From Bacteroidales bacterium (lineage in GTDB: Bacteria; Bacteroidota; Bacteroidia; Bacteroidales; Muribaculaceae), in NCBI GenBank assembly GCA_014800795.1, contig JAAVFL010000028.1, forward strand, positions 1 through 63,871: DNA of 63,871 nucleotides, read 5' to 3'. This document shows positions 1 to 63,871 of the stretch, piece after piece (within the stretch, counting starts at the first letter, position 1; each line of letters begins with the position of its first letter). The translations under genes were made by a program, and so were the position numbers. The notes under the pieces are model-generated. The model made no database searches, was not told where the DNA came from, and saw nothing but the letters and a program-made list of their open reading frames with translations.

Positions 1-62
1 GAGAAGTTAAACCCCGCCGCGCCGATGGTACTGCGAAAGTGGGAGAGTAGGTAGCCGCCCCC
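1..62 (+). rRNA. rrf: 5S ribosomal RNA, 3' part
   Basis: The window opens inside a 5S rRNA. The conserved segments GAGAAGTTAAACCC, GCCGATGGTACTGCG and GGGAGAGTAGGT are the 3' half of bacterial 5S. The 5' half and the rest of the rRNA operon lie upstream of the window. The exact 3' end is estimated from family length. Confidence 0.93.
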
Positions 63-68
63 TATCAC

Positions 69-106
69 AGAGCGCCCTCACACCGGAATGGTGGTGAGGG
101 CGCTCT
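69..106 (+). terminator. rRNA operon terminator
   Basis: Near-perfect hairpin: AGAGCGCCCTCAC pairs with GTGAGGGCGCTCT, followed by TCTTTTGTT. It directly follows 5S rRNA, so it most likely ends the rRNA operon. Confidence 0.88.
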
Positions 107-340
107 TCTTTTGTTATATCTCTATCGGTTGTTGTATCTCTATCAGTTGTGTCTTAATCGGTTGTTGTATCCATATCAGTCCGGGCGCCGTCTTATAGCA
201 GTTGCAGCCGGATTACTACTGTCCGTAAGCTGATATCGGGTCAGATGCAAAACCCGGTTGAAAAGTTAGATATTTTCATTGACCCTTTAGTATGCGCTGG
301 AATTTCGGATTGAGCCGATATGGAGTGGAGGTGTAGATAT
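107..340. other. intergenic region, no gene seen
   Basis: No convincing reading frame. Between about 116 and 181 there are imperfect direct repeats built on TATC(T/C)(C/A)TATC(G/A)GTTG, three to four units. Nothing else was recognised. Confidence 0.5.
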
Positions 341-382
341 AAAAAGAGTGGAGACGCGCCAATAAGGGATAGGCGCGCCTCC
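341..382 (-). terminator. terminator of tRNA-Arg
   Basis: On the minus strand GGAGGCGCGCC pairs with GGCGCGTCTCC and is followed by ACTCTTTTT. It sits about 20 nt beyond the tRNA 3' end, as expected for a monocistronic tRNA. Confidence 0.75.
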
Positions 383-403
383 GGGGTTTGGTGGGGTTGG
401 GGG

Positions 404-477
404 TGATTCGCACAGGATTCAAACCTGTAACCTTCTGATCCGTAGTCAGATGCTCTATTCAGTTGAGCTAGCGAACC
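404..477 (-). tRNA. tRNA-Arg (anticodon ACG)
   Basis: Read on the minus strand the 74 nt fold as a cloverleaf: acceptor GGTTCGC/GCGAATC, anticodon stem TCTGA/TCAGA with loop CTACGGA (ACG, decoded as ICG), T arm CAGG-TTTGAAT-CCTG and discriminator A. CCA is not encoded. An identical copy lies at 51567-51640. Confidence 0.96.
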
Positions 478-545
478 ATCATTCTGAAAATTTGATTTCA
501 GTGTGCGTTGTGGCAATGAGTTCGTTGATTTCTCATTTCCGTCTG

Positions 546-576
546 CAAAGTTACTATGATTTTTCGAACTTCCAAA
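546..576 (-). promoter_or_regulatory. promoter for tRNA-Arg
   Basis: Minus-strand -7 box TAACTTTGC and a TTTG 19 nt further upstream match the Bacteroidetes primary sigma consensus. Transcription would start about 60 nt before the tRNA. Confidence 0.7.
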
Positions 577-698
577 ATTTTCGAGATCTTTTTGGGTATG
601 TGCGGCTCATTTTTTCTGTAATGTGTGTGTTGATGCTTTTTTTTTCGGTCGTTCAGGCTTTTTAGCAGGAGATGGTGGGAATTTTTTTATCAATTTTG

Positions 699-706
699 TA
701 TCTTTG
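699..706 (+). promoter_or_regulatory. lysS promoter -7 box
   Basis: TATCTTTG matches TAnnTTTG. The upstream -33 element is only weakly recognisable in the T-rich tract. The leader to the lysS ATG would be about 35 nt. Confidence 0.55.
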
Positions 707-747
707 TAATCTAATAAAGATTATTGGTTTTTGCCAGAATTACAGAT

Positions 748-2532
748 ATGAATATACTCGAACTTAGTGAGCAAGAGATAGTACGCCGCCAGTCGCTTGA
801 GCAGATGCGACAGCTTGGTATAGACCCATATCCAGCAGCGGAATTTCCCGTTACAGGTTATACGGACGAGATTAAGGACAATTTTACGGATGTTCAGGTG
901 GATCAGGAGGGTAATCCATTGCCGGATTCTCCTGCGCCTCGTGTGGTTAGTGTAGCCGGTCGTGTGATGGGCCGTAGGATCATGGGTAAGGCTTCATTCA
1001 TGGAGCTTCAGGATGCGCGGGGCAGAATCCAGGTATATGTAAACCGCGACGAACTTTGTTCGGGTGAGAATAAAGATCTGTATAACGTTGTTTTCAAGAA
1101 ACTTCTCGATATAGGTGACTTTGTGGGTGTGGAAGGATACGTGTTCCGCACACAGACCGGCGAAATCTCCATTCATGCACAGAAACTTACAGTGCTTAGT
1201 AAGTCGTTGCGTCCTCTCCCTATCGTTAAGGTGAAGGACGGGGTTACATACGATTCGTTCGATGACCCCGAGTTGCGTTACCGCCGCCGCTATGTGGATC
1301 TGGTAGTGAATGATGGGGTGAAGGATATATTCATCAAGCGTACCAAAGTATTCACTGCGATGCGCAATTACTTCAATGAGCATGGCTATATGGAGGTTGA
1401 GACGCCTATCCTTCAGTCGATACCTGGAGGTGCGTCGGCCCGTCCGTTTATCACACATCATAACGCTCTTGATATTCCCCTTTATCTGCGTATTGCCGAC
1501 GAGCTATACCTGAAGCGCCTGATAGTCGGCGGTTTCGAGGGTGTGTATGAGTTTTCGAAAAACTTCCGTAACGAGGGTATGGACCGCACTCATAATCCGG
1601 AATTTACTTGCATGGAGATATATGTATCCTACAAGGATTACAACTGGATGATGTCCTTTACCGAGCGGATGCTTGAAAGAATATGCATGGAGGTGAATGG
1701 CACTACCGAAGTAAAGGTAGGCGATAATGTGATTTCGTTTAAGGCTCCATTCCCACGTGTGACTATGCGGGATGCGATTCTGGAGCATACAGGTTTCGAT
1801 ATAAACGGAAAGAGCGAGGAAGAACTTAGATCCGCAGCCCGTTCCATGGGTATCGAGGTAGACGAAACCATGGGTAAAGGAAAACTTATAGACGAAATTT
1901 TCGGTGAGAAGTGCGAGGGAACATATATCCAGCCCACTTTCATTATCGATTACCCTATAGAAATGTCGCCTCTTACCAAGCGTCACCGCAGCAATCCCGA
2001 GCTGACCGAGCGGTTCGAACTCATGGTCAATGGCAAGGAGCTTGCAAACGCATACTCCGAGCTTAACGATCCTATCGATCAGTATGAGCGTTTCGTTGAA
2101 CAGATGCGTCTGTCGGAGAAAGGCGACGATGAGGCGATGATCATCGACCATGATTTCATCCGTGCCCTCGAGTATGGTATGCCTCCGACCTCAGGTATGG
2201 GTATAGGCATGGACCGCCTCGTGATGCTCATGACCGGACAGACCACTATCCAGGAGGTTCTGCTCTTCCCGCAGATGCGTCCCGAGAAGGTAGCGCGCCG
2301 CGATAAGTCCGAGGCTTTTGAGGCTGTCGGAGTTGCATCGGAGTGGGTCGCTCCCATTCAGAAGGCCGGTGTGCTTACAGTGGAGGCTCTTGGAAAGGCT
2401 GCCGCCGGCAAGCTCCATCAGGAACTTTGCGGCATAAACAAGAAATATCATCTCGGTCTGAAGAATCCGTCGATAGATGAGGTTGATGCCTGGATCGCGG
2501 CTTCGGCGCCCGCTGATGGAGAAAATGACTGA
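748..2532 (+). CDS. lysS: lysyl-tRNA synthetase, class II
   Basis: Charges tRNA-Lys with lysine in the cytoplasm. Of 594 residues, roughly 60-160 form the OB-fold anticodon-binding domain. The class II core follows, with motif 2 at about 271-293 ([14 protein letters not shown]) and motif 3 at about 482-495 ([13 protein letters not shown]). After motif 3 there is a further segment of about 85 residues, longer than in E. coli LysS, of the type seen in Bacteroidetes enzymes. An upstream TTG at 724 stays in frame, but the ATG at 748 ([11 protein letters not shown]) starts exactly where the family starts and is preferred. It heads a plus-strand series; gpsA follows after 26 nt. Confidence 0.97.
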
Positions 2533-2558
2533 TAAGCTATAACATCTCATATCTGCGT

Positions 2559-3566
2559 ATGTTACCAAAAGATTATCCCGGCAGAGTAGCGGTGATGGGT
2601 GGCGGCAGCTGGGCTACAGCGCTGGCGAAACTGCTGCTGCGCAACCGTGATACCATATTGTGGTATATGCGTCGCGACGACCGGATCGAAGAATTCATAC
2701 GTCTGGGACACAATCCGGCATATCTTACCGACGTTCAGTTTGACGTTCAGCGTATAGAATTTTCGTCCGATATCAATTATGTGGCTCAGGAGGCTGACAC
2801 CCTGCTTCTGGTGATGCCGTCGCCTTATTTCAAGAGCCATCTTGAAAAACTCAGCGTCGACATAAGCAAGAAATATGTGGTGTCGGCGGTGAAAGGGATC
2901 GTACCCGGCGAGAATCTGCTCGTCACAGATTACATGCGCGACAACTTCAATGTCGCGGACAATCATCTGATGGTGGTGAGCGGTCCGTGTCATGCCGAGG
3001 AGGTGGCTCTCGACCGTCCTACATATCTGACAATAGGATGTAAGGATATAGAGGCAGCAAAGCGTTTCGGCAACTGTGTCTGCGGCTCCAAGAACTGCCA
3101 CGCAATTCCGACTACTGACGTCGATGGGGTGGAGTATGCAGGTGTGCTCAAGAATGTATATGCTATCGCTGCCGGAATAGTCCACGGTATGAAGAAGGGC
3201 GACAATTTCCTGGCGATGCTTGTGAGCAATGCTATACGCGAGATGGAACATTTTCTCGATGCAGTGAATCCGCGTCCGCGTCAGATCTGCGACAGTGTGT
3301 ATCTCGGAGATCTTCTTGTGACTGCTTATTCCCGTTTCAGCCGCAACCATAATTTCGGTTCAATGATCGGCAAAGGATACTCGGTGAAGGCTGCCATGAT
3401 GGAGATGGAACAGACTGCCGAAGGATACTACGGCGCGAAGTGCATTCACGAGATCAACAAGCGTTACGAGGTGAACATGCCGATAGCAGATACGGTTTAC
3501 GATATCATATACCGGCGTATGCGTCCGGAGTATGCAATCAGCCGTCTGTCGGAACACCTTGATTAG
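2559..3566 (+). CDS. gpsA: glycerol-3-phosphate dehydrogenase [NAD(P)+]
   Basis: Reduces dihydroxyacetone phosphate to sn-glycerol 3-phosphate for phospholipid synthesis. The N-terminal Rossmann motif GGGSWATALAKLL (about residues 15-27), the SGPCHAEE block and the catalytic-lysine region GVLKNVYAIAAG are all present. Its 335 residues are normal for the family. It sits 26 nt after lysS and 24 nt before the ABC ATPase gene, probably in one transcript. Confidence 0.96.
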   Translation: MLPKDYPGRVAVMGGGSWATALAKLLLRNRDTILWYMRRDDRIEEFIRLGHNPAYLTDVQFDVQRIEFSSDINYVAQEADTLLLVMPSPYFKSHLEKLSVDISKKYVVSAVKGIVPGENLLVTDYMRDNFNVADNHLMVVSGPCHAEEVALDRPTYLTIGCKDIEAAKRFGNCVCGSKNCHAIPTTDVDGVEYAGVLKNVYAIAAGIVHGMKKGDNFLAMLVSNAIREMEHFLDAVNPRPRQICDSVYLGDLLVTAYSRFSRNHNFGSMIGKGYSVKAAMMEMEQTAEGYYGAKCIHEINKRYEVNMPIADTVYDIIYRRMRPEYAISRLSEHLD

Positions 3567-3590
3567 TCCGGAGATTTTTGGAACAGAGAG

Positions 3591-4265
3591 ATGATAGCTT
3601 TACGCGGCATACACAAGAGCTTCGACCGACTGGAGGTGATCCGGGGGGTCGATCTTGATGTGAACCGTGGAGAAGTGATGTCGATAGTAGGCCCGAGTGG
3701 TGCGGGAAAGACAACCCTCCTGCAGATAATGGGTACGCTCGACCGTCCCGACAGTGGAACCGTCAGCTATGGAGACGAGGATGTGTTGGGCCTGAGCGAC
3801 CGGAAGCTTGCGCATTTCAGGAACGGCCGTATCGGATTTATTTTCCAGTTTCATCAGTTGCTTCCCGAATTCTCTATGATCGAGAATGTGGCGATGCCTG
3901 CGTTGATTGGTGGAAATAACCGGAACGAAGCCTTTGAGCGGGCATCCGAACTGATCGCGTATCTCGGTTTGCAGGATCGGACCGATCATCGTCCGGCGCA
4001 GTTATCGGGGGGGGAAAGACAGCGGGCAGCTGTTGCACGAGCGCTGATGAACCGTCCGGATGTCGTGCTTGCAGACGAACCATCCGGCAGTCTTGATTCG
4101 CACAACCGGAGGGAACTTCACGGGTTGTTCTTCGATCTGAGGCGCGATTTCGGACAGACGTTCGTTATCGTGACGCACGACGAATCGCTTGCAGCCGATT
4201 CAGACCGGGTGGTGCATATGACCGACGGCCTCATTACAGAGATTACGACAAATAGAAAAGTATAA
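3591..4265 (+). CDS. ABC transporter ATP-binding protein, LolD/MacB-like
   Basis: A 224-residue ATPase subunit. Walker A is G34-PSGAGK-T41, the Q-loop region is [13 protein letters not shown], the signature LSGGERQR lies near 138-145 and Walker [13 protein letters not shown] near 157-168, with an H-loop in IVTHD. The LLPEFS segment and size resemble the LolD/MacB group that energises lipoprotein release or efflux. No permease gene is adjacent, so the membrane partner must be encoded elsewhere and the substrate is unknown. Confidence 0.9.
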
Positions 4266-4276
4266 TAGATAAAGCA

Positions 4277-5038
4277 GTGAGTATAAAAAGAATATCAACG
4301 ATATGCATGATTTTCTCAGGCCTATGGCTCGGGACAATTGTCTGCGGCTGTTCTTCCGACGGACAATCGGATGATATTCGTTATGCCACACTTTATGATG
4401 TTGTAGAATATACCTCGCAGAATGATGGGCAGACGATATTTTCGCTTTACCCACCTGAGAAAGATGATCCCGTGGTGCTGACAGCCTTCTCTTCTCCCGA
4501 TCTCGGGAAACTTGAGCCGGGTCAGGCACTGATGCTGGCGTATACACCTGTCAACGGAGAGGCTTATGTATCGGATCGGATTGAGGTTAAGGGTATAGGA
4601 TCCGTAACCAACTCACAACTGCTCAAAGGGGCTCCTGAAACTCTGTCAGGATGGGACGATGATCCTGTATGGGTAAGCAGTCTGTGGCGTGCGGGCAGAA
4701 ATGTTATGATGCGCGTAAGTCTGGTGTATGATGATAAACCACGAGTGTTCCGGCTGGTTGTCGATGAAACCACGATGGATCAGGAATACCCCGACGCCTA
4801 TCTGGTTAATATTCGTCGGAGCGAAGGTGAAAATTTTCTCCGTCAGTATTATGTGGCTTTCGATCTTTATGCCTTCTGGACCCATCCTCAATACAGGGGT
4901 ATAAAAATACACGTCAATAATTCGAACAATACATCGCTTGATGAGTTTATAATCGAAAGACCTTTTTCGCTCTCTTCTGGCGATGAAGAAGATATTCCCG
5001 GCGGCGGTGACTCTGATGCCGTCAAAAAAAGAGAATAA
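4277..5038 (+). CDS. NigD-like lipoprotein
   Basis: A predicted lipoprotein of 253 residues whose start (GTG, reading MSIKRIS) gives a basic N-terminus, a hydrophobic stretch and a cysteine at 23 or 25 (VCGCSS). The body, with ATLYDVVEY, FSLYPPEKDDPVVLTAF and a C-terminal beta-rich region, matches what I know of the NigD-like family in Bacteroidales (an N-terminal OB-like domain and a C-terminal beta domain). NigD was first noted near bacteriocin genes, but most members have no known role. An ATG at 4307 would remove the basic residues and is less likely. Confidence 0.78.
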   Translation: MSIKRISTICMIFSGLWLGTIVCGCSSDGQSDDIRYATLYDVVEYTSQNDGQTIFSLYPPEKDDPVVLTAFSSPDLGKLEPGQALMLAYTPVNGEAYVSDRIEVKGIGSVTNSQLLKGAPETLSGWDDDPVWVSSLWRAGRNVMMRVSLVYDDKPRVFRLVVDETTMDQEYPDAYLVNIRRSEGENFLRQYYVAFDLYAFWTHPQYRGIKIHVNNSNNTSLDEFIIERPFSLSSGDEEDIPGGGDSDAVKKRE

Positions 5039-5077
5039 TTAAAACCATAAAAATATAAACCATAAAATTAAACAGAA

Positions 5078-5389
5078 ATGGCAGAAAATAAGCAAGAAAT
5101 AAAAATCGAACTCACTCCTGAAATCGCTGCAGGCCACTATGCAAATCTCGCGGTAATCTCACATTCCGCAGGTGAATTCTTCCTCGACTTCATCAATGTG
5201 GCACCCAATATGCCTCAGGCACGCGTCCAGAGCCGCATCATCATGACTCCTGAAAATGCCAAGAATCTGCTTTTCGCTCTGCGCGACAATATCCAGAAGT
5301 ATGAAGGAAACTTCGGCGAGATCGTGCGTAAAGCTCCCAAGGGTGGCAACACCAACAACGGAGGCCTCCCCAACCCCTTCCAGGCATAA
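5078..5389 (+). CDS. DUF3467 family protein
   Basis: A small cytoplasmic protein of 103 residues. The pattern ELTPEIAAGHYANLAVISHS, FFLDFINVAP, QARVQSRIIMTPENAKNLLFAL is the DUF3467 signature, common in Bacteroidetes. The C-terminal 15 residues are Gly/Asn/Pro-rich and probably disordered. The biochemical role is not known. A GC-rich hairpin follows before cysS. Confidence 0.9.
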   Translation: MAENKQEIKIELTPEIAAGHYANLAVISHSAGEFFLDFINVAPNMPQARVQSRIIMTPENAKNLLFALRDNIQKYEGNFGEIVRKAPKGGNTNNGGLPNPFQA

Positions 5390-5415
5390 AACGAACCGAC
5401 AACGGCACACATATA

Positions 5416-5442
5416 CCGGCATATCCCGCGGGGATATGCCGG
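5416..5442 (+). terminator. stem-loop between DUF3467 and cysS
   Basis: Perfect 12-bp stem CCGGCATATCCC/GGGATATGCCGG with loop GCG. No U-tract follows, so it may be a weak terminator or a 3' stabiliser rather than a classical terminator. Confidence 0.55.
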
Positions 5443-5486
5443 ATATGTTCGTGCTATTGGCTCACCAAACCATACAATACTGAAAA

Positions 5487-6980
5487 ATGAAGAATCACAA
5501 CCTTTGCATTTACAATTCCCTGACCCGTTGCAAGGAACTTTTCCGTCCGTTGCATGAAGGGCGTGTGGGGATGTATGTGTGCGGTCCCACCGTATATGGC
5601 GACGGTCATCTCGGGCATGCACGTCCGGCAATAACTTTCGATGTTCTTTTCCGTTATCTCACGCATCTGGGATATAAGGTGCGCTATGTCCGTAATATAA
5701 CGGATGTAGGCCATCTTGAGCATGATGCCGACGACGGCGAGGATAAGATTGCAAAAAAAGCGCGGCTGGAACAGCTTGAACCGATGGAGGTTGTGCAGCA
5801 TTACCTGAACCGCTATCATGAAGCGATGGCCCGCCTCAATGTGCTTCCTCCTTCGATCGAACCGCATGCGTCGGGCCACATAATCGAGCAGATAGAATAT
5901 ATAAAGAAGATTATCGATGCCGGGTATGCCTATGTGAGCGACGGTTCCGTATATTTCGATGTGCCGAAATATAACGCTGATTTTCATTATGGCAAACTGT
6001 CGGGACGCGATATCAACGAGCTGTTATCGCAGACCCGGTCGCTCGATGGGCAGCAGGAAAAACGCCATCCGGCCGACTTCGCTCTATGGAAGAAAGCGCA
6101 GCCAGAGCATATAATGCGTTGGCCCTCACCCTGGAGCGATGGATTTCCCGGTTGGCATCTCGAGTGCTCCACCATGAGCGAGAAATATCTCGGTGAGAAA
6201 TTCGATATTCACGGAGGGGGAATGGATCTCAAATTTCCCCATCACGAGTGTGAGATAGCCCAGAGCGTTGCCCACAACGGTTGCGACAGCGTACACTACT
6301 GGATGCACAACAACATGATAACCATCAACGGTCAGAAGATGGGAAAATCGCTCGGCAACTTCATCACACTCGATGAATTCTTCAGCGGTTCGCATCCGGC
6401 GCTCGAGCAGCCTTATTCACCTATGACCATACGTTTCTTCATTCTTCAGGCGCAATACCGCTCGACGGTCGATTTCAGCAATGCCGCCCTGCAGGCTTCG
6501 GAAAAAGCGCTAGAACGTATGCTCGAAGGTTGGCGCCGTCTCGCCGATCTGAAACCTTCGGAGGTGTCGACAATAAGTGAGGAGGTGAACGCGCTGCCTG
6601 CAAAATGCTACGAGGCTATGGACGACGACCTCAATACACCTATTGTTATCGCGTATCTTTTCGAGGCTGTAAGTCTTATAAACAAGGTTCGCGATGGACA
6701 TGCCACTGCAACTCAGGCCGACATAGATGCGCTGCGTGAACTTTTCGATACGTTCCTTTTCGGTGTGCTGGGCATGAGGCCCGACGCGGGAGAGGTGAAC
6801 GACACCAAGGCTCTCGAACCATATCGCGGGGCGGTGGACCTGCTCCTTCAGGTGAGATCTGAGGCCAAGGCCAAGAAAGACTGGGCGACTTCCGACCTTA
6901 TACGCGATAACCTCGCGGCTCTCGGATTTTCGGTCAAAGACACCAAAGATGGAGTGGAGTGGAGTGTAAAAAATAACTGA
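5487..6980 (+). CDS. cysS: cysteinyl-tRNA synthetase
   Basis: Charges tRNA-Cys in the cytoplasm; class I enzyme of 497 residues. C32 in YVCGPTVY is the first zinc ligand, H41-LGH-44 is the HIGH motif, WHLECS and FPHHECE supply the remaining zinc-site residues, and KMGKS near 285 is the KMSKS loop. The C-terminal DALR region and helical anticodon-binding part are complete. The cognate tRNA-Cys is also in the window (62252-62322) but is not linked to this gene. Confidence 0.97.
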
Positions 6981-7018
6981 ACCGATAATTATCGGCAATA
7001 GAATGAAGCCCCGAAAAG

Positions 7019-8464
7019 GTGACGATAAATGAATTCGCGACCCTCGCGCTCGAGCAGTTGCCGTTTGAGCCTACCGACCAGCAGATAAAGCTGGTGGCGG
7101 CTCTCGCGCGTTTCTGTTCGGCCTATACTCCGCAGGATACGGTGTTTGTGCTGAATGGCTATGCCGGAACGGGCAAAACATCCGTTATGGGAGCATTGGT
7201 GCGCACACTGCGTATTGTCGGAATTCCTACCGTTCTCCTGGCATCTACCGGCAGAGCGGCCAAGGTGTTCAGTAACTTTACGGGACTTCCGGCCTATACA
7301 ATCCACCGCAAGATCTACGCCGCACCTTCAATCGGCCCCGACGGGCGAATCGTGACGAGACTTACCTCTAATCCGCATGTGAATACAGTATTCATCGTCG
7401 ACGAGGCATCCATGATAGGCGACAGCAGCGATCTTGGAGCAAGTTTGCTTCAGGATCTGCTGATGTATGTCTACAGCGGTGTGAATTGCCGTCTTATAAT
7501 GCTCGGCGACACTGCGCAGCTGCCCCCCGTAGGAATGAGTGAATCGCCCGCTATGGATCCCGTTCAGCTCAAAAGCCTCGGTATGCGGGTTACGCGCGCT
7601 GTCATGACACGCACCGTGCGTCAGAAAAGCCGGTCGGGGATACTGTATAACGCCACAATGTTGCGGCGTGCGATGGTGAAAGATCCTTTGCCCGAACCCG
7701 AGTTGTGGGCGAGTGCGTTTCCCGATGTCGAACTTGTGGCACCTGAAGATCTTGAGGATATCCTCCACAAGTCGTTCAACCGATACGGTGAAGGAGAAAC
7801 CCTCATCATCACGCGCTCGAACAAGCGTGCGGTCGATTTCAATCTGGCAGTGCGGCGCGTTATTTTCGACCGTGAGGAGGTTCTCGTGAAAGGCGACCGT
7901 ATTATCGTATCGAAAAACAACTATTATTGGACACGCCGCAGCGTGCAGGATAAAGAGATGCCTCAGGGTGTGGAAGGGAACAGTATGGAATTCGTCGCCA
8001 ACGGTGAGGCTGCCATAGTGGAGAAAGTTTACAACATGGAAGTTCGCAATATGATGCAGTTTGCCGATGTGCGGCTCTTTTTCCCCGACTACGGAGCAAC
8101 TATCAATGCCAAGATCAATCTCGATACTTTGACATCTGACGGGGCTGCGCTTCCTCGCGAAAAGCAACTGACATTAGTGGATCAGGCCCTTGCCGATGCC
8201 GGCGTTCCTGTTACGGCTTCTCCTGCGGCCCAGCGCGAGGTGTTGAAAGCAGACCCCTACTTCAACGCGTTGCAGGTGAAGTATGCCTATGCGGTTACCT
8301 GCCACAAGGCGCAGGGAGGTCAATGGAAGTCGGTTTTCGTCGATATGGGATACATCCCTCCCGAGGCGTATACCACACGCGAGTTTTACCGATGGTTGTA
8401 CACAGCCGTATCGCGTGCAACGGAGCGGCTTACGCTCATAAATCCGGCAGTGAAGATCAACTGA
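7019..8464 (+). CDS. RecD-like ATP-dependent DNA helicase
   Basis: A superfamily 1 helicase of 481 residues. Walker A is G47-YAGTGK-T54; motif II is VFIVDEASM; motif III is LGDTAQLPPV; the C-terminal UvrD_C_2 part has AVTCHKAQGGQWKSVFVD and the final LYTAVSRATERLTL. It is shorter than RecD2 (no N-terminal helix-hairpin-helix block), like the AAA_30-type helicases common in Bacteroidales. The start is a GTG; the ATG at 7003 is out of frame. A role in DNA repair or processing is inferred from the family. Plus-strand neighbours are housekeeping genes. Confidence 0.88.
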   Translation: MTINEFATLALEQLPFEPTDQQIKLVAALARFCSAYTPQDTVFVLNGYAGTGKTSVMGALVRTLRIVGIPTVLLASTGRAAKVFSNFTGLPAYTIHRKIYAAPSIGPDGRIVTRLTSNPHVNTVFIVDEASMIGDSSDLGASLLQDLLMYVYSGVNCRLIMLGDTAQLPPVGMSESPAMDPVQLKSLGMRVTRAVMTRTVRQKSRSGILYNATMLRRAMVKDPLPEPELWASAFPDVELVAPEDLEDILHKSFNRYGEGETLIITRSNKRAVDFNLAVRRVIFDREEVLVKGDRIIVSKNNYYWTRRSVQDKEMPQGVEGNSMEFVANGEAAIVEKVYNMEVRNMMQFADVRLFFPDYGATINAKINLDTLTSDGAALPREKQLTLVDQALADAGVPVTASPAAQREVLKADPYFNALQVKYAYAVTCHKAQGGQWKSVFVDMGYIPPEAYTTREFYRWLYTAVSRATERLTLINPAVKIN

Positions 8465-8532
8465 TAATTGGCGATAGCTAATAGAATGCAGGGGAGTAGT
8501 GATATGATTTTTTAATTATATAATATATTGAT

Positions 8533-8982
8533 ATGGAACTGTTTGATAAAATTTCTGAAGATATCAAGAAGGCGATGCTGGCTCGCGACGCCCAGCGCCT
8601 GGATGCGCTCCGTGGCATAAAGAAAGAATTCCTTGAAGCTAAAACAGCAAAAGGATCGGACGGCAATCTGACAGATGAGAAGGCAACCCGGATTCTTGCT
8701 AAAATGATTAAGCAGCGCAAGGAGAGCGCTGCTATATATACCGATCAGAACCGTCCCGAACTGGCTGAAACCGAGCTCGCTCAGGCAGCTATAATCGAGG
8801 AATACATGCCCCGTCAGCTTTCCGACGAAGAGCTTACGGCAGCCCTCAGGGAAATCATTGCCCGTGTAGGGGCCACTTCGCCAAAAGAAATGGGTAAAGT
8901 GATGGGGGTGGCTACCAAAGAACTCGCAGGCAAGGCTGAAGGTCGCGCGATATCCGCGAAAGTGAAGGAACTTCTGGGGTAA
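8533..8982 (+). CDS. GatB/YqeY domain protein
   Basis: A 149-residue YqeY family protein, related to the C-terminal domain of the GatB amidotransferase subunit. The LRGIKKEFLEAK, LAKMIKQRKESA and EYMPRQLSDEEL blocks and the terminal MGKVMGVATKELAGKAEGR are typical. The family is thought to act on or near tRNA, but its function is not settled. It ends the plus-strand run and is followed by a long hairpin facing the convergent antiporter gene. Confidence 0.92.
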   Translation: MELFDKISEDIKKAMLARDAQRLDALRGIKKEFLEAKTAKGSDGNLTDEKATRILAKMIKQRKESAAIYTDQNRPELAETELAQAAIIEEYMPRQLSDEELTAALREIIARVGATSPKEMGKVMGVATKELAGKAEGRAISAKVKELLG

Positions 8983-9003
8983 TTTAGGGCAGGAGAGCAA
9001 TAA

Positions 9004-9064
9004 AGCAATAGAGCAGGAGCAAGGTTTGATGCAGTTTATCTAACCTTGCTCCTGCTCTATTGCT
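9004..9064. terminator. long perfect hairpin between convergent genes
   Basis: A 23-bp perfect stem, AGCAATAGAGCAGGAGCAAG with GTT on the left arm, matches its reverse complement ending at 9064; the loop is 15 nt. More copies of the unit GAGCA(A/T) continue on both sides (8988-9094). It lies between yqeY (+) and the antiporter (-), so a bidirectional terminator is likely even without a clean U-tract. Confidence 0.7.
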
Positions 9065-9084
9065 CTCATGCTCTATCCCCTATC

Positions 9085-10050
9085 TTATGCTCTAACCACC
9101 ATATATGTGATGTAACCGACGTAGCAGAGAGCAAGAAAGGCACCCTCTGCCCGCGTTATAGTGCGTACCTTGATAAACCATCCGAACACCCAGAAGAGGA
9201 TACAGGCTGCCGTGAGTGTCAGCAGATCGAAATTGCCGATCGAGCCGAATGGCAGCGGGCGTATGGTGGCGGCAGTGCCAAGTACAAAGAAAATATTGAA
9301 AATGTTGCTCCCGATCACATTTCCTACCGCCATCCCCGGTTTTCCCTTGGCGGCAGCAGTCACAGAGGTGGCAAGTTCCGGAAGTGAGGTCCCGGCAGCA
9401 ACGATAGTCAGACCTATCACTGCATCGCTCACACCCAGCGCAGAAGCTATAGCCGATGCACCGTTAACAAACAGATTGCCCCCGAAAATCAGTCCCGCAA
9501 GTCCGGCAGCTACAAAAACTACCGATTTCCATATCGGCATCGGGGGAGTAGTTTCTACAGTCTCACCCGCATCAGTGTTGCTGTGCGCGGCAGAGAATGT
9601 ATGACGCATGAAAATTGTGAAGAACAGCAGCAACAGTATGCCGTCGACGCGTGTCACCATATTCTCACCCGCTCCGTCGAGCAACGTGGCGTTGCCTATG
9701 GCAAGCAGAGCCAGAGCTGACAGCAAAACCAGCGGAATATCTTTTGTAAGAATCGTTCGCTCAATCTTTATAGGCGCTACCAGCGCCGTTACTCCGATTA
9801 TAGCAAAAATATTGAATATATTGCTGCCGACTACATTACCTATGGCAAGCCCGGCATTACCGCTTATAGCCGACATAACCGAAATCACAAGCTCAGGCGC
9901 CGAAGTGCCGAAAGCCACAACTGTCAGACCCACCACCAGATCCGATACCCCCCACCGGCGCGCTATCGCCGCCGAACCGTCAGTAAGCCAGTTCGCTCCG
10001 AACAGAATCAGAGCCAACCCTCCTAAAAGAAATGCAATGCTTGCTATCAT
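9085..10050 (-). CDS. calcium/sodium antiporter, YrbG family
   Basis: Inner-membrane exchanger of the CaCA superfamily, 321 residues and about ten membrane segments. The two inverted alpha-repeats are clear: VVAFGTSAPELVISVMSAI with VGSNIFNIF in the first half, and VAAGTSLPELATSV with IGSNIFNIFFVLG in the second. It probably exchanges Na+ for Ca2+ across the cytoplasmic membrane. Single-gene minus-strand unit with its own promoter box at 10080-10087. Confidence 0.94.
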   Translation of the reverse strand: MIASIAFLLGGLALILFGANWLTDGSAAIARRWGVSDLVVGLTVVAFGTSAPELVISVMSAISGNAGLAIGNVVGSNIFNIFAIIGVTALVAPIKIERTILTKDIPLVLLSALALLAIGNATLLDGAGENMVTRVDGILLLLFFTIFMRHTFSAAHSNTDAGETVETTPPMPIWKSVVFVAAGLAGLIFGGNLFVNGASAIASALGVSDAVIGLTIVAAGTSLPELATSVTAAAKGKPGMAVGNVIGSNIFNIFFVLGTAATIRPLPFGSIGNFDLLTLTAACILFWVFGWFIKVRTITRAEGAFLALCYVGYITYMVVRA

Positions 10051-10079
10051 AGTTGAAACCTGTGTGAAAATAATCTTTA

Positions 10080-10087
10080 CAAAAGTA
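10080..10087 (-). promoter_or_regulatory. antiporter promoter -7 box
   Basis: Minus-strand TACTTTTG matches TAnnTTTG about 30 nt before the antiporter ATG. No clear -33 element. Confidence 0.45.
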
Positions 10088-10447
10088 TAAAAAAGAAATG
10101 AAGCAAATGGTTCAATTTTATCCGGTAGCTAAGCTGCCGCACTCCGGTAGTTGATTCTTATGGACAAAACTTAATCCCCTAAGGCGATACACCCGCATCC
10201 GATCCTCCAGCGACATCCGGGCACATAAAAAAAATTACCAACCGCCCCTTAGTCAGCACTCTGCACGTAAAGTTTCCTGCTTGTTCATAGCTATAATCTC
10301 AGAAATTTTACTAATTTTGTAATTAAGTAACGACAATCTGAAAAAAGACCTCATCGACCTTTTGTCGCTTTGCCTCGCCAAAGAATCAGTAAACAGCATA
10401 TGGCGAAGGCCGAACTAACTTTGGGAACATATAAAGATAATTCGATA
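10088..10447 (+). other. intergenic: possible promoter and a coding remnant
   Basis: TAATTTTG at 10312-10319 is a candidate -7 box for the DUF2971 gene. From about 10328 an open stretch reads NDNLKKDLIDLLSLCLAKES and continues VNSIWRRPN before a stop, with no ATG start. It looks like the tail of a lost gene. DNA composition becomes AT-rich from here to about 11390. Confidence 0.4.
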
Positions 10448-11272
10448 ATGAAACTATTCCATTATACAACAATTGATACGCTTGCTCATATTATGAACAA
10501 TCGTTCCTTAAAGTTTAGTAGACTCGATCAATTAGACGATGTAACCGAGGCTGAACCTTTTGCTGACTTTAATCCATTGCAGTATATATTCTCGTGTAGT
10601 TTTACTTATGATCCGATTGAAAATATACCTTTATGGAAAATGTATGCGAATATGGAAACTGGTATTAGGCTTGAATTTGATTCCAATAAATTGTTTGAAC
10701 CGGTTCAAACATTTCTTAAAATTCCCTTTCACCCTTTTAAAAGTTTTGAGACACCAGTATCTGTGAATACTGCTATAAAATCAGAGGATATTTTCACTGA
10801 AGATTATATTTTAATTTACTGGAACTCCTCTCAAGAAGATAATCTATGTGATTGTATAAAATTGAAAAAGATTGAATATTTAGATAATATTAAGGAAAAA
10901 TACCGAACCTTGCTTAAAATAGACGATGTCCAAGACGGGGCTAATTCCATTCATAGAGAAATTTTCTTTCAACCCACTGACTTTGGTTTTTATAAAACGT
11001 TATATTGGGAATTTCAAAAAGAAATCAGATGCTTGATTTATGCTGTTCCATACAATAAGAATCAAAAAGAAAAATCCCAATTTGTTTCAGGGAAAAGGGT
11101 ATTAAAAACCAAACATATTTTTGTCCCGATATCTGATTATACTCTAAATAATTTAAAGATAACACTTGCCCCCAAAGCGACTGAAGCGTCTCGATTAATC
11201 GTAGAATCTTTGACCAAAGGATTACGGAATGTGAACATACAAAACAGTGCCTTGAAAGGGAAAATACGATAA
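10448..11272 (+). CDS. DUF2971 domain protein
   Basis: 274 residues starting MKLFHYTTIDTLAHIM; the FHYT(T)xxTLxxIxxNRxLKFSRLDxLDD opening and the PLWKMYA segment identify DUF2971, a family often found in accessory or defence-like regions and of unknown activity. The ATG at 10448 is preferred over a TTG 78 nt upstream because family members start at this point. The gene is much richer in A+T than its neighbours, which suggests recent transfer. It precedes the Fic gene by 121 nt. Confidence 0.85.
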   Translation: MKLFHYTTIDTLAHIMNNRSLKFSRLDQLDDVTEAEPFADFNPLQYIFSCSFTYDPIENIPLWKMYANMETGIRLEFDSNKLFEPVQTFLKIPFHPFKSFETPVSVNTAIKSEDIFTEDYILIYWNSSQEDNLCDCIKLKKIEYLDNIKEKYRTLLKIDDVQDGANSIHREIFFQPTDFGFYKTLYWEFQKEIRCLIYAVPYNKNQKEKSQFVSGKRVLKTKHIFVPISDYTLNNLKITLAPKATEASRLIVESLTKGLRNVNIQNSALKGKIR

Positions 11273-11393
11273 TACAGATTTCTTAAACATTTACATCAGG
11301 ATGCAATAAATATAAGAACCATTGAAATATATAAATCCATCACTACGGGATTTTATGGAGAAATTATAAATAATATAGTAAAGCTCCTTACTT

Positions 11394-12266
11394 ATGAGCA
11401 AGAAGTCGATACGGTTTTTCAATGATCGCGAGGTGAGGGCGGTTTGGGATGACGAGAACAACTGCTGGTGGTTTTCGGCAACTGACGTGGTACGTGCTAT
11501 CAATGACGAACCTGATTATACAAAAGCCGGTAACTATTGGCGTTGGCTTAAGCGTAAGCTGGCACAAGACGGTATTCAACTCGTGAGTGCCACTCACGGG
11601 TTCAAATTTGAGGCTCCGGATGGAAAGCAGCGCAAGGCAGATGTTTTGAATAGCGATGGCGTTATCATTCTCGCCAAGCATTATCCCAACAATCGTGCCG
11701 GCAAGTTCCTTGACTGGTTCACTTACAGCGACAATACTATTGACGGGCAGAGCCGAAAGAAGGCATACACCTTATTTGAAAGCGGGCTGCTCAACTCTCT
11801 GGAACCTGGCAGCATGAAATGTCTGCAACAGATACATGCCTATCTGTTTGGAGGCTTATATGAATTTGCCGGACAGATAAGGAATAAGAATATTTCAAAG
11901 GGTGGATTCACATTTGCCAACTGTCTTCATTTCCCCACAATCATACCGACCATTGAGCGAATGCCAGAAACCACCCTTGACGAGATTGCAGACAAGTATG
12001 TTGAGATGAACGTGGTGCATCCATTTATGGAAGGAAACGGGCGTAGCACCCGAATCTGGCTTGACCTTATGCTCAGACGTTCATTAAAACTTTGCGTCGA
12101 CTGGAGCCGTATTGATAAGAATGAATATCTGGCTGCAATGCGAGAAAGCGTAGTGGATTCAACGCATATCAAGTCTCTCCTGAAAGGTGCGTTGACCGAT
12201 AAAATCAACGACCGCGAGATGTTCATGAAAGGGATCGACTATTCGTACTATTACGAGGAAGAATAG
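11394..12266 (+). CDS. Fic family protein with BRO-like N-terminal domain
   Basis: A 290-residue fusion. Residues 1 to about 115 look like a BRO-N domain (VRAVWDDENNCWWFSATDVV, YWRWLKRKL, NSDGVIILA), a putative DNA-binding module common in phage proteins. The rest is a Fic domain, with the catalytic HPFMEGNGR near 209-217 intact, so transfer of AMP or another nucleotide moiety to a target hydroxyl is expected. The C-terminus (GALTDKINDREMFMKGIDYS) resembles single-gene Fic proteins. No antitoxin gene is adjacent. A Fic toxin-like regulator or phage-derived anti-host factor are both possible. Confidence 0.88.
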   Translation: MSKKSIRFFNDREVRAVWDDENNCWWFSATDVVRAINDEPDYTKAGNYWRWLKRKLAQDGIQLVSATHGFKFEAPDGKQRKADVLNSDGVIILAKHYPNNRAGKFLDWFTYSDNTIDGQSRKKAYTLFESGLLNSLEPGSMKCLQQIHAYLFGGLYEFAGQIRNKNISKGGFTFANCLHFPTIIPTIERMPETTLDEIADKYVEMNVVHPFMEGNGRSTRIWLDLMLRRSLKLCVDWSRIDKNEYLAAMRESVVDSTHIKSLLKGALTDKINDREMFMKGIDYSYYYEEE

Positions 12267-12453
12267 ACCTTTCCTTCTAATGCCGTCTGTGCGTATTTGC
12301 AGCCAAAAGTTACGCGAAACCTTTAGCTCGCCGAAGGCAATATTTTAATTTTGCCTGTAATTTGCCGTGGAAAATAAGTGGCTTAACTTTGTGATTTACA
12401 CTTTGTTCAGTTGTATTTCTTGTACCCAGGGCATAAGCAATATGTTTATTGGT
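12267..12453. other. intergenic, nothing recognised
   Basis: No coding signal on either strand and no strong hairpin with a U-tract. It separates the Fic gene from the convergent small-protein pair. Confidence 0.4.
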
Positions 12454-12594
12454 TCAATCGTTGAACCATCGGTCTAAAAAATAATATATCACTCCTCCGA
12501 CGATAAGACCGACTACACACGTCCCGAGGAAGCCTGGACAAGTACAACAGGCTATTATGAATATCACAATGCACCAGAGAATGATACCAAACAT
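12454..12594 (-). CDS. small hydrophobic membrane protein
   Basis: A 46-residue frame beginning MFGIILWCIVIFIIACC and ending FLDRWFND. Two hydrophobic stretches (about 3-17 and 22-40, the second Gly/Val-rich) are joined by a Cys/Pro/Gly turn, giving a predicted two-helix inner-membrane hairpin with a charged tail. It lies 19 nt downstream of the 77-residue gene on the same strand, so the two are probably co-transcribed. No family was recognised; reality rests on the amphipathic layout and spacing. Confidence 0.5.
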   Translation of the reverse strand: MFGIILWCIVIFIIACCTCPGFLGTCVVGLIVGGVIYYFLDRWFND

Positions 12595-12613
12595 TATGAG
12601 TGCTTTTAGGTGG

Positions 12614-12847
12614 TTATTCGTTGATGAAGTTCGGGACTGTTCCCACGGATGCCATAACTTTTGCGGTAAATTCGCGGGCTATCTTGTCGGCTTCCTCCGG
12701 AGTGTCTGCCGGTAGCACGCCATCTGGGGTTATTACATCAAACTTGCCAGAGCCCGCGCGGTGTGTGATTGCCGCAAATGTGGTGGCGTTGGTTGTGTAG
12801 GTGGTTTTGTCGCCTTCTGTCTTTATATGTACTTTGTAAATTGCCAT
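12614..12847 (-). CDS. hypothetical protein, 77 residues
   Basis: Starts MAIYKVHIKTEGDKTTYTT, then AAITHRAGSGKFDVITPDG and an acidic helix TPEEADKIAREFTAKVMAS. It reads like a small soluble alpha/beta protein and uses codons normally, so it is probably real. I do not recognise a family. It overlaps no other gene and likely forms a pair with the downstream membrane peptide gene. Confidence 0.6.
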   Translation of the reverse strand: MAIYKVHIKTEGDKTTYTTNATTFAAITHRAGSGKFDVITPDGVLPADTPEEADKIAREFTAKVMASVGTVPNFINE

Positions 12848-13123
12848 AGTTGTATTTTTAGGGGTTATTTACTTAATGTCGGCACCATCCTTCAGTGCGG
12901 GACCAATCCATGCCAGGAAACAGAGAACAATAAGTATCAGCGACATATTTCTAAGATTTAGCAGTTACGTGGAAGACTACCATAGCCTTCATCCGCAAAG
13001 TTAGCACCATGATGGGCAAAAATCAAGCACTGCTATGTTAAAACTGCCGATTATATTTACCTGCATAATCTGCATAAGAATAAATTTATGGCGTTTTTCC
13101 ACAAATCAAAGTTGAACAAATTC

Positions 13124-13154
13124 TTTGCAAATCGTCAAATTATACCTAAATTTG
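13124..13154 (+). promoter_or_regulatory. strong Bacteroidetes-type promoter
   Basis: TTTG at 13124-13127 and TAAATTTGC starting at 13147 are separated by 19 nt, an exact match to the -33/-7 consensus. A start near 13160 is predicted, at the base of the first hairpin of the structured region below. Confidence 0.75.
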
Positions 13155-13158
13155 CGGC

Positions 13159-13345
13159 GCAATATTCCTTTGGGGTATTGCACCTTTTACATATTAGCTC
13201 AATCGCAGTCTGAATCACCACCTCGACAAAAGAACGAGCTATGACAATAATCCGTGAGTGCATGCCATCTGGCGTGGACTTTCGCATAGGATTATTATGG
13301 CTTGTGGTGAGCCAAGACTGCGTATGACGGAAGTCTGCGCTTTTG
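13159..13345 (+). ncRNA. structured RNA or leader, family unknown
   Basis: Directly after the promoter lies a hairpin GCAATA...TATTGC (13159-13181). A rod-like fold follows, built from four nested helices: CGCAGTCT 13204-13211 with AGACTGCG 13315-13322; TCACCAC 13215-13221 with GTGGTGA 13304-13310; AATAATCC 13246-13253 with GGATTATT 13289-13296; CATGCCA 13261-13267 with TGGCGTG 13270-13276. AGACT at 13315 can instead pair with AGTCT near 13332, just before GCGCTTTTGTTTTTATT, a possible terminator. It is either a free-standing small RNA (the rod shape recalls 6S RNA) or a regulatory leader of the lipocalin gene 80 nt further on. Confidence 0.5.
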
Positions 13346-13422
13346 TTTTTATTAACAAGAGAGTAAACCGAGTCGAAACAACAGATGGCAATATTGCACA
13401 AGACTAATAACACAACAAGAGA

Positions 13423-13833
13423 ATGAAAAAAGTATTTTCATTAATGTTGCTGCTCGCAACAATTTTTATCGTTCTGCCAGGTTGCTCTGATGACAAAGAT
13501 GAGCCTGGTGGAGGTATCAAAGAAAACATCGTCGGTACATGGACCGGTACTGCTGCAAAAATTGATGGCAAGTGGATAGATATAACCAAATATCCTTACA
13601 ACACTCGTTTGGGCTTCTCTGCAACTTTCTATGATGATGGTACCTATTACGGTAAAGGAGCATTCGGAACGGGGAGTGGAACCTATAAAATCAAGGGTAA
13701 CACAATCGAAACGTATGTTGGTGGAAATTTATATCTTAAATATGAGGTGAAGGAAATGACAAGCTCTACCGCAGAACTTACAATCATAGAGGGAAATTCA
13801 ACTCTTGATGTCAAAGTTGTTAAAACTAAGTAA
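13423..13833 (+). CDS. lipocalin-like lipoprotein
   Basis: 136 residues. MKKVFSLMLLLATIFIVLPG followed by C21 is a lipoprotein signal with a clear lipobox; acidic DDKDEP after the cysteine suits outer-membrane sorting in Bacteroidetes. The mature part (GTWTGTAAKIDGKW, ATFYDDGTYY, GTGSGTYKIKGNTIE) has the alternating strands of small lipocalin-like domains. Ligand unknown. The last codon and stop fall inside the palindromic repeat at 13828-13884, so the repeat now supplies the stop codon. Confidence 0.8.
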   Translation: MKKVFSLMLLLATIFIVLPGCSDDKDEPGGGIKENIVGTWTGTAAKIDGKWIDITKYPYNTRLGFSATFYDDGTYYGKGAFGTGSGTYKIKGNTIETYVGGNLYLKYEVKEMTSSTAELTIIEGNSTLDVKVVKTK

Positions 13834-13884
13834 GTCATGAAAATTATCACGGATAATATAAAATAATTCCCACGACTTACTTAA
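13828..13884. repeat. palindromic repeat, short form (copy A)
   Basis: 57 bp with inverted ends AAGTAAGTC(A/G)TG. In reverse complement it matches the short copy at 42514-42564, including the central ATTTTATATTATCCGT. The ends are shared with the two long copies at 16986 and 42224. It overlaps the stop codon of the upstream lipoprotein gene. Confidence 0.8.
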
Positions 13885-13912
13885 ATAAAACTTATATCAG
13901 GATACAGCACAT

Positions 13913-13956
13913 AAAAAATCCGCAAGCATTGATTATCAATGCTTGCGGATTTTTTT
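13913..13956. terminator. bidirectional terminator
   Basis: Stem ATCCGCAAGCATTGA/TCAATGCTTGCGGAT with A6 before and T7 after. It can end the lipocalin transcript from the left and the tRNA-Gln transcript from the right. Confidence 0.9.
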
Positions 13957-13958
13957 CG

Positions 13959-14029
13959 TTGTCTTACCAGGATTCGAACCTGGACAGACAGAACCAAAAA
14001 CTGTAGTGCTACCATTACACCATAAGACA
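13959..14029 (-). tRNA. tRNA-Gln (anticodon TTG)
   Basis: 71 nt on the minus strand: acceptor TGTCTTA/TAAGACA with the U1-A72 pair typical of tRNA-Gln, anticodon loop TTTTGGT (TTG), T arm CCAGG-TTCGAAT-CCTGG. CCA is not encoded. A terminator follows at once. Confidence 0.95.
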
Positions 14030-14072
14030 ATCCGATGCCCAGCTTTGGCGCAGATGCCATGCTTAAGCGGTG

Positions 14073-14104
14073 CAAAGGTACAAATTTTGTTTAACCCTCA
14101 CAAA
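14073..14104 (-). promoter_or_regulatory. promoter for tRNA-Gln
   Basis: Minus-strand TACCTTTGC with TTTG 20 nt upstream, full consensus. Start is expected about 35-40 nt before the mature tRNA. Confidence 0.75.
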
Positions 14105-14144
14105 ATTCTGATGTAAAAAAGTTTCTACAACCTCAAATATGGAT

Positions 14145-15245
14145 CTATTTATCCCGCACAGCCACACCTACACGCGAATCTGCACATCCGTAGTAAAGAT
14201 ACCATTTACCTTTGAAGAACACTAACCCCTCTATGAATACGGTGCCGGCCGGATATTGTCCGCTCTTCTCGAAAGCAGCTTCCGGTTTGAAGAAAGGTTC
14301 GTCAAGGCGTGTGATAAGGTGTGTGGGATCATCGGCATCGAACAGCGCCTGCCCGCCGCAGTAAGTGTTGGCTGTGTAGCGCGGGTCGCGGTTGTCGCCC
14401 CCGGCATTTTTACCGTTGTAAAGCAGTAGTATGCCATTGTCGGTCAGCAATGCCGGCGGACCGCACTCCGTCAGATCGCTGTCGAAATATCCGTCGCGGG
14501 TGTCCATCACATGTAGCAGTTCCCCGTTTCCGTCGAGCATCGGGGTCCAGTCCGTAAGGTTGTCGGAAGTTGCGACGTTTACAAACTTCTCACCCCAGTA
14601 CATGTAGTATTTTCCATCAATCGGGGCGATTACCAGTCGGTCACCGTCAAGTTTCGTCACGATCGAGGCTGATTTCGAGAAAGTGTCCTTGAATCGTCCG
14701 TCGTATGCCTCTGCGAATGCCGGACCATGTTTCTCCCAATCGACGAGATTTTTTGATGTGGCGACAGCCAGACGGGCCACGTCGCGGTTCCACTGGGTAT
14801 AGAACATCACGTAAGTGCCATCTTCAGTCATCGCAACTCTCGGATCCTCGCATCCTCCCGACCATTCATACTCTTTCTGGCTGTCACTCCCGGGGTAGAG
14901 TACCGGGGTAGCGCCGTATGTGAAGTTCACCCCGTCGGCAGAAACGGCATATCCGATCCGTGAAGTACGCATACCTATGCCGGTGGCGGAATTATCTTCC
15001 GCCCGGAAAAGAACCACTATAGAATCGTTGCATATGGTTGCCGCAGGGTTGAATACATCGCTTTCCATCCATGCAATCGGAGTGTCTGTCATGGGACAGC
15101 TGAAAGTTATGGATGAATCAGGGGAGAGTACCGGGCGGTCTGTAATCCTCTCGAATCCGGTCAGCGCCCAGTCGTCAGACTGTTTTTCCACATTGCACGA
15201 TGTGAGTGAAATGGCCGCGCAAAGCAGTAATGTTGTTGATTTCAT
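14145..15245 (-). CDS. GH130-like glycosidase/phosphorylase lipoprotein
   Basis: 366 residues with a lipoprotein signal ending LTSC17, so it is probably anchored in the envelope. The five-bladed propeller pattern of GH130 is visible: DVFNPAA, VLFRAED, SRIGYAVSADG, GGCEDPRV, WEKHGPAF, DGKYYMYWGE, GILLLYNG and a last blade PAGTVFIEGLVFFKGKWYLYYG. Family members cleave or phosphorolyse beta-mannosides; secreted lipoprotein forms are more likely hydrolases, since free phosphate-linked products would be lost outside the cell. Substrate is inferred only from family. Single gene, transcribed away from the SPFH operon. Confidence 0.82.
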   Translation of the reverse strand: MKSTTLLLCAAISLTSCNVEKQSDDWALTGFERITDRPVLSPDSSITFSCPMTDTPIAWMESDVFNPAATICNDSIVVLFRAEDNSATGIGMRTSRIGYAVSADGVNFTYGATPVLYPGSDSQKEYEWSGGCEDPRVAMTEDGTYVMFYTQWNRDVARLAVATSKNLVDWEKHGPAFAEAYDGRFKDTFSKSASIVTKLDGDRLVIAPIDGKYYMYWGEKFVNVATSDNLTDWTPMLDGNGELLHVMDTRDGYFDSDLTECGPPALLTDNGILLLYNGKNAGGDNRDPRYTANTYCGGQALFDADDPTHLITRLDEPFFKPEAAFEKSGQYPAGTVFIEGLVFFKGKWYLYYGCADSRVGVAVRDK

Positions 15246-15283
15246 AATGTGTGTGGGAAATTGATATTTTTTCGGTCTGAAAA

Positions 15284-15320
15284 GATCAAACGGATTCGTA
15301 GTCAGCGAATCCGTTTGATC
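15284..15320 (-). terminator. terminator after the SPFH gene
   Basis: Perfect stem GATCAAACGGATTCG/CGAATCCGTTTGATC with a 7-nt loop, followed on the minus strand by TTTTC. It lies 12 nt past the SPFH stop. Confidence 0.85.
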
Positions 15321-15331
15321 ATATTGAATTA

Positions 15332-16318
15332 TCAGCCCGGCTGTTTGTCGAACATGGCGCGGATGCTTCCTATCGAACCGAGCACACCGGTTGCCTCATA
15401 GGGAATGTAGACTGTCTTGGTCTGCTGGCCGGCTGTCATATTGTTGAGGGCATCGATATATTTTATCGCCAGCATGTAGGTTGCCGGATCGGTATTTGTC
15501 TGTGCGATAGCTTCGGTTACGTTCTTGATGGCCTGTGCCTCAGCCTCGGCCTGAAGAATCTGTGCGCGAGCCTCACCTTCAGCCTGGAGGATTTCCGACT
15601 GTTTGGCTGCCTCGGCCTGGTTGATGCGCGACTGTTTTTCACCTTCGGAGCGCAGGATCAGGGCCTTCTTCTCACCCTCGGCCTTGAGGATCTCGGCGCG
15701 GCGGTTGCGCTCGGCCTGCATCTGTTTCTCCATAGCTTCACGCACGCTTTCGGGAGGAGTGATATCCTGCAGCTCCACGCGGTTCACCTTCACGCCCCAT
15801 TTGTTGGTGGCGTCGTCGAGTATCGCCTGGAGCTTCGAGTTGATGGTGTCGCGCGAGGTGAGGGTCTCGTCAAGTTCAAGTTCGCCTATCACGTTTCTGA
15901 GCGACGTCTGCGTCAGCTTTTCGATAGCATTCGGCAGATTATCGATCTCATATACCGACTTTTTCGGGTCGACGATCTGGAAATATAGCAGTGCGTTGAT
16001 TTCGGTCGTAACGTTGTCTTTGGTAATAACCTGTTGCGAGGGGAAGTCGTAGACCTGCTCGCGGAGATCGATCACCGGGGTTGCGGTGATGCTTACGTAA
16101 CTGCCGCGGCTACCGTAGTTCTTGATCTGGCGGGTATAGATCATCTTCGGCTTGTCGATGAACGGAACTATTATGTTGAGACCGGCCGGGAGTACGCTAT
16201 GGAAGCGCCCGAGGCGCTCTATGACTCGTGTCTCCGACTGAGGTACTACTTTCACGGCGTTGGCAACAAGCAGAATCGCCAACAGGAGCAACGCTCCGAG
16301 AATAATCCAGATTTCCAT
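15332..16318 (-). CDS. SPFH/band 7 membrane protein (stomatin-like)
   Basis: 328 residues from the ATG at 16318 (MEIWIILGALLLLAILLV, one N-terminal membrane helix). Then the SPFH domain: VPQSETRVIERLGRFHSVLPAGLN, SVTTEINALLYFQI, LRNVIGELELDETLTSRD. A helical region rich in EGEKKAL/QAEAEAQA repeats forms the coiled coil for oligomerisation. It resembles QmcA/stomatin and is paired with an NfeD gene, the usual arrangement of membrane-microdomain scaffolds. A longer frame upstream would run through the NfeD gap and is rejected. Confidence 0.93.
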   Translation of the reverse strand: MEIWIILGALLLLAILLVANAVKVVPQSETRVIERLGRFHSVLPAGLNIIVPFIDKPKMIYTRQIKNYGSRGSYVSITATPVIDLREQVYDFPSQQVITKDNVTTEINALLYFQIVDPKKSVYEIDNLPNAIEKLTQTSLRNVIGELELDETLTSRDTINSKLQAILDDATNKWGVKVNRVELQDITPPESVREAMEKQMQAERNRRAEILKAEGEKKALILRSEGEKQSRINQAEAAKQSEILQAEGEARAQILQAEAEAQAIKNVTEAIAQTNTDPATYMLAIKYIDALNNMTAGQQTKTVYIPYEATGVLGSIGSIRAMFDKQPG

Positions 16319-16377
16319 GGTGAATAGGGTATTTGGTAAGTAATCTAATTTTGTAGTGAGGAGAGGAGATGCGATGG

Positions 16378-16836
16378 TCAGCGGCTCACGAGAAGCACTA
16401 TGCTGTCGTAGCCGCATACGATCATCTGTGTTCCCGCATCGTAGCTGATCTGAGGATCGGCAGCTTTTACCTGCCATGAATCACCGTCGATTTTTACTCT
16501 TACGGTACCGCCGCCTGCGAGATCGGCGGGAAGCGTGATGCGACGTCCGATAAGGGCGTCCATGTTGCTTGCGGCTTCTCGGTCGGAGGGGGCGCTTTTC
16601 TTCAGAAGACGACGCGCGAACGGAGCCACGAATATGAGTGCCAGAACAGCCGCCAGAGCCACCGTCAGGAGTTGCCATTCAGGTGATGCGCCCAATAGGG
16701 CCGCTATCAGACCGCTGGCTGTCGCCACGGCGAGACAAAGGGCGATAGCCGACATTGTGAATATCTCGAAAATGCCCAACGCGATGGTTAGCAGTAGCCA
16801 TAACGACCACATTGATATGATGCCTGTGAAATCCAT
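16378..16836 (-). CDS. NfeD family membrane protein
   Basis: 152 residues from the ATG at 16836 (MDFTGIISMWSLW). Three hydrophobic helices (about 8-60 in all) precede a C-terminal OB-fold (DALIGRRITLPADLAGGGTVRVKIDGDSW). NfeD proteins work with the SPFH protein encoded 59 nt downstream, probably to build or stabilise membrane domains. The short form without a protease domain is present here. Confidence 0.92.
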   Translation of the reverse strand: MDFTGIISMWSLWLLLTIALGIFEIFTMSAIALCLAVATASGLIAALLGASPEWQLLTVALAAVLALIFVAPFARRLLKKSAPSDREAASNMDALIGRRITLPADLAGGGTVRVKIDGDSWQVKAADPQISYDAGTQMIVCGYDSIVLLVSR

Positions 16837-16970
16837 AATAGTAAAAATGATATTAGATGCTAGTTTGCAAATATACACAATAATTCGGTATAAATCAATC
16901 TTTACCGGTCGAAATCCAACGCAACCGCATCCAAAGATACGATATATACCGGGGTGTCGTAAATTTATTG

Positions 16971-16978
16971 TATATTTG
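16971..16978 (+). promoter_or_regulatory. candidate promoter upstream of repeat copy B and GH31
   Basis: TATATTTG matches the -7 box. The predicted start falls at about 16985, exactly where the long repeat begins, so the whole repeat would be transcribed in the GH31 leader. Confidence 0.5.
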
Positions 16979-16985
16979 TACTCAT

Positions 16986-17197
16986 AAGTAAGTCGTAAAA
17001 ATTATTTTATACTTTCAGGGAGTGTATTTTTGAGCGACTTTCGCTCGAAGATGAAGGAGTGTAGATGTCTACACGTTATCGCCTGCGCTTTTGAGCTTGT
17101 CGAAAAAGACTGAAGATGAGAGTGAACCAAAAAGATGCCGCTGAAAGTGTAAAATATCTATTTTGAACATATATGTAATAATTTTCATGACTTACTT
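16986..17197. repeat. palindromic repeat, long form (copy B)
   Basis: About 212 bp with inverted ends AAGTAAGTCGT.../...ATGACTTACTT, nested inner inverted repeat ACTTTCAG/CTGAAAGT, and two internal hairpins GAGCGACTTTCGCTC (17032-17046) and GTGTAGATGTCTACAC (17059-17074). Nearly identical to copy C at 42224-42440. No protein gene inside, as in a MITE-like element. Confidence 0.85.
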
Positions 17198-17243
17198 AAT
17201 ATGTTCTCATGATATTGTTTCAGATTTACTATGTTCAATATAT

Positions 17244-19403
17244 ATGTTGGTGAAGAATATTGTTGTGATTTGCATAGCGCTGTTCACAGGTGCTGTGTCA
17301 ATAAGGGCTACGGAGACTGAGATGACTGTTTCGGAACTGGCACCGGGTGTGACGGTTCTGTCTGCAGGTACTCCCGATCGTTATACTCCATATTCGGTTT
17401 TCGGTGGAAATCCGGCTTTGGAGGCGATGAGGAAGCTTCCGGCGGGGGAGCCGTCTGTCGATCCGGCAATGATCAACCTTAAGGTTACCGACCGGGGCTG
17501 CACAGTGTCGGTACCGCTCGGTGACGGCGAGCAACTTTACGGATTCGGACTTCAGTTCGAGACATTCGGGCAGCGTGGGCTCCGCAAGCAGCCGCGTGTG
17601 AACGATAATCCGCTCAATGGACTGGGCTATACCCATGCCCCGCAGCCCTTTTATGTTTCTACGGCGGGGTATGGCATTCTGGTCAACACTAACCGGAATA
17701 CAACCTTCCTTTGCGGTACGAACGAGCAGAACGACAATTATCCATCCCGCACGGCTGTTAGAGAGGGTATTGCGACAGATACCGGCGAGCTATACCGTAG
17801 CCGTACAGCCGGCAACCGCGTGTATATAGATATACCCGGAGCAAAAGGGGTGGAGGTTATGGTGATCGACGGGCCGACGCTTAAAGATGTGGTGCGGCGT
17901 TACAATCTGCTCGGTGGAGGTGGATGTCTCCCTCCGATGTGGGGGCTCGGTTTCAAATACAGGGTTAAAGGCGATGCGGTTCAGGATTCGGTAATGCGTT
18001 TCGCCGGTTATTTCCGCGACAGGAGAATCCCCTGCGATGTCCTCGGACTTGAACCCGGATGGCAGACGGCGGCATATTCCTGTACATATGTCTGGGATGA
18101 GGGACGTTTTCCTGACCACTGTGCATTGCTTTCCGATCTCAAGGCTAAGGGCTACCATGCCAATCTCTGGGAGCACGCCTATGTCAATCGTCATTCCCCG
18201 ATTCATAAGGATATAGAGCCTTATTCGGGAAATTTTCTGGTTTGGGGCGGACTGGTACCCGATTTTCTTCTGCCTGAGGCGCGCAGTATTTTTGGAGGAT
18301 ATCACGCAAGTCTGATTTCCGATGGTGTGGCGGCTTTCAAACTCGACGAATGCGACAATTCGAACATCTCGCGTCCTGATGCCACATGGTGTTTCCCCGA
18401 TATGGCGGAGTTCCCATCAGGTGTGGACGGTGAGCAGATGCACCAGATGTTCGGTGGGCTGTATATGTCGGTGCTTGACGATGAGTTCCGCAAAACCGAC
18501 CGTCGCGCCTATCACGACTACCGCTCGTCGGGACTGTTCATGTCCTCGAGGCCGGCTGTGCTTTACAGCGATTCATACGACCACACCGAATATATCCGGG
18601 CTCTATGCAACTCGGCTTTCGGCGGTCTGCTTTGGTGTCCGGAGGTAAGGGATTCACGATCGGCCGACGATTTCTTTCATCGTCTTCAGACCGTTATGCT
18701 GTCTCCTGAGGCAATGGTTAATTCATGGTATCTGCAATATCCCCCCTGGCTTCAGTTCGACCGCGGACGCAACGAGAAAGCGGATTTCCTGCCCGAGGCG
18801 GAGGAATATGAGAATACAGCCCGTGAACTCATCAATATGAGGATGGCTCTCTTACCTTACCTATACAGCGCTTTCAATCGCTACCGCGTGGAAGGAACTC
18901 CTGTATTCCGCCCGCTCGTGATGGATTACCCCGGCGATGAGAACACACTGAGCATATCAGACCAGTATATGATAGGAGATGTTCTTATGGCTGCGCCTCT
19001 CGTTGGCGATGGAGATTCCCGCGAGGTCTATTTTCCCGAAGGGATATGGTATGACATAAATACAGACACCCGCTACGAGGGCGGAAACCTTTACAGGGTA
19101 TCCACCGACAGGTCACATCTGCCGCTCTATGTGAAGGCGGGAACGCTTCTGCCCCTTGCCGAGCCTGTACAGTTTGTCGGCGATGATACCGTTTTCCGGC
19201 TAAATTGCAAGGTGTATGGCGTTCCGGAGACATCCTGTACTCTTTTCGAGGATGATGGCGTATCGTATGCTTTCGAGCGCGGGGAGTACAACGATGTGAC
19301 CCTGACAGCTCGCAATGGTAAGGTGAAACTGTCGCGTGCCAAAGGACCTGAAGGGTTTTCCGGAAAAAGATATGAGGTGGTGTCAGCCGCATTCATTGAT
19401 TGA
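17244..19403 (+). CDS. GH31 glycoside hydrolase, alpha-xylosidase/alpha-glucosidase type
   Basis: About 719 residues from ATG 17244, with a signal peptide (MLVKNIVVICIALFTGAVSI). The N-terminal beta domain leads into LYGFGLQFE, then the barrel: GLEPGWQTA, HANLWEHAYVN, AAFKLDECDNSN with the likely nucleophile Asp near residue 367, and a substrate-side region YSDSYDHTEYIRALCNSAFGGLLWCPEVR. C-terminal beta domains end with LFEDDGVSYAFERGEYN. The KLDE form of the nucleophile region resembles the YicI-like alpha-xylosidase branch, but the substrate cannot be fixed from sequence. An upstream TTG at 17163 lies within repeat copy B and is rejected. Confidence 0.88.
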   Translation: MLVKNIVVICIALFTGAVSIRATETEMTVSELAPGVTVLSAGTPDRYTPYSVFGGNPALEAMRKLPAGEPSVDPAMINLKVTDRGCTVSVPLGDGEQLYGFGLQFETFGQRGLRKQPRVNDNPLNGLGYTHAPQPFYVSTAGYGILVNTNRNTTFLCGTNEQNDNYPSRTAVREGIATDTGELYRSRTAGNRVYIDIPGAKGVEVMVIDGPTLKDVVRRYNLLGGGGCLPPMWGLGFKYRVKGDAVQDSVMRFAGYFRDRRIPCDVLGLEPGWQTAAYSCTYVWDEGRFPDHCALLSDLKAKGYHANLWEHAYVNRHSPIHKDIEPYSGNFLVWGGLVPDFLLPEARSIFGGYHASLISDGVAAFKLDECDNSNISRPDATWCFPDMAEFPSGVDGEQMHQMFGGLYMSVLDDEFRKTDRRAYHDYRSSGLFMSSRPAVLYSDSYDHTEYIRALCNSAFGGLLWCPEVRDSRSADDFFHRLQTVMLSPEAMVNSWYLQYPPWLQFDRGRNEKADFLPEAEEYENTARELINMRMALLPYLYSAFNRYRVEGTPVFRPLVMDYPGDENTLSISDQYMIGDVLMAAPLVGDGDSREVYFPEGIWYDINTDTRYEGGNLYRVSTDRSHLPLYVKAGTLLPLAEPVQFVGDDTVFRLNCKVYGVPETSCTLFEDDGVSYAFERGEYNDVTLTARNGKVKLSRAKGPEGFSGKRYEVVSAAFID

Positions 19404-19421
19404 GCCGGTAAACGAGGCTAA

Positions 19422-20783
19422 TCAGTCAATGTTGACCATATGTAGGGTTTTCAGCCTCAGGCGCGCTTCAAGATAGCGCTGCAGTTCGGTCTGCTTTTCA
19501 GGGGAGATCGGTGTGGTATAGCGGATAAGGGCTATGTCGGCGGTGTCGAGCCCTCCGCCGGCAATCTCGCCGAATACTGCGCGTGTCACTGCAATTTCAG
19601 CCACCTGAGGAAAGACCACCTTAAGCTCGGGGGCAAGGTATGCCGGAATGGAATCGCTACGCCGCTGTTCGTTGATTATATCCCGCAACGAATCAATCAC
19701 ATGCTGTTTCTGAACGAGTGAGTTCTGTGCAAGTTCATAGATCTGTGTCATGGAGCGTCCCATAATATCCTCGCGGTCGCGGATTGTGCCAGCATCTCCC
19801 TGAATGATATCCAGCGTTACGTTGTCAAGTCCATAGTAGTGCATGCGGTTGCTCAGTGCAAGTTCGAGGGAGTCCTGAGGGAGAACCTTACCTATGAGGG
19901 TGATGGTGAGTATGCGGTGCCCGTCAGATTGTGAGGTTGTGTGGCTGAGCACTTGTGTGCCGACGAAATGACATTCACCACTGATGAAGCGGTCGGCGTT
20001 CATCTCGAAGCGCGACTGGGCAAGCATTGTATATGTCAGATAGATGCTGGGTATGAGGGTGAGGATGGAGAGGGTGTAGACGAGGCGTCGCATGCGTCGG
20101 GCACGTTGCGGCACAGCTGACTTTATACGGCTGAATTTCATCAGTTTTACCCCGATGAATGTGGCGAGACAGATGTAGATCGAGTTGATCAGAAAGAGAT
20201 ACAGAGCCCCGAAGAAGTAGTGCATCTGCCATGTAGCAAGTCCATAGCCTACGGTACATAGGGGCGGCATGAGTGCAGTGGCGATGGCGACGCCGGGGAT
20301 TACGTTTCCTTTGTTCTTGCTTGCGATTGCGAATATGCCTGCGCTTCCGCCGAAAAATCCGATCAGAACGTCATAGATCGTTGGCGATGTTCGTGCCAGC
20401 AGCTCGCTGTGACCGGAGCTGACAGGTGATATGAGAAAATAGAGCGTAGAGGCAAGTATTGAGAATATGGCGGCTATGAAAAGGTTGCGTGCCGAGCGTT
20501 TCAGTAGTCCGAAATCCTCGATGCCGATTCCAAGTCCAAGTCCGATGATAGGTCCCATAAGGGGAGATATGAGCATGGCGCCTATAATGACAGCCGTAGA
20601 GTTGGTGTTCAACCCCAGTGAGGCGATGAGTATGGCGAATACAAGGATGAGCAGATTGGTGCCTTTGAAACTGACGCCGTCGCGTATCGACTGTTCCGCT
20701 TCTGCCTCAGGAACCAGAAATCCGTCAAGTGAGAAAATACTGCTGAGGGAGGTTTTCAGATCCGTGAAAAATTTGTTGCTCAT
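19422..20783 (-). CDS. DUF389 (TIGR00341) membrane protein
   Basis: 453 residues. The first 240 carry about six membrane helices with the hallmark NTNSTAVIIGAMLISPLMGPI and GLGLGIG, and PPLCTVGYGLA. The C-terminal 200 residues are soluble and contain ILTITLIGKVLPQDSLE and a helical segment. Role unknown; a transport or signalling function has been suggested for the family. Its ATG overlaps the miaA stop by 4 nt (ATGA), so translation is probably coupled. Confidence 0.88.
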   Translation of the reverse strand: MSNKFFTDLKTSLSSIFSLDGFLVPEAEAEQSIRDGVSFKGTNLLILVFAILIASLGLNTNSTAVIIGAMLISPLMGPIIGLGLGIGIEDFGLLKRSARNLFIAAIFSILASTLYFLISPVSSGHSELLARTSPTIYDVLIGFFGGSAGIFAIASKNKGNVIPGVAIATALMPPLCTVGYGLATWQMHYFFGALYLFLINSIYICLATFIGVKLMKFSRIKSAVPQRARRMRRLVYTLSILTLIPSIYLTYTMLAQSRFEMNADRFISGECHFVGTQVLSHTTSQSDGHRILTITLIGKVLPQDSLELALSNRMHYYGLDNVTLDIIQGDAGTIRDREDIMGRSMTQIYELAQNSLVQKQHVIDSLRDIINEQRRSDSIPAYLAPELKVVFPQVAEIAVTRAVFGEIAGGGLDTADIALIRYTTPISPEKQTELQRYLEARLRLKTLHMVNID

Positions 20784-21751
20784 ATAGTTTGGGATGGTTG
20801 GATCGGTTGAGTTACGAGAGCTATGATCTGGTCGGCGAGAGTAGGTGTGGCGAGAGTGCCGTCAAGCCATATGATCGACGGGTCGCGCCGTAGCCATGTC
20901 ATTTGCTTTTTAGCGTAGACGCGGGTGTTTTTTGCCATTCGGGCTGTAGCAGTCGGTAGATCCCATACGCCGTCAAGATAGGTGAACATCTCTTTGTAGC
21001 CTACGGTATTGAGGGCATTGCTGTCGCGGTAGGCAAGCATCGACGATGCCTCCTCTATCAGTCCATTTTTCACCATCGTGTCCGCACGGCGGTTTATCCG
21101 CTCGAAAAGCATCTCGCGTGGCATGTCTATAGCGAATTTCATCACCCTGAACGGGCGTTTCTTTGCCTCTCCGGTGCGGAGCGAGGAGTATGGTTTCCCA
21201 CTCTCCATGCAGATCTCAAGTGCATGCACGAGGCGCTTATGGTTTGCCATGTCTGCCGTGCGCAGGTATTCCGGATCAAGCACCTCGAGCCGGCGGCATA
21301 CCCCCTCGGTTCCCTCATGTTCCAGAATGGCGTAAGCCTCTTTTCTCACACTTTCGGAAATGGTTGGCAGAGCGTCGATACCTCGGGTGACAGCATCGAC
21401 ATAAAGCATCGATCCGCCGCACATCACCGCGTAGTCGCTCTTTACAAATAGCCTCGGCAACAGCTCCATTACCTCCTCCTCGAAGCAAGCCGCGCTGTAA
21501 TAATCACCTACAGCGAGATTGCCGATGAAATGATGAGGAACCGTGGCAAGCTCGGCAGGAGTGGGGGCAGCTGTGCCGATGGGGAGGCCGCGGAACATCT
21601 GGCGTGAATCCGCCGATATGATCTCGCTATTCAGACGCAGGGCGGTCTCTATGGCGAGTGCGGTCTTGCCGGAAGCCGTTGGTCCGGTGATAACCACGAG
21701 AGTTTTCACCGGACCGTCAGCGTTGTTTTCTGTCAGAAGTGTCGGTTTCAA
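20780..21751 (-). CDS. miaA: tRNA dimethylallyltransferase
   Basis: Adds the dimethylallyl group to A37 of tRNAs that read UNN codons. The P-loop [45 protein letters not shown] and [11 protein letters not shown] blocks are intact. The TTG start used here overlaps the pepT stop as TTGA. A GTG at 21709 (reading [11 protein letters not shown]) fits the usual MiaA start better, and either is possible. It is the middle gene of pepT-miaA-DUF389. Confidence 0.95.
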
Positions 21752-22971
21752 GCCTGTGCAACGAGTTTTGCGATCTCTACAATCACTTTCTCGGCCTTCT
21801 CCATCGAAGGGATTGGCACGAACTCATAGCGTCCGTGGAAGTTGAGTCCTCCCGCGAAGATATTGGGGCAGGGGAGCCCCTTGAACGAGAGCTGAGCACC
21901 GTCTGTCCCACCGCGGATGGGTACCACTACAGGGGTTACGTCTGCGCGACGCATCGCTTCTTCGGCGATATCGATAATATGCTTAACAGGCTCTATCTTC
22001 TCGCGCATGTTGTAGTACTGATCCTTCAGCTCTATGGAGCAGCAGCCGGGGAACTCATTGTTGGTCTTGCGCACAAGGTGTTCAAGTTCCTTTTTGCGGC
22101 GTTCGAAGCGATCGCGGTCGTGGTCGCGGATTATGTAGGTGAGGGTAGTGCTTTCCACTGAGCCTTCGATGTGAACCAGATGATAGAATCCTTCGTAACC
22201 CTCGGTGTGTTCGGGAGTTTCCCAGCGGGGAAGCATCAGTATGAACTGGTTGGCCATACGGATGGAGTTGAGAAGCTTATGCTTTGCATATCCGGGATGT
22301 ACATTGCGGCCGGTAAAGGTGACACGGGCTTGAGCGGCGTTGAAGTTCTCATACTCCAGTTCGCCGATTTCACCGCCATCCATTGTGTAAGCCCAGTCGG
22401 CGCCGAACTCATCCACATTGAATTTATGCGCCCCCAGACCGATCTCTTCATCAGGGTTGAAAGCGATGCGGATCTTGCCATGTTCTATTTCAGGATGTGC
22501 CTTGAGATATGCGACAGCGCTTACAATCTCCGCGATGCCGGCCTTGTCGTCGGCGCCCAGAAGGGTGGTGCCGTCGGTGACTATGAGATCCTGACCTGTG
22601 TAGTGCAGCAGTTCGGGGAATTCGTTCGGGCTGAGAACGATGTTTTTCTGTTCGTTGAGTGTGATGTCGCCCCCGTCGTAATTCTCAACGATGCGCGGAC
22701 GCACATTCTTACCCGACATGTCGGGTGATGTGTCGAGGTGGGCGATGAATCCGACAACCGGAACCTCGCGCGAGGTGTTAGCCGGCAGTGATGCCATCAG
22801 GTAACCGTTCTCATCGAGGGTGATCTCTTCCAGACCCATCTGCTCGAGTTCTTTTTTCAGAAATTTAGCAAATTCATACTGTCCCGGAGTCGATGGGGTG
22901 AGATTTGTGGTCTCGTCGCTCTGGGTGTCGAACTTCACATATTTCAGAAATCGTTCTATAAGTTCACTCAT
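21748..22971 (-). CDS. pepT: peptidase T (tripeptide aminopeptidase)
   Basis: M20 zinc peptidase of 407 residues that removes N-terminal residues from tripeptides in the cytoplasm. Metal ligands are seen in [21 protein letters not shown] and [13 protein letters not shown], and in the last third [21 protein letters not shown]. The start is the ATG at 22971 ([18 protein letters not shown]). The longer upstream frame crosses the promoter region and is rejected. Confidence 0.95.
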
Positions 22972-23047
22972 GTCGTTATATGTATTTGTTTTGTATGCGG
23001 TTATGCGCCGCAACGGACCGTTGTGCCCGTCAGTTTTTTCACGGCAT

Positions 23048-23055
23048 ACAAAAAT
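23048..23055 (-). promoter_or_regulatory. pepT promoter -7 box
   Basis: Minus-strand TATTTTTG matches TAnnTTTG and gives a leader of about 70 nt before pepT. A plus-strand TATTTTTG at 23207-23214 may serve the divergent lipoprotein gene. The rest of the 22972-23351 gap shows no gene. Confidence 0.5.
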
Positions 23056-23351
23056 ACTTCTTTTTATCGGTTCCCGCCACAATTTCCCCCGCTTTTTTAC
23101 AATGTTACCATAATTAGCTTCACCAGTCCATTGAGATTTATGTGTACTGACAATATGGATATGAAATTTTATAGAAGTGGAGGTATCATATTCCATGTGT
23201 TTTGACTATTTTTGTATTTGGATAGGGATTGTATAGTCCGGGAAAATCCCAAATGATATAAGAAAAAAGTGAAATTATTCTTATGTAAAGTCTGGGGTCT
23301 GTCTCTTATATATCAACATTAAATATTAATAAGGTCATCTATAAAATTAAT

Positions 23352-23816
23352 ATGTATAACTCGATGAAAAATATTTTTGCAGTTGTAATATTAATGTCGC
23401 TGATAGCGTGCACGACTTCGAAATCGACAATTTCCAATAATGTCAATCTGTCGAATTACGAGTATGCGTCGGTAATCAACAACGATACGTATCATATTCC
23501 GGCTGAGTTGATGGAATATGAAATTCAGTTGTTTGATGCTGTGGGGAACTCTAATCTACAGCTTGTTAACGATGCGAGAATTTACGAATTATCCCGCTCG
23601 GATCAAGAAAAACTACTACTGGTAAAATATGGTGTGAATGTTCAGTCAGAAGAAACCATTGTGACTGTAAATTTTATTGATTATTTTACCGGTCGCCCTG
23701 TAGCTTCTTGTAGGGGAGCCTATTCCTCGCTTGGAGTTGGCGGGGCCGCACATGACGTAAAGGAAGCAATAAAACGGGTTGCGAAACAAATATCCGATAC
23801 TTTTCAAAAGCAGTAG
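23352..23816 (+). CDS. predicted lipoprotein, unknown function
   Basis: 154 residues; MKNIFAVVILMSLIAC ends in a lipobox with Cys20, followed by TTSKS. The start may be the ATG at 23352 or the one four codons later. The rest is a mixed alpha/beta protein with LVKYGVNVQSEETIVTVNFIDYFTGRPVASCRG and a C-terminal amphipathic helix. Its strand pattern recalls small DUF4136-like lipoproteins, but no family was recognised with confidence. Confidence 0.68.
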   Translation: MYNSMKNIFAVVILMSLIACTTSKSTISNNVNLSNYEYASVINNDTYHIPAELMEYEIQLFDAVGNSNLQLVNDARIYELSRSDQEKLLLVKYGVNVQSEETIVTVNFIDYFTGRPVASCRGAYSSLGVGGAAHDVKEAIKRVAKQISDTFQKQ

Positions 23817-23982
23817 ATGTTTTTCCCAATGTTACGTTGTTATGCCACTTGTGATTTGATGTTCCCCATTCTCGCATACTTAAGTTCAAACGTGTGCCGA
23901 GTAAAATGTAGTGGCGACAGGCGTTGATGGGTGAAGGCGGGGGCAATAATCGGAAGAGGGGAGCGTTAATAGTTATGGGTAT

Positions 23983-26900
23983 ATGGTGAGGGACAATTGC
24001 AATGATGTCAAGAATTTGAAAACGATAAGGGGCATATTTGTATTTGTGGCGGTGTCGGTCCTGCTGGGGCTGACGCTCGGGTCGTGTTCGCCTAAGAAGA
24101 ACACTGCCGCTACCCGCAAGTATCAGGAGTTCATCACCCGATACAATATCCATTTCAATGGCGACCAGCACTATACCGAAACGCTGAAGGAAATGGAAAC
24201 CAATTATGAGGACGACTATTCGCGGATGGTTTTCATTCATCCTGCCGAGGCGAAAGCCGACGAAAAGGCACCTCAGCCGACAGGCAATTTCGACCGCTCC
24301 ATAGAGAAGGCGCAGAAAGCCATCCAGCTCCGTTCAATTAAGAAAAAACCGAAGAAACAGGCCGGTAAAAGTTCAGATCCCGCCTATAAGGAGTGGATGA
24401 AGCGGGAGGAATACAACCCCTTTCTGCACAATTCGTGGATGATGATGGGGCGTAGCCAGTATATGAACGGCGATTTCCTCGGATCTGCTGCTACCTTCTT
24501 CTATATTTCCAAACATTTCTCATGGCTCCCGGCTACCGTCACTGAGGCCAAGCTATGGGAGGCGCGTTGCTATTGCGCTATGGACTGGCTTTTCGAGGCG
24601 GAGACTATCCTGACACGTATCAAGACTGACGAATTGACATCGAAAACGTTGCGTCAGCTCTACTATACCACATATGCCGATTTCCATGTGCGCTCGAAAG
24701 ATTATGCCAAAGCCGTAGCTCCCCTTGAAGAAGCTATCAAACTGACCGGCGGCGCGCAGAAAACCCGTCTTTATTTTCTTTTAGGTCAGGTTTACAGTCA
24801 CCTCGGAAACCGCGATGCGGCATACAAGGCATATAAGAAGGCCGGTTCGAGTTCTTCGGCTTCATACCGTACGAAATTCAACGCCCGCATCAAGCAGAGC
24901 GAAGTATTCACCGGTGCCGATATCAAGCCGGAGGTGAACGCTCTGAAACGCATGGTGCGCTACGACCGGAACAAAGAGTATCTCGATCAGATTTATTATG
25001 CCATAGGCAACCTTTACCTTTCGCGTGGCGACACAACTAACGCTATTGAAAATTACGAGATAGCAGTGGAGAAATCGACCCGCAGCGGAATTGACAAGGC
25101 CATAGCGAACCTTACTCTCGGAGGGCTGTATTACGACTTGCGGAAATACAACAAGGCTCAGCCCTGCTACGCCGAGGCTGTACCGATGTTGCCTGAGTCA
25201 TATCCCGACTACCGCGCTCTGAAAAAGCGTTCCGACCTTCTTGATGAACTCGCCGTTTATTCGCAGAATGTTGAGCTCCAGGATTCGCTGTTACGTCTGG
25301 CGGCTATGACGCCCGACGAACAGCTTGCTGTGATCAACCGCATTATCGACGAACTTAAAAAGAAAGAAAAAGAGGAGGCCGAAGCTGCCGCCCGCGAGGA
25401 GTTCCTCGCCAACCGCGATAACGGGCAGAACATGTCCGGAGCCTCAAACGCACCACAGACTTTCGCCATGAGCAATGGCGACGATTCGTGGTATTTCTAC
25501 AACACCGCTACTAAAAACGCCGGACGAACCGAATTCCAGCGGCGGTGGGGTAACCGAAAACTCGAAGACGATTGGCGCCGGCGCAACAAATCGTCGTTCA
25601 ATTTCAACGATTTCGACTCTGACGGGGACGCTGACTCGGCGGACAATGGCGATGATGAAAGCTCCGGTACCTCCGATGCCGCACCGGCAGAAAATGCCGC
25701 TCAGCTTGAGAAGGAAAACGACCCCCACAATCCCGAGTATTATCTCAAGCAGATTCCGTCTACCGACGAGGAAAAGCAGACAGCCAACGATATCATTCAG
25801 GAGGGGCTGTTCAATATGGGTGTCATTCTCAAAGACAAGCTCGAGGATTTTCAGGCGGCTGAAACCGAGTTCGAGTCGCTCCTGTCGCGTTATCCCGACA
25901 ATATCTACCGTCTCGATACGTACTATAATCTCTATCTGATGTTTATGCGTGCCGGTGACATTGCAAAGGCCGAACGCTACCGTCAGCTGATGCTCAGCGA
26001 GTTCCCCGAGTCAAACTATGGTATGGCTATGCGCGACCCAGACTATGTGGGAACGCTCCGCCGCATGCTTGAGCAGGAAAATGTACTTTACAACGAGGCG
26101 CTGGAATCCTATTTCAACAACGATAATTCCAACGTTCACTCCATCTATGAGCTTGTGCGTAAAGATTTCCCTCTTACGCGACTGATGCCGAAATTCATGT
26201 TCCTTGAAGCATTGGCATATGTGACCGAAAAGAATACCGGCAAATTCAAGTCTACCCTTATGGAGCTTCTTGCCGGATATCCCGATACGGACATTACTCC
26301 ATACGCATCCTCATATCTGAAAGGTCTGGCGCAGGGGCGTGAGCTATCATCGAACTCCGGAAACATGCGCGGCATGCTTTGGGATATACGCCTAAGCAAC
26401 GACTCCACCGATGTGGCGCAGGAGGGCGAACTGACATTCGAACTGAATCCTGATAGCGAACAGTATCTGATATTGCTCTTCCCGACGGACCGTATCCCCC
26501 AGAACGCCCTCCTTTACGAAGTGGCGCGCCATAACTTCGCCTCATTCGTAGTGAAGGATTTCGATCTCGAAACCATGAATTTCGGACCGCTCGGACTGCT
26601 TATCATCAAAGGATTCTCGAATATAAACGAGATAAAACATTACCGTCAGGTGATGGCGCAGTCCGATAATCTGAGTCTGTCTCCTGAAATACGCCCGGTC
26701 GTCATATCGGCTAAGAACTTTGATACACTTCTGAAGAGCGGACGTTCGTTCGACGACTACTTCCGCTACATGCAGGACAAGACATACCGCAATACCGAAG
26801 AGGCTGTTCTGCCTCCGGAAATATTCGGTGAGTCGGAAGGAATGCCCGACGATGTAACCTCCGACGAATCGGAAACATCGGACGCGGACACGACGCCAGC

Positions 26901-27267
26901 CACTGAAGATACTGAAACCACTGTTCCGGAACAGCCGCAGGGACGCCAGGAGGAGCATGCAGCAGCTGTGCCCGATAACGCTCCGGTTGTGCCCGAACTC
27001 CCGGAAGCTCCCGTAGATGCACCCGCAGAGACACCAGAGGATACGCCTCCGGCCGAACCTCAGGCTCCCACCGTACCATCCACCGAGCCTCAGCCCGACA
27101 AACCCACGCAGCCTGCTCCCCAGGAGCCTGCAAAGGAACCAGAGCAGAAACCAACGCCTAAGGCTCCGGTTAAACCTGTACCGAAACCACACCCAAAACC
27201 GAAAACGGCTCCGCAACTACCCGAATATCCAGATGGATCGGAGGGTGACGACCCGCTGCTCGACTGA
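23983..27267 (+). CDS. porW: TPR lipoprotein, PorW/SprE family
   Basis: 1094 residues. The signal ends LTLGSC and is followed by SPKKNTAATRKYQEFITRYNIHFNG, the typical PorW/SprE opening. Tetratricopeptide repeats occupy about 130-470 and 620-800. An acidic, Asp/Ser-rich linker lies near 540-600, and the last 150 residues are Pro/Glu/Lys-rich. PorW/SprE are outer-membrane lipoproteins needed for type IX secretion or gliding in other Bacteroidetes. The gene stands 27 nt before porX, which supports the assignment. Whether it drives a full T9SS here is inference. Confidence 0.85.
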   Translation: MVRDNCNDVKNLKTIRGIFVFVAVSVLLGLTLGSCSPKKNTAATRKYQEFITRYNIHFNGDQHYTETLKEMETNYEDDYSRMVFIHPAEAKADEKAPQPTGNFDRSIEKAQKAIQLRSIKKKPKKQAGKSSDPAYKEWMKREEYNPFLHNSWMMMGRSQYMNGDFLGSAATFFYISKHFSWLPATVTEAKLWEARCYCAMDWLFEAETILTRIKTDELTSKTLRQLYYTTYADFHVRSKDYAKAVAPLEEAIKLTGGAQKTRLYFLLGQVYSHLGNRDAAYKAYKKAGSSSSASYRTKFNARIKQSEVFTGADIKPEVNALKRMVRYDRNKEYLDQIYYAIGNLYLSRGDTTNAIENYEIAVEKSTRSGIDKAIANLTLGGLYYDLRKYNKAQPCYAEAVPMLPESYPDYRALKKRSDLLDELAVYSQNVELQDSLLRLAAMTPDEQLAVINRIIDELKKKEKEEAEAAAREEFLANRDNGQNMSGASNAPQTFAMSNGDDSWYFYNTATKNAGRTEFQRRWGNRKLEDDWRRRNKSSFNFNDFDSDGDADSADNGDDESSGTSDAAPAENAAQLEKENDPHNPEYYLKQIPSTDEEKQTANDIIQEGLFNMGVILKDKLEDFQAAETEFESLLSRYPDNIYRLDTYYNLYLMFMRAGDIAKAERYRQLMLSEFPESNYGMAMRDPDYVGTLRRMLEQENVLYNEALESYFNNDNSNVHSIYELVRKDFPLTRLMPKFMFLEALAYVTEKNTGKFKSTLMELLAGYPDTDITPYASSYLKGLAQGRELSSNSGNMRGMLWDIRLSNDSTDVAQEGELTFELNPDSEQYLILLFPTDRIPQNALLYEVARHNFASFVVKDFDLETMNFGPLGLLIIKGFSNINEIKHYRQVMAQSDNLSLSPEIRPVVISAKNFDTLLKSGRSFDDYFRYMQDKTYRNTEEAVLPPEIFGESEGMPDDVTSDESETSDADTTPATEDTETTVPEQPQGRQEEHAAAVPDNAPVVPELPEAPVDAPAETPEDTPPAEPQAPTVPSTEPQPDKPTQPAPQEPAKEPEQKPTPKAPVKPVPKPHPKPKTAPQLPEYPDGSEGDDPLLD

Positions 27268-27294
27268 ACTTAACGAACCGACAAAATTATTCCG

Positions 27295-28887
27295 ATGAGC
27301 GAATATTCCATCCTATGGGCAGACGACGAGATCGATCTCCTCAAGCCCCACATACTTTTCCTCCGAGCCAAGGGCTACGAACCCGTAACCGTCAACAACG
27401 GTCGCGATGCTTTGGAACTGGTTGAAAGCCGCCATTTCGACCTTGTGATTCTCGATGAGAATATGCCGGGTCTTACCGGGTTGGAGACGCTTCAGCGCAT
27501 AAAGGAAATTTCCCCCCAGACCCCTGTCATAATGATCACCAAAAGCGAAGAGGAGAATATTATGAATCAGGCGGTAGGCAACAATATCGCCGACTATCTC
27601 ATTAAACCGGTGAATCCCAATCAGATTCTTCTCTCGATCAAGAAGAATCTCCATAGTCGCAAGATTGTGTCACAGACCGCGGCTGCCGACTATCAGCAGG
27701 AGTTCGCACGCCTTGCCTCGCAGATCAACGACGCTTCGACCATGAACGATTTCTATGCACTGTATGAGAAACTTACCTCATGGGAGCTGCGCCTGGCATC
27801 GGCAGACACCAACATGGACGAATTGCTTAAAATGCAGAAATCCGATGCAGATTCAGCATTCTACAAATTTGTAAAGCGTAACTACGAGGATTGGATAGCC
27901 GCACTCCCTTCAACGCTAACTCCCGGTAAACCGGCTGCCGGAGGCCCCGATCGTCCGATGCTTAGCCCGGAAATTTTCCGCCACACAGTGTTCCCCCTGA
28001 TCGAACAGGGCGAGAAGGTCTTTTTCGTGCTTATCGATAATTTCCGCCTTGACCTGTGGCTAACGGTCAAGCCGCTTCTGGCTGAATATTTTACATTTGA
28101 GGAACAACTGTACACAACCATACTCCCGACGGCTACCCAATATGCCCGCAACTCGATTTTCTCAGGCCTGATGCCCGTGGATATAGCCCGTCTGTTTCCG
28201 CATCTGTGGGTCGATGAAGACGAGGAGGAAGGCAAGAATCTGAATGAAAGTGAACTCATACAGACACTATTCGAACGCTTCCGCCGCCAGTGTAAATTTT
28301 CCTACAATAAGATCAACGACTCCACCGGCGGAGAGCGCCTTTTGCGTGAATTCTCGAATCTTTCCAATAATCAGCTCAATGTGATTGTTCTGAATTTCAT
28401 AGATATGCTCTCACATGCACGCACCGAAAGCCGTATGATCCGCGAGCTGGCCCGCACCGACGCAGCATACCGTTCGCTCGCCGAATCGTGGTTCCGCCAT
28501 AGCTCCGCACTCGAACTGTTCCGCCGCATGGCTGATTCCGGAGCCAAGGTGATAGTGACCACCGACCATGGAACTATACGCGTGGATACTCCCGTGAAGG
28601 TCGTAGGCGACAAAAACACAAATACGAATCTTCGTTATAAAGTAGGGAAGAACCTTGGATACAACCATAAGCAGGTGTATGAGATAAAGCGCCCGCAGCA
28701 GTTCGGCTTGCCCACACCCAACGTTTCATCGGCATACATATTCGCCGGAAACAACGACTTCTTCGCTTATCCAAACAACTACAACTACTACGTTCAGTAT
28801 TATACCGACACATTCCAGCACGGAGGCATATCGCTCGAAGAGATGCTTGTGCCGCTTGTGACTCTCACCCCGAAAAACAATAAATAA
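27295..28887 (+). CDS. porX: PorX-type response regulator with PglZ domain
   Basis: 530 residues. The receiver domain (1-120) has the acidic pair D10/D11, the phospho-acceptor D54 in VILDENMPG, ITK and K in LIKPVN. A helical linker follows, then a PglZ alkaline-phosphatase-like domain with ATQYARNSIFSGLMP (nucleophile Thr region), VIVTTDHGTIRV and the late metal ligand in HGGISLEEM. PorX partners PorY and SigP to control T9SS genes in Porphyromonas; its PglZ part hydrolyses oligonucleotides. Homologues also occur in species without full T9SS. Confidence 0.92.
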   Translation: MSEYSILWADDEIDLLKPHILFLRAKGYEPVTVNNGRDALELVESRHFDLVILDENMPGLTGLETLQRIKEISPQTPVIMITKSEEENIMNQAVGNNIADYLIKPVNPNQILLSIKKNLHSRKIVSQTAAADYQQEFARLASQINDASTMNDFYALYEKLTSWELRLASADTNMDELLKMQKSDADSAFYKFVKRNYEDWIAALPSTLTPGKPAAGGPDRPMLSPEIFRHTVFPLIEQGEKVFFVLIDNFRLDLWLTVKPLLAEYFTFEEQLYTTILPTATQYARNSIFSGLMPVDIARLFPHLWVDEDEEEGKNLNESELIQTLFERFRRQCKFSYNKINDSTGGERLLREFSNLSNNQLNVIVLNFIDMLSHARTESRMIRELARTDAAYRSLAESWFRHSSALELFRRMADSGAKVIVTTDHGTIRVDTPVKVVGDKNTNTNLRYKVGKNLGYNHKQVYEIKRPQQFGLPTPNVSSAYIFAGNNDFFAYPNNYNYYVQYYTDTFQHGGISLEEMLVPLVTLTPKNNK

Positions 28888-28902
28888 CAATATAGAAAAG
28901 AG

Positions 28903-29340
28903 ATGAAACACATTATAGAGATCCCGACCCTTGATGCACTTCCGGAAGCTGCCGAAAAGTTTGTAGCTCTGATGGGCGATGAGACAGTATATGCTTTCCA
29001 TGGTGAGATGGGAGCCGGAAAAACGACATTTATCCGTCAGCTTTGTCGCGCTCTTGGCGTTGAGGAGGATCTGGCCAATTCGCCGTCGTTCTCGATTATC
29101 AACGAATATCGCTCCGACACCACAGCCGAACTCATGTATCATTTCGACCTTTACCGCCTAGAAAGTGTCGATGAGGCGCTTGAAATCGGTGTCGAGGATT
29201 ATTTTGACTCCGGCGCTCTATGCCTCCTCGAATGGCCTGAACGCATTGAGCCGCTTCTGCCCGACGATACCGTGGTAGTTGAGCTTAAAGTTAATCCAGA
29301 CGATTCGCGCACCCTCACTGTAACCACACCGGATGAATAA
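28903..29340 (+). CDS. tsaE: tRNA t6A synthesis ATPase TsaE
   Basis: 145 residues, P-loop GEMGAGKTTFIRQL and the family block NSPSFSIINEY. TsaE supports the TsaBD complex that makes t6A37 on ANN-decoding tRNAs. The other tsa genes are not in this window. It begins 16 nt after porX and overlaps birA by 8 nt, so porW-porX-tsaE-birA is probably one transcript. Confidence 0.95.
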   Translation: MKHIIEIPTLDALPEAAEKFVALMGDETVYAFHGEMGAGKTTFIRQLCRALGVEEDLANSPSFSIINEYRSDTTAELMYHFDLYRLESVDEALEIGVEDYFDSGALCLLEWPERIEPLLPDDTVVVELKVNPDDSRTLTVTTPDE

Positions 29341-30091
29341 GCTCTCACATTTTCCTACTCTCCCCTCCACCAATACATGGATGAAGGAACATGCCGGAGA
29401 ATTCGCCCACGGCGATGTCGTGGCGACCGACGACCAGACTGCCGGACGCGGGCAGCGAGGCAACTTCTGGGAGGCTGAGCCAGGCCGGAATCTCACCTTT
29501 TCGCTGATGCTCCATCCCGGCGCTATCGCTCCGGCGCGTCAGTTTATAATTAGCGAATGTGTGGCGCTCGGTATCGTCGATCTGCTACGGAATCGCTTGG
29601 CTCCATATGTCGCCCCCGAAATGATAAAGGTGAAATGGCCCAACGATATATATGTGGGTGACGACAAGATTGCAGGAATACTCATCGAACATACCCTCGG
29701 TTCCACCAGTATTATCCATACGGTGGCCGGAATCGGGCTTAACGTGAACCAGACAATATTCCGGTCCCCGGCACCCAATCCGGTTTCGATGGCGCAGCTT
29801 GTGCCTCACATCACCTTCAGTCTGCCCGAACTTTTGGAAGAGGCTGTCGATAACATCCTTGCACGCATGAGCCGGGTGACTTCAGCCGCTACAGCTCCCG
29901 CCGATCAGCATATGGAGTTTCTCGCCTCCCTCTGGCGCAACGATGGCTGCGCCCACCGCTATATGCTTGCCGAAGATAGCTCACACTTCACTGCCGTAAT
30001 CGACGATGTCGCCCCCGACGGCATGCTCTCCCTCCGCCTCCCCGACGGCTCAGTCCACTCCTTCGCCTTCAAGGAGGTAGCCTTCCTATAG
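29333..30091 (+). CDS. birA: biotin--[acetyl-CoA-carboxylase] ligase
   Basis: 252 residues without the N-terminal helix-turn-helix of E. coli BirA, hence a ligase and not a repressor. TNTWMKEH, ATDDQTAGRGQRGNFWEAE (biotinyl-AMP loop), VKWPNDIYVGDDKIAGILIE and GIGLNVNQ are the conserved catalytic blocks. It attaches biotin to carboxyl-carrier proteins. Confidence 0.94.
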   Translation: MNKLSHFPTLPSTNTWMKEHAGEFAHGDVVATDDQTAGRGQRGNFWEAEPGRNLTFSLMLHPGAIAPARQFIISECVALGIVDLLRNRLAPYVAPEMIKVKWPNDIYVGDDKIAGILIEHTLGSTSIIHTVAGIGLNVNQTIFRSPAPNPVSMAQLVPHITFSLPELLEEAVDNILARMSRVTSAATAPADQHMEFLASLWRNDGCAHRYMLAEDSSHFTAVIDDVAPDGMLSLRLPDGSVHSFAFKEVAFL

Positions 30092-30125
30092 GGGACAATC
30101 GATTAAAAGAACACACGTATAGCTT

Positions 30126-31748
30126 ATGTCCAAAAGTCTCTTAGTTCTAATACAGGTACTATTATTATGCTGTATCCTCGCATCATGTGGCGTGGCATAC
30201 CATGATTCTGTGGAAGATGATCTTGATGTGTTGTCACAGGAGAGTGCTGCCGAGCTACTCGAGCGCGCCGACAGGCTTTATGATCAACTTCCGGATAGTG
30301 CGCTTGTATGTTATACAGTGGTTGCCAACCGATATCAGCCGTCGTTGAAACGACAGGATAAAGAGCTGTGTCTTAAAGCAGAATTGGGGAAATGGGAATT
30401 GATATTTTTCAATTATTTCGATTATACGGCAGCTTTCGATGCGCTTGAAAATGCAGAAAGAATTAAAAATGATCTTGGAATCATAGTACCGAGAATTCCG
30501 CTTTATCTCGGCAGTATGTACCAGACTGCCTATGAACAGACCCAAGCAGAAGAACCAGGTAAGATGGCTTTAGACTATTTCCGTGATGCTTTGCGGAATG
30601 CTATTGATACACAAGAGTGGATAGTGGCGAGGATGGCATTTGATAACAGTGTAGAAATGGCTCATTCGCTGGGATGTCTTAATGAACTTGAGGAGGATGC
30701 GGTAATTTATTATGAACATGCTGGTGATATAGGTGAATATAGTATGGCATTCGACAAGGGGTATTATTCAGCACTCAGATTGATGGAAAACGCTGATTAT
30801 GAGTCTGCGTTAATAGAACTCGACAGCATAGAGCCAATTATTTCTCCAGAACATATACGTTATATTTATACTGTGATAGTTACCCGTGCAGAGGCGCTTA
30901 TTAAATCAGGGAAGGGACCGGAAGCCCTCCGCGAACTTGACAGGGCTGAGAAGTTTGCCAATGAATATAATATGCGTGATGCCAAGCTCGATCTCTATCG
31001 TCTACGTGAAGAGTGTTTTTCTATTCTCGGAAAAAACAGCGATGCCGACCGATGGCACAGAGAGTATGTGATGCTCAAAGATTCGCTCCTTAATTACCGG
31101 CAAGTAGAGCAGCTTAGCGAGAGAAAATTTCTGCGTCGTATGACAGAAATGGAGCACACGTTAGCGCATATGCATACTCAGCGGCAACGTCAGCATATTG
31201 CTATACTCTCGGCTATCATAATAATGTTTTTGGTAGGCTGCAGCGCTTTTGTACTTTATAGAAAGAATCGCTATCTGAGCGAAGCTAACAGGGCGTTGTA
31301 TCAGAAAACTGTAGAGATGTTGCGTTCTGAGGAGAATAATGGAAACGGAGAGGTTCTTAATGCTTCCAAATACCGCGGAAGCAATCTTACGTCAGAAACA
31401 AAAGAGGATATCTGGAATGCAATCAATGCTGTTTTGAAACACAACGATGAGATTCTATCACCGGATTTCAGCCTTGCCCGTCTTGCAGAACTTGCAGGTT
31501 CAAAAGAGAAATATGTATCTCAGGTAATCAATGAGCGAGGATGTAATTTCAACATGTTGATGAATGACCGCAGAATCGATGAGGCTTGCCGTAGAATTGA
31601 CGATTTTGGCAGATATGGACACCTTACCATAGAGGCGATCGGAAACAGCGTTGGATTCAGATCGGCTAATGCTTTTCGTACTAATTTCAAACGTCGCACA
31701 GGTCTTGCGCCGTCCACATATATGGAAATGTCGCGGAAGGGAAATTAG
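30126..31748 (+). CDS. membrane-bound TPR regulator with AraC-type HTH
   Basis: 540 residues. MSKSLLVLIQVLLLCCILASCG gives a signal or lipoprotein-like N-terminus; about 30-330 are TPR-like helices; a membrane helix (HIAILSAIIIMFLVGCSAFV) follows; the C-terminus is an AraC/XylS domain (FSLARLAELAGSKEKYVSQVIN, IEAIGNSVGFRSANAFRTNFKRRTGLAPSTY). The domain order matches one-component sensors of Bacteroidales in which outside TPRs detect a signal and the cytoplasmic AraC part binds DNA. The secreted-protein gene 137 nt downstream is a possible target. Confidence 0.87.
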   Translation: MSKSLLVLIQVLLLCCILASCGVAYHDSVEDDLDVLSQESAAELLERADRLYDQLPDSALVCYTVVANRYQPSLKRQDKELCLKAELGKWELIFFNYFDYTAAFDALENAERIKNDLGIIVPRIPLYLGSMYQTAYEQTQAEEPGKMALDYFRDALRNAIDTQEWIVARMAFDNSVEMAHSLGCLNELEEDAVIYYEHAGDIGEYSMAFDKGYYSALRLMENADYESALIELDSIEPIISPEHIRYIYTVIVTRAEALIKSGKGPEALRELDRAEKFANEYNMRDAKLDLYRLREECFSILGKNSDADRWHREYVMLKDSLLNYRQVEQLSERKFLRRMTEMEHTLAHMHTQRQRQHIAILSAIIIMFLVGCSAFVLYRKNRYLSEANRALYQKTVEMLRSEENNGNGEVLNASKYRGSNLTSETKEDIWNAINAVLKHNDEILSPDFSLARLAELAGSKEKYVSQVINERGCNFNMLMNDRRIDEACRRIDDFGRYGHLTIEAIGNSVGFRSANAFRTNFKRRTGLAPSTYMEMSRKGN

Positions 31749-31884
31749 CAAGTGGCTGATAATAAATAGAATGTATATTTCGAAAACGCATAATCTTGAT
31801 TTTGCGTATATAGGTTTACATGATAGTTGCATTGTGCTGCACCATGATGTAATTTTGTGAAAAATATTCAAAATTACATTTAAT

Positions 31885-33921
31885 ATGAAGCATTATTTAC
31901 TTCCTTTTTTAATCTGTATGATGGTGTTCTTTACAGGGCATGCGTCAGATAATCCTACGATTCAGATGCCGTTACGTATGCCAGGCAAGCCTTCTGTAGA
32001 TATGGGTGCATATTCTCCTGATACAATTAATCTCATTCAGGAAACACCGGAAGGTATGCTGCGGATCTATAACCGTTCCGGAAAAACTGTTCAGGGTCTC
32101 GGAGGTGATGACGGTATGGAATTCCGTGTTTCCGAGCAGAGTTCAACTGTTAATATCGTATTCGGCGAGGGAAATAAAGTGTGGATAAAGAATCCCGTAT
32201 CTGGCGAGCTTCGTGAGACGTGGGTCCCCGGAACATTACAGGAAGATGGTAAATCCATAGTGGTTCCTATGTTCAAGTTTATAGACTACATGCACTCCCT
32301 CGAATTCGGGCGTCAGCTCTGTGTATGTGTATGGGATGATAATATCAAGATGTATATGCCCGATATGTCGGTTACAGAGGTAACCTATTCGATTGAAGGT
32401 GACTGTATCACACTTGAAGGAATGTCGGAAAACCGCATCCTTTCACACGCATATCGCGCTCAGGGTGAGACCGAAGAGGAGTATGCCTACGATGGGACAT
32501 GGGGTGAGAGTGGTGATTTTGGGAGCGTATACACCCCTACGGAAGTTCAGCCGTGCCGTATGCCCGTCGGTTTTGAAACTATAGAAATGACTTTCAGCGC
32601 GCCATACGAGACTTTCAGCTGGTCGTATGTGAAGCAGCGTGCGCTTTTGGCTTTTGACGGTGATGATGTATATTTGACAGGAGTAGCTTCGCTTGATCCT
32701 GACTGGTGCGTTAAGGGTACTGTTGAGGAAGGAAATCTCCGTTTCCCTTCCGGTCAGTTCTTGGGTACAGATCATGATAATTCATATTACTTTTCTGCCG
32801 ATCCGACAAATGGAATGCCGGGTGATGTTGTGTTCGAACGTGAGGGTGATGAGCAGTATTATTGCAATGCCCGTGTATACATTACTTCTGACAGCAAAGG
32901 TTCTGCATTCTACGGCAGCTATGACGGAGTCCTGATAAGTTCCCGCACTATGCCTGAGGTAAGCGTTATGCCCGATGATATTACACCGCGGATTTTCAAA
33001 ATGGCATATCAGGGCTATATCCAGTCGATTGATTTCTATTATGACAGTTCTGCGAATGTATGGGTAGCTATAAAAGATAATGAAGTATGGATCAGTGGTA
33101 TATTCTATGCTCCTGACGGCGCCATTCACGGCTATATCGAGGATGATAAAGCCATATTCCCTGCCGGTCAATATCTTGGTGAAAGCTCGTATGCTTATCC
33201 TGAATGCTGGTTCATGCCGTTTGATCCCGCAAATCCTGCAATAGTCCTCGATCAGCTTGTAATGGATTATAACGAGGAAAACCATACCTTTACAAATCCC
33301 TCAGGGGCAATATCCATTTCATGTTCCGACCACCGAAATGTGGGGATCTTCTGGTATTTCAAACCCGAATTTAGTGTTATAGAAATGGCTGCTGCTCATC
33401 CGCAGGCTCCTGAAAATATAGAATATGAAAAGGTTGACTGGATTACTGATCCGTTTGTGAAATTCACGATACCGATAACGGATGCCGATGGTTATAAATT
33501 GTTGACTGAATATCTGGGTTACCGAGTTTATACACGGTCTCCCGGTAGCGATGCCGTTCAGTATGTGATGACACCTGAGACCCACGAAGATATGCACCTT
33601 ACTGAAGACCTGGCCGAATATCCCTACGATTTATACGGAGATGATATCAGTTGGACTGCCGGGCGTCATAGCTTCCGCTTGCGTAATCTTCCTGAAAGTA
33701 CAACTCATATCGGCGTTCAAAGCTACTACACTGCCGGTGGCGAGAACAATGAGTCGGAAATTGTATGGTTAGAGATATCCACTACCGGAATAGAAACTGC
33801 GGAAAGCAATAAGCCTGACGGAGTAGACACTCAGATCTATGATTTGCAGGGACGCATAGTGTCTCGCACTCCCGCTCCTGGTCTTTATATCCGGGATGGT
33901 AGAAAGATTATAATAAACTGA
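31885..33921 (+). CDS. secreted repeat protein with T9SS-type C-terminal sorting domain
   Basis: 678 residues with a signal peptide (MKHYLLPFLICMMVFFTGHA). Two related beta modules are visible: LAFDGDDVYLTGVASLD with RFPSGQFLGTD around residues 250-295, and VAIKDNEVWISGIFY with IFPAGQYLGES around 390-435. The end, IYDLQGRIVSR...GLYIRDGRKIIIN, is a type A T9SS sorting signal. The protein is therefore expected at the cell surface or outside. Function unknown. It follows the TPR/AraC regulator and lies 3 kb from porW-porX. Confidence 0.8.
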   Translation: MKHYLLPFLICMMVFFTGHASDNPTIQMPLRMPGKPSVDMGAYSPDTINLIQETPEGMLRIYNRSGKTVQGLGGDDGMEFRVSEQSSTVNIVFGEGNKVWIKNPVSGELRETWVPGTLQEDGKSIVVPMFKFIDYMHSLEFGRQLCVCVWDDNIKMYMPDMSVTEVTYSIEGDCITLEGMSENRILSHAYRAQGETEEEYAYDGTWGESGDFGSVYTPTEVQPCRMPVGFETIEMTFSAPYETFSWSYVKQRALLAFDGDDVYLTGVASLDPDWCVKGTVEEGNLRFPSGQFLGTDHDNSYYFSADPTNGMPGDVVFEREGDEQYYCNARVYITSDSKGSAFYGSYDGVLISSRTMPEVSVMPDDITPRIFKMAYQGYIQSIDFYYDSSANVWVAIKDNEVWISGIFYAPDGAIHGYIEDDKAIFPAGQYLGESSYAYPECWFMPFDPANPAIVLDQLVMDYNEENHTFTNPSGAISISCSDHRNVGIFWYFKPEFSVIEMAAAHPQAPENIEYEKVDWITDPFVKFTIPITDADGYKLLTEYLGYRVYTRSPGSDAVQYVMTPETHEDMHLTEDLAEYPYDLYGDDISWTAGRHSFRLRNLPESTTHIGVQSYYTAGGENNESEIVWLEISTTGIETAESNKPDGVDTQIYDLQGRIVSRTPAPGLYIRDGRKIIIN

Positions 33922-34041
33922 TTACATGAACATACACACACAGAGTCTTTAATCTGAGATTTTCGGAATGAGATTCACAATAATCCATTCCGATACAGCT
34001 AAAAGTACTATCTGACTGTCGGATAGCGCTTTCAATCATAG

Positions 34042-34077
34042 CCCCACACCGAGGCGCCTGTGCGCCGAGGTGTGGGG
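34042..34077. terminator. GC-rich hairpin
   Basis: CCCCACACC and GCGC arms pair with GCGC and GGTGTGGGG around a CTGT loop, with a 3-nt internal mismatch. Probable end of the preceding secreted-protein transcript, though no long U-tract follows. Confidence 0.55.
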
Positions 34078-34289
34078 ATTGCCATATAGCCACATTTGTG
34101 CGGCTTCGAAGATACCGGTCATTGATATTCGGATACTTATATGCCATCTTCGAAGGCATTGCCATAGATATATCCCATCTACCCCACGCCTCGCCTATGG
34201 TTCGTGGTGGAGCTACGATTGGAAGCGCTGTCTTCGACAGCTCGCTCATGGTATCAATTTTGCCGGTTCTGCTACACCCTCATAATATT
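34078..34289. other. gene-free region with nested inverted repeats
   Basis: Contains GGCTTCGAAGAT...ATCTTCGAAGGC (about 34097-34157), CCACG...CGTGG and GCTGTCTTCGACAGC (about 34229-34243). Short frames on both strands show no protein-like features. It may be a structured RNA or a decayed repeat; nothing decisive was seen. Confidence 0.4.
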
Positions 34290-34833
34290 TTATAATATTC
34301 GATACATTCGCCTGGTCGGAGAGGTTGAATCCCGATTTGTTTGAAATCCAAAAGAGTTCTTATAATAAAATTTTGTCGTTGTTTAGGGCATCTACAGTAA
34401 TAAATTGGCAACCGGATTGCCGATGTTTTGCATAAGTATCGGCCACAAGATCTATAATTATAGAACCTATTCCCATACTCTGATAGTCCTTTGATGTTCC
34501 AAGATGACCTATGTTTATAGCTGGATATGATGATTGGCGATTAAGAAAGGATACAACATCCTCATCAGTCTCTAACTTTAAATCCTCAATAAAATCTTCC
34601 TTATCAGATTGAGAACCAATCATCAACGCATCATTCATAAGAGTAAATGCAGCTACGATTTCCCCTGAGTCTAAGAATACAGTATATGCTGACAGATAAC
34701 GGCGTCGGACACACTCTTTGACCTCAAAATGAAAGAAATCATCAAGGTCTTTTACGCCACACGAAAACGCAGACATATTTTCATAGTCTGCGTCATTCAT
34801 TAATCTTATTTGAATTTGGGAATTAATATCCAA
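34290..34833 (-). pseudogene. GNAT N-acetyltransferase with C-terminal frameshift
   Basis: The frame reads IQIRLMNDADYENMSAFSCG through INIGHLGTSKDYQSMGIGSI (acetyl-CoA pyrophosphate loop) to VDALNNDKILL and stops at 34360. The family normally continues with a phrase like FYxKNGF. In the next frame, one base off at the GACAAAATTTTATTATAAG run, the DNA reads FYYKNSFGFQTNRD... to a stop at 34290, which is the missing C-terminus. So one extra base in an A/T run breaks the gene, unless it is a sequencing error or programmed slip. TTG 34833 is the likely start, overlapping the upstream small gene. Confidence 0.75.
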
Positions 34834-35020
34834 GAAGCGGGTTTTTTCCTCCACAATTAGCAATTATTCGGTTGGCATTGGCTTCTGTACGAGCTTTACG
34901 CTCTGCATTGCGATGTCGTTCTTCTGCATTAAAATCCCCCCGGAGATGTTTCTCCAGATTACAACGGAAACGAGCGACATCATCTCGATCCATTGGAGGA
35001 TTAGGAATTGAACGGATCAT
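34823..35020 (-). CDS. small hypothetical protein upstream of GNAT
   Basis: 65 residues: MIRSIPNPPMDRDDVARFRC, then a long charged helix (LRGDFNAEERHRNAERKARTEANA) and a short tail. It overlaps the acetyltransferase start and has its own consensus promoter. The order small gene then GNAT resembles toxin-antitoxin operons of the TacAT type, but no ribbon-helix-helix motif is evident, so an antitoxin role is only a suggestion. Confidence 0.5.
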   Translation of the reverse strand: MIRSIPNPPMDRDDVARFRCNLEKHLRGDFNAEERHRNAERKARTEANANRIIANCGGKNPLLGY

Positions 35021-35041
35021 AACTTCAACTTATTATTTATG

Positions 35042-35073
35042 CAAAGTTAAAACTTTTCTTTCATTCTTACAAA
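35042..35073 (-). promoter_or_regulatory. promoter of small gene/GNAT operon
   Basis: Minus-strand TAACTTTGC with TTTG 20 nt upstream, full consensus, 20-25 nt before the 65-residue gene. This supports that gene being expressed. Confidence 0.72.
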
Positions 35074-35242
35074 CTTCCTATGAAGGAATCTGCTATTCTT
35101 TTTTATGGGAACATTTGAATTAGCATCGATGTTCATTGACAACAAATATATAAAAAATATGGTTACCACAGTCTCATCGACTTGATACTTTCGTTCAGCA
35201 GAAAGAAAATCTCTCTACGTCGGGATTCTGGCGGGAGATGAA

Positions 35243-35280
35243 TTGCCCGGGTGGAATTAAATCACTATCTTTGTATAGTG
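35243..35280 (+). promoter_or_regulatory. promoter with overlapping dyad for EEP gene
   Basis: TTG near 35243 and TATCTTTG at 35266-35273 are spaced 20 nt. The -7 box lies inside the palindrome CACTATCTTTGTATAGTG (35263-35280), which could be an operator. The rest of the 35074-35319 gap shows no gene. Confidence 0.55.
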
Positions 35281-35319
35281 ACTTGAATCTAAACATTTGA
35301 TAGAACTTAAAATTTGGTT

Positions 35320-36240
35320 ATGAGGAGAATTTCAGGACTACTGATAGCGTGCGCTATGGCGGTGAGTTGCTGGGCGCAGGATGCGACGTTCAATGTAGCG
35401 ACTTACAATCTACGGCAGCTCAACGACGGCGACCGGCGTGCGGGCAACGGATGGGAGCAGCGCGAGCCGGTGGTGGCAAAGCTGATTCAGTTCCACGATT
35501 TCGATATTTTCGGAACTCAGGAGGGGTTCAAGAGCCAGCTCGAGGATCTGAAACGCGATCTGCCCGGGTATGACTATATCGGGGTGGCGCGCGACGATGG
35601 CAAAGAGGCCGGCGAACACTCGGCGATTTTCTACCGCACGGATCTGTTCGATGTCGTGAATCACGGCGATTTCTGGCTGTCGGAGACCCCCGACCGCCCC
35701 GGGCTCGGATGGGACGCCGCTTGTGTCCGTATATGCACATGGGGACGTTTCCGCCATAAACCCTCGGGAAAGGAATTCCTGTTTTTCAACCTGCATATGG
35801 ACCATGTCGGCACTCTAGCCCGCACGGAAAGCGCCAAGCTCATAAAGAGGAAAATCGACGAATTCGGTCCGGAATTGCCCGTTTTCCTCACCGGAGATTT
35901 CAATGTCGACCAGACAAGCGGCTCATATAAGACAATAACGGAAGATGGAGTACTCACCGACGCTTATACCCGTGCAAAGTTTGTCTATGCCAACAACGGA
36001 ACCTTCAACAATTACCGTACCGACGGCTTCACCACACAGCGCATCGACCATGTTTTCACATCTCCGTCGGTTGAAATCCTGAAATATGGTGTATTGACCG
36101 ATACATACCGCACTCCGCTTGAGGATGCCGTATCGGTCGATACCAACGGAACAGCCCCCGAGGAGCTTGATATCGTGACTTTCACCCCACGTACACCCTC
36201 CGATCACTTCCCGGTGCGCACCACCGTCACTCTTCCCTGA
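35320..36240 (+). CDS. secreted endonuclease/exonuclease/phosphatase family protein
   Basis: 306 residues from ATG 35320 (MRRISGLLIACAMAVSCWAQ, a signal peptide). Catalytic blocks of the EEP fold are present: ATYNLRQ, GTQEGFKSQL (metal Glu), LHMDHVG, LTGDFNVD, RIDHVF and the terminal SDHFPV. It is a Mg-dependent phosphodiesterase or nuclease acting in periplasm or outside; whether it cuts DNA, RNA or phospho-sugars/lipids is not fixed by sequence. Its 3' end overlaps the convergent alkD gene by 14 nt. Confidence 0.88.
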   Translation: MRRISGLLIACAMAVSCWAQDATFNVATYNLRQLNDGDRRAGNGWEQREPVVAKLIQFHDFDIFGTQEGFKSQLEDLKRDLPGYDYIGVARDDGKEAGEHSAIFYRTDLFDVVNHGDFWLSETPDRPGLGWDAACVRICTWGRFRHKPSGKEFLFFNLHMDHVGTLARTESAKLIKRKIDEFGPELPVFLTGDFNVDQTSGSYKTITEDGVLTDAYTRAKFVYANNGTFNNYRTDGFTTQRIDHVFTSPSVEILKYGVLTDTYRTPLEDAVSVDTNGTAPEELDIVTFTPRTPSDHFPVRTTVTLP

Positions 36241-36982
36241 TGATACCACACGCGGAGACTTTCGCCGCCATCATGTAATGGCGGCGTGTCTCCGGGGCAA
36301 GTTTTTCGATAGAGTAGCGGAGCATGGTGCGGGGCATACGGTGGGCATGCCTGTCGAGAAAAGCGGTCAGCTCCTCCTGAGAGCGTTTACCCGCTTCACG
36401 CAGCATCCATCCCGATGCCTTATGTATCAGCGGCTCTTTATCGTCAAGTAACATTTCCGCCAGTTCGGCAGTCAATGCCGTCCGGCGGTTTTTTATGTAT
36501 GTCCATGTGGCGACTATGCCTATGCGCCGTCGCCACATATCCTTGTCAGCGCATAATTGCCGCAACAGATCGTCGTTGCCGGTGGCCATACAGAATCTCC
36601 CTACGATCTGAGGAGCTGACAGGTCTACCAGGTCCCAGTTGTTTATGCGGCCGGTATGCGCCAGATAGAATTCTGCAATCTCTCGACGCCGGTCCGGATC
36701 TTTCGATTTGTCGAAACGTTTAACCAGAGCCAGCAGGGCCGCCATGCGGAATTCGTGAATCTCCTCGTCAAGCATAAGGGTGAACGTCTCCTCGGGCACA
36801 TCGGCATATAGCTGCGAGATGGCACGGTTCGCCGGCACTGTAAGGCCGATGAACCGGTCACCTTCACCATATTCTCCTTTGCCCGTCTTGAAAAACGACG
36901 ACAGTAACTTCACCTTTCCAGGCACAGCAGCCTCAGAAAGTTCTGAGCGCCAGCGAGCGGCAATCTCATGGGCAGTTGCCAT
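36227..36982 (-). CDS. DNA alkylation repair protein, AlkD-like
   Basis: 251 residues of HEAT-like helical repeats. FFKTGKGEYGEGDRFIGLTVP at the N-terminus, NNWDLVDLSAPQIVG and the helix WRRRIGIVATWTYIKN match the AlkD family, which removes N3- and N7-alkylated bases without base flipping. The stop lies 4 nt after the GH2 start region on the same strand only by proximity; there is no functional link evident. Confidence 0.92.
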   Translation of the reverse strand: MATAHEIAARWRSELSEAAVPGKVKLLSSFFKTGKGEYGEGDRFIGLTVPANRAISQLYADVPEETFTLMLDEEIHEFRMAALLALVKRFDKSKDPDRRREIAEFYLAHTGRINNWDLVDLSAPQIVGRFCMATGNDDLLRQLCADKDMWRRRIGIVATWTYIKNRRTALTAELAEMLLDDKEPLIHKASGWMLREAGKRSQEELTAFLDRHAHRMPRTMLRYSIEKLAPETRRHYMMAAKVSACGIIREE

Positions 36983-36985
36983 CGG

Positions 36986-38830
36986 TTATTTCTGTTTCTT
37001 GCGGGTAGCGTTTATTACCCCCTGATTGATGTCGCGGACCTTGTCGAGATCCATCTTCTCAACCTTGCGGTCGTATGTCACCAGACCGTTGATCTCATGC
37101 TCTACATCAGTAGTCTGGGTATAGATGCCCGTGCTGAGGCCGAAATATCTTATGAGCTGCTCAAGCTCGGTGAGCATCATCACATATGTGTCGCTCAACT
37201 GATCCTTGTTGATCATCATTTCATAGGCATCGTTGCGCACAGGCCACATATGTCCGCGCACGAACAGACCTTTGCCGCCGAATTCGCCGAGCGATGCCGC
37301 GCGGGTTTTCTCCGGACGGGGAACCGCGTTGGGCTCTATCCGTCCGTAGTGATGGAGGTCGATGAAGTCGCCGTTGCCCGGATCGCCGGGTGCCGGACGG
37401 TAGCCCGGAGCATAATTGAAGCCCGACAGACCGTTCACAAGGCGCGACGGATCGTAATTCTTCACATCCTCGGTTATCTCCGCAACGTCGAAAGCGCCCC
37501 AGTTCTCGTTGAACGGAACCCACATCACGATGGATGGGGAGTTGCGATGCTGGTCTATCATGGTTTTCATCTCCTCGCGGAACTGACGGCGCACGGCAAC
37601 CGAATCCTCTCCGTCCGGAAGCCAGAGGTTCGGCATATCCTGCCATACCATAAGCCCGATGCTGTCGCAATAGTGATACCACCGCTGAGGTTCTACCTTT
37701 ATATGTTTGCGGATCACGTTGAATCCGGCGCGCTTGGCAAGTTCGATATCATATTTCAGAGCCTCGTCGGTAGGGGCGGTGAAAGCGCCGTCGGGCCAGT
37801 AGCCCTGGTCGAGCAGACCGATGTTGAATAGGAATTCGCCGTTGAGCAGCGGGCGCATCGTTCCGTCGACCTCTCCGAGCTCAACGGAGCGCATGCCGAA
37901 GTATGATTTCACCTCGTCGACAACCTTACCTTTCTTGTCTTTAAGCTGTACGGTCAGATTATACAGGTAAGGATCGTCGGGGCTCCATAGGCGTGCGTCC
38001 GGTATGGGCAGGTAGAATGTCGCGTCCGAATTCCCCTCTTTGCTTGCCACCTGCTTCGTTCCGTCAGTAGCGATGGCTGCCACCTTAAGTTGCGGATCGC
38101 CGCTGTAAGCTGTCACTTCGAGGCGGTTGTTCTTTACATCGGGCTGAAGCCTGATTTCCGAGATATGATTTTTACCTACCGGTTCGAGCCATACGGTCTG
38201 CCAGATTCCGGAAGTAAACACATAGTCGCCGTGGGGGCCGTTCTTTCCGCAGGCTGCTTTTCCGTCGTTGGGGTCATATGCGCCCACAATAAGCACATTT
38301 TCCCCCGGTTTCAGAAAATCGGTTATATCCATGCTGAAAGCATCGTAACCTCCGGTATGCGCCCCTGCCTTTTTACCGTTTACAAATACCGATGCGACGC
38401 GGTCTACAGCCCCGAAATTAAGCATCACACGGTCACCCTTCCAATCACCCGGAACAGTGAACGTTCGCCGATACCATAAGTTCGTATCGTCCTTGCGGGC
38501 TATACCCGACAGCTCCGATTCGGGTGGGAACGGCACGCGTATAGTTTCCGCATTCTTCTTGAACGCCGGCGGTGTGGCGGCATCAACTGGTGAAGGAAGT
38601 TCCTTGCCGCCCATATATTCCCAGTTGCCGTTGAGATTGAGCCAGCGCTCTCTTGCAAGTTGTGGACGCGGATATTCCGGCAGCGGAATCTCTGCCGCCA
38701 TAGCTTCTGCCGTCCAGGGGGTGGGGAGTGTGAACTCTTCAACGGAAGTAAAGGAAGCTGCTGTTGCCGTGCTGCTCAACGCCATGGTTGCACACGCCAG
38801 AAGCGTGCCGATTGATCTGTGTCGCATCAT
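36986..38830 (-). CDS. GH2 family glycoside hydrolase
   Basis: About 614 residues from ATG 38830, with a signal peptide (MMRHRSIGTLLACATMALSS). Sugar-binding jelly-roll (WLNLNGNWEY, NLWYRRTFTVPGDWKG), an immunoglobulin-like domain, then a barrel with NVIRKHIKVEPQRWYHYCDSI, the acid/base Glu in WVPFNENWG and the likely nucleophile Glu in ASLGEFGG. Beta-galactosidase, beta-glucuronidase or beta-mannosidase activity is possible. The frame continues upstream to 38869, but the promoter places transcription start after that point, which favours 38830. Confidence 0.88.
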   Translation of the reverse strand: MMRHRSIGTLLACATMALSSTATAASFTSVEEFTLPTPWTAEAMAAEIPLPEYPRPQLARERWLNLNGNWEYMGGKELPSPVDAATPPAFKKNAETIRVPFPPESELSGIARKDDTNLWYRRTFTVPGDWKGDRVMLNFGAVDRVASVFVNGKKAGAHTGGYDAFSMDITDFLKPGENVLIVGAYDPNDGKAACGKNGPHGDYVFTSGIWQTVWLEPVGKNHISEIRLQPDVKNNRLEVTAYSGDPQLKVAAIATDGTKQVASKEGNSDATFYLPIPDARLWSPDDPYLYNLTVQLKDKKGKVVDEVKSYFGMRSVELGEVDGTMRPLLNGEFLFNIGLLDQGYWPDGAFTAPTDEALKYDIELAKRAGFNVIRKHIKVEPQRWYHYCDSIGLMVWQDMPNLWLPDGEDSVAVRRQFREEMKTMIDQHRNSPSIVMWVPFNENWGAFDVAEITEDVKNYDPSRLVNGLSGFNYAPGYRPAPGDPGNGDFIDLHHYGRIEPNAVPRPEKTRAASLGEFGGKGLFVRGHMWPVRNDAYEMMINKDQLSDTYVMMLTELEQLIRYFGLSTGIYTQTTDVEHEINGLVTYDRKVEKMDLDKVRDINQGVINATRKKQK

Positions 38831-38870
38831 GATATCGTTCGGTATACTTGTTTTAGTTAATTTTTCCAAA

Positions 38871-38878
38871 CAAAGTTA
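38871..38878 (-). promoter_or_regulatory. GH2 promoter -7 box
   Basis: Minus-strand TAACTTTG; start near 38864 and a leader of about 35 nt. Helps choose the GH2 start codon. Confidence 0.6.
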
Positions 38879-38989
38879 CACATTTTTTTGCATAGTTCCT
38901 AATGCCCGAGCGTAACTCTCTCGCCGCAAATCACCTATTCCCCCTCCTCTCCTGACAGTAAATAATTCCTAAATGCGCCACGTTAATGG

Positions 38990-39424
38990 TCCGGTAATCT
39001 TAACTTTTTCAGTACGGTCAATCTTGTATTGACCTGTTGTCTTGTCGTAGACAAGATCATTGTGGCAGAAAGCATGTCTCAATTGACTGAGGACATAGAA
39101 ACCGGAGTTATAAAGGGGCACATACAGAGTATTTCAGACTGCTCTTGTTGCGTAGCATCGGGGGCGAACTCGTTACTTCGACGTTTGAAAGTTACTCTGC
39201 GTAAAGTATTACACATAATATTGATTTATTGCCGCCGTCATCCCCTCGTTGGCGTTTTGTTGTTGCACGAAAAAAGCGTAGGAATCTGTATCTGTTGCCG
39301 TCCTACTGCTTGAGGCTTCTCGCATTGCCCATCGATAGTTGGACGGCAACTGCAGAAGCCCACGCCAGTATATGCAATCGGTGCGTCTGGCGCTATTTCT
39401 CCCGAAATAGCATGTCGGACGCAA
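38990..39424 (-). pseudogene. decayed secreted-protein remnant
   Basis: Minus-strand pieces in different frames look protein-like but are broken by stops: RGLLQLPSNYRWAMREASSS with SYAFFVQQQNANEG, then YFTQSNFQTSK, VRPRCYATRAV, and a last piece with HNDLVYDKTTGQYKIDRT and KVKITGPLTWRI. The first part recalls the C-type-lectin-like modules of surface proteins. This is a tentative reading of a dead gene. Confidence 0.3.
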
Positions 39425-39547
39425 GATAATTACATACCCACGGGCATCTACCGTTGCTCAATCCCTGACTATCGATTAAAAAGTTTGCGAGACATTTCAA
39501 GCAGTCAAGAATCAGCGCGGATAAACGCTTTCTATGTATTTTATTGC

Positions 39548-39669
39548 GGTCGCTCAGATGAGCGACCTTGATACATCCCGCTCCACTCTACCCCAGACCG
39601 GGGATAGTTCGGTTAAGGAACCCTACCCTACTGGCGTGGTCTGCGATGCGGTCTGCGACAGCAAAGTTA
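39548..39669 (-). ncRNA. candidate small RNA
   Basis: Minus-strand TAACTTTGC (39661-39669, with TTG 20 nt upstream) would start a transcript near 39655. It would contain the hairpin CCCCGGTCTGGGG and could end at the perfect hairpin GGTCGCTC-ATCT-GAGCGACC (39548-39567). No reading frame is present. Only promoter plus hairpins support it, and a U-tract is missing. Confidence 0.3.
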
Positions 39670-39835
39670 GATAATCTTTTTTATTCGGGCAATAACGGAA
39701 TCAAGATTGTTTTATTTTTCAGTCAATCCGTGATGGTAGGCTATTCTTCATCTTCCAATCCTTCATAAACGGAATGTTTTCTTTAGCGGCTATTGAAGAG
39801 TTCACTAACGCTTTCTTATCACAAAAAACAACAAA

Positions 39836-39916
39836 ATGAAACCAGTAATTCAAAAACTTTGGATGGTCATAGCGCTGCTATGCACATCCATCCCGATAGC
39901 ACGACAAAAAAGGTAA
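39836..39916 (+). pseudogene. orphan signal peptide, remnant of a surface protein
   Basis: An intact ATG and export signal, MKPVIQKLWMVIALLCTSIP, is followed after six codons by a stop. It resembles the N-terminus of BspA-like leucine-rich-repeat surface proteins of gut Bacteroidales. The rest of the gene seems deleted. The remaining parts of 38879-40078 show no intact gene. Confidence 0.5.
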
Positions 39917-39970
39917 TGCAATAACGGCAAGCCACCGCTAAGAATAATCTGTTCGAAAACCCCGGAATTC

Positions 39971-40010
39971 AAACCGCAAAGTTGTACATCGGATTCAACT
40001 TTTGCGGTTT
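39971..40010. terminator. hairpin before GH97 gene
   Basis: AAACCGCAAAGTTG pairs with CAACTTTTGCGGTTT with one bulge; short T-rich tail. Likely the surviving terminator of the deleted gene upstream. Confidence 0.55.
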
Positions 40011-40037
40011 GTCTATGGGTGTTATCTGAAAAAGCGT

Positions 40038-40045
40038 TAACTTTG
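40038..40045 (+). promoter_or_regulatory. GH97 promoter -7 box
   Basis: TAACTTTG about 34 nt before the GH97 ATG. It lies in the dyad GTTAACTTTGTAGCGAAGTTAAC, which could bind a regulator. Confidence 0.5.
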
Positions 40046-40078
40046 TAGCGAAGTTAACCTTAACATTACGTTACCTAT

Positions 40079-42082
40079 ATGAAATTTACTCAGTATCTGA
40101 TTTTTGCGATTTCCGCTGCCACTGCTTTGTGTGCATCGGCTGCAAAAAACTATCAACTCACATCGCCGTCGGGCAATATCGCCGCCGACATCGAGTGCGC
40201 TTCCTCCATCACATACTCCGTGGCCTACGATGGAAAGGAAGTGCTGTCGAAATCGCCGCTGTCAATGACTCTTTCCGACGGAACCGTATGGGGAAAGGAT
40301 CCTCGCGTTGCGAAAGCTTCACGAACATCGGTGAACACAACCATCGCATCGCCGTTCGCACCATCGGCTCAGATGAAAGATAATTACAACGGGCTTACCC
40401 TTAAGATGAAAGGCGACTGGAGCCTCGAATTCCGCGCTTACGACGACGGTGTGGCCTACCGCTTTGTCAGCGATCGCAAAAAGCCTTTCGAGGTTGTCGA
40501 TGAGCAGGCGGAATTTATCTTCCCCGGTAACTACACTGCCACCGTACCCTATGTGCGCCGTGGAACCGACGAGGATATGACATCCCAGTTCTTCAACTCA
40601 TTTGAAAGCTCATATACCACAGCTCCTCTGGCCGAGCTTAATCCCCGTCGCCTCTCTTTCCTGCCTCTGGCGGTGAATGCCGGAGAGAACGTACGCGCCG
40701 TTATCACCGAAACCGACCTACGCGCTTATCCGGGCATGTACCTTTACAATCCCGACGGATCCACATCGCTCAAATCGAAATTCGCGCCCTATCCTACAGC
40801 TGTAACCGACGGCGCATACAACAATATTCAGGGCGTTGTGACCGAGCGCGCCGACTATATCGCTAAAATCGACGGTCCCCGCACATTCCCCTGGCGTGTG
40901 ATCGTTCTTGGCTCTGACAAAGCGCTTGCAGAAACAAATCTCAGCTATCTGCTTGCCGAACCGTCGCGCATTGCCGATACTTCATGGATCAAACCCGGAA
41001 AAGTGGCATGGGACTGGTGGAACGCATGGAACATCAAAGGTGTTGATTTCGAAGCTGGCATAAATACTCCTACCTACAAATACTACATCGATTTCGCATC
41101 TGCCAACGGCATCGAGTATGTGATTCTCGACGATGGATGGGCAGTAGGCAAAGGTGAGGATCTCATGAAGATCAATCCGGCAATCGACCTCGCGGAGATT
41201 ATCGAGTATGGAAAATCGAAGAATGTCGATATCATACTCTGGGCCGGATTCCGTGCTTTCGAGCGCGATATGGAAGAGGTTTGCCGCCATTATTCGCAGA
41301 TGGGTGTAAAGGGTTTCAAAGTCGATTTCCTCGACCGCGACGACCAGCTCATGACAGACTTCTGCCATAAAGCAGCCGAGACTGCCGCACGCTATAATCT
41401 GGTGCTTGATATCCACGGTGCATACAAACCCGCGGGCATCAACCGCACATGGCCCAACGTGCTCAACGTTGAGGGTGTGCTCGGTCTGGAGAACGCGAAA
41501 TGGTCCGATCTCGACGCGTTTGACATCATCACATACGATACTCAGCTCCCGTTCATACGCCAGGTTGCCGGCCCGATGGACTATACTCAGGGTGCCATGA
41601 CAAACGGTGCCCGCAACAATTTCCACCCTCTATACTATCAGCCTATGAGCCCCGGCACACGTGCGCATCAGATGGGACTTTACATGATACTCTATTCACC
41701 TCTCAACATGCTGTGCGATGCTCCTACAAACTATGAGCGTGAGCAGGAATGCACCGATTTCATTGCGGCAGTTCCGACCGTATGGGACGAGACCATCATG
41801 CTCGACGGTAAAATGGGTGAGTATGTGGTGATCGCCCGCCGCAACGGCGACAATTGGTTTATCGGAGGTGTGAACAACTGGACACCCCGCGATATTACCA
41901 TCGACCTCGCGCAGCTCAACATTCCGGCCGATGCCGACGTCGTTCTCTTCACCGATGGAAAGAACGCTCACCGCAACGGTAACGACTACAAACGTCAGAC
42001 CATGAAAGGAAGCGATCTGAAAAACGGACTGAAACTGCATATGGCTCCCGGCGGTGGCTTTGCTGCCGCCGTCACACGCTGA
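40079..42082 (+). CDS. GH97 family alpha-glycosidase
   Basis: 667 residues with a signal peptide (MKFTQYLIFAISAATALCASA), so periplasmic. GH97 order is clear: N-terminal beta-super-sandwich (YQLTSPSGNIAADIE, YDDGVAYRFVSD), the barrel with PGKVAWDWWNAWNIKGVDF, YVILDDGWA and GVKGFKVDFLDRDDQ, then LDIHGAYKPAGINRTWPN, and a C-terminal beta domain. The Asp-rich DFLDRDDQ stretch lies where retaining GH97 members place their nucleophile, so alpha-galactosidase or another retaining activity is more likely than SusB-type inversion; this is inference. No SusC/SusD pair is nearby. Confidence 0.9.
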   Translation: MKFTQYLIFAISAATALCASAAKNYQLTSPSGNIAADIECASSITYSVAYDGKEVLSKSPLSMTLSDGTVWGKDPRVAKASRTSVNTTIASPFAPSAQMKDNYNGLTLKMKGDWSLEFRAYDDGVAYRFVSDRKKPFEVVDEQAEFIFPGNYTATVPYVRRGTDEDMTSQFFNSFESSYTTAPLAELNPRRLSFLPLAVNAGENVRAVITETDLRAYPGMYLYNPDGSTSLKSKFAPYPTAVTDGAYNNIQGVVTERADYIAKIDGPRTFPWRVIVLGSDKALAETNLSYLLAEPSRIADTSWIKPGKVAWDWWNAWNIKGVDFEAGINTPTYKYYIDFASANGIEYVILDDGWAVGKGEDLMKINPAIDLAEIIEYGKSKNVDIILWAGFRAFERDMEEVCRHYSQMGVKGFKVDFLDRDDQLMTDFCHKAAETAARYNLVLDIHGAYKPAGINRTWPNVLNVEGVLGLENAKWSDLDAFDIITYDTQLPFIRQVAGPMDYTQGAMTNGARNNFHPLYYQPMSPGTRAHQMGLYMILYSPLNMLCDAPTNYEREQECTDFIAAVPTVWDETIMLDGKMGEYVVIARRNGDNWFIGGVNNWTPRDITIDLAQLNIPADADVVLFTDGKNAHRNGNDYKRQTMKGSDLKNGLKLHMAPGGGFAAAVTR

Positions 42083-42097
42083 TATTAACGTTTCCCT

Positions 42098-42150
42098 CCA
42101 TAGCAAAAGGTCCGCATGCCCCGTTTCGGCATGCGGACCTTTTGCTATGG
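42098..42150. terminator. GH97 terminator
   Basis: A 23-bp perfect stem (CCATAGCAAAAGGTCCGCAT with GCC, and its complement) around loop CCGTTT. It starts 16 nt after the stop codon. A-rich flanks would allow only a short U-tract. Confidence 0.8.
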
Positions 42151-42223
42151 AAAATGCTAACCTGAATAACCCGCGGATTATATAAAGTTCATTTTGCGGT
42201 GGCACTTGTTTTTATTTCGCGAT

Positions 42224-42440
42224 AAGTAAGTCGTGAAAATTATTTTATACTTTCAGAGAGTGTATTTTTGAGCGACTTTCGCTCGAAGATGAATGAGTGT
42301 AGATGTCTACACGTTATCGCCTGCGCTTTTGAGCTTGTCGAAAAAGACTGAAGATGAGAGTGAAAAGCGCCAAAAAAATGCCGCTGAAAGTGTAAAATAT
42401 CTATTTTGAACATATATGTAATAATTTTCATGACTTACTT
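42224..42440. repeat. palindromic repeat, long form (copy C)
   Basis: About 217 bp, nearly the same as copy B: AAGTAAGTCGTGAAAATTAT end, ACTTTCAG/CTGAAAGT inner arms, GAGCGACTTTCGCTC and GTGTAGATGTCTACAC hairpins. Differs by a few substitutions and a 5-nt length change near 42365. It lies in the intergenic region before the SGNH gene. Confidence 0.85.
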
Positions 42441-42455
42441 ATCGGTGAAAAATAT

Positions 42456-42463
42456 TATCTTTG
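42456..42463 (+). promoter_or_regulatory. SGNH hydrolase promoter -7 box
   Basis: TATCTTTGC begins 16 nt after the end of repeat copy C, so the -33 region of this promoter is supplied by the repeat end. The leader would then include the short repeat copy D. Confidence 0.5.
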
Positions 42464-42513
42464 CAGACGTATAGCCGGCCACGATCCGGTAACGGAAAGA
42501 ACATTCACTGTAT

Positions 42514-42564
42514 GTAAGTCGTGGAAATGATTTTATATTATCCGTAATAATTTTCAGGACTTAT
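42514..42564. repeat. palindromic repeat, short form (copy D)
   Basis: GTAAGTCGTGGAAATGATTT ... TAATAATTTTCAGGACTTAT, with the centre TATATTATCCGT. It is the reverse complement of copy A with a few mismatches. It ends 26 nt before the SGNH start codon. Confidence 0.75.
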
Positions 42565-42589
42565 CTATCACTTAAATCTCATATCAATT

Positions 42590-43288
42590 ATGTTCAGGAA
42601 AGTTTTATTTGCCGCAGCAGTGACCCTGTCTCTCACCTCGGCTTTCAACGCATCGGCTCAACGCAACGACTGGGCTAATTTCGCCCGTTTCGAGCAGGAA
42701 AATAAAGAACTCCTTTCGAAGCCGCAGACCGGGCGTCTCGTGGTATTCCTCGGCAATTCCATCACGGAGGGCTGGGCCGGTCAACGCCCCGAATTTTTTG
42801 AAACCAACGGATTCGCCGGACGTGGCATCAGCGGTCAGACCACATACCAGTTCCTTTCGCGTTTCCGCGACGACGTTATAAATCTGCATCCGAAGCTGCT
42901 CGTACTCAACGCCGCTACCAACGATATCGCCGAGAATACACATCCCTACAGCGAGGACCGAACTTTTGGAAACATCGTGTCGATGGTGGAGCTTGCCAAA
43001 GCCAACGGCATAAAGGTTATACTTACCTCCACGCTTCCCGCAGCAGGCTTCGGATGGAATCCATCCATCAAAGACGCCCCCGAGAAAATTAATTCGCTCA
43101 ATGCACGTATCAAAGCATACGCCGCTAAAAACAAGATTCCCTATGTTGACTATCACAGCTCGCTGCTCGGTGCGGACGGACGCTCACTTGACTCGAAATA
43201 CTCGAACGACGGAGTTCACCCCACTGCGGCCGGCTACGAGGTGATGGAAGCCCTCATTCTCCCCGCTGTCAGAAAAATTGTTAAGTAA
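42590..43288 (+). CDS. secreted SGNH/GDSL hydrolase
   Basis: 232 residues, signal peptide MFRKVLFAAAVTLSLTSAFNASA. Block I is VVFLGNSITEG (nucleophile Ser), block II GRGISGQTT, block III NAATNDIAEN, block V DGVHPTAAGY (Asp/His). Such proteins remove acyl groups from sugars or act as lysophospholipases; near several glycosidase genes, a carbohydrate esterase role is the best guess. Confidence 0.9.
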   Translation: MFRKVLFAAAVTLSLTSAFNASAQRNDWANFARFEQENKELLSKPQTGRLVVFLGNSITEGWAGQRPEFFETNGFAGRGISGQTTYQFLSRFRDDVINLHPKLLVLNAATNDIAENTHPYSEDRTFGNIVSMVELAKANGIKVILTSTLPAAGFGWNPSIKDAPEKINSLNARIKAYAAKNKIPYVDYHSSLLGADGRSLDSKYSNDGVHPTAAGYEVMEALILPAVRKIVK

Positions 43289-43389
43289 CATAGTCGTCTC
43301 ATCGTTCGGGTGAATACCTTTGCCACCTGTTTTGCCGCGTCAGCCCTGAAGAGACTGCTTACCCTATTGAACGGTCTGAAAAAATTTTG

Positions 43390-43456
43390 TATTTTTGCAT
43401 CCGGAAACCGGCCTGTCTGTTGCACGACAACCCGTTTCCGGATGTTTTATTTTCAC
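43390..43456 (+). promoter_or_regulatory. asd leader: -7 box followed by hairpin and U-tract
   Basis: TATTTTTG (43390-43397) is a -7 box. Immediately after it CATCCGGAAAC pairs with GTTTCCGGATG (43398-43444) around a 25-nt loop and is followed by TTTTATTTT. The hairpin may be the terminator of the SGNH gene with the asd promoter built in, or an attenuator in the asd leader. Confidence 0.55.
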
Positions 43457-43481
43457 CATATCTCAGACTTTTTACTCAAAA

Positions 43482-44489
43482 ATGAATATAGCCATCGTGG
43501 GCGCCAGCGGCGCCGTAGGTCAGGAATTGCTTAAAGTTCTCGCACAGACCGATTTCCCCGTCACCACACTCCGACTGTTCGGCTCATCGCGCAGCGCCGG
43601 ATCGGTTTATGATTTCAAGGGACAGAAAATTACAGTAGAGGAACTGACCGACGATTCCGACTTCTCGGGGGTAGATATAGCCTTTACATCAGCCGGAGCT
43701 TCCACCTCGAAGCGTTATGCCGAACTTATCACACGCCACGGTGCGGTGATGATCGACAATTCGAGCGCCTTCCGCATGGATGCCGATGTACCTCTGGTGG
43801 TGCCTGAAGTCAACGGAGCCGATGCTCTCGATGCTCCACGCCGTATAATCGGTAATCCTAACTGTACTACTATACAGATGGTAGTGGCGCTGAAGCCTAT
43901 CCACGATCTTTCGCCTATACGTCGCGTTCATGTGGCTACATATCAGGCTGCAAGCGGGGCGGGAGCCTCGGCTATGCAGGAGCTTGTTGAGCAGTATGCG
44001 CAGATCGGCAGAGGTGAGAAGCCTAAGGTAGAGAAATTCTCGGCTCAGCTGGCATACAATGTGATACCTCACATCGACGTGTTCACCGACAACGGATACA
44101 CAAAGGAGGAAATGAAGATGTTCAACGAAACCCGCAAGATCATGCATGCACCCGATATAGCCGTAAGCGCCATGTGTGTGCGTGTGCCGGTTCTCAGAGC
44201 CCATTCCGAAGCTATTTGGGTGGAGACGGAAACCCCTGTATCTCCCGAAGAGGCACGACATGCGCTGGAGAATGCTCCGGGTGTGGTGGTAATCGACGAA
44301 CCTGCCGACAAGGTTTATCCGATGCCGCTCGACATCGCCGGCAACGATCCGGTATATGTAGGCCGAATCCGTAAGGATATTGCCAATCCCAACGGACTTA
44401 CTTTCTGGGTGGTGGGCGATCAGATCCGTAAGGGTGCTGCCCTCAATGCCGTTCAGATCGCGTGGTATCTCCTCAAGCATAAAAAATAA
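43482..44489 (+). CDS. asd: aspartate-semialdehyde dehydrogenase
   Basis: Makes aspartate semialdehyde for lysine/diaminopimelate, threonine and methionine synthesis. 335 residues from ATG 43482 ([24 protein letters not shown]-binding). The catalytic cysteine is in [10 protein letters not shown], with [13 protein letters not shown] and a late [17 protein letters not shown] longer upstream frame crosses the promoter hairpin and is rejected. Confidence 0.96.
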
Positions 44490-44501
44490 AGACTCCTGCC
44501 T

Positions 44502-46694
44502 GTGATTACCTGTGCCACAGCTCTCGTAACCGCTCCTGTCACGATCTTCCTCATCGTGATGGCGATTATTCTGCTTGCACCGGTGATTCTCAACAAGCTC
44601 AAGATTCCGCATATCATCGGCATGATAGTGGCGGGAGTGGTTGTAGGTCCATACGGACTGAATATTCTCGACCGCGACAGTTCGTTCACGATTTTCGGTC
44701 AGGTCGGGCTCTTATATCTCATGTTTCTCGCGGGACTTGAGATAGACATGTACCATCTCAGACGCAATATCCGCAAGGGGGTGGTATTCGGGCTGCTTAC
44801 ATTCTTCATACCTATGGTTATGGGTGTGCTGGCGAGTGTTTATATACTTCACGTCAGCTGGCTTACTTCATTTTTGCTCGCCTCGATGTACGCGTCGCAT
44901 ACCCTCATAGCCTATCCCGTAGCGGCGCGCTTCGGAATTACAAAAGCCCCGTCGGTACTGATCTCCGTAGTCGGAACCATAATCGCGGTAGTCGGTGCGC
45001 TTCTTGTACTCGCCGGAGCCGTGAATATATTTGATACCGGAGAGTTTCATTCATCCGGATTTCTGTGGCTCTTCACTAAACTGGCCCTTTACTGTGCCGC
45101 TGTGCTGTATGCTTATCCGCGCCTTACGCGAAGGTTTTTCAAGCAGTATAGCGACAAAGTGACGCAATATGTGTTTGTGATGGTGATGCTCTTTCTCTCG
45201 GCATGGGTGTCCGGAGCCATAGGCCTTGAGCCTGTTCTCGGAGCGTTCTTCGCCGGACTGGTACTCAACCGTTACATACCCGCCAACTCACCGCTGATGA
45301 ACAGTATCGAGTTCGTAGGTAATGCGCTCTTCATTCCATACTTTCTCATAGGTGTGGGAATGATGATTAATGTCGGGGTGATAGCCCGCGGTAATACCCT
45401 TGCAGTAGCGGGGGTGATGCTTGCCGTGGCTCTTGCAAGCAAATGGCTGGCGGCATGGATAGCCCAGATAACATATGGGATGGATGGAGCTGACCGACGC
45501 ATGATGTTTGGCCTGACAACGGCTCATACCGCGGTGGCTCTCGCGGTGGTGACTATAGGATACAATATGATTCTGCCCGACGGATCGCGCATGATCGATG
45601 AGACTATACTGAACGGAACCGTACTTGTAATTCTTGTTACCTGTGCCATCGCACCTATGTTCACCTCTCAGGCCGCATCGCGCATAAAGATACGGATGCT
45701 CGAAGGTGTTTCGCAAACAGATGTGGAAAAGGCTTCGGCCGTGCATATGCTTATTCCGGTAGCGAATCCCATCACATCCGCATCCTTGATGGAACTTGGC
45801 CTTATGATGAGGCTTCGTCATGAGGGGATAAATGCAGATACGCTCTACGCTCTGCATGTCCGCAACGACAATTCTCCTGCGGCTAAAGCTATTGGTGAAA
45901 ATTCGCTCAGGCTGGCTATTCAGGCTGCCGCAGGAGCCGATGTGCCTGTCACGCCGATCGAACGGTTCGATATCAATACGGTGACCGGAATATTGAACAC
46001 CGTTCAGGAACGCGACATCAATTGCATTGTTATCGGCATGCACAGGAAGACTACGGTCATCGATTCGTTTCTCGGTGCGAAGATTGAGCAGCTGTTGAAA
46101 GGAACGAACCACATGGTTGTGATATCGCGTTGCTATATACCGCTCAATACGGTTACACGCATCGTCGTGTTCGTACCGGCCAATGCCGAATATGAAACCG
46201 GATTCCGCAGATGGGTGCTTGCGCTTGGTCATCTCGCCTCGGAGATCGGGTGCCGTATCATTTTCTGCACTAACGAGCGTCAGCAACCTATTGTTCGGTC
46301 GATAATACGGCGTGAGGCGCTCGGCATACGCCATGAATACCGTACGGTCCTCGATAAGGATGATTTCGTGCTGTTGGCGAACAGGGTTCTCGACGACGAC
46401 CTGTTTGTGGTTATAGGGGCGCGCCCCAACTCTGTCAGCTATTCTTCCGACATGGTGGAAAGTGCGATGTTCCTCCAGCGTTATTTCAACCGCTATAATC
46501 TATGTATGATATATCCCGAGCAGTTCGGGGAGGAACCTGCCTCATATACTTTTACGGATCCGCTCGGTTCTGATATTGTCACTACGGCGTCACCGCTGTG
46601 GCTTGCCGTGCGTTCGCGGCTTCAGAAGCTCAACGCTCTTAAAAAGCGTCTTACCCACCGACGCCGCTCCCGCCGGCAGCCTCCGACGCTCTGA
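44502..46694 (+). CDS. CPA2-type cation:proton antiporter with USP-like tail
   Basis: 730 residues. The N-terminal 400 form about twelve membrane helices with IPHIIGMIVAGVVVGPYGL, FLAGLEIDMYHLRRN and LEPVLGAFFAGLVLNR, typical of Na+(K+)/H+ exchangers. The C-terminal 320 residues are cytoplasmic and look like two universal-stress-protein-like modules (INCIVIGMHRKT, DDLFVVIGARPNS). Start is a GTG 12 nt after asd; an ATG at 44559 would cut the first helix. Ion specificity unknown. Confidence 0.88.
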   Translation: MITCATALVTAPVTIFLIVMAIILLAPVILNKLKIPHIIGMIVAGVVVGPYGLNILDRDSSFTIFGQVGLLYLMFLAGLEIDMYHLRRNIRKGVVFGLLTFFIPMVMGVLASVYILHVSWLTSFLLASMYASHTLIAYPVAARFGITKAPSVLISVVGTIIAVVGALLVLAGAVNIFDTGEFHSSGFLWLFTKLALYCAAVLYAYPRLTRRFFKQYSDKVTQYVFVMVMLFLSAWVSGAIGLEPVLGAFFAGLVLNRYIPANSPLMNSIEFVGNALFIPYFLIGVGMMINVGVIARGNTLAVAGVMLAVALASKWLAAWIAQITYGMDGADRRMMFGLTTAHTAVALAVVTIGYNMILPDGSRMIDETILNGTVLVILVTCAIAPMFTSQAASRIKIRMLEGVSQTDVEKASAVHMLIPVANPITSASLMELGLMMRLRHEGINADTLYALHVRNDNSPAAKAIGENSLRLAIQAAAGADVPVTPIERFDINTVTGILNTVQERDINCIVIGMHRKTTVIDSFLGAKIEQLLKGTNHMVVISRCYIPLNTVTRIVVFVPANAEYETGFRRWVLALGHLASEIGCRIIFCTNERQQPIVRSIIRREALGIRHEYRTVLDKDDFVLLANRVLDDDLFVVIGARPNSVSYSSDMVESAMFLQRYFNRYNLCMIYPEQFGEEPASYTFTDPLGSDIVTTASPLWLAVRSRLQKLNALKKRLTHRRRSRRQPPTL

Positions 46695-46765
46695 TCCCCC
46701 CATGATATATGATCCTGCTTGTGAATCCCGGCCTAAGCATCCGTCAGGAGGCATGCGTGGGGTAT

Positions 46766-49150
46766 TCAGCGGATGGTTGTAGTGACAGTTGCTCCTGATT
46801 TAACTTTTATTTTTCTGCTCCATTTGGTAAAACGGTTATCTCCAAGCGGTTGCCGGCTATCATCGTCTGTTTCCGCAAAGATGCTGTAGGAGGCGTCGAA
46901 GGGAGTTGGATTGGTGATACGCAGTTTTGTTTTCCCTTTGGAGCTACTGATGATTTCTACATCGGCGTGATCGAAAACAAACAGTTCCGGATCGGCGCCT
47001 CCGGTGCGGAGATATATTCCCGGAATTTCTATTGCCATAAGCGCGCCGTTCGTTTCGTTCCATCCCGTTTTCCATCCCCGGTCAAGAATTCCGCGGCGGT
47101 CCGCATCGCAGTATGTCAGCCGTTCGTTGATAGTGCCGTCAGACTGAATACCCTCGGCATGGGCATGGATTACATCGCGCAGAAGCTCGGCATATATCCG
47201 TTTGCCGGTGGCGCGGTAGAGCTTGAAGAGGGCATCACCGGAAAGAGTGCAGAATCCAGGAGCGCCATGTTTGTTCTGGGTACTTGCCCATACCGCGCCG
47301 GTGAAGTTCGCGCCGGTTTTTGCAAGATCCAGATCAGACGGGAGCCGGTAGTCGAATGATACGGTCCAGGTCGAACACAACGCGGCGCAATCCTCAGCCA
47401 TATCGATATAGTCGCGGTTGCCGGTTATCTCATACAGTGTCACAAGGGAGGTCGTAAGGGCTATTGCCGTTTCGGAATCCGAGTTCTGGAGGATATCGCC
47501 GCATCCGCCTGAAGTAAAACCGGTAATACGGAATTCATCGTATAGTTTCCGGGCTGCTTCTTCGGCTGTTGCGAGATAGTCGGGGCAATTGTAATATTTC
47601 GAGGCCAAAGCCATTCCTCCGGCTGCGCTGGCGCCCCCCGAGGTGTTGAATGTTGCAGGAACGCCGCTCTCAACATGCACGTAGCCCCCCCATGTTCCAT
47701 AATCTTTCCAGGTCTGAGCGAAGGCATCCGCCAGTTTGCGGGTCTCGGTTTCCCACATCGGACTGATATAACTTTCGCGTCCGCTTGTTTTCAGCAATTC
47801 AAGCTGTTTTATCATCCAGTAGAGGATATCGCCGTTCTTGCGGGTCAGACCTATGCCGGGAACTATTGCGCAGGCGTCGCGCAGCTCCACGGTGCCGTCG
47901 GGTTTGAGCAGGTCGTAGTAGTAACCGCTTTCGCCGTGAGCCCGGGGTAGAGCGAAGTCAAATGTACGGCTTACACGACGAAAGTGTTCCATATCGCCGG
48001 CGGCGAGCATCGGATAAGTGTTGATAAGCCCGCCGATCCAGCCATACGACATCCAGTCCCATCCTTCCGGGCGGTAGAACTCTACGCTGTCGCGGCTGTA
48101 ATACCTGTCGTCGATATTTTGTGACATTACTTCAAGCACATGGCTCATCGGATAAAAGTCGCGCGCAGGGCGGGAAGTGGCAGAAGTATGAAGTTTTCTC
48201 GCATGCATGAAGCCGGTAAGCATGGCTGCGGTATCCTGTGCCGGGAAAGTGACGCGTGTCACGCTTAAAGTCACGGTGTCGCCGACGGCGAAATTCATCC
48301 CGCGGTCGGAGCTTTCACTGAAGCCTATGAATTCAGGCTTTCTGCCGCGTACCCCGGGAGCGGATATTACGGCGGTGGCATGCGAACGGTCGCGGCTCTC
48401 CTCCATTATCAGGGCGTGATCGCGTATCAGCCCCGTTTCAAGCCCCTCGCCGTTGTCGGCGATACCCTGCTCGGTAAGCAACAGTGTCGCCATCCCGTTT
48501 TTTCTGTCGAGAATAGCTATGGCTGGGGTTGCAGCATTACATACACTGACTTCAAGGAGTGACTCCGATCCGAAATCCGGCGACAGCTGCGGAATCGGGT
48601 TGGATGTCAGCGCGAGATCACGCCGGTCGTAATCGCCCGGGTCGAGCCCGGTGGCATAATTGCGGTTCACGATACGTTGCCGGTTTCCGTTGTAGACCGA
48701 AGCAGGAATCATTACATAGTTGTCGCTGCTCCATTCGGGGAAGTCATGCGTGACCGCAACACCCGACTGTTCCATTCCGGTTCGGGCAATGAAACGGTAT
48801 ATGATTTTTTCTGCTTTACCGTTTTTTATTGCTGATGGAATTTTTACTTCCGAGGTGTCGGTCTCGACTTTCCAGCGTTCCGACTCAGCCACCGGAACGG
48901 CCGCGATGAGTCGGGCATTGTCGTAACGGCAGTCGAGTAGCTCCGCCGGGGGAGTGGCGCACCCTCCGGACCCCTCCCGAAGGGGGGGGTGCAGGGTAGT
49001 GGAAGGGGGTGCGGAAGGGTGTCGGAAAAGAGTGTCGGAGGGGGATATGACACGTCTGTCCGATGGGAGCCATTTTGCTCCGGCCATTATTGGGAGAAGG
49101 ATGCAGATTATAGTAAATTTCTGTATCCTGACGTTTTGAAATATAGTCAT
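46766..49150 (-). CDS. secreted protein with predicted alpha/alpha-toroid catalytic region, family not recognised
   Basis: 794 residues. A signal-like N-terminus (KFTIICILLPIMAGA) is followed by an odd low-complexity insert (residues about 35-64, see 48957-49046). Residues 70-330 are beta-rich, with PASVYNGNRQRI. The next 400 are helical with repeated Trp/Gly motifs: EGWDWMSYGWIGGLINTYP, ESGYYYDLLKPDG, WKDYGTWGGYVHVESGVPAT, NTSGGASAAGGMALA, RGWKTGWNETNGALMA. That layout resembles (alpha/alpha) barrel polysaccharide lyases or glycosidases of PUL type. Activity is inferred from fold impression only. Confidence 0.7.
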   Translation of the reverse strand: MTIFQNVRIQKFTIICILLPIMAGAKWLPSDRRVISPSDTLFRHPSAPPSTTLHPPLREGSGGCATPPAELLDCRYDNARLIAAVPVAESERWKVETDTSEVKIPSAIKNGKAEKIIYRFIARTGMEQSGVAVTHDFPEWSSDNYVMIPASVYNGNRQRIVNRNYATGLDPGDYDRRDLALTSNPIPQLSPDFGSESLLEVSVCNAATPAIAILDRKNGMATLLLTEQGIADNGEGLETGLIRDHALIMEESRDRSHATAVISAPGVRGRKPEFIGFSESSDRGMNFAVGDTVTLSVTRVTFPAQDTAAMLTGFMHARKLHTSATSRPARDFYPMSHVLEVMSQNIDDRYYSRDSVEFYRPEGWDWMSYGWIGGLINTYPMLAAGDMEHFRRVSRTFDFALPRAHGESGYYYDLLKPDGTVELRDACAIVPGIGLTRKNGDILYWMIKQLELLKTSGRESYISPMWETETRKLADAFAQTWKDYGTWGGYVHVESGVPATFNTSGGASAAGGMALASKYYNCPDYLATAEEAARKLYDEFRITGFTSGGCGDILQNSDSETAIALTTSLVTLYEITGNRDYIDMAEDCAALCSTWTVSFDYRLPSDLDLAKTGANFTGAVWASTQNKHGAPGFCTLSGDALFKLYRATGKRIYAELLRDVIHAHAEGIQSDGTINERLTYCDADRRGILDRGWKTGWNETNGALMAIEIPGIYLRTGGADPELFVFDHADVEIISSSKGKTKLRITNPTPFDASYSIFAETDDDSRQPLGDNRFTKWSRKIKVKSGATVTTTIR
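48957..49046 (-). repeat. GC-rich palindromic insert inside coding sequence
   Basis: The segment contains CTCCCGAAGGGGGGGG and several GGGTG(C/T)(G/C)G units, and encodes HPSAPPSTTLHPPLREGSGG in frame. It sits between signal peptide and mature domain, unlike the normal sequence on each side. It looks like an intragenic repeat that kept the frame open. Confidence 0.5.
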
Positions 49151-49203
49151 TTATACGATATGCGCAGGGTTATACGGTGATAGTGATGAATCGGTTGGGT
49201 CTG

Positions 49204-51345
49204 TTATAAAATGCTTATCTTTAATGATTTAAGCGCTTTATCGGCAGAACTGCCACCATAAAGAATCTCATACTCACCGGGAATAACTTCCTCGCGTGCA
49301 GTTTCTGTGTTGTATCTTCGGAAAGCGCTGTCTGTCAGCGTGAAATCTACATTCTTTTCTTCGCCGCGCGCAATATTCACCCTGCGGAATCCTTTCAGCG
49401 ACTTGCCCGGCCCGCTTTCATCTCCGATTTTGCGTACGTATATCTGAATTACCTCGTCGCCATCTTTTTTACCGATATTTTTAACTGGTATTGAGATGGT
49501 TACATCCTCTCCCCGATTTATCTCCGTTCCGGTAGAGATGGCATCACCATATTTAAATGTAGTATAGCTAAGTCCGTGACCGAATGGGTATTGTGGTTCG
49601 TCGCTCATGTAGCGGTATGTTCTGTTGTTCATACTGTAATCCTGATAATCAGGAAGTTGGCTGGTAGATTTGTAAAATGTGATAGGAAGCCGTCCTGCCG
49701 GATTGTATTCACCGAAAAGAACTTCGGCAACAGCGGTTCCTCCTGCCTGCCCTGGATACCATGCCTGAAGTATGGCATCGCAATATTGGTCTTCTTGTTC
49801 CAGTCCTATAGCTGATCCTGAGCAGTTTACGAATACGACTTTCTTTCCGGCATTTTTAAGAGTTTTAAGCATCTGGCGCTGAACCTCAGGAAGTTCGATG
49901 ATTTCGCGGTCGCCGCGTTGGAATCCTTCGTAACTCTCGCTCATTTCCTCACCTTCGAACTGCGGGGATATCCCTCCGGCGAAAACAACTATATCTGTCT
50001 TAATATCAGATGTTTCGAATGGCATACTTTCTATATGTCCGCATCCGGCAATGTATGTGGTAGCCTTCGATCCGTTCACATTCTCTATCCCTTCCAGTAT
50101 GGTGACTGTATGTGAAGGAAAACCGTTGTAGTTTCCCCACATCATGGTTGAATCTGTAGCGTTAGGGCCGATTATTGTTAATTTATTTCCTTTCTTAAGA
50201 GGTAACACTCTATTATTTTTAAGTAAAGTCATGGATTTTAGAGCCATATCGAGAGCGCTTAGACGGTGCTTTTCGCTGTCAACTATTCCGATATCAGTTC
50301 TGGCACGTTCGTCAGTAGGGGAGGGAAGAAGTTCCCCAAGCATGATGCGGGCCTCTAAAATACGACGAACGCTCTGATTGATAGTCTCTTCGCTTATAAG
50401 TCCCTGTTTTAACGCTTCTCTGAGACGATTGTAATCCCAGCCGCATTCGAGATCAGTGCCGGCGATGACGGCATCAGCAGCTGCATGTTCACCATCGGGA
50501 TGGGTCATATGTGTTCCACCGTTGAAGAAATCGCCAATGGCGCCGCAATCGCTGACTACCAGCCCTTTGTATCCCCATTGCCCACGGAGAATCTGATGGA
50601 GCAGACGATTGCTTCCGCAGCATGGCTCACCCTCGAAGCGGTTGTAGGCACACATTACCTGACCTACACCGGCATCTACAAGCGACCGGAATGCCGGGAG
50701 ATATGTATCGTACAGGTCTACAAGGTCAATTCCCTCAGCATCAAACGAATGCCGATTCCATTCCGGACCGCTGTGAACTGCGTAATGTTTTGCACAGGCC
50801 ATAACTTTCATCGCGTCCGGATCAGGTCCCTGAAGTCCTCTTACTACGGCTGCTCCCATCCGGCCTGCCAGATAAGGGTCTTCTCCATATGTTTCCTGAC
50901 CTCTTCCCCATCGGGGATCGCGAAAAATGTTAACGTTTGGTGTCCAGAATGTAAGTCCCTGATATCTTTCGTAACTATCCTTATTGCGGTAGTAGTTGAA
51001 TTTGGCGCGTGCCTCGTCGCTGACAATGCCGAATGTCTCTTCTATGGCAGGTTCGTCCCATGTTGCTGCAAGTCCGATAGCCTGAGGGAATACGGTTGCA
51101 AGTCCGCATCTTCCAACGCCGTGCAGGGCTTCGTTCCACCAGTCGTATTTGGGTATTCCAAGACGTTCGATGGCAGGTGAGTCGTTCATCATAAGAGAGA
51201 TTTTCTCGTCAGTAGTCAATTCATTCAGAAGTGAATCCGCTTTATAAACGATTTGCTGGCGTGTAAGAGACGATGCAGCAGTTGCGATAGTTCCGGCAGT
51301 TGTAGCCAGACTTAACATCAATATTTTACTCAATAGTCTTTTCAT
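49204..51345 (-). CDS. GH3 family beta-glycosidase (beta-xylosidase/glucosidase type)
   Basis: 713 residues with a signal peptide (MKRLLSKILMLSLATTAGTIATA). First domain: YDWWNEALHGVGR, NIFRDPRWGRGQETYGEDP, ACAKHYAVHSGPE, and the nucleophile Asp in GLVVSDCGAI. The alpha/beta sandwich (NPAGRLPITFYKS region) and a C-terminal fibronectin-type domain are complete. WWNEALHG and the NRHSFDA loop resemble beta-xylosidase-like GH3 enzymes; the substrate is uncertain. Monocistronic. Confidence 0.92.
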   Translation of the reverse strand: MKRLLSKILMLSLATTAGTIATAASSLTRQQIVYKADSLLNELTTDEKISLMMNDSPAIERLGIPKYDWWNEALHGVGRCGLATVFPQAIGLAATWDEPAIEETFGIVSDEARAKFNYYRNKDSYERYQGLTFWTPNVNIFRDPRWGRGQETYGEDPYLAGRMGAAVVRGLQGPDPDAMKVMACAKHYAVHSGPEWNRHSFDAEGIDLVDLYDTYLPAFRSLVDAGVGQVMCAYNRFEGEPCCGSNRLLHQILRGQWGYKGLVVSDCGAIGDFFNGGTHMTHPDGEHAAADAVIAGTDLECGWDYNRLREALKQGLISEETINQSVRRILEARIMLGELLPSPTDERARTDIGIVDSEKHRLSALDMALKSMTLLKNNRVLPLKKGNKLTIIGPNATDSTMMWGNYNGFPSHTVTILEGIENVNGSKATTYIAGCGHIESMPFETSDIKTDIVVFAGGISPQFEGEEMSESYEGFQRGDREIIELPEVQRQMLKTLKNAGKKVVFVNCSGSAIGLEQEDQYCDAILQAWYPGQAGGTAVAEVLFGEYNPAGRLPITFYKSTSQLPDYQDYSMNNRTYRYMSDEPQYPFGHGLSYTTFKYGDAISTGTEINRGEDVTISIPVKNIGKKDGDEVIQIYVRKIGDESGPGKSLKGFRRVNIARGEEKNVDFTLTDSAFRRYNTETAREEVIPGEYEILYGGSSADKALKSLKISIL

Positions 51346-51391
51346 GTGGGATCAGGTATATTTTTTAGATTTATTTTTGAAAATTCTGCTG

Positions 51392-51399
51392 CAAATATA
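51392..51399 (-). promoter_or_regulatory. GH3 promoter -7 box
   Basis: Minus-strand TATATTTGC about 45 nt before the GH3 ATG. The -33 element is weak. Remainder of the gap to 51529 shows nothing. Confidence 0.5.
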
Positions 51400-51529
51400 G
51401 ATAATATAGGCTCAATACCGATTGTAGGATTGACGCAACTATTGCAATTTTTCCGTCTTTCTCTAAATCTTTCATTTTTTGCAGCAAACGGTATCTAGTA
51501 GCGCGCAGTTGATTTTAAGGTACTGATAC

Positions 51530-51563
51530 AAAAAAGGCTATGTCAAGTGACATAGCCTTTTTA
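51530..51563 (-). terminator. terminator of tRNA-Ser/tRNA-Arg unit
   Basis: Stem AAAAAGGCTATGTCA/TGACATAGCCTTTTT; on the minus strand it follows tRNA-Arg by a few bases and ends in T6. Confidence 0.88.
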
Positions 51564-51566
51564 TAG

Positions 51567-51640
51567 TGATTCGCACAGGATTCAAACCTGTAACCTTCTG
51601 ATCCGTAGTCAGATGCTCTATTCAGTTGAGCTAGCGAACC
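51567..51640 (-). tRNA. tRNA-Arg (anticodon ACG), second copy
   Basis: All 74 nt are identical to the copy at 404-477. It is the second tRNA of a tRNA-Ser/tRNA-Arg transcript. Confidence 0.96.
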
Positions 51641-51676
51641 ATCTTTTCAATGCCGAGGCATTTTTTATGTTTTTAG

Positions 51677-51761
51677 CGGAGAGAGAGGGATTCGAACCCC
51701 CGGAGGTGTTACCCTCAACGGTTTTCAAGACCGCCGCAATCGACCACTCTGCCATCTCTCC
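51677..51761 (-). tRNA. tRNA-Ser (anticodon TGA)
   Basis: 85 nt with acceptor GGAGAGA/TCTCTCC and discriminator G, anticodon loop CTTGAAA (TGA) and the long variable arm (TTGAGGGTAACACCTCC) typical of class II tRNAs. CCA is not encoded. Confidence 0.96.
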
Positions 51762-51810
51762 ATTGGCGGATCATCAGCTTTATTCCGGGCTTCTGTTCCT
51801 AAGAGTGGTG

Positions 51811-51818
51811 CAAAGGTA
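51811..51818 (-). promoter_or_regulatory. promoter of tRNA-Ser/tRNA-Arg unit, -7 box
   Basis: Minus-strand TACCTTTGC, the same form seen before tRNA-Gln and tRNA-Cys in this window. Confidence 0.65.
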
Positions 51819-52021
51819 CATATGTTTTTTGAATTATGCAAGAGCTGAGTTGATTTTTCTTGCCTTTAATGAAATTAATCTGTCTGGAGCGGGTGTTCAG
51901 GGGGATGATAGCGAGTATTTTGACCGGTAGAAAAGTTTTTATAAATTTGTGTGGGACAAATGTCGGTGATAGTTGTTTTATCTGGGGGATTTTGGGTTTA
52001 TGCTGTAATTATATTTTGAAA

Positions 52022-52801
52022 ATGAATGGAATTGTATTATGCATAGTGTTGCCGTTCGCTGGTACTGTTCTAGGTGCAGCGACTGTTTTTCTGATGAGGA
52101 GGAGCATACCGATTCTTTTACAGAAGGCTCTCAATGGTTTTGCGGCCGGAGTAATGGTAGCCGCCGGGATATGGTCTTTGCTGATACCTTCGATTGAGAT
52201 GACTGGTAAGGATGGGCTTATGAGTGTGTTACCTGCGGTAGTTGGTTTTCTCGGGGGTATGTTTTTTCTGCTGTTTCTTGATAGTGTGGTGCCTCATCAG
52301 CATATTGACAGCAACAAGAGCGAAGGGCCTAAATCACATCTGTCGCGAACGGCCAAGCTGGTTTTTGCAGTGACGCTTCATAATATTCCGGAGGGAATGG
52401 CGGTAGGTGTGGCTCTTGCCGCAGCTCTTGAAAATAATGTTTATATGCCTATGGCAGCAGCTGTGGCGTTGTCGGTAGGTATCGCGATTCAGAATTTTCC
52501 AGAGGGTGCAATTGTTTCGATGCCAATGCGTAACGCAGGTAATTCCCGTAGGAAGTCGTTTTTGATGGGTGCGTTAAGTGGTGTTGTAGAGCCGCTGGGA
52601 ACGGTCTTGACAATTCTCCTCGCATCGTTTATATTGCCGGTGTTGCCATACCTGCTGGCTTTCGCTGCAGGAGCAATGATGTATGTGGTTGTAGAGGAAC
52701 TTATTCCTGAAACACAGGAAGGAGAGCATTCGAATATGGGAACGGTTGGATTCGCGTTGGGTTTTGTATTGATGATGGTTCTTGACGTTCTGTTGGGGTA
52801 A
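52022..52801 (+). CDS. ZIP family divalent metal transporter
   Basis: 259 residues, about eight membrane helices. The two metal-site helices carry HNIPEGMAVG and QNFPEGAIVS, and the loop between helices 3 and 4 holds His residues (VPHQHIDSN). It resembles GufA/ZupT-type importers of zinc or other divalent ions. ATG 52022 (MNGIVLCIVLPFAG) is chosen; the longer frame starts near the tRNA promoter. Confidence 0.93.
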   Translation: MNGIVLCIVLPFAGTVLGAATVFLMRRSIPILLQKALNGFAAGVMVAAGIWSLLIPSIEMTGKDGLMSVLPAVVGFLGGMFFLLFLDSVVPHQHIDSNKSEGPKSHLSRTAKLVFAVTLHNIPEGMAVGVALAAALENNVYMPMAAAVALSVGIAIQNFPEGAIVSMPMRNAGNSRRKSFLMGALSGVVEPLGTVLTILLASFILPVLPYLLAFAAGAMMYVVVEELIPETQEGEHSNMGTVGFALGFVLMMVLDVLLG

Positions 52802-52837
52802 CGGCAGTTCCGATAAGAAGTCCTTGCATCCGGATAC

Positions 52838-52877
52838 AAATGTGGCTGTGTCGTTTTGAAGCGACACAGCCACATTT
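52838..52877. terminator. bidirectional terminator
   Basis: Perfect stem AAATGTGGCTGTGTCG/CGACACAGCCACATTT with loop TTTTGAAG, between the convergent ZIP gene and the T9SS cargo gene. Confidence 0.85.
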
Positions 52878-52898
52878 CTGCTGTTCAGTGTTAGAGTG

Positions 52899-55433
52899 TT
52901 ATTTGATAATTACTTTCGCGGCTCTGTCGGCAAGGCGAACTATGTACATTCCGGCAGGGAGTGTAACGGTGGTTTCTTCTGTAACTTGTGCGTTGTAGAT
53001 GAGTTTGCCGTCGATAGTGAATATATTTGTTGTTGTAGGTGCAGAAGATTTCAGAACTACGGCACCAGGTACGGGTGTGATTGTCAAACCGTTGTTGACA
53101 GCAGTTTCAATGCCTGATTTAGACATGTCAATATCGGCAGTGAACGGAACCTCGTTGTCGGAAAGGCAAAGCAGATATTTGCCCGGTGTACTGATATGGA
53201 AGTCTGCTATCCCCCAGAGATATATGTACATTTCGTTGATTTCATCGTAATCGAGGTCGAGTACTTCCGTCGTGGCGAGCGGTGCCTGGGTGTTATCGCT
53301 TGAGAAAAGGGTGAGGTTGAACACTCCGCCTGAATTTCCTTTGAGTGTGAAATATCCTTCGGGAAGTGTAATTCCATACCATATGGCATCGGTTTCGGAA
53401 TTAACCATACGGCTGAATTCGTATGTGGTCGACTGGCCGTCGAAAGGTATTTCTATAGGCAGTTCCGGTATTTCACCTGCTATCGGATCGCGCACGATGC
53501 ATTTCACCCATCGGTTGTCCGAAGCCACGAGGGTGCGCACTTTGATAAGATATCGTGTGCCGGCTGTGGTGTCGATTACTTTATCGTCGAAGATACCGAG
53601 GTCATAATCAGGCTTGAGCTGAGTAATACGGTTGTCGGGATCTTCGGGGGCGTAAAGCTGAACGTAGGTATAGTCCTGGTGATTTACAGACTGTTGGAAG
53701 GGGATGTCGGTGGAAACAACAAGTTTTCCGTCGCGCTGAGCGGTGTAACTGAACCAGTAGACCGCCGGTTCCGAGGGAATGTCAGCTGTGTCTCCGGTCA
53801 TGACAAAGGGGTTGGAAGCAGCTTCCCCTTCAAGAGCTGTAATCTCTGAGAGTGAGAAGTTAATGTCTTGATTGCCAAAGAATATGATGAGGTATCCGCG
53901 ATCTTTTTCCGTTGCGACGCGATATGCTCCGTCGCCGTATGGAAGTACATCGCATGCCTGCATGTAGGGATCCGATGGTATCGGAAGCATGCTGATAGCC
54001 GGCATCTTAAGTCCGGAAGCCGGTTTTACTACGAGCCATCCGTCGACAGTAGCGTAATAGCGGAAGTAGACAGCAGAGCCTCCTGACGCACTGTTCTCAC
54101 CTATATGGGCAGGTATTGGATTGTCGGCAGACTCGCCCTTTGACGGAGCTGCGAATCCTAGATTGAATGTTAGCGGTGTATCGTTTTGTGCAACATCCCA
54201 TGCTATGGTATATTGGCGGCCGGCAACAGCTTCATATTCGATAGATGTACCTTTGGCAAGAGCCGTATATTTGTTGTCGGCGTAGTAAATCGATACGCTG
54301 CTTCCGGAAGCTTCTGAAACAGGAGAAATCTGTACAATCTTACGTCCGTCGGTTGGTACGGTGAATGTATAGTAGAACATGCCGGGGGCATCGGGCGTAG
54401 TGGTTTCTCCCTCGGTGATTTCCTGTCCGGGGAAGCTGTCGTAGCTTTCAGATGTGAATGTTACGTTGAATGTCTGGTCGGAAGCGGCAGGTGTATCGCG
54501 TGTCAGTACGAGATAATACTGCGCATTGTATTGTGATACAGCGGTGCGGATGCTTATCCTATTGTCGGAAGAATCTGTGAAGTATGAGAAGCTGTCGCCG
54601 AGCTGGGCTGTGCCATCGAAGGTGGCGTTTCCTGTAATCTGAAGCATGGACGCTTCGGGATCGCTTGTTATAAGGTAATAGTATTTACCTTCTTCTTTCG
54701 GGAAAGTTCCTGCGGATCCGTTTTCGAGGTTGTAGGGGAAATCGGGTGATTTACCGATCTCGACATCTATGATCTCGAATGAACACAGCGGCGAGGACGG
54801 TGCTTCTATGATGAAATAGTATGTTTGACCTGCTGTTACCATCATAGTCCCGCGGTATCCTCCTCCGCTGACATAGGAGGTAGGGACAACAGAGAATGTA
54901 CCGTTCTGTGAGTCCGAGTATGAAAGGGTGATGTATGCGCTGAATTTCATCTCGAGCATTCCGTCGTTGGTGGCCGTGTATTTCAGGTATGACGGGAGGC
55001 TGGCTGTGATAGGTATGTATGTAAATCTGTCGAAAGGAACGATCGGATGGTTCCAGTCGTCGCCGTCGGGCCAGGCACAGTCGTACATTCCGGCTGTAAA
55101 TGAAGATGCGGAATTTGAAAAACCTTTGGTTACCTCGATGAGGTAGGGGATTCCGGTCTGGGTCTGTACGTAAGTTGTTCCATTGAAGCTTTCGGTGTAA
55201 AGTTTACCTTCTGAAGTGATCTGAAAACCGTAGATATTCACATTTGTGAGATCGGAAAATGTGAGCATCTGTTCGGTTGATGGAGTGTATGTGAAGTATT
55301 TCGACGTCGCGGTTCCGAAATCGACATCAATAGTACCTTCTGTAAGTGGAATCGGGTCGCTTTTTGTGCCGTCTGCACCCCACGCCTGCATGGCGATGGC
55401 TATGACAGATGCGATGGTGAAAAATTTCTTCAT
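52899..55433 (-). CDS. secreted multi-domain protein with T9SS C-terminal domain
   Basis: 844 residues from ATG 55433 (MKKFFTIASVIAIAMQAWGA, signal peptide). The body is a run of beta-sandwich units with a recurring pattern: SDPIPLTEG, KYFTYTPSTEQML; ADNPIPAHIG, AVYFRYYATVDGWLVV; SNPFVMTGDT, VYWFSYTAQRDGKLVV. The end, FTIDGKLIYNAQVTEETTVT then LPAGMYIVRLADRAAKVIIK, is a type A T9SS sorting domain. Likely an adhesin or surface-binding protein; no enzyme motif was found. Confidence 0.82.
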   Translation of the reverse strand: MKKFFTIASVIAIAMQAWGADGTKSDPIPLTEGTIDVDFGTATSKYFTYTPSTEQMLTFSDLTNVNIYGFQITSEGKLYTESFNGTTYVQTQTGIPYLIEVTKGFSNSASSFTAGMYDCAWPDGDDWNHPIVPFDRFTYIPITASLPSYLKYTATNDGMLEMKFSAYITLSYSDSQNGTFSVVPTSYVSGGGYRGTMMVTAGQTYYFIIEAPSSPLCSFEIIDVEIGKSPDFPYNLENGSAGTFPKEEGKYYYLITSDPEASMLQITGNATFDGTAQLGDSFSYFTDSSDNRISIRTAVSQYNAQYYLVLTRDTPAASDQTFNVTFTSESYDSFPGQEITEGETTTPDAPGMFYYTFTVPTDGRKIVQISPVSEASGSSVSIYYADNKYTALAKGTSIEYEAVAGRQYTIAWDVAQNDTPLTFNLGFAAPSKGESADNPIPAHIGENSASGGSAVYFRYYATVDGWLVVKPASGLKMPAISMLPIPSDPYMQACDVLPYGDGAYRVATEKDRGYLIIFFGNQDINFSLSEITALEGEAASNPFVMTGDTADIPSEPAVYWFSYTAQRDGKLVVSTDIPFQQSVNHQDYTYVQLYAPEDPDNRITQLKPDYDLGIFDDKVIDTTAGTRYLIKVRTLVASDNRWVKCIVRDPIAGEIPELPIEIPFDGQSTTYEFSRMVNSETDAIWYGITLPEGYFTLKGNSGGVFNLTLFSSDNTQAPLATTEVLDLDYDEINEMYIYLWGIADFHISTPGKYLLCLSDNEVPFTADIDMSKSGIETAVNNGLTITPVPGAVVLKSSAPTTTNIFTIDGKLIYNAQVTEETTVTLPAGMYIVRLADRAAKVIIK

Positions 55434-55486
55434 TTGATGTAATATATTGATGATAAAAAAGTAAAATGTCAGGTTGTATAAAAAAT

Positions 55487-55541
55487 GAGCGACGGAATGA
55501 GAGGTCCCGTCGCTCACCGGTGGCTCTTCGCCACAAAAATA
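55487..55541 (-). promoter_or_regulatory. T9SS cargo leader: -7 box then terminator-like hairpin
   Basis: Minus-strand TATTTTTG (55534-55541; another candidate, TAAATTTG, at 55562-55569) is followed by GAGCGACGG...CCGTCGCTC (55487-55515) and a T-rich tract (55477-55486), all before the cargo ATG. The hairpin either ends the obgE operon transcript or attenuates the cargo gene. Confidence 0.55.
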
Positions 55542-55608
55542 CGTACAATTCCGGCAATCTGCAAATTTATTCATGCTGTTTGCCGGAGTAATGTGTTTTT
55601 CTTCCGAC

Positions 55609-56826
55609 TCAGTCGATATTATCGTCTCCGTATTCCCATCCGAGGTCTTCGAGAGATTGATCTCCGTCGTCTACGTCCCAATCACCTTCATCGAAGTCAT
55701 TTTCATCAAAATCGTCGTCGTACTCGTCTTCTGACCGTGGAGCAGTATCGAATATAAATTCGTCTTCCTCGCGCACGCGGTGATGGCCGTCGAGCGGACG
55801 ATGGGTGATGGGTACTTCCTCGATGCGGTTGGCATCGTCGTTGATCGCTTTCCACAGCGCATCCTTTAGTTCGGTCAGTCCTTCGCCGGTAACAGCCGAG
55901 ATGAATACGGTCGGCAGGTCGTCGGGAAGTGTGGGGCGTATCTCGTCTTTAAGTTCGTCGTCGAGCATATCGCTTTTAGATATGGCGAGTACCCGCTGCT
56001 TGTTCATGAGTTGCGGATTGAACCTCCGCAATTCCTCAAGCAAAATCTCGTATTGTGCCTTGATGTCGTCGGCATCGGCGGGCACCATGAAGAGTAGCAC
56101 TGCATTTCGCTCTATGTGGCGCAGGAAGCGCAGGCCGAGTCCCCGCCCATCGCTTGCACCTTCGATAATGCCGGGGATGTCGGCCATTACAAAGGAGCGG
56201 TTTCCGCGGTATTCCACGATGCCGAGCTGGGGTTCCATTGTAGTGAACGGATAATCGGCTATTTTCGGACGGGCAGCCGACACAGCGCTGAGCAGAGTAG
56301 ACTTGCCAGCGTTTGGAAAACCGACAAGACCTACGTCGGCGAGCAATTTCAGCTCCATGATGATGGTTTTCTCGATGGCCGGTTGTCCGGGCTGAGCATA
56401 GCGTGGAGTACGGTTAGTGGCTGATTTGAAGTGCCAGTTGCCTAGACCTCCTTTTCCGCCGCGCAGCAGTTTCACTTCCTGACCGTCGTCCGTTACCTCG
56501 CACAGATATTCGCCTGTCTCCGCATCGAAGACAACAGTGCCGCACGGTACTTCGATAATCTGATCCTCACCATCTTTCCCGAAACTGCGCCCGGCGCCTC
56601 CGCTTTGGCCGTTTCCAGCGAAAATGTGACGCCTATAGCGCAACGGGAGAAGTGTCCACATGTTTTTATTTCCACGGAGTATGACGTGACCGCCGCGGCC
56701 TCCGTCGCCCCCGTCAGGTCCACCTTTCGGCACATATTTCGCACGGTGGAAATGGCGTGAGCCAGCGCCCCCTTTTCCGGAGCGGCAAAGTACTTTTACG
56801 TAGTCTATGAAGTTTGAGTCTGCCAT
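55609..56826 (-). CDS. obgE: Obg family GTPase
   Basis: Ribosome-associated GTPase of 405 residues. The glycine-rich OBG fold is [20 protein letters not shown] and following; the G domain has G1 [10 protein letters not shown]3 DIPG, and NKQR..SKSD as G4. The tail from about 350 is very acidic ([17 protein letters not shown]), longer than in many species. Last gene of the GH3-legG-legF-ptmE-obgE run, 61 nt after the previous gene. Confidence 0.97.
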
Positions 56827-56887
56827 GTTTCTTCTGTTGTTAGTTGTAGTTTTTCCCGATCCCCACTAAATAAAACATCGGGAGAGG

Positions 56888-57946
56888 TCAGTTTGTTAGG
56901 TCGCGATGATGTTTCATCAGTTCCAGGGCATGCCTGAAGTCGGCGGGGGAGCCGATGTCGATCCAAGTTCCGTTGATGGGGTAGAATGAAACGTTCAGCC
57001 CTTGCTCCAGGGCGGCTTCTATTAGTGTTGTCGCATCGGTCCGTTCCTCCGGATTGAGGGCATTGAGTACGTAGTTGTTGAAGATGTATATTCCGGCGTT
57101 TGCGAAATGGGAATAGGTCGGTTTTTCCTGAAGCGACGTTACTTTATTCGCATCGGTAGTGAGAATAGCATAGGGGACCGATACGGTATAGGGTATCGCT
57201 GCAATGGTGATATCTGCATTCTCAGTGACGTGACGCAGATACATTTCTTCGAGATCAACAGTGGTGAGAAGGTCGGAGTTCATTACCAGTGTGGCTCCGT
57301 CGTCAGTACGGTCGATCAGGGCTGCCGAACCGATTGTTCCAAGCGGTATGGTTTCCTCGATGCATTTTACCTTTATTCCGTGGCGGGGAATTGAGAAGTA
57401 TTCACAGATTTGGTCGGCGAGATATCGTACGGTGACAGTCACATCTGTTATTCCCGAGCGAGCCAGACGTTCTATATTGTAATCTATGATGGGTCTGCCG
57501 TCGATCTCAAGCAGCGGTTTAGGAGTGGTTAATGTGAGCGGGCGCAGGCGTTCTCCTTTGCCTCCTGCCATAAGTATGGCGCTAAGAGGGAGGCGGGAAT
57601 AGCATGCGGTAAGATCGCACACTCCGGTGATGTGTCCGTCTGCGGAGAGTTCCGGCAGCAGTTTTATTCCTTTTTCGCGCGCGCTTCTCAGAACACTGAG
57701 GCGTGTGATAGGATCCTCTCCCTCGATTAGCGCTTTGAAGGTGGTTTTCATTATGTCTGCCACAGGGTTATCAAGACGGGCGCCGGCAAGTATGCCGCGC
57801 CGTATGTCGCCGTCGGTGAGTGTACCGACCATCTCCCCTGTGATGGGATTGGTGACGAGAAGTGTCATAACGCCTCCTGAGAGGTCGTTGAGACGCGACA
57901 GGGCGTTGTGTATGGTTTCTGTGGCGGGGATAATGTATTTATCCAT
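56888..57946 (-). CDS. sugar-1-phosphate nucleotidyltransferase with CBS pair (PtmE-like)
   Basis: 352 residues. Residues 1-120 form two CBS motifs (GTLTDGDIRRGIL); 125-352 are an NTP-transferase domain with ILMAGGKGERLRPLT, PKPLLEIDGRPIIDY and NSDLL. This fusion is the shape of PtmE, which makes GDP-GlcN or GDP-GlcNAc for legionaminic acid in Campylobacter. The legF/legG neighbours support that pathway. Nucleotide preference cannot be read from sequence alone. Confidence 0.82.
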   Translation of the reverse strand: MDKYIIPATETIHNALSRLNDLSGGVMTLLVTNPITGEMVGTLTDGDIRRGILAGARLDNPVADIMKTTFKALIEGEDPITRLSVLRSAREKGIKLLPELSADGHITGVCDLTACYSRLPLSAILMAGGKGERLRPLTLTTPKPLLEIDGRPIIDYNIERLARSGITDVTVTVRYLADQICEYFSIPRHGIKVKCIEETIPLGTIGSAALIDRTDDGATLVMNSDLLTTVDLEEMYLRHVTENADITIAAIPYTVSVPYAILTTDANKVTSLQEKPTYSHFANAGIYIFNNYVLNALNPEERTDATTLIEAALEQGLNVSFYPINGTWIDIGSPADFRHALELMKHHRDLTN

Positions 57947-57955
57947 ATCGTGAAA

Positions 57956-58669
57956 TTAATTCTGCGGGTTAATGCTTCTGATGACGACTTCGGCTATTTC
58001 CCAGTCGAGGGGTGTATCGAGGTCGATGGAGCGTTCCGGCGGCATTTCCGAGGGTATTCTCCGTGGGAAACGTCCCATTGGCATAGCTGCAAGCGATTTG
58101 GGGTTGATCGCGTAGACGGCACCGTTGAATTCCCATGCGTGTGGTGCATCCTGACGGCGTGTGAGCATACCGTCGCCTTTCGATATCTGTAGGGATCCGT
58201 CGGGTGCGGTTTCGAAGCAGTTATAGTATGGATTGGCCGAGGCTTCCCTGACGGTTACGGCCATGTCGGGTAGTTCACTCTCATAGAGGCGCATGCACTG
58301 TTCCGTATCGTCGGCCGTACGGAGAGGTGATGTCGGTTGCAGAAGAAGGATGTAATCGAAATCAACTCCTTGTGACTGAGCCCATTCCGCCGCATGCAGC
58401 ATCATCTCGCGTGATCCTGCTGTATCGGTAGCGAGTTCGGGCGGACGGCGGTAGATAGTTGGGGCACCGTAGGTTTCGGCAACCGATGCAATCTCTTCGC
58501 TGTCGGTTGAGACAAGTATATGTGACGGCTGAAGACCGCGACGACGGCATATTTCATGAGCCGTATCAATCGAGTATGCTATGAGCGGTTTGCCGGCAAG
58601 TGGTTTTATGTTTTTCCCGGGGATTCCTTTGCTGCCGCTTCGCGCGGGAATTATAATCAGCGGTTTCAT
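57956..58669 (-). CDS. CMP-nonulosonate synthetase (acylneuraminate cytidylyltransferase)
   Basis: 237 residues. IIPARSGSKGIPGKNIKPLAGKPLI is the CTP-binding loop, followed by LLQPTSPLRT and a late PSEMPPERSIDLDTPLDWE. It activates a nine-carbon sugar such as legionaminic or neuraminic acid with CMP (LegF/NeuA role). It starts 27 nt after the epimerase gene and ends 9 nt before the PtmE-like gene. Confidence 0.88.
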   Translation of the reverse strand: MKPLIIIPARSGSKGIPGKNIKPLAGKPLIAYSIDTAHEICRRRGLQPSHILVSTDSEEIASVAETYGAPTIYRRPPELATDTAGSREMMLHAAEWAQSQGVDFDYILLLQPTSPLRTADDTEQCMRLYESELPDMAVTVREASANPYYNCFETAPDGSLQISKGDGMLTRRQDAPHAWEFNGAVYAINPKSLAAMPMGRFPRRIPSEMPPERSIDLDTPLDWEIAEVVIRSINPQN

Positions 58670-58696
58670 TGCGTGTAGTGCGGTGGTGATAAATGG

Positions 58697-59911
58697 TTAC
58701 AGTTCTGACCGGGACATGTCGTAGAATCGTTTAACGGAAAGAGAAGAGAGTGGTGTTGTGGCAAGGATTTCTGCGATGCGTGAAGCCGTATCGCGTTTGA
58801 AATACGGATTTTCGGTTTCGGCAGCCTTGCGGCGTCCCTCTTCGGATAAAGCAAAAGCGATGGCATGAGCTATTTCATTGGCAGTATCGCCACAGTGTAT
58901 CACCGACGTGGCCGCAGTGCGTCCGCGTTGCCTTATTCCTATATCTACAGTCGGTATTCCGGCAGAAGGAACTTCTACAATACCGCTTGATGAGTTGCCG
59001 ACGACAGCGCCGATATGTTTCAGTATGGATAGGTAGCGGCGACGTCCGAGAGATGGAACTACGGCGCAACGTCCGGTATGAGCGGCGGCATATCGCTCGA
59101 TCAGGTCGATAATTTCAGTTCCTCCCGGGTCGTTGTTCGGATAGGTGAAGAGTATCGTGCTGTCGGGGAAGCGGTCGAGGGCTTGAATCAGAGCCGTGCA
59201 TCGCTGAGCCGGGGTGGCACCGGTATCAAGAGTGGCTGGATGATATGTGACAAGCAGCGTTGAGGGTGTAATGGCGATTCCGGTGAACTCCTCAAGTTCG
59301 GTGATTGGGGCCTCGTCGGGCAGGTGCATGAGATTTTCCACTCCTAAAGCGCCGCAGTTGAATACATGTCCGGGCATTTCACCCATCTGGATTACGCGTC
59401 GGCGGTAGTCGTCGGTAGCGGTGAAGTGGAGTGCCGACAGTTTGGTTATGGCGTGGCGTATGTTGTCGTCGAAGGCTCCTTCCGATATCTCCCCTCCGGC
59501 AATATGCGCGATAGGGATTCGGAATATTGTAGCGGCAGTGGCAACGGGGAGCATCTCGAATCTGTCGCCGAGAAGCAAGACGATATCGGGGGAGATGATG
59601 CTGAAGGCTTCGCTCATTCCTTCCAGACAGCGTGCCGAGGCTCTGGCTGTGGTTTCCGGAGTGGTGTCATTGTTGCCGGAGGTATCGGACATGGGCACCC
59701 GGGCTGCTATTTCTATTCCGTCAGCTTCGATTTCACCGGCCGTATTTCCGAAGCGTGGATCGAGGTGCATGTTTGTGGCTATTACAGCCACGTCGGTATC
59801 GGACCGCTTCTGTAGTTCTTTAACTACGCCATGAAGCAGTCCCCAGTCGGCGCGGCAGCTTGTCACCACTGCAATATTTCTTTTCCCGGCGTTTGACTTC
59901 TTGAGGGGCAT
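58697..59911 (-). CDS. UDP-GlcNAc 2-epimerase, hydrolysing (NeuC/LegG-like)
   Basis: 404 residues with the UDPGP 2-epimerase fold: VVTSCRADWGLLHGVV, LLLGDRFEMLPVATAA, IPIAHIAGGEISEGAFDDNIRHAITKLSALHF, TYHPATLD and VVGNSSSGIVEVPSAGIPTVDIGIRQRGR. The hydrolysing form releases ManNAc or a 2,4-diacetamido-6-deoxymannose that feeds nonulosonic acid synthesis. A synthase (NeuB/LegI) is not in this window. Confidence 0.9.
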   Translation of the reverse strand: MPLKKSNAGKRNIAVVTSCRADWGLLHGVVKELQKRSDTDVAVIATNMHLDPRFGNTAGEIEADGIEIAARVPMSDTSGNNDTTPETTARASARCLEGMSEAFSIISPDIVLLLGDRFEMLPVATAATIFRIPIAHIAGGEISEGAFDDNIRHAITKLSALHFTATDDYRRRVIQMGEMPGHVFNCGALGVENLMHLPDEAPITELEEFTGIAITPSTLLVTYHPATLDTGATPAQRCTALIQALDRFPDSTILFTYPNNDPGGTEIIDLIERYAAAHTGRCAVVPSLGRRRYLSILKHIGAVVGNSSSGIVEVPSAGIPTVDIGIRQRGRTAATSVIHCGDTANEIAHAIAFALSEEGRRKAAETENPYFKRDTASRIAEILATTPLSSLSVKRFYDMSRSEL

Positions 59912-59921
59912 AGAGGTTGTG

Positions 59922-62126
59922 TCAGAGTGTGAATTTTACTGACTTGAGGCTGGAGCTGTCGGTCCCCACCATGAATGTGAAATCTCCTTTTTCGACGCGA
60001 TATTTCATGTCGTTGTCGTAAAAGCCGAGCTGAGCGTCGGTGATGGGGAAGGTTACGGTTCGCGTTTCTCCCGGAGCGAGCGCTATTTTTTCGAACCCTT
60101 TGAGTTCCTTGATGGGGCGTGTGACGGAGGCGACTTCATCGCGTACATATAGCTGCACCACCTCTTCACCCGGGCGTTTGCCGGTATTTGTCACATCTAC
60201 TGTCACAACGGCATATTCGCCGGGTTTAGCCGATGGGGTGACATTCGGCTCAGAGTAGCTGAATGTGGTGTAGGACAGGCCATATCCGAAAGGATATGCC
60301 GGTGCGGTGGGTATGTCGCGATAGGTTGTACACCATCCGCCTTTAGCTGTGGGGCGTCCGGTGCTTTTATATTGATAATTGAGCGGTAGCTGGCCGTTGT
60401 GGGCGGGGAATGATACGGGGAGTTTCCCTGAAGGGTTATAATCGCCCCACAGTACATCGCATATTGCATTTCCGGCTTCTGTGCCGAGCCACCATGTGCA
60501 TAGAATTGCCGGAGCTTCTTCACGCACTTGGTTGAATATGACCGGGCGTCCGCACATAAGGAGTACTATAACCGGTTTCCCGGTTTTTACGAGTTCGGAA
60601 ACGAGGCGCTGCTGGTCGGCAGAGATGGAAATATCGCCTTTGGATGCCATTTCGCCGGTATCGGACGCGCGTTCTCCCATCGCTACGATAACTACATCGG
60701 CATTTCGGGCCGATGCGAGGGTCTGTCCGAGGTTCGAGATGTTGTTGGAGTCGATGTCGTAGCCATCGTTGTAGTCGACTTCAAGTCCGCGTGATTTGAG
60801 CGCGTCGTATAGGGTGACAGCCGTGTTGGTATAAGCGCAGGTCCATGAACCGCACATGTCGCGCTGCGACTTGGCGAGCGGACCTACCAACGCCACTTTC
60901 CTTATGTCGGTGGAGAGGGGGAGTATATCGTACTGATTTTTCAGAAGTACGATTGAGCGCTGTGCCACATGGCGGGCTTCATCGTGGGACTGACGCGAGT
61001 TGATGATCTCTTTCTCGCGGTTTTCGTCGCAGTAGCGGTAGGGATCGTCAAAGAGTCCGAGCCGGTATTTCTGCTCCAGGATGCGGCGCACTGCGTCGTC
61101 TATCAGTTTCATTGATACTTTGCCATCTTTTACAAGCCGGGCGAGATTGTCGGTATAACATTCGCTGACCATCTCCATATCGAGCCCGGCTGTGATGGCC
61201 TTGAGGGCGGCGTCGGCGTGGTCGGCGGCGTAGCGATGGTTGATCATTTCTTCAACAGAGCCCCAGTCGGATACAACAAATCCGTCGAATCCCCATTTGT
61301 TTTTGAGTAGATCGCGGAGCAGGAATGTGTTGCCGGTGCAGGGTATGTTGTTGAAGTCGTTGAATGCGCTCATAAAGGTTGCGGCTCCAGCGTCGGCTCC
61401 TGCTTTATAGGGGGGCATATAGAAGTTGGCGAATTGCCCCATCGACATATCTACACTGTTGTAGTCTTTGCCGGCCATGGGGGCTCCATAACCTCCGAAG
61501 TGTTTTATGCATGCCATAATGGTAGCGGTATCGGCCAGGTTGTCGCCTTGCAGTCCACGAACGCGGGCCGCGGCGACTTTGGCTCCGTAAAACGGATCTT
61601 CTCCGGCTCCTTCCATAACTCGTCCCCAACGGGCGTCCCAGCTAACATCTACCATAGGTGCGAATGTCCAGTGTAGCCCGGCGGCAGCCGCTTCGCGTGC
61701 CGAGCAGCGCGCACTCATCTCAATGGCATCGAGATCGAAGCTGGCAGCCTCACCAAGCGGTATTGGAAATCCGGTTCGAAATCCGTGAATCACATCCATA
61801 CCGAAAATTAATGGTATACCGAGGCGCGACTGCATGGCAGCTTCCTGGAATTTACGTGTCTCCGTAGCTCCCGACACATTGAGCATCGAGCCTATTTTTC
61901 CTTCACTTACGAGGGGTGCGCGGCTGATGCGGGAGTTGTCGGGGCCGGTTGCGTAGCCTTCCGAGCATTGGCTGAGCTGGCCAATTTTCTCCTCAAGTGT
62001 CATGCGCTTCATGAGCGATGAGATGAAGCGATCCATCTCTTTGTCTTGCTTCTTTGTGGCATTAGCCGATGGCAAAGAGAAGGCAATGATTGCAAGGATG
62101 AATGTTATGATGGTTTGTTTTTTCAT
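59922..62126 (-). CDS. bglX: GH3 family beta-glucosidase, BglX type
   Basis: 734 residues with a signal peptide (MKKQTIITFILAIIAFSLPSANA). RMTLEEKIGQLSQ, FGMDVIHGFRTGFPIPL, FAPMVDVSWDARWGRVMEGAGEDP, KHFGGYGAPMAGKDYN and the nucleophile Asp in GFVVSDWGS are typical BglX blocks; the GERASDTGEM sandwich domain and the C-terminal fibronectin-type domain are complete. It heads the operon and ends 10 nt before the 2-epimerase gene, an unusual pairing with nonulosonate genes. Confidence 0.93.
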   Translation of the reverse strand: MKKQTIITFILAIIAFSLPSANATKKQDKEMDRFISSLMKRMTLEEKIGQLSQCSEGYATGPDNSRISRAPLVSEGKIGSMLNVSGATETRKFQEAAMQSRLGIPLIFGMDVIHGFRTGFPIPLGEAASFDLDAIEMSARCSAREAAAAGLHWTFAPMVDVSWDARWGRVMEGAGEDPFYGAKVAAARVRGLQGDNLADTATIMACIKHFGGYGAPMAGKDYNSVDMSMGQFANFYMPPYKAGADAGAATFMSAFNDFNNIPCTGNTFLLRDLLKNKWGFDGFVVSDWGSVEEMINHRYAADHADAALKAITAGLDMEMVSECYTDNLARLVKDGKVSMKLIDDAVRRILEQKYRLGLFDDPYRYCDENREKEIINSRQSHDEARHVAQRSIVLLKNQYDILPLSTDIRKVALVGPLAKSQRDMCGSWTCAYTNTAVTLYDALKSRGLEVDYNDGYDIDSNNISNLGQTLASARNADVVIVAMGERASDTGEMASKGDISISADQQRLVSELVKTGKPVIVLLMCGRPVIFNQVREEAPAILCTWWLGTEAGNAICDVLWGDYNPSGKLPVSFPAHNGQLPLNYQYKSTGRPTAKGGWCTTYRDIPTAPAYPFGYGLSYTTFSYSEPNVTPSAKPGEYAVVTVDVTNTGKRPGEEVVQLYVRDEVASVTRPIKELKGFEKIALAPGETRTVTFPITDAQLGFYDNDMKYRVEKGDFTFMVGTDSSSLKSVKFTL

Positions 62127-62181
62127 TTTGTCAAAGTTACAGTTTTTAGTTTAAGGTGTGTATGGGAAAGTAACCTTTCTG

Positions 62182-62209
62182 CAAAGGTACTTATTATTTC
62201 GGAATCAAA
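62182..62209 (-). promoter_or_regulatory. promoter of GH3-nonulosonate-obgE operon
   Basis: Minus-strand TACCTTTGC with TTTG about 16 nt upstream, giving a leader of about 50 nt. The -7 box lies in the dyad GTAACCTTTCTGCAAAGGTAC. A second box, TAACTTTG at 62132-62139, is so close to the ATG that a transcript from it would be almost leaderless. Confidence 0.55.
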
Positions 62210-62211
62210 AA

Positions 62212-62249
62212 ATATCAGGGCCCCGACAATTTGTCGGAGCCCTGATATC
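62212..62249 (-). terminator. tRNA-Cys terminator
   Basis: ATATCAGGGC(C)CCGACA pairs with TGTCGG(A)GCCCTGATAT; on the minus strand T6 follows. It starts 3 nt after the tRNA. Confidence 0.9.
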
Positions 62250-62251
62250 TG

Positions 62252-62322
62252 AGGTGCCAAGCGGATTCGAACCGCTGTAGACGGTTTTGCAGACCGGTAC
62301 CTAACCACTCGGACATGGCACC
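62252..62322 (-). tRNA. tRNA-Cys (anticodon GCA)
   Basis: 71 nt on the minus strand: acceptor GGTGCCA/TGGCACC, discriminator U as expected for tRNA-Cys, anticodon loop CTGCAAA, T arm AGCGG-TTCGAAT-CCGCT. CCA not encoded. Confidence 0.96.
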
Positions 62323-62338
62323 ATAGTGATTGCGGGTA

Positions 62339-62346
62339 CAAAGGTA
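62339..62346 (-). promoter_or_regulatory. tRNA-Cys promoter -7 box
   Basis: Minus-strand TACCTTTG about 20 nt before the tRNA. Between here and 62528 nothing further was recognised. Confidence 0.6.
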
Positions 62347-62528
62347 CGCATAATTTTTGAATCTGCAAATCTCTTTCGATTTTTTTTTGAAAAGAGATTT
62401 TGCATAAAAACGGAAGCGGAGTTTGGTAGTGCGTATTTATGAACGGATTATGGGCGTCCTATCCGGGTAGAACCGGATGCATGTCCATGTCAATAATCAT
62501 AGTTTCCGATGAGACGGGATGGCAGTAA

Positions 62529-62726
62529 CTCTTTACAAGAGATCTTGAACTTTCATATTATACAGATAATTAGGTATATACGTCCGGTTGAATACGACTT
62601 TTGCTAAACATTATTGGTTTTCAGCCCGATTTTTTGATTAGTGTGGAAAGTTTTTAAGCACATATCACCGTCTTTTTCAGATATTATTAGTAACTTTGCA
62701 ATGACATTAGTATCTCTTGTAAAGAG
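62529..62726 (+). promoter_or_regulatory. probable invertible promoter segment of surface polysaccharide locus
   Basis: CTCTTTACAAGAGAT (62529-62543) occurs inverted as ATCTCTTGTAAAGAG (62712-62726), 168 bp apart. Each arm is itself a dyad (CTCTT-TAC-AAGAG). A -7 box TAACTTTG pointing to upxY lies 13 bp inside the right arm. Size, position and polarity match the recombinase-switched capsule promoters of Bacteroides; as written, the switch is ON. No recombinase gene is next to it. Confidence 0.68.
62691..62698 (+). promoter_or_regulatory. upxY promoter -7 box
   Basis: TAACTTTGC within the invertible segment. The start near 62705 gives a leader of about 190 nt before upxY. The -33 region is T-rich (TCTTTTTC) but has no exact TTTG. 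Confidence 0.65.
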
Positions 62727-62844
62727 AGCGGTATGGAATAGCTGCTTGATTGCAAGATATCAAATGTCGCAACCACCTGAAAAGCACCTGTATAGGCTCG
62801 TTCATGAGATCCGAGGCGTAAGTAGACGGACGGTTGTGAGTAAT

Positions 62845-62873
62845 GCGTGATATGTATATATAAATTGTCACGC
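62845..62873 (+). promoter_or_regulatory. hairpin in upxY leader
   Basis: GCGTGA pairs with TCACGC around an AT-rich loop, followed by AAAAAGGAAG 20 nt before the start codon. In Bacteroides capsule operons, UpxY proteins act on such leaders to prevent early termination; a similar role here is inference. Confidence 0.45.
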
Positions 62874-62896
62874 AAAAAGGAAGGCTATTGACTTAT

Positions 62897-63442
62897 ATGA
62901 ACGAAACTGCAATAGAAGTAAACAGCAAAACTGAATGGTTTGCCATAAAAACACGTCAGGATTTCCGCGCCGAGGAGGAACTATCGCCTCTGTGTGAAGA
63001 AGTGCTGTTTCCCAAAGAAATTATCTCGGTTTCGGGTAAACGTAACCGTGTGAAAGCTGTCATACCCCGTGTCTTGTTTATCAGAACTCAACGCAAAGAG
63101 GCTCTTGAGCTTGAAAAGCGTGGTAGGGAACATCCGGAGTTGTCGGTTCCGTTCTGGATATACCGCTATCCGAAGGACGACAGCATCCAGGTAATTCCGC
63201 AGAGTTCAATAAATCTTCTGCGTCTTCTCACAGCCGATGATACGACCCGTTGCGAGATATTCAGCAAGTCGGATTTCAGCGTAAACCAGCGTGTGCGTGT
63301 GACGGGTGGATATTTCGAGGGTTGCGAGGGTTACGTTCAGCGTGTGCGAAAGAACAAACACGTGATAGTCAGGATCGAGGGTGTTTGTATGGTTATGCTG
63401 CCTTTCATCCATCCCGACCTTCTGGAGCCGGTGGCAGACTGA
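62897..63442 (+). CDS. upxY: UpxY-type NusG-like transcription antiterminator
   Basis: 181 residues from ATG 62897 (MNETAIEVNSKTEWFAIKTR); a TTG three codons upstream is less likely. The NusG N-terminal fold (WFAIKTRQDFRAEEEL, IPRVLFIRT) is followed by a KOW-like domain (FSVNQRVRVTGGYFEGCEGYVQRV). UpxY proteins lead capsule/EPS operons in Bacteroidales and let RNA polymerase pass leader terminators of their own locus. It precedes ugd by 34 nt, as expected for the head of a polysaccharide locus. Confidence 0.9.
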   Translation: MNETAIEVNSKTEWFAIKTRQDFRAEEELSPLCEEVLFPKEIISVSGKRNRVKAVIPRVLFIRTQRKEALELEKRGREHPELSVPFWIYRYPKDDSIQVIPQSSINLLRLLTADDTTRCEIFSKSDFSVNQRVRVTGGYFEGCEGYVQRVRKNKHVIVRIEGVCMVMLPFIHPDLLEPVAD

Positions 63443-63476
63443 CCGCTCCTCAAACCATCTGTATTTTTTTTGAACT

Positions 63477-63871
63477 ATGAAAATAGCAGTAGCAGGCACA
63501 GGTTACGTAGGCCTGAGCATCGCCACTTTGCTTGCGCATCACAACACGGTAGTGGCTGTGGATGTGGTTCCCGAGAAGGTTGATCTGATCAACCGCCGCA
63601 TCTCCCCGATTCAGGACGACTGTATCGAGCGGTATCTGGCGGATGAGTCTCTGGAGCTCCGTGCTACGCTCGACGGGTCAGAGGCGTACGGCGATGCCGA
63701 TTTCGTGGTTATCGCCACTCCGACGAACTACGACCCTCAGCGCAACTATTTCGACACCCATTCGATCGAGGATGTGATAGACCTGGTTCTGAGCGTGAAC
63801 CCGGATGCGGTGATGGTTATAAAATCGACCATCCCCGTGGGTTACTGCCGGAGCCTTTACGCGCGCTATGC
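63477..63871 (+). CDS. ugd: UDP-glucose 6-dehydrogenase family, partial at window end
   Basis: Starts MKIAVAGTGYVGLSIATLLA (NAD-binding glycine loop), continues ISPIQDDCIERYLAD, DFVVIATPTNYDP and VIKSTIPVGY. 131 residues are visible and the frame is open at the edge. The family oxidises UDP-glucose or UDP-N-acetyl sugars to uronic acids for surface polysaccharide; the nucleotide-sugar specificity region is outside the window. Confidence 0.93.
   Translation, partial: MKIAVAGTGYVGLSIATLLAHHNTVVAVDVVPEKVDLINRRISPIQDDCIERYLADESLELRATLDGSEAYGDADFVVIATPTNYDPQRNYFDTHSIEDVIDLVLSVNPDAVMVIKSTIPVGYCRSLYARY

Follow-up and report, generated by a model that had tools for sequence, protein, structure and literature searches.

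A putative phase-variable promoter ahead of upxY in a Muribaculaceae genome, bounded by inverted repeats with a private spacer and associated with a tyrosine recombinase

Capsule promoters switched by DNA inversion have been described in Bacteroides. In the sections of two papers that treat them, the capsule promoters of B. fragilis are controlled by Mpi, a serine recombinase, and Mpi homologues are proposed as the enzymes for PVR7-12 of B. intestinalis (PMC8375218, PMC4747536). For the latter species, an approximate capsule transcript start is placed inside the proximal repeat in the relevant section of PMC8375218. B. fragilis Tsr19 (BF2766) is presented in part of PMC4747536, with IVp-I and IVp-II, as an enzyme encoded beside one invertible promoter and acting on a distant one. 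Inverton groups and linked invertase groups have been defined in the hCom2 community, according to the main text of PMC11892184, and a section of PMC8748976 deals with invertible promoters from glycan-synthesis loci that drive resistance genes on conjugative elements. That is, invertible capsule promoters, adjoining tyrosine invertases and links between repeats and invertases are already known from the portions of these papers devoted to them (PMC4747536, PMC8375218, PMC11892184, PMC8748976).

Here, we analysed the whole of contig C28 (63,871 bp, hereafter the window) from the 2.72-Mb, 54-contig assembly of a Muribaculaceae genome (G000). The window contains a perfect 15-bp inverted repeat on the plus strand, CTCTTTACAAGAGAT at 62529-62543 and ATCTCTTGTAAAGAG at 62712-62726, whose arms are 100% complementary and enclose a putative invertible segment of 168 bp (62544-62711). 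Motif and position identify TAACTTTG (62691-62698, plus strand) as a Bacteroidetes -7 box, matching TAnnTTTG, the -7 sequence of Bacteroides in the corresponding section of PMC4747536. The box lies 13 nt inside the right arm and is directed at a upxY-like gene, which the promoter thus faces in the present assembly; the preliminary description had reported this arrangement, and its coordinates proved exact. Each arm is itself near-palindromic (CTCT-N5-AGAG), and the left one, found by repeat search, has the core CTCT-TTACA-AGAG; the window contains just one other exact CTCTN5AGAG match. Measured from the 13-bp cores, the gap is 172 nt, within the central spacing peak of the family, and the box stands 15 nt from the core of the right arm. 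By prediction, this arm falls close to the transcript's 5' end, where it could form a short hairpin.

A scan of the whole window yielded two perfect inverted repeats of at least 13 nt with a gap of 60-400, the longest being the repeat at 62529/62712. Among 3,000 dinucleotide shuffles of 62323-62900, a repeat of 13 nt was reached in six and one of 15 nt in none. A search for more copies of the 15-mer, as the preliminary description had recommended, found exact matches in the assembly only at the two arms and three further places with two mismatches. With a pattern of two CTCTN5AGAG sites separated by 158-187 nt, the only pair in the genome was that of the window. A third genome match, to TTTG-N-TCTCTN5AGAG on contig C34, was taken as chance; it lies within a long ORF, and no inverted partner was found nearby.

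The gene downstream of the segment (62897-63442, plus strand, with its ATG at 62897) encodes a homologue of NusG/RfaH-type antiterminators that matches the UpxY profile NF033644 (antiterm_UpxY) at E 6.9e-21 over profile positions 1-163 of 164, with a score of 74.9 bits that is below the curated cut-off of 100; a search for Pfam families in this protein at E <= 0.001 returned none. It is followed by a gene for a ugd-like UDP-sugar dehydrogenase (63477-63871, plus strand; PF03721, E 4.3e-21), which is incomplete because the window is the whole contig and the contig end cuts it off. Besides upxY, ugd is the sole gene of the capsule operon present on the contig. To the left of the segment lies a tRNA-Cys gene (62251-62322, minus strand), which the promoter would face after inversion. 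Downstream of this tRNA gene is a terminator-like hairpin (62212-62248, minus strand) with 18-nt arms that are 94% complementary and a T run after it on the minus strand; it separates the tRNA gene from an ORF of 734 aa (59922-62126). Transcription from an inverted promoter would be on the minus strand, codirectional with the tRNA gene and this ORF.

The arms and the promoter were compared among 51 of the 112 upxY matches in the family, mostly the closest ones and including a paralog on contig C20 of the same genome; some of these loci are cut by contig ends (L051, L078, L086). At ten of the 51 loci, two CTCTN5AGAG sites face each other as inverted copies and have one 5-nt spacer in common. 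The spacers of a pair are always equal, yet almost every one of the ten loci has a spacer of its own. Permuted control motifs gave no pairs, except for registers (TCTC; 7-nt spacer) that overlap the same sites. The promoter points towards upxY at six loci (L034, which is the window, L035, L037, L038, L039 and L042) and away from it at the other four (L036, L041, L043 and L063), the distance from -7 box to arm being 14-16 nt in eight of the ten and 26 and 37 nt in the remaining two. Another locus, L046, has a weaker 12-bp repeat with its box pointing away from upxY; it is not one of the ten, yet its genome (G046) is counted among the 11 upxY genomes, considered below, in which a repeat pair occurs. 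Arms that are matched at each locus and divergent between loci, together with both promoter orientations, are as inversion predicts, unlike a fixed hairpin or operator.

In a further comparison between elements, in which flanks and segments were aligned separately and which covered 127 elements, some loci being present twice as copies, the segment was reversed between collinear flanks in 19 comparisons and had the same sense in 74, several of which are duplicate copies. The 19 reversals represent four flipped cases, namely L252 against L259 and L269, L274 and L280 each against several others. Between L252 and L259 the reversed segment is 91% identical over 186 bp, with same-sense flanks of 84% over 354 bp and 97% over 71 bp. 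All four cases are recombinase loci of named public genomes and none is a upxY locus. The preliminary description had recommended a search of other strains for the inverted form; among the paired upxY loci of relatives, promoters of both orientations do occur, and its proposal of a phase-variable invertible promoter ahead of upxY is supported by matched arms, both orientations and reversed segments elsewhere. We assign a probability of about 0.82 to the reading that the segment is a phase-variable promoter of the upxY-ugd capsule operon, ON here, that would be inverted by a tyrosine recombinase, most likely an enzyme encoded on contig C10.

As suspected at the outset, the arms do not resemble the Mpi motif, CTCTTTACAAGAGAT having no match to ARACGTTCGTN, and the suspicion that a recombinase other than Mpi acts here found further ground in the distribution of enzymes. 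The serine recombinase domain PF00239 is absent from nine of the 11 paired upxY genomes (it is present in G000 and G049), and a serine invertase was accordingly judged an unlikely cause. A tyrosine recombinase of the C10 type is encoded in all 11. At three loci (L132, L133 and L136), an invertible upxY promoter has a tyrosine recombinase gene immediately next to it; the identity of these three proteins to the C10 enzyme is 61%, 54% and 42%. A tyrosine recombinase rather than an Mpi-type serine invertase therefore most likely works the segment.

The search for a recombinase in the window's own genome led to a single member of this subfamily, a stand-alone gene on contig C10 whose product, of 412 or 424 aa according to which start is used, is homologous to the enzymes found beside pairs and comprises the domains PF17293 (Arm-DNA-bind_5), PF13102 (SAM-like) and PF00589 (catalytic). 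The other tyrosine recombinases of the genome are much less similar to the L132, L133 and L136 enzymes. Recombinases of this kind usually, though not invariably, adjoin the segment they invert; this gene is not adjacent to the window's segment, being on a separate contig (C10 versus C28), and no exact CTCTN5AGAG occurs within 11.8 kb around it. An inverted repeat upstream of the gene was considered as a self-invertible promoter and rejected, since it belongs to a dispersed MITE-like repeat with further copies in the window. This repeat, of about 220 bp with the terminal repeat ATAAGTAAGTCGTG, is found at 42222-42442 and 16984-17199 of the window, as a fragment at 13826-13884, and at L168:6182-6403; one copy immediately precedes the C10 gene and extends as far as its predicted 412-aa start.

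Inversion of the segment by a different enzyme, either a serine recombinase encoded on contig C6 or another tyrosine recombinase such as one on C37, is the alternative that survives best, although we regard it as unlikely. It draws on the distance between the C10 gene and the window's repeat and on the 223-aa PF00239 protein that contig C6 does encode. In addition, the invertible upxY promoter of G033 is adjoined by a different tyrosine recombinase, and the homologue of that enzyme in the window's genome, on C37, is 44% identical to it. However, G033 encodes the C10 type as well, and a serine recombinase would have to act on arms unlike the Mpi repeat ARACGTTCGTN given in the relevant section of PMC8375218, in a group where most paired upxY genomes lack the PF00239 domain.

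The case for the C10 enzyme was extended to recombinase loci irrespective of upxY. A matched pair lies no more than 1.5 kb away at 20 of the 30 top-ranking recombinase loci. In named genomes (Muribaculaceae, Prevotella, Segatella and others), 41 of 80 loci have a pair no more than 2.5 kb from the recombinase, compared with 0 or 1 of 80 for control motifs. A -7 box lies within 40 nt of an arm in 37 of the 44 pairs at these named-genome loci, and of 38 -7 boxes near such pairs, 37 are 14-17 nt from the arm. The motif YVARHSW was present in all 108 distinct recombinase rows (115 loci less two removed by a length filter and five duplicates), a count that is biased because part of the set was gathered by a peptide pattern containing the motif. 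On a tree of these 108 enzymes, the presence or absence of sites is scattered and only loosely clustered, though more clustered than chance would have it: the site label requires 28 changes against a shuffled mean of 35.3, a value reached or undercut in three of 500 shuffles. On this tree, the closest partner of the C10 enzyme is an enzyme of Barnesiella sp. WM24, in whose flanks there is no site pair.

Enzyme and sites are also associated across whole genomes. We drew a sample of 397 genomes of the family and recorded pairs as CTCTN5AGAG - 158-187 nt - CTCTN5AGAG, with exact cores and without requiring equal spacers; the gap limit misses some real pairs, for example in G261. The pattern matched in 148 of the 397 genomes, and its backwards-read control in seven by our own table count. 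A recombinase match, defined by the C10 query at E <= 1e-50 with up to four candidates scored per genome, was obtained in 223. Both were present in 130 genomes, the recombinase only in 93, the pair only in 18 and neither in 156, which corresponds to an odds ratio of 12 (Fisher p 1.8e-24) and, after stratification by genus, of 9.4 (p 5e-13). The genome lists and genus labels behind these tests were compiled by hand; the totals of 223 and 148 agree, and 17 genus labels were checked. The 93 of 223 recombinase genomes that have no pair, and the 18 of 148 pair genomes that have no recombinase at this threshold, speak against the pairing of the C10 enzyme with the sites. Some genomes depart from the simple arrangement: in G087, G127 and G190, sites are directly repeated or form a series of three, possibly as deletions or nested switches.

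In an order-wide draw of 393 genomes, 15 matched the pair pattern, including three of the six from the window's own family. Outside the family the pattern was no more frequent than its control (12 versus 13 of 387); ten of these 12 genomes have matched spacers in the places listed, and two (G416 and G521) do not. Taken together, the family and order-wide counts suggest a system that is common in the window's family and patchy elsewhere.

The spacing of the paired sites looks helically phased. Core-to-core distances of 71 listed pairs from 50 genomes peak at about 162, 173 and 185 bp with a best period of 11.2, and none of 5,000 uniform draws, a null that ignores shared descent, was as periodic; the same held with one pair per genome. 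This count covers listed pairs only, and G177, G127 and one pair each of G087 and G190 were excluded as not being matched inverted pairs. For a smaller set of 31 pairs the best period was 11.9. This phasing points to a requirement for both sites to share a helix face if a short synaptic loop is to form.

Not every relative has both arms. On an alternative reading without inversion, the right arm might be a 5' mRNA hairpin or a protein-binding palindrome, with the left arm a relic and the promoter locked ON. The preliminary description had named the loss of one arm in relatives as grounds for refutation. Both arms are present at the ten paired loci, and a lone arm stands in the C20 paralog, L054 and L060, which indicates that an arm can persist without inversion. 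With L069 and L071, a palindromic arm without detected partner is kept at five loci. Three of them (L060, L069 and L071) belong to the window's genus, have upxY proteins that are 43-45% identical, and carry a palindrome of the type ACTCTCTCAA..AGAGA soon after the -7 box.

The C20 paralog (L020/L169) encodes a protein 81% identical to that of the window, its DNA being near-identical at the 3' end. Contig C20 stops right after this gene and before ugd, probably because of the upxY repeat. A lone CTCT-CCGTG-AGAG lies 3' of its -7 box, the 1.5 kb upstream yielded no inverted partner, and the promoter looks locked on. Compared with the window's right arm, the stem is retained in the paralog through a single compensatory change of one base pair. 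The hairpin may therefore serve some purpose by itself, which is the strongest argument in favour of a mere hairpin. But such a hairpin has no need of a left arm, and the one present here matches over 15 nt including the asymmetric spacer. In the relatives, too, a locus-specific spacer is common to the two arms and the promoter is found in either orientation, and we consider a fixed hairpin or palindrome quite improbable as the full explanation. That the repeats bound a small MITE-like mobile element rather than serving as recombination sites is most improbable, for although the genome does have such an element, delimited by terminal inverted repeats and present in the window as two copies and one fragment, the spacers of CTCTN5AGAG pairs differ by locus, the promoter keeps a near-fixed distance from one arm and the pair pattern occurs only once in the genome.

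Between the promoter and upxY, the alignment of 29 loci (A1) predicts a structured leader RNA with four proposed helices (62766-62848, plus strand), which is common to 29 of the 51 upxY loci. The loci were chosen by the core CCTG[TG]A[CT]AGG, and one of 30 matches (L070) was removed by eye; this core and helix 3 are therefore invariant by construction. Helices 1, 2 and 4 show two-sided changes in 11 of 13 pairs, 31 cells in all, helix 1 having been added by hand to the RNAalifold structure. None of 500 shuffles scored as high as the whole 16-pair structure, which was derived from the same alignment and is to that extent favoured in the covariation test, and shifting the partners lowered every measure. 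An Rfam search of the leader returned no match. Judged by its position and covariation, the leader is a candidate recognition element for the UpxY-type antiterminator.

Returning to the phase-variable promoter as the preferred reading, we propose that the 412-aa form of the C10 enzyme would bind two ATCTCT-N5-AGAGA(T) sites and invert the segment between them. Strand exchange would occur across the common 5-nt spacer, a step for which the matched spacers and the general behaviour of tyrosine recombinases argue. Private to each locus, the spacers should restrict recombination to the two sites of one pair, to the exclusion of other loci, and both sites would lie on one helix face of a small synaptic loop. 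In the ON state, transcription would start no more than about ten nt before the right arm and continue through the arm, possibly as a small hairpin, into the leader, upxY and the capsule genes; a start at that point would place the arm within the transcript. In the OFF state, the inverted promoter would face tRNA-Cys and read the minus strand up to the hairpin at 62212-62248.

On a broader scale, we lean, with reserve, towards a widespread promoter-invertase system of the family with relatives in Prevotella and Segatella, in which a YVARHSW enzyme would act on a fixed half-site with any 5-nt spacer to yield private, orthogonal switches of surface loci whose pairs are phased at about 162/173/185 bp; in the present genome, one stand-alone enzyme would serve a distant capsule promoter. 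Muribaculaceae are among the dominant bacteria of the mouse gut. With a defined site and enzyme, capsule switching would become readable straight from assemblies and reads. In addition, two questions would become simple to address, namely whether invertible promoters are kept independent by their spacers and whether helical phase limits the inversion of short segments by tyrosine recombinases.

How much of this is new depends on the published inverton groups. The hCom2 work is alike in linking repeat types statistically to nearby invertase families; its main text does not contain the strings AGAG, CTCT or Muribac, and one of its groups may overlap with ours (PMC11892184). In the open-access literature searched, there was nothing on invertible promoters or phase variation in Muribaculaceae, nor on tyrosine-recombinase inversion in Prevotella; the words 'Muribaculaceae' and 'invertible' occurred together only in a preprint on an assembler. 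From these literature searches, the combination of this enzyme with sites that have locus-private spacers and phased distances looks new, with the reservation that a published inverton group may be identical.

Among the described systems, the promoters on conjugative elements share with the window an invertible promoter ahead of a upxY-type gene and differ in context, which in the part of PMC8748976 concerned is resistance genes on mobile elements and here is a upxY-ugd operon beside a tRNA gene. Tsr19 is similar in being a tyrosine recombinase that acts on promoters for an extracellular polysaccharide, a likeness taken from its description in part of PMC4747536. From the sections cited at the beginning, the Mpi and PVR7-12 systems resemble the window in their promoter segments of less than 200 bp, short inverted repeats, capsule operons and ON/OFF control by inversion. 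The B. intestinalis transcript start inside the proximal repeat corresponds to a similar architecture here, where the predicted start lies close to the right arm. However, in the same sections their repeat, ARACGTTCGTN or GTTCGTTTAA, is common to the loci, whereas that of the window is CTCT-N5-AGAG with a spacer private to the locus, and their enzyme is the serine recombinase Mpi or, in B. intestinalis, a proposed homologue of it, whereas the enzyme associated with the window is a tyrosine recombinase.
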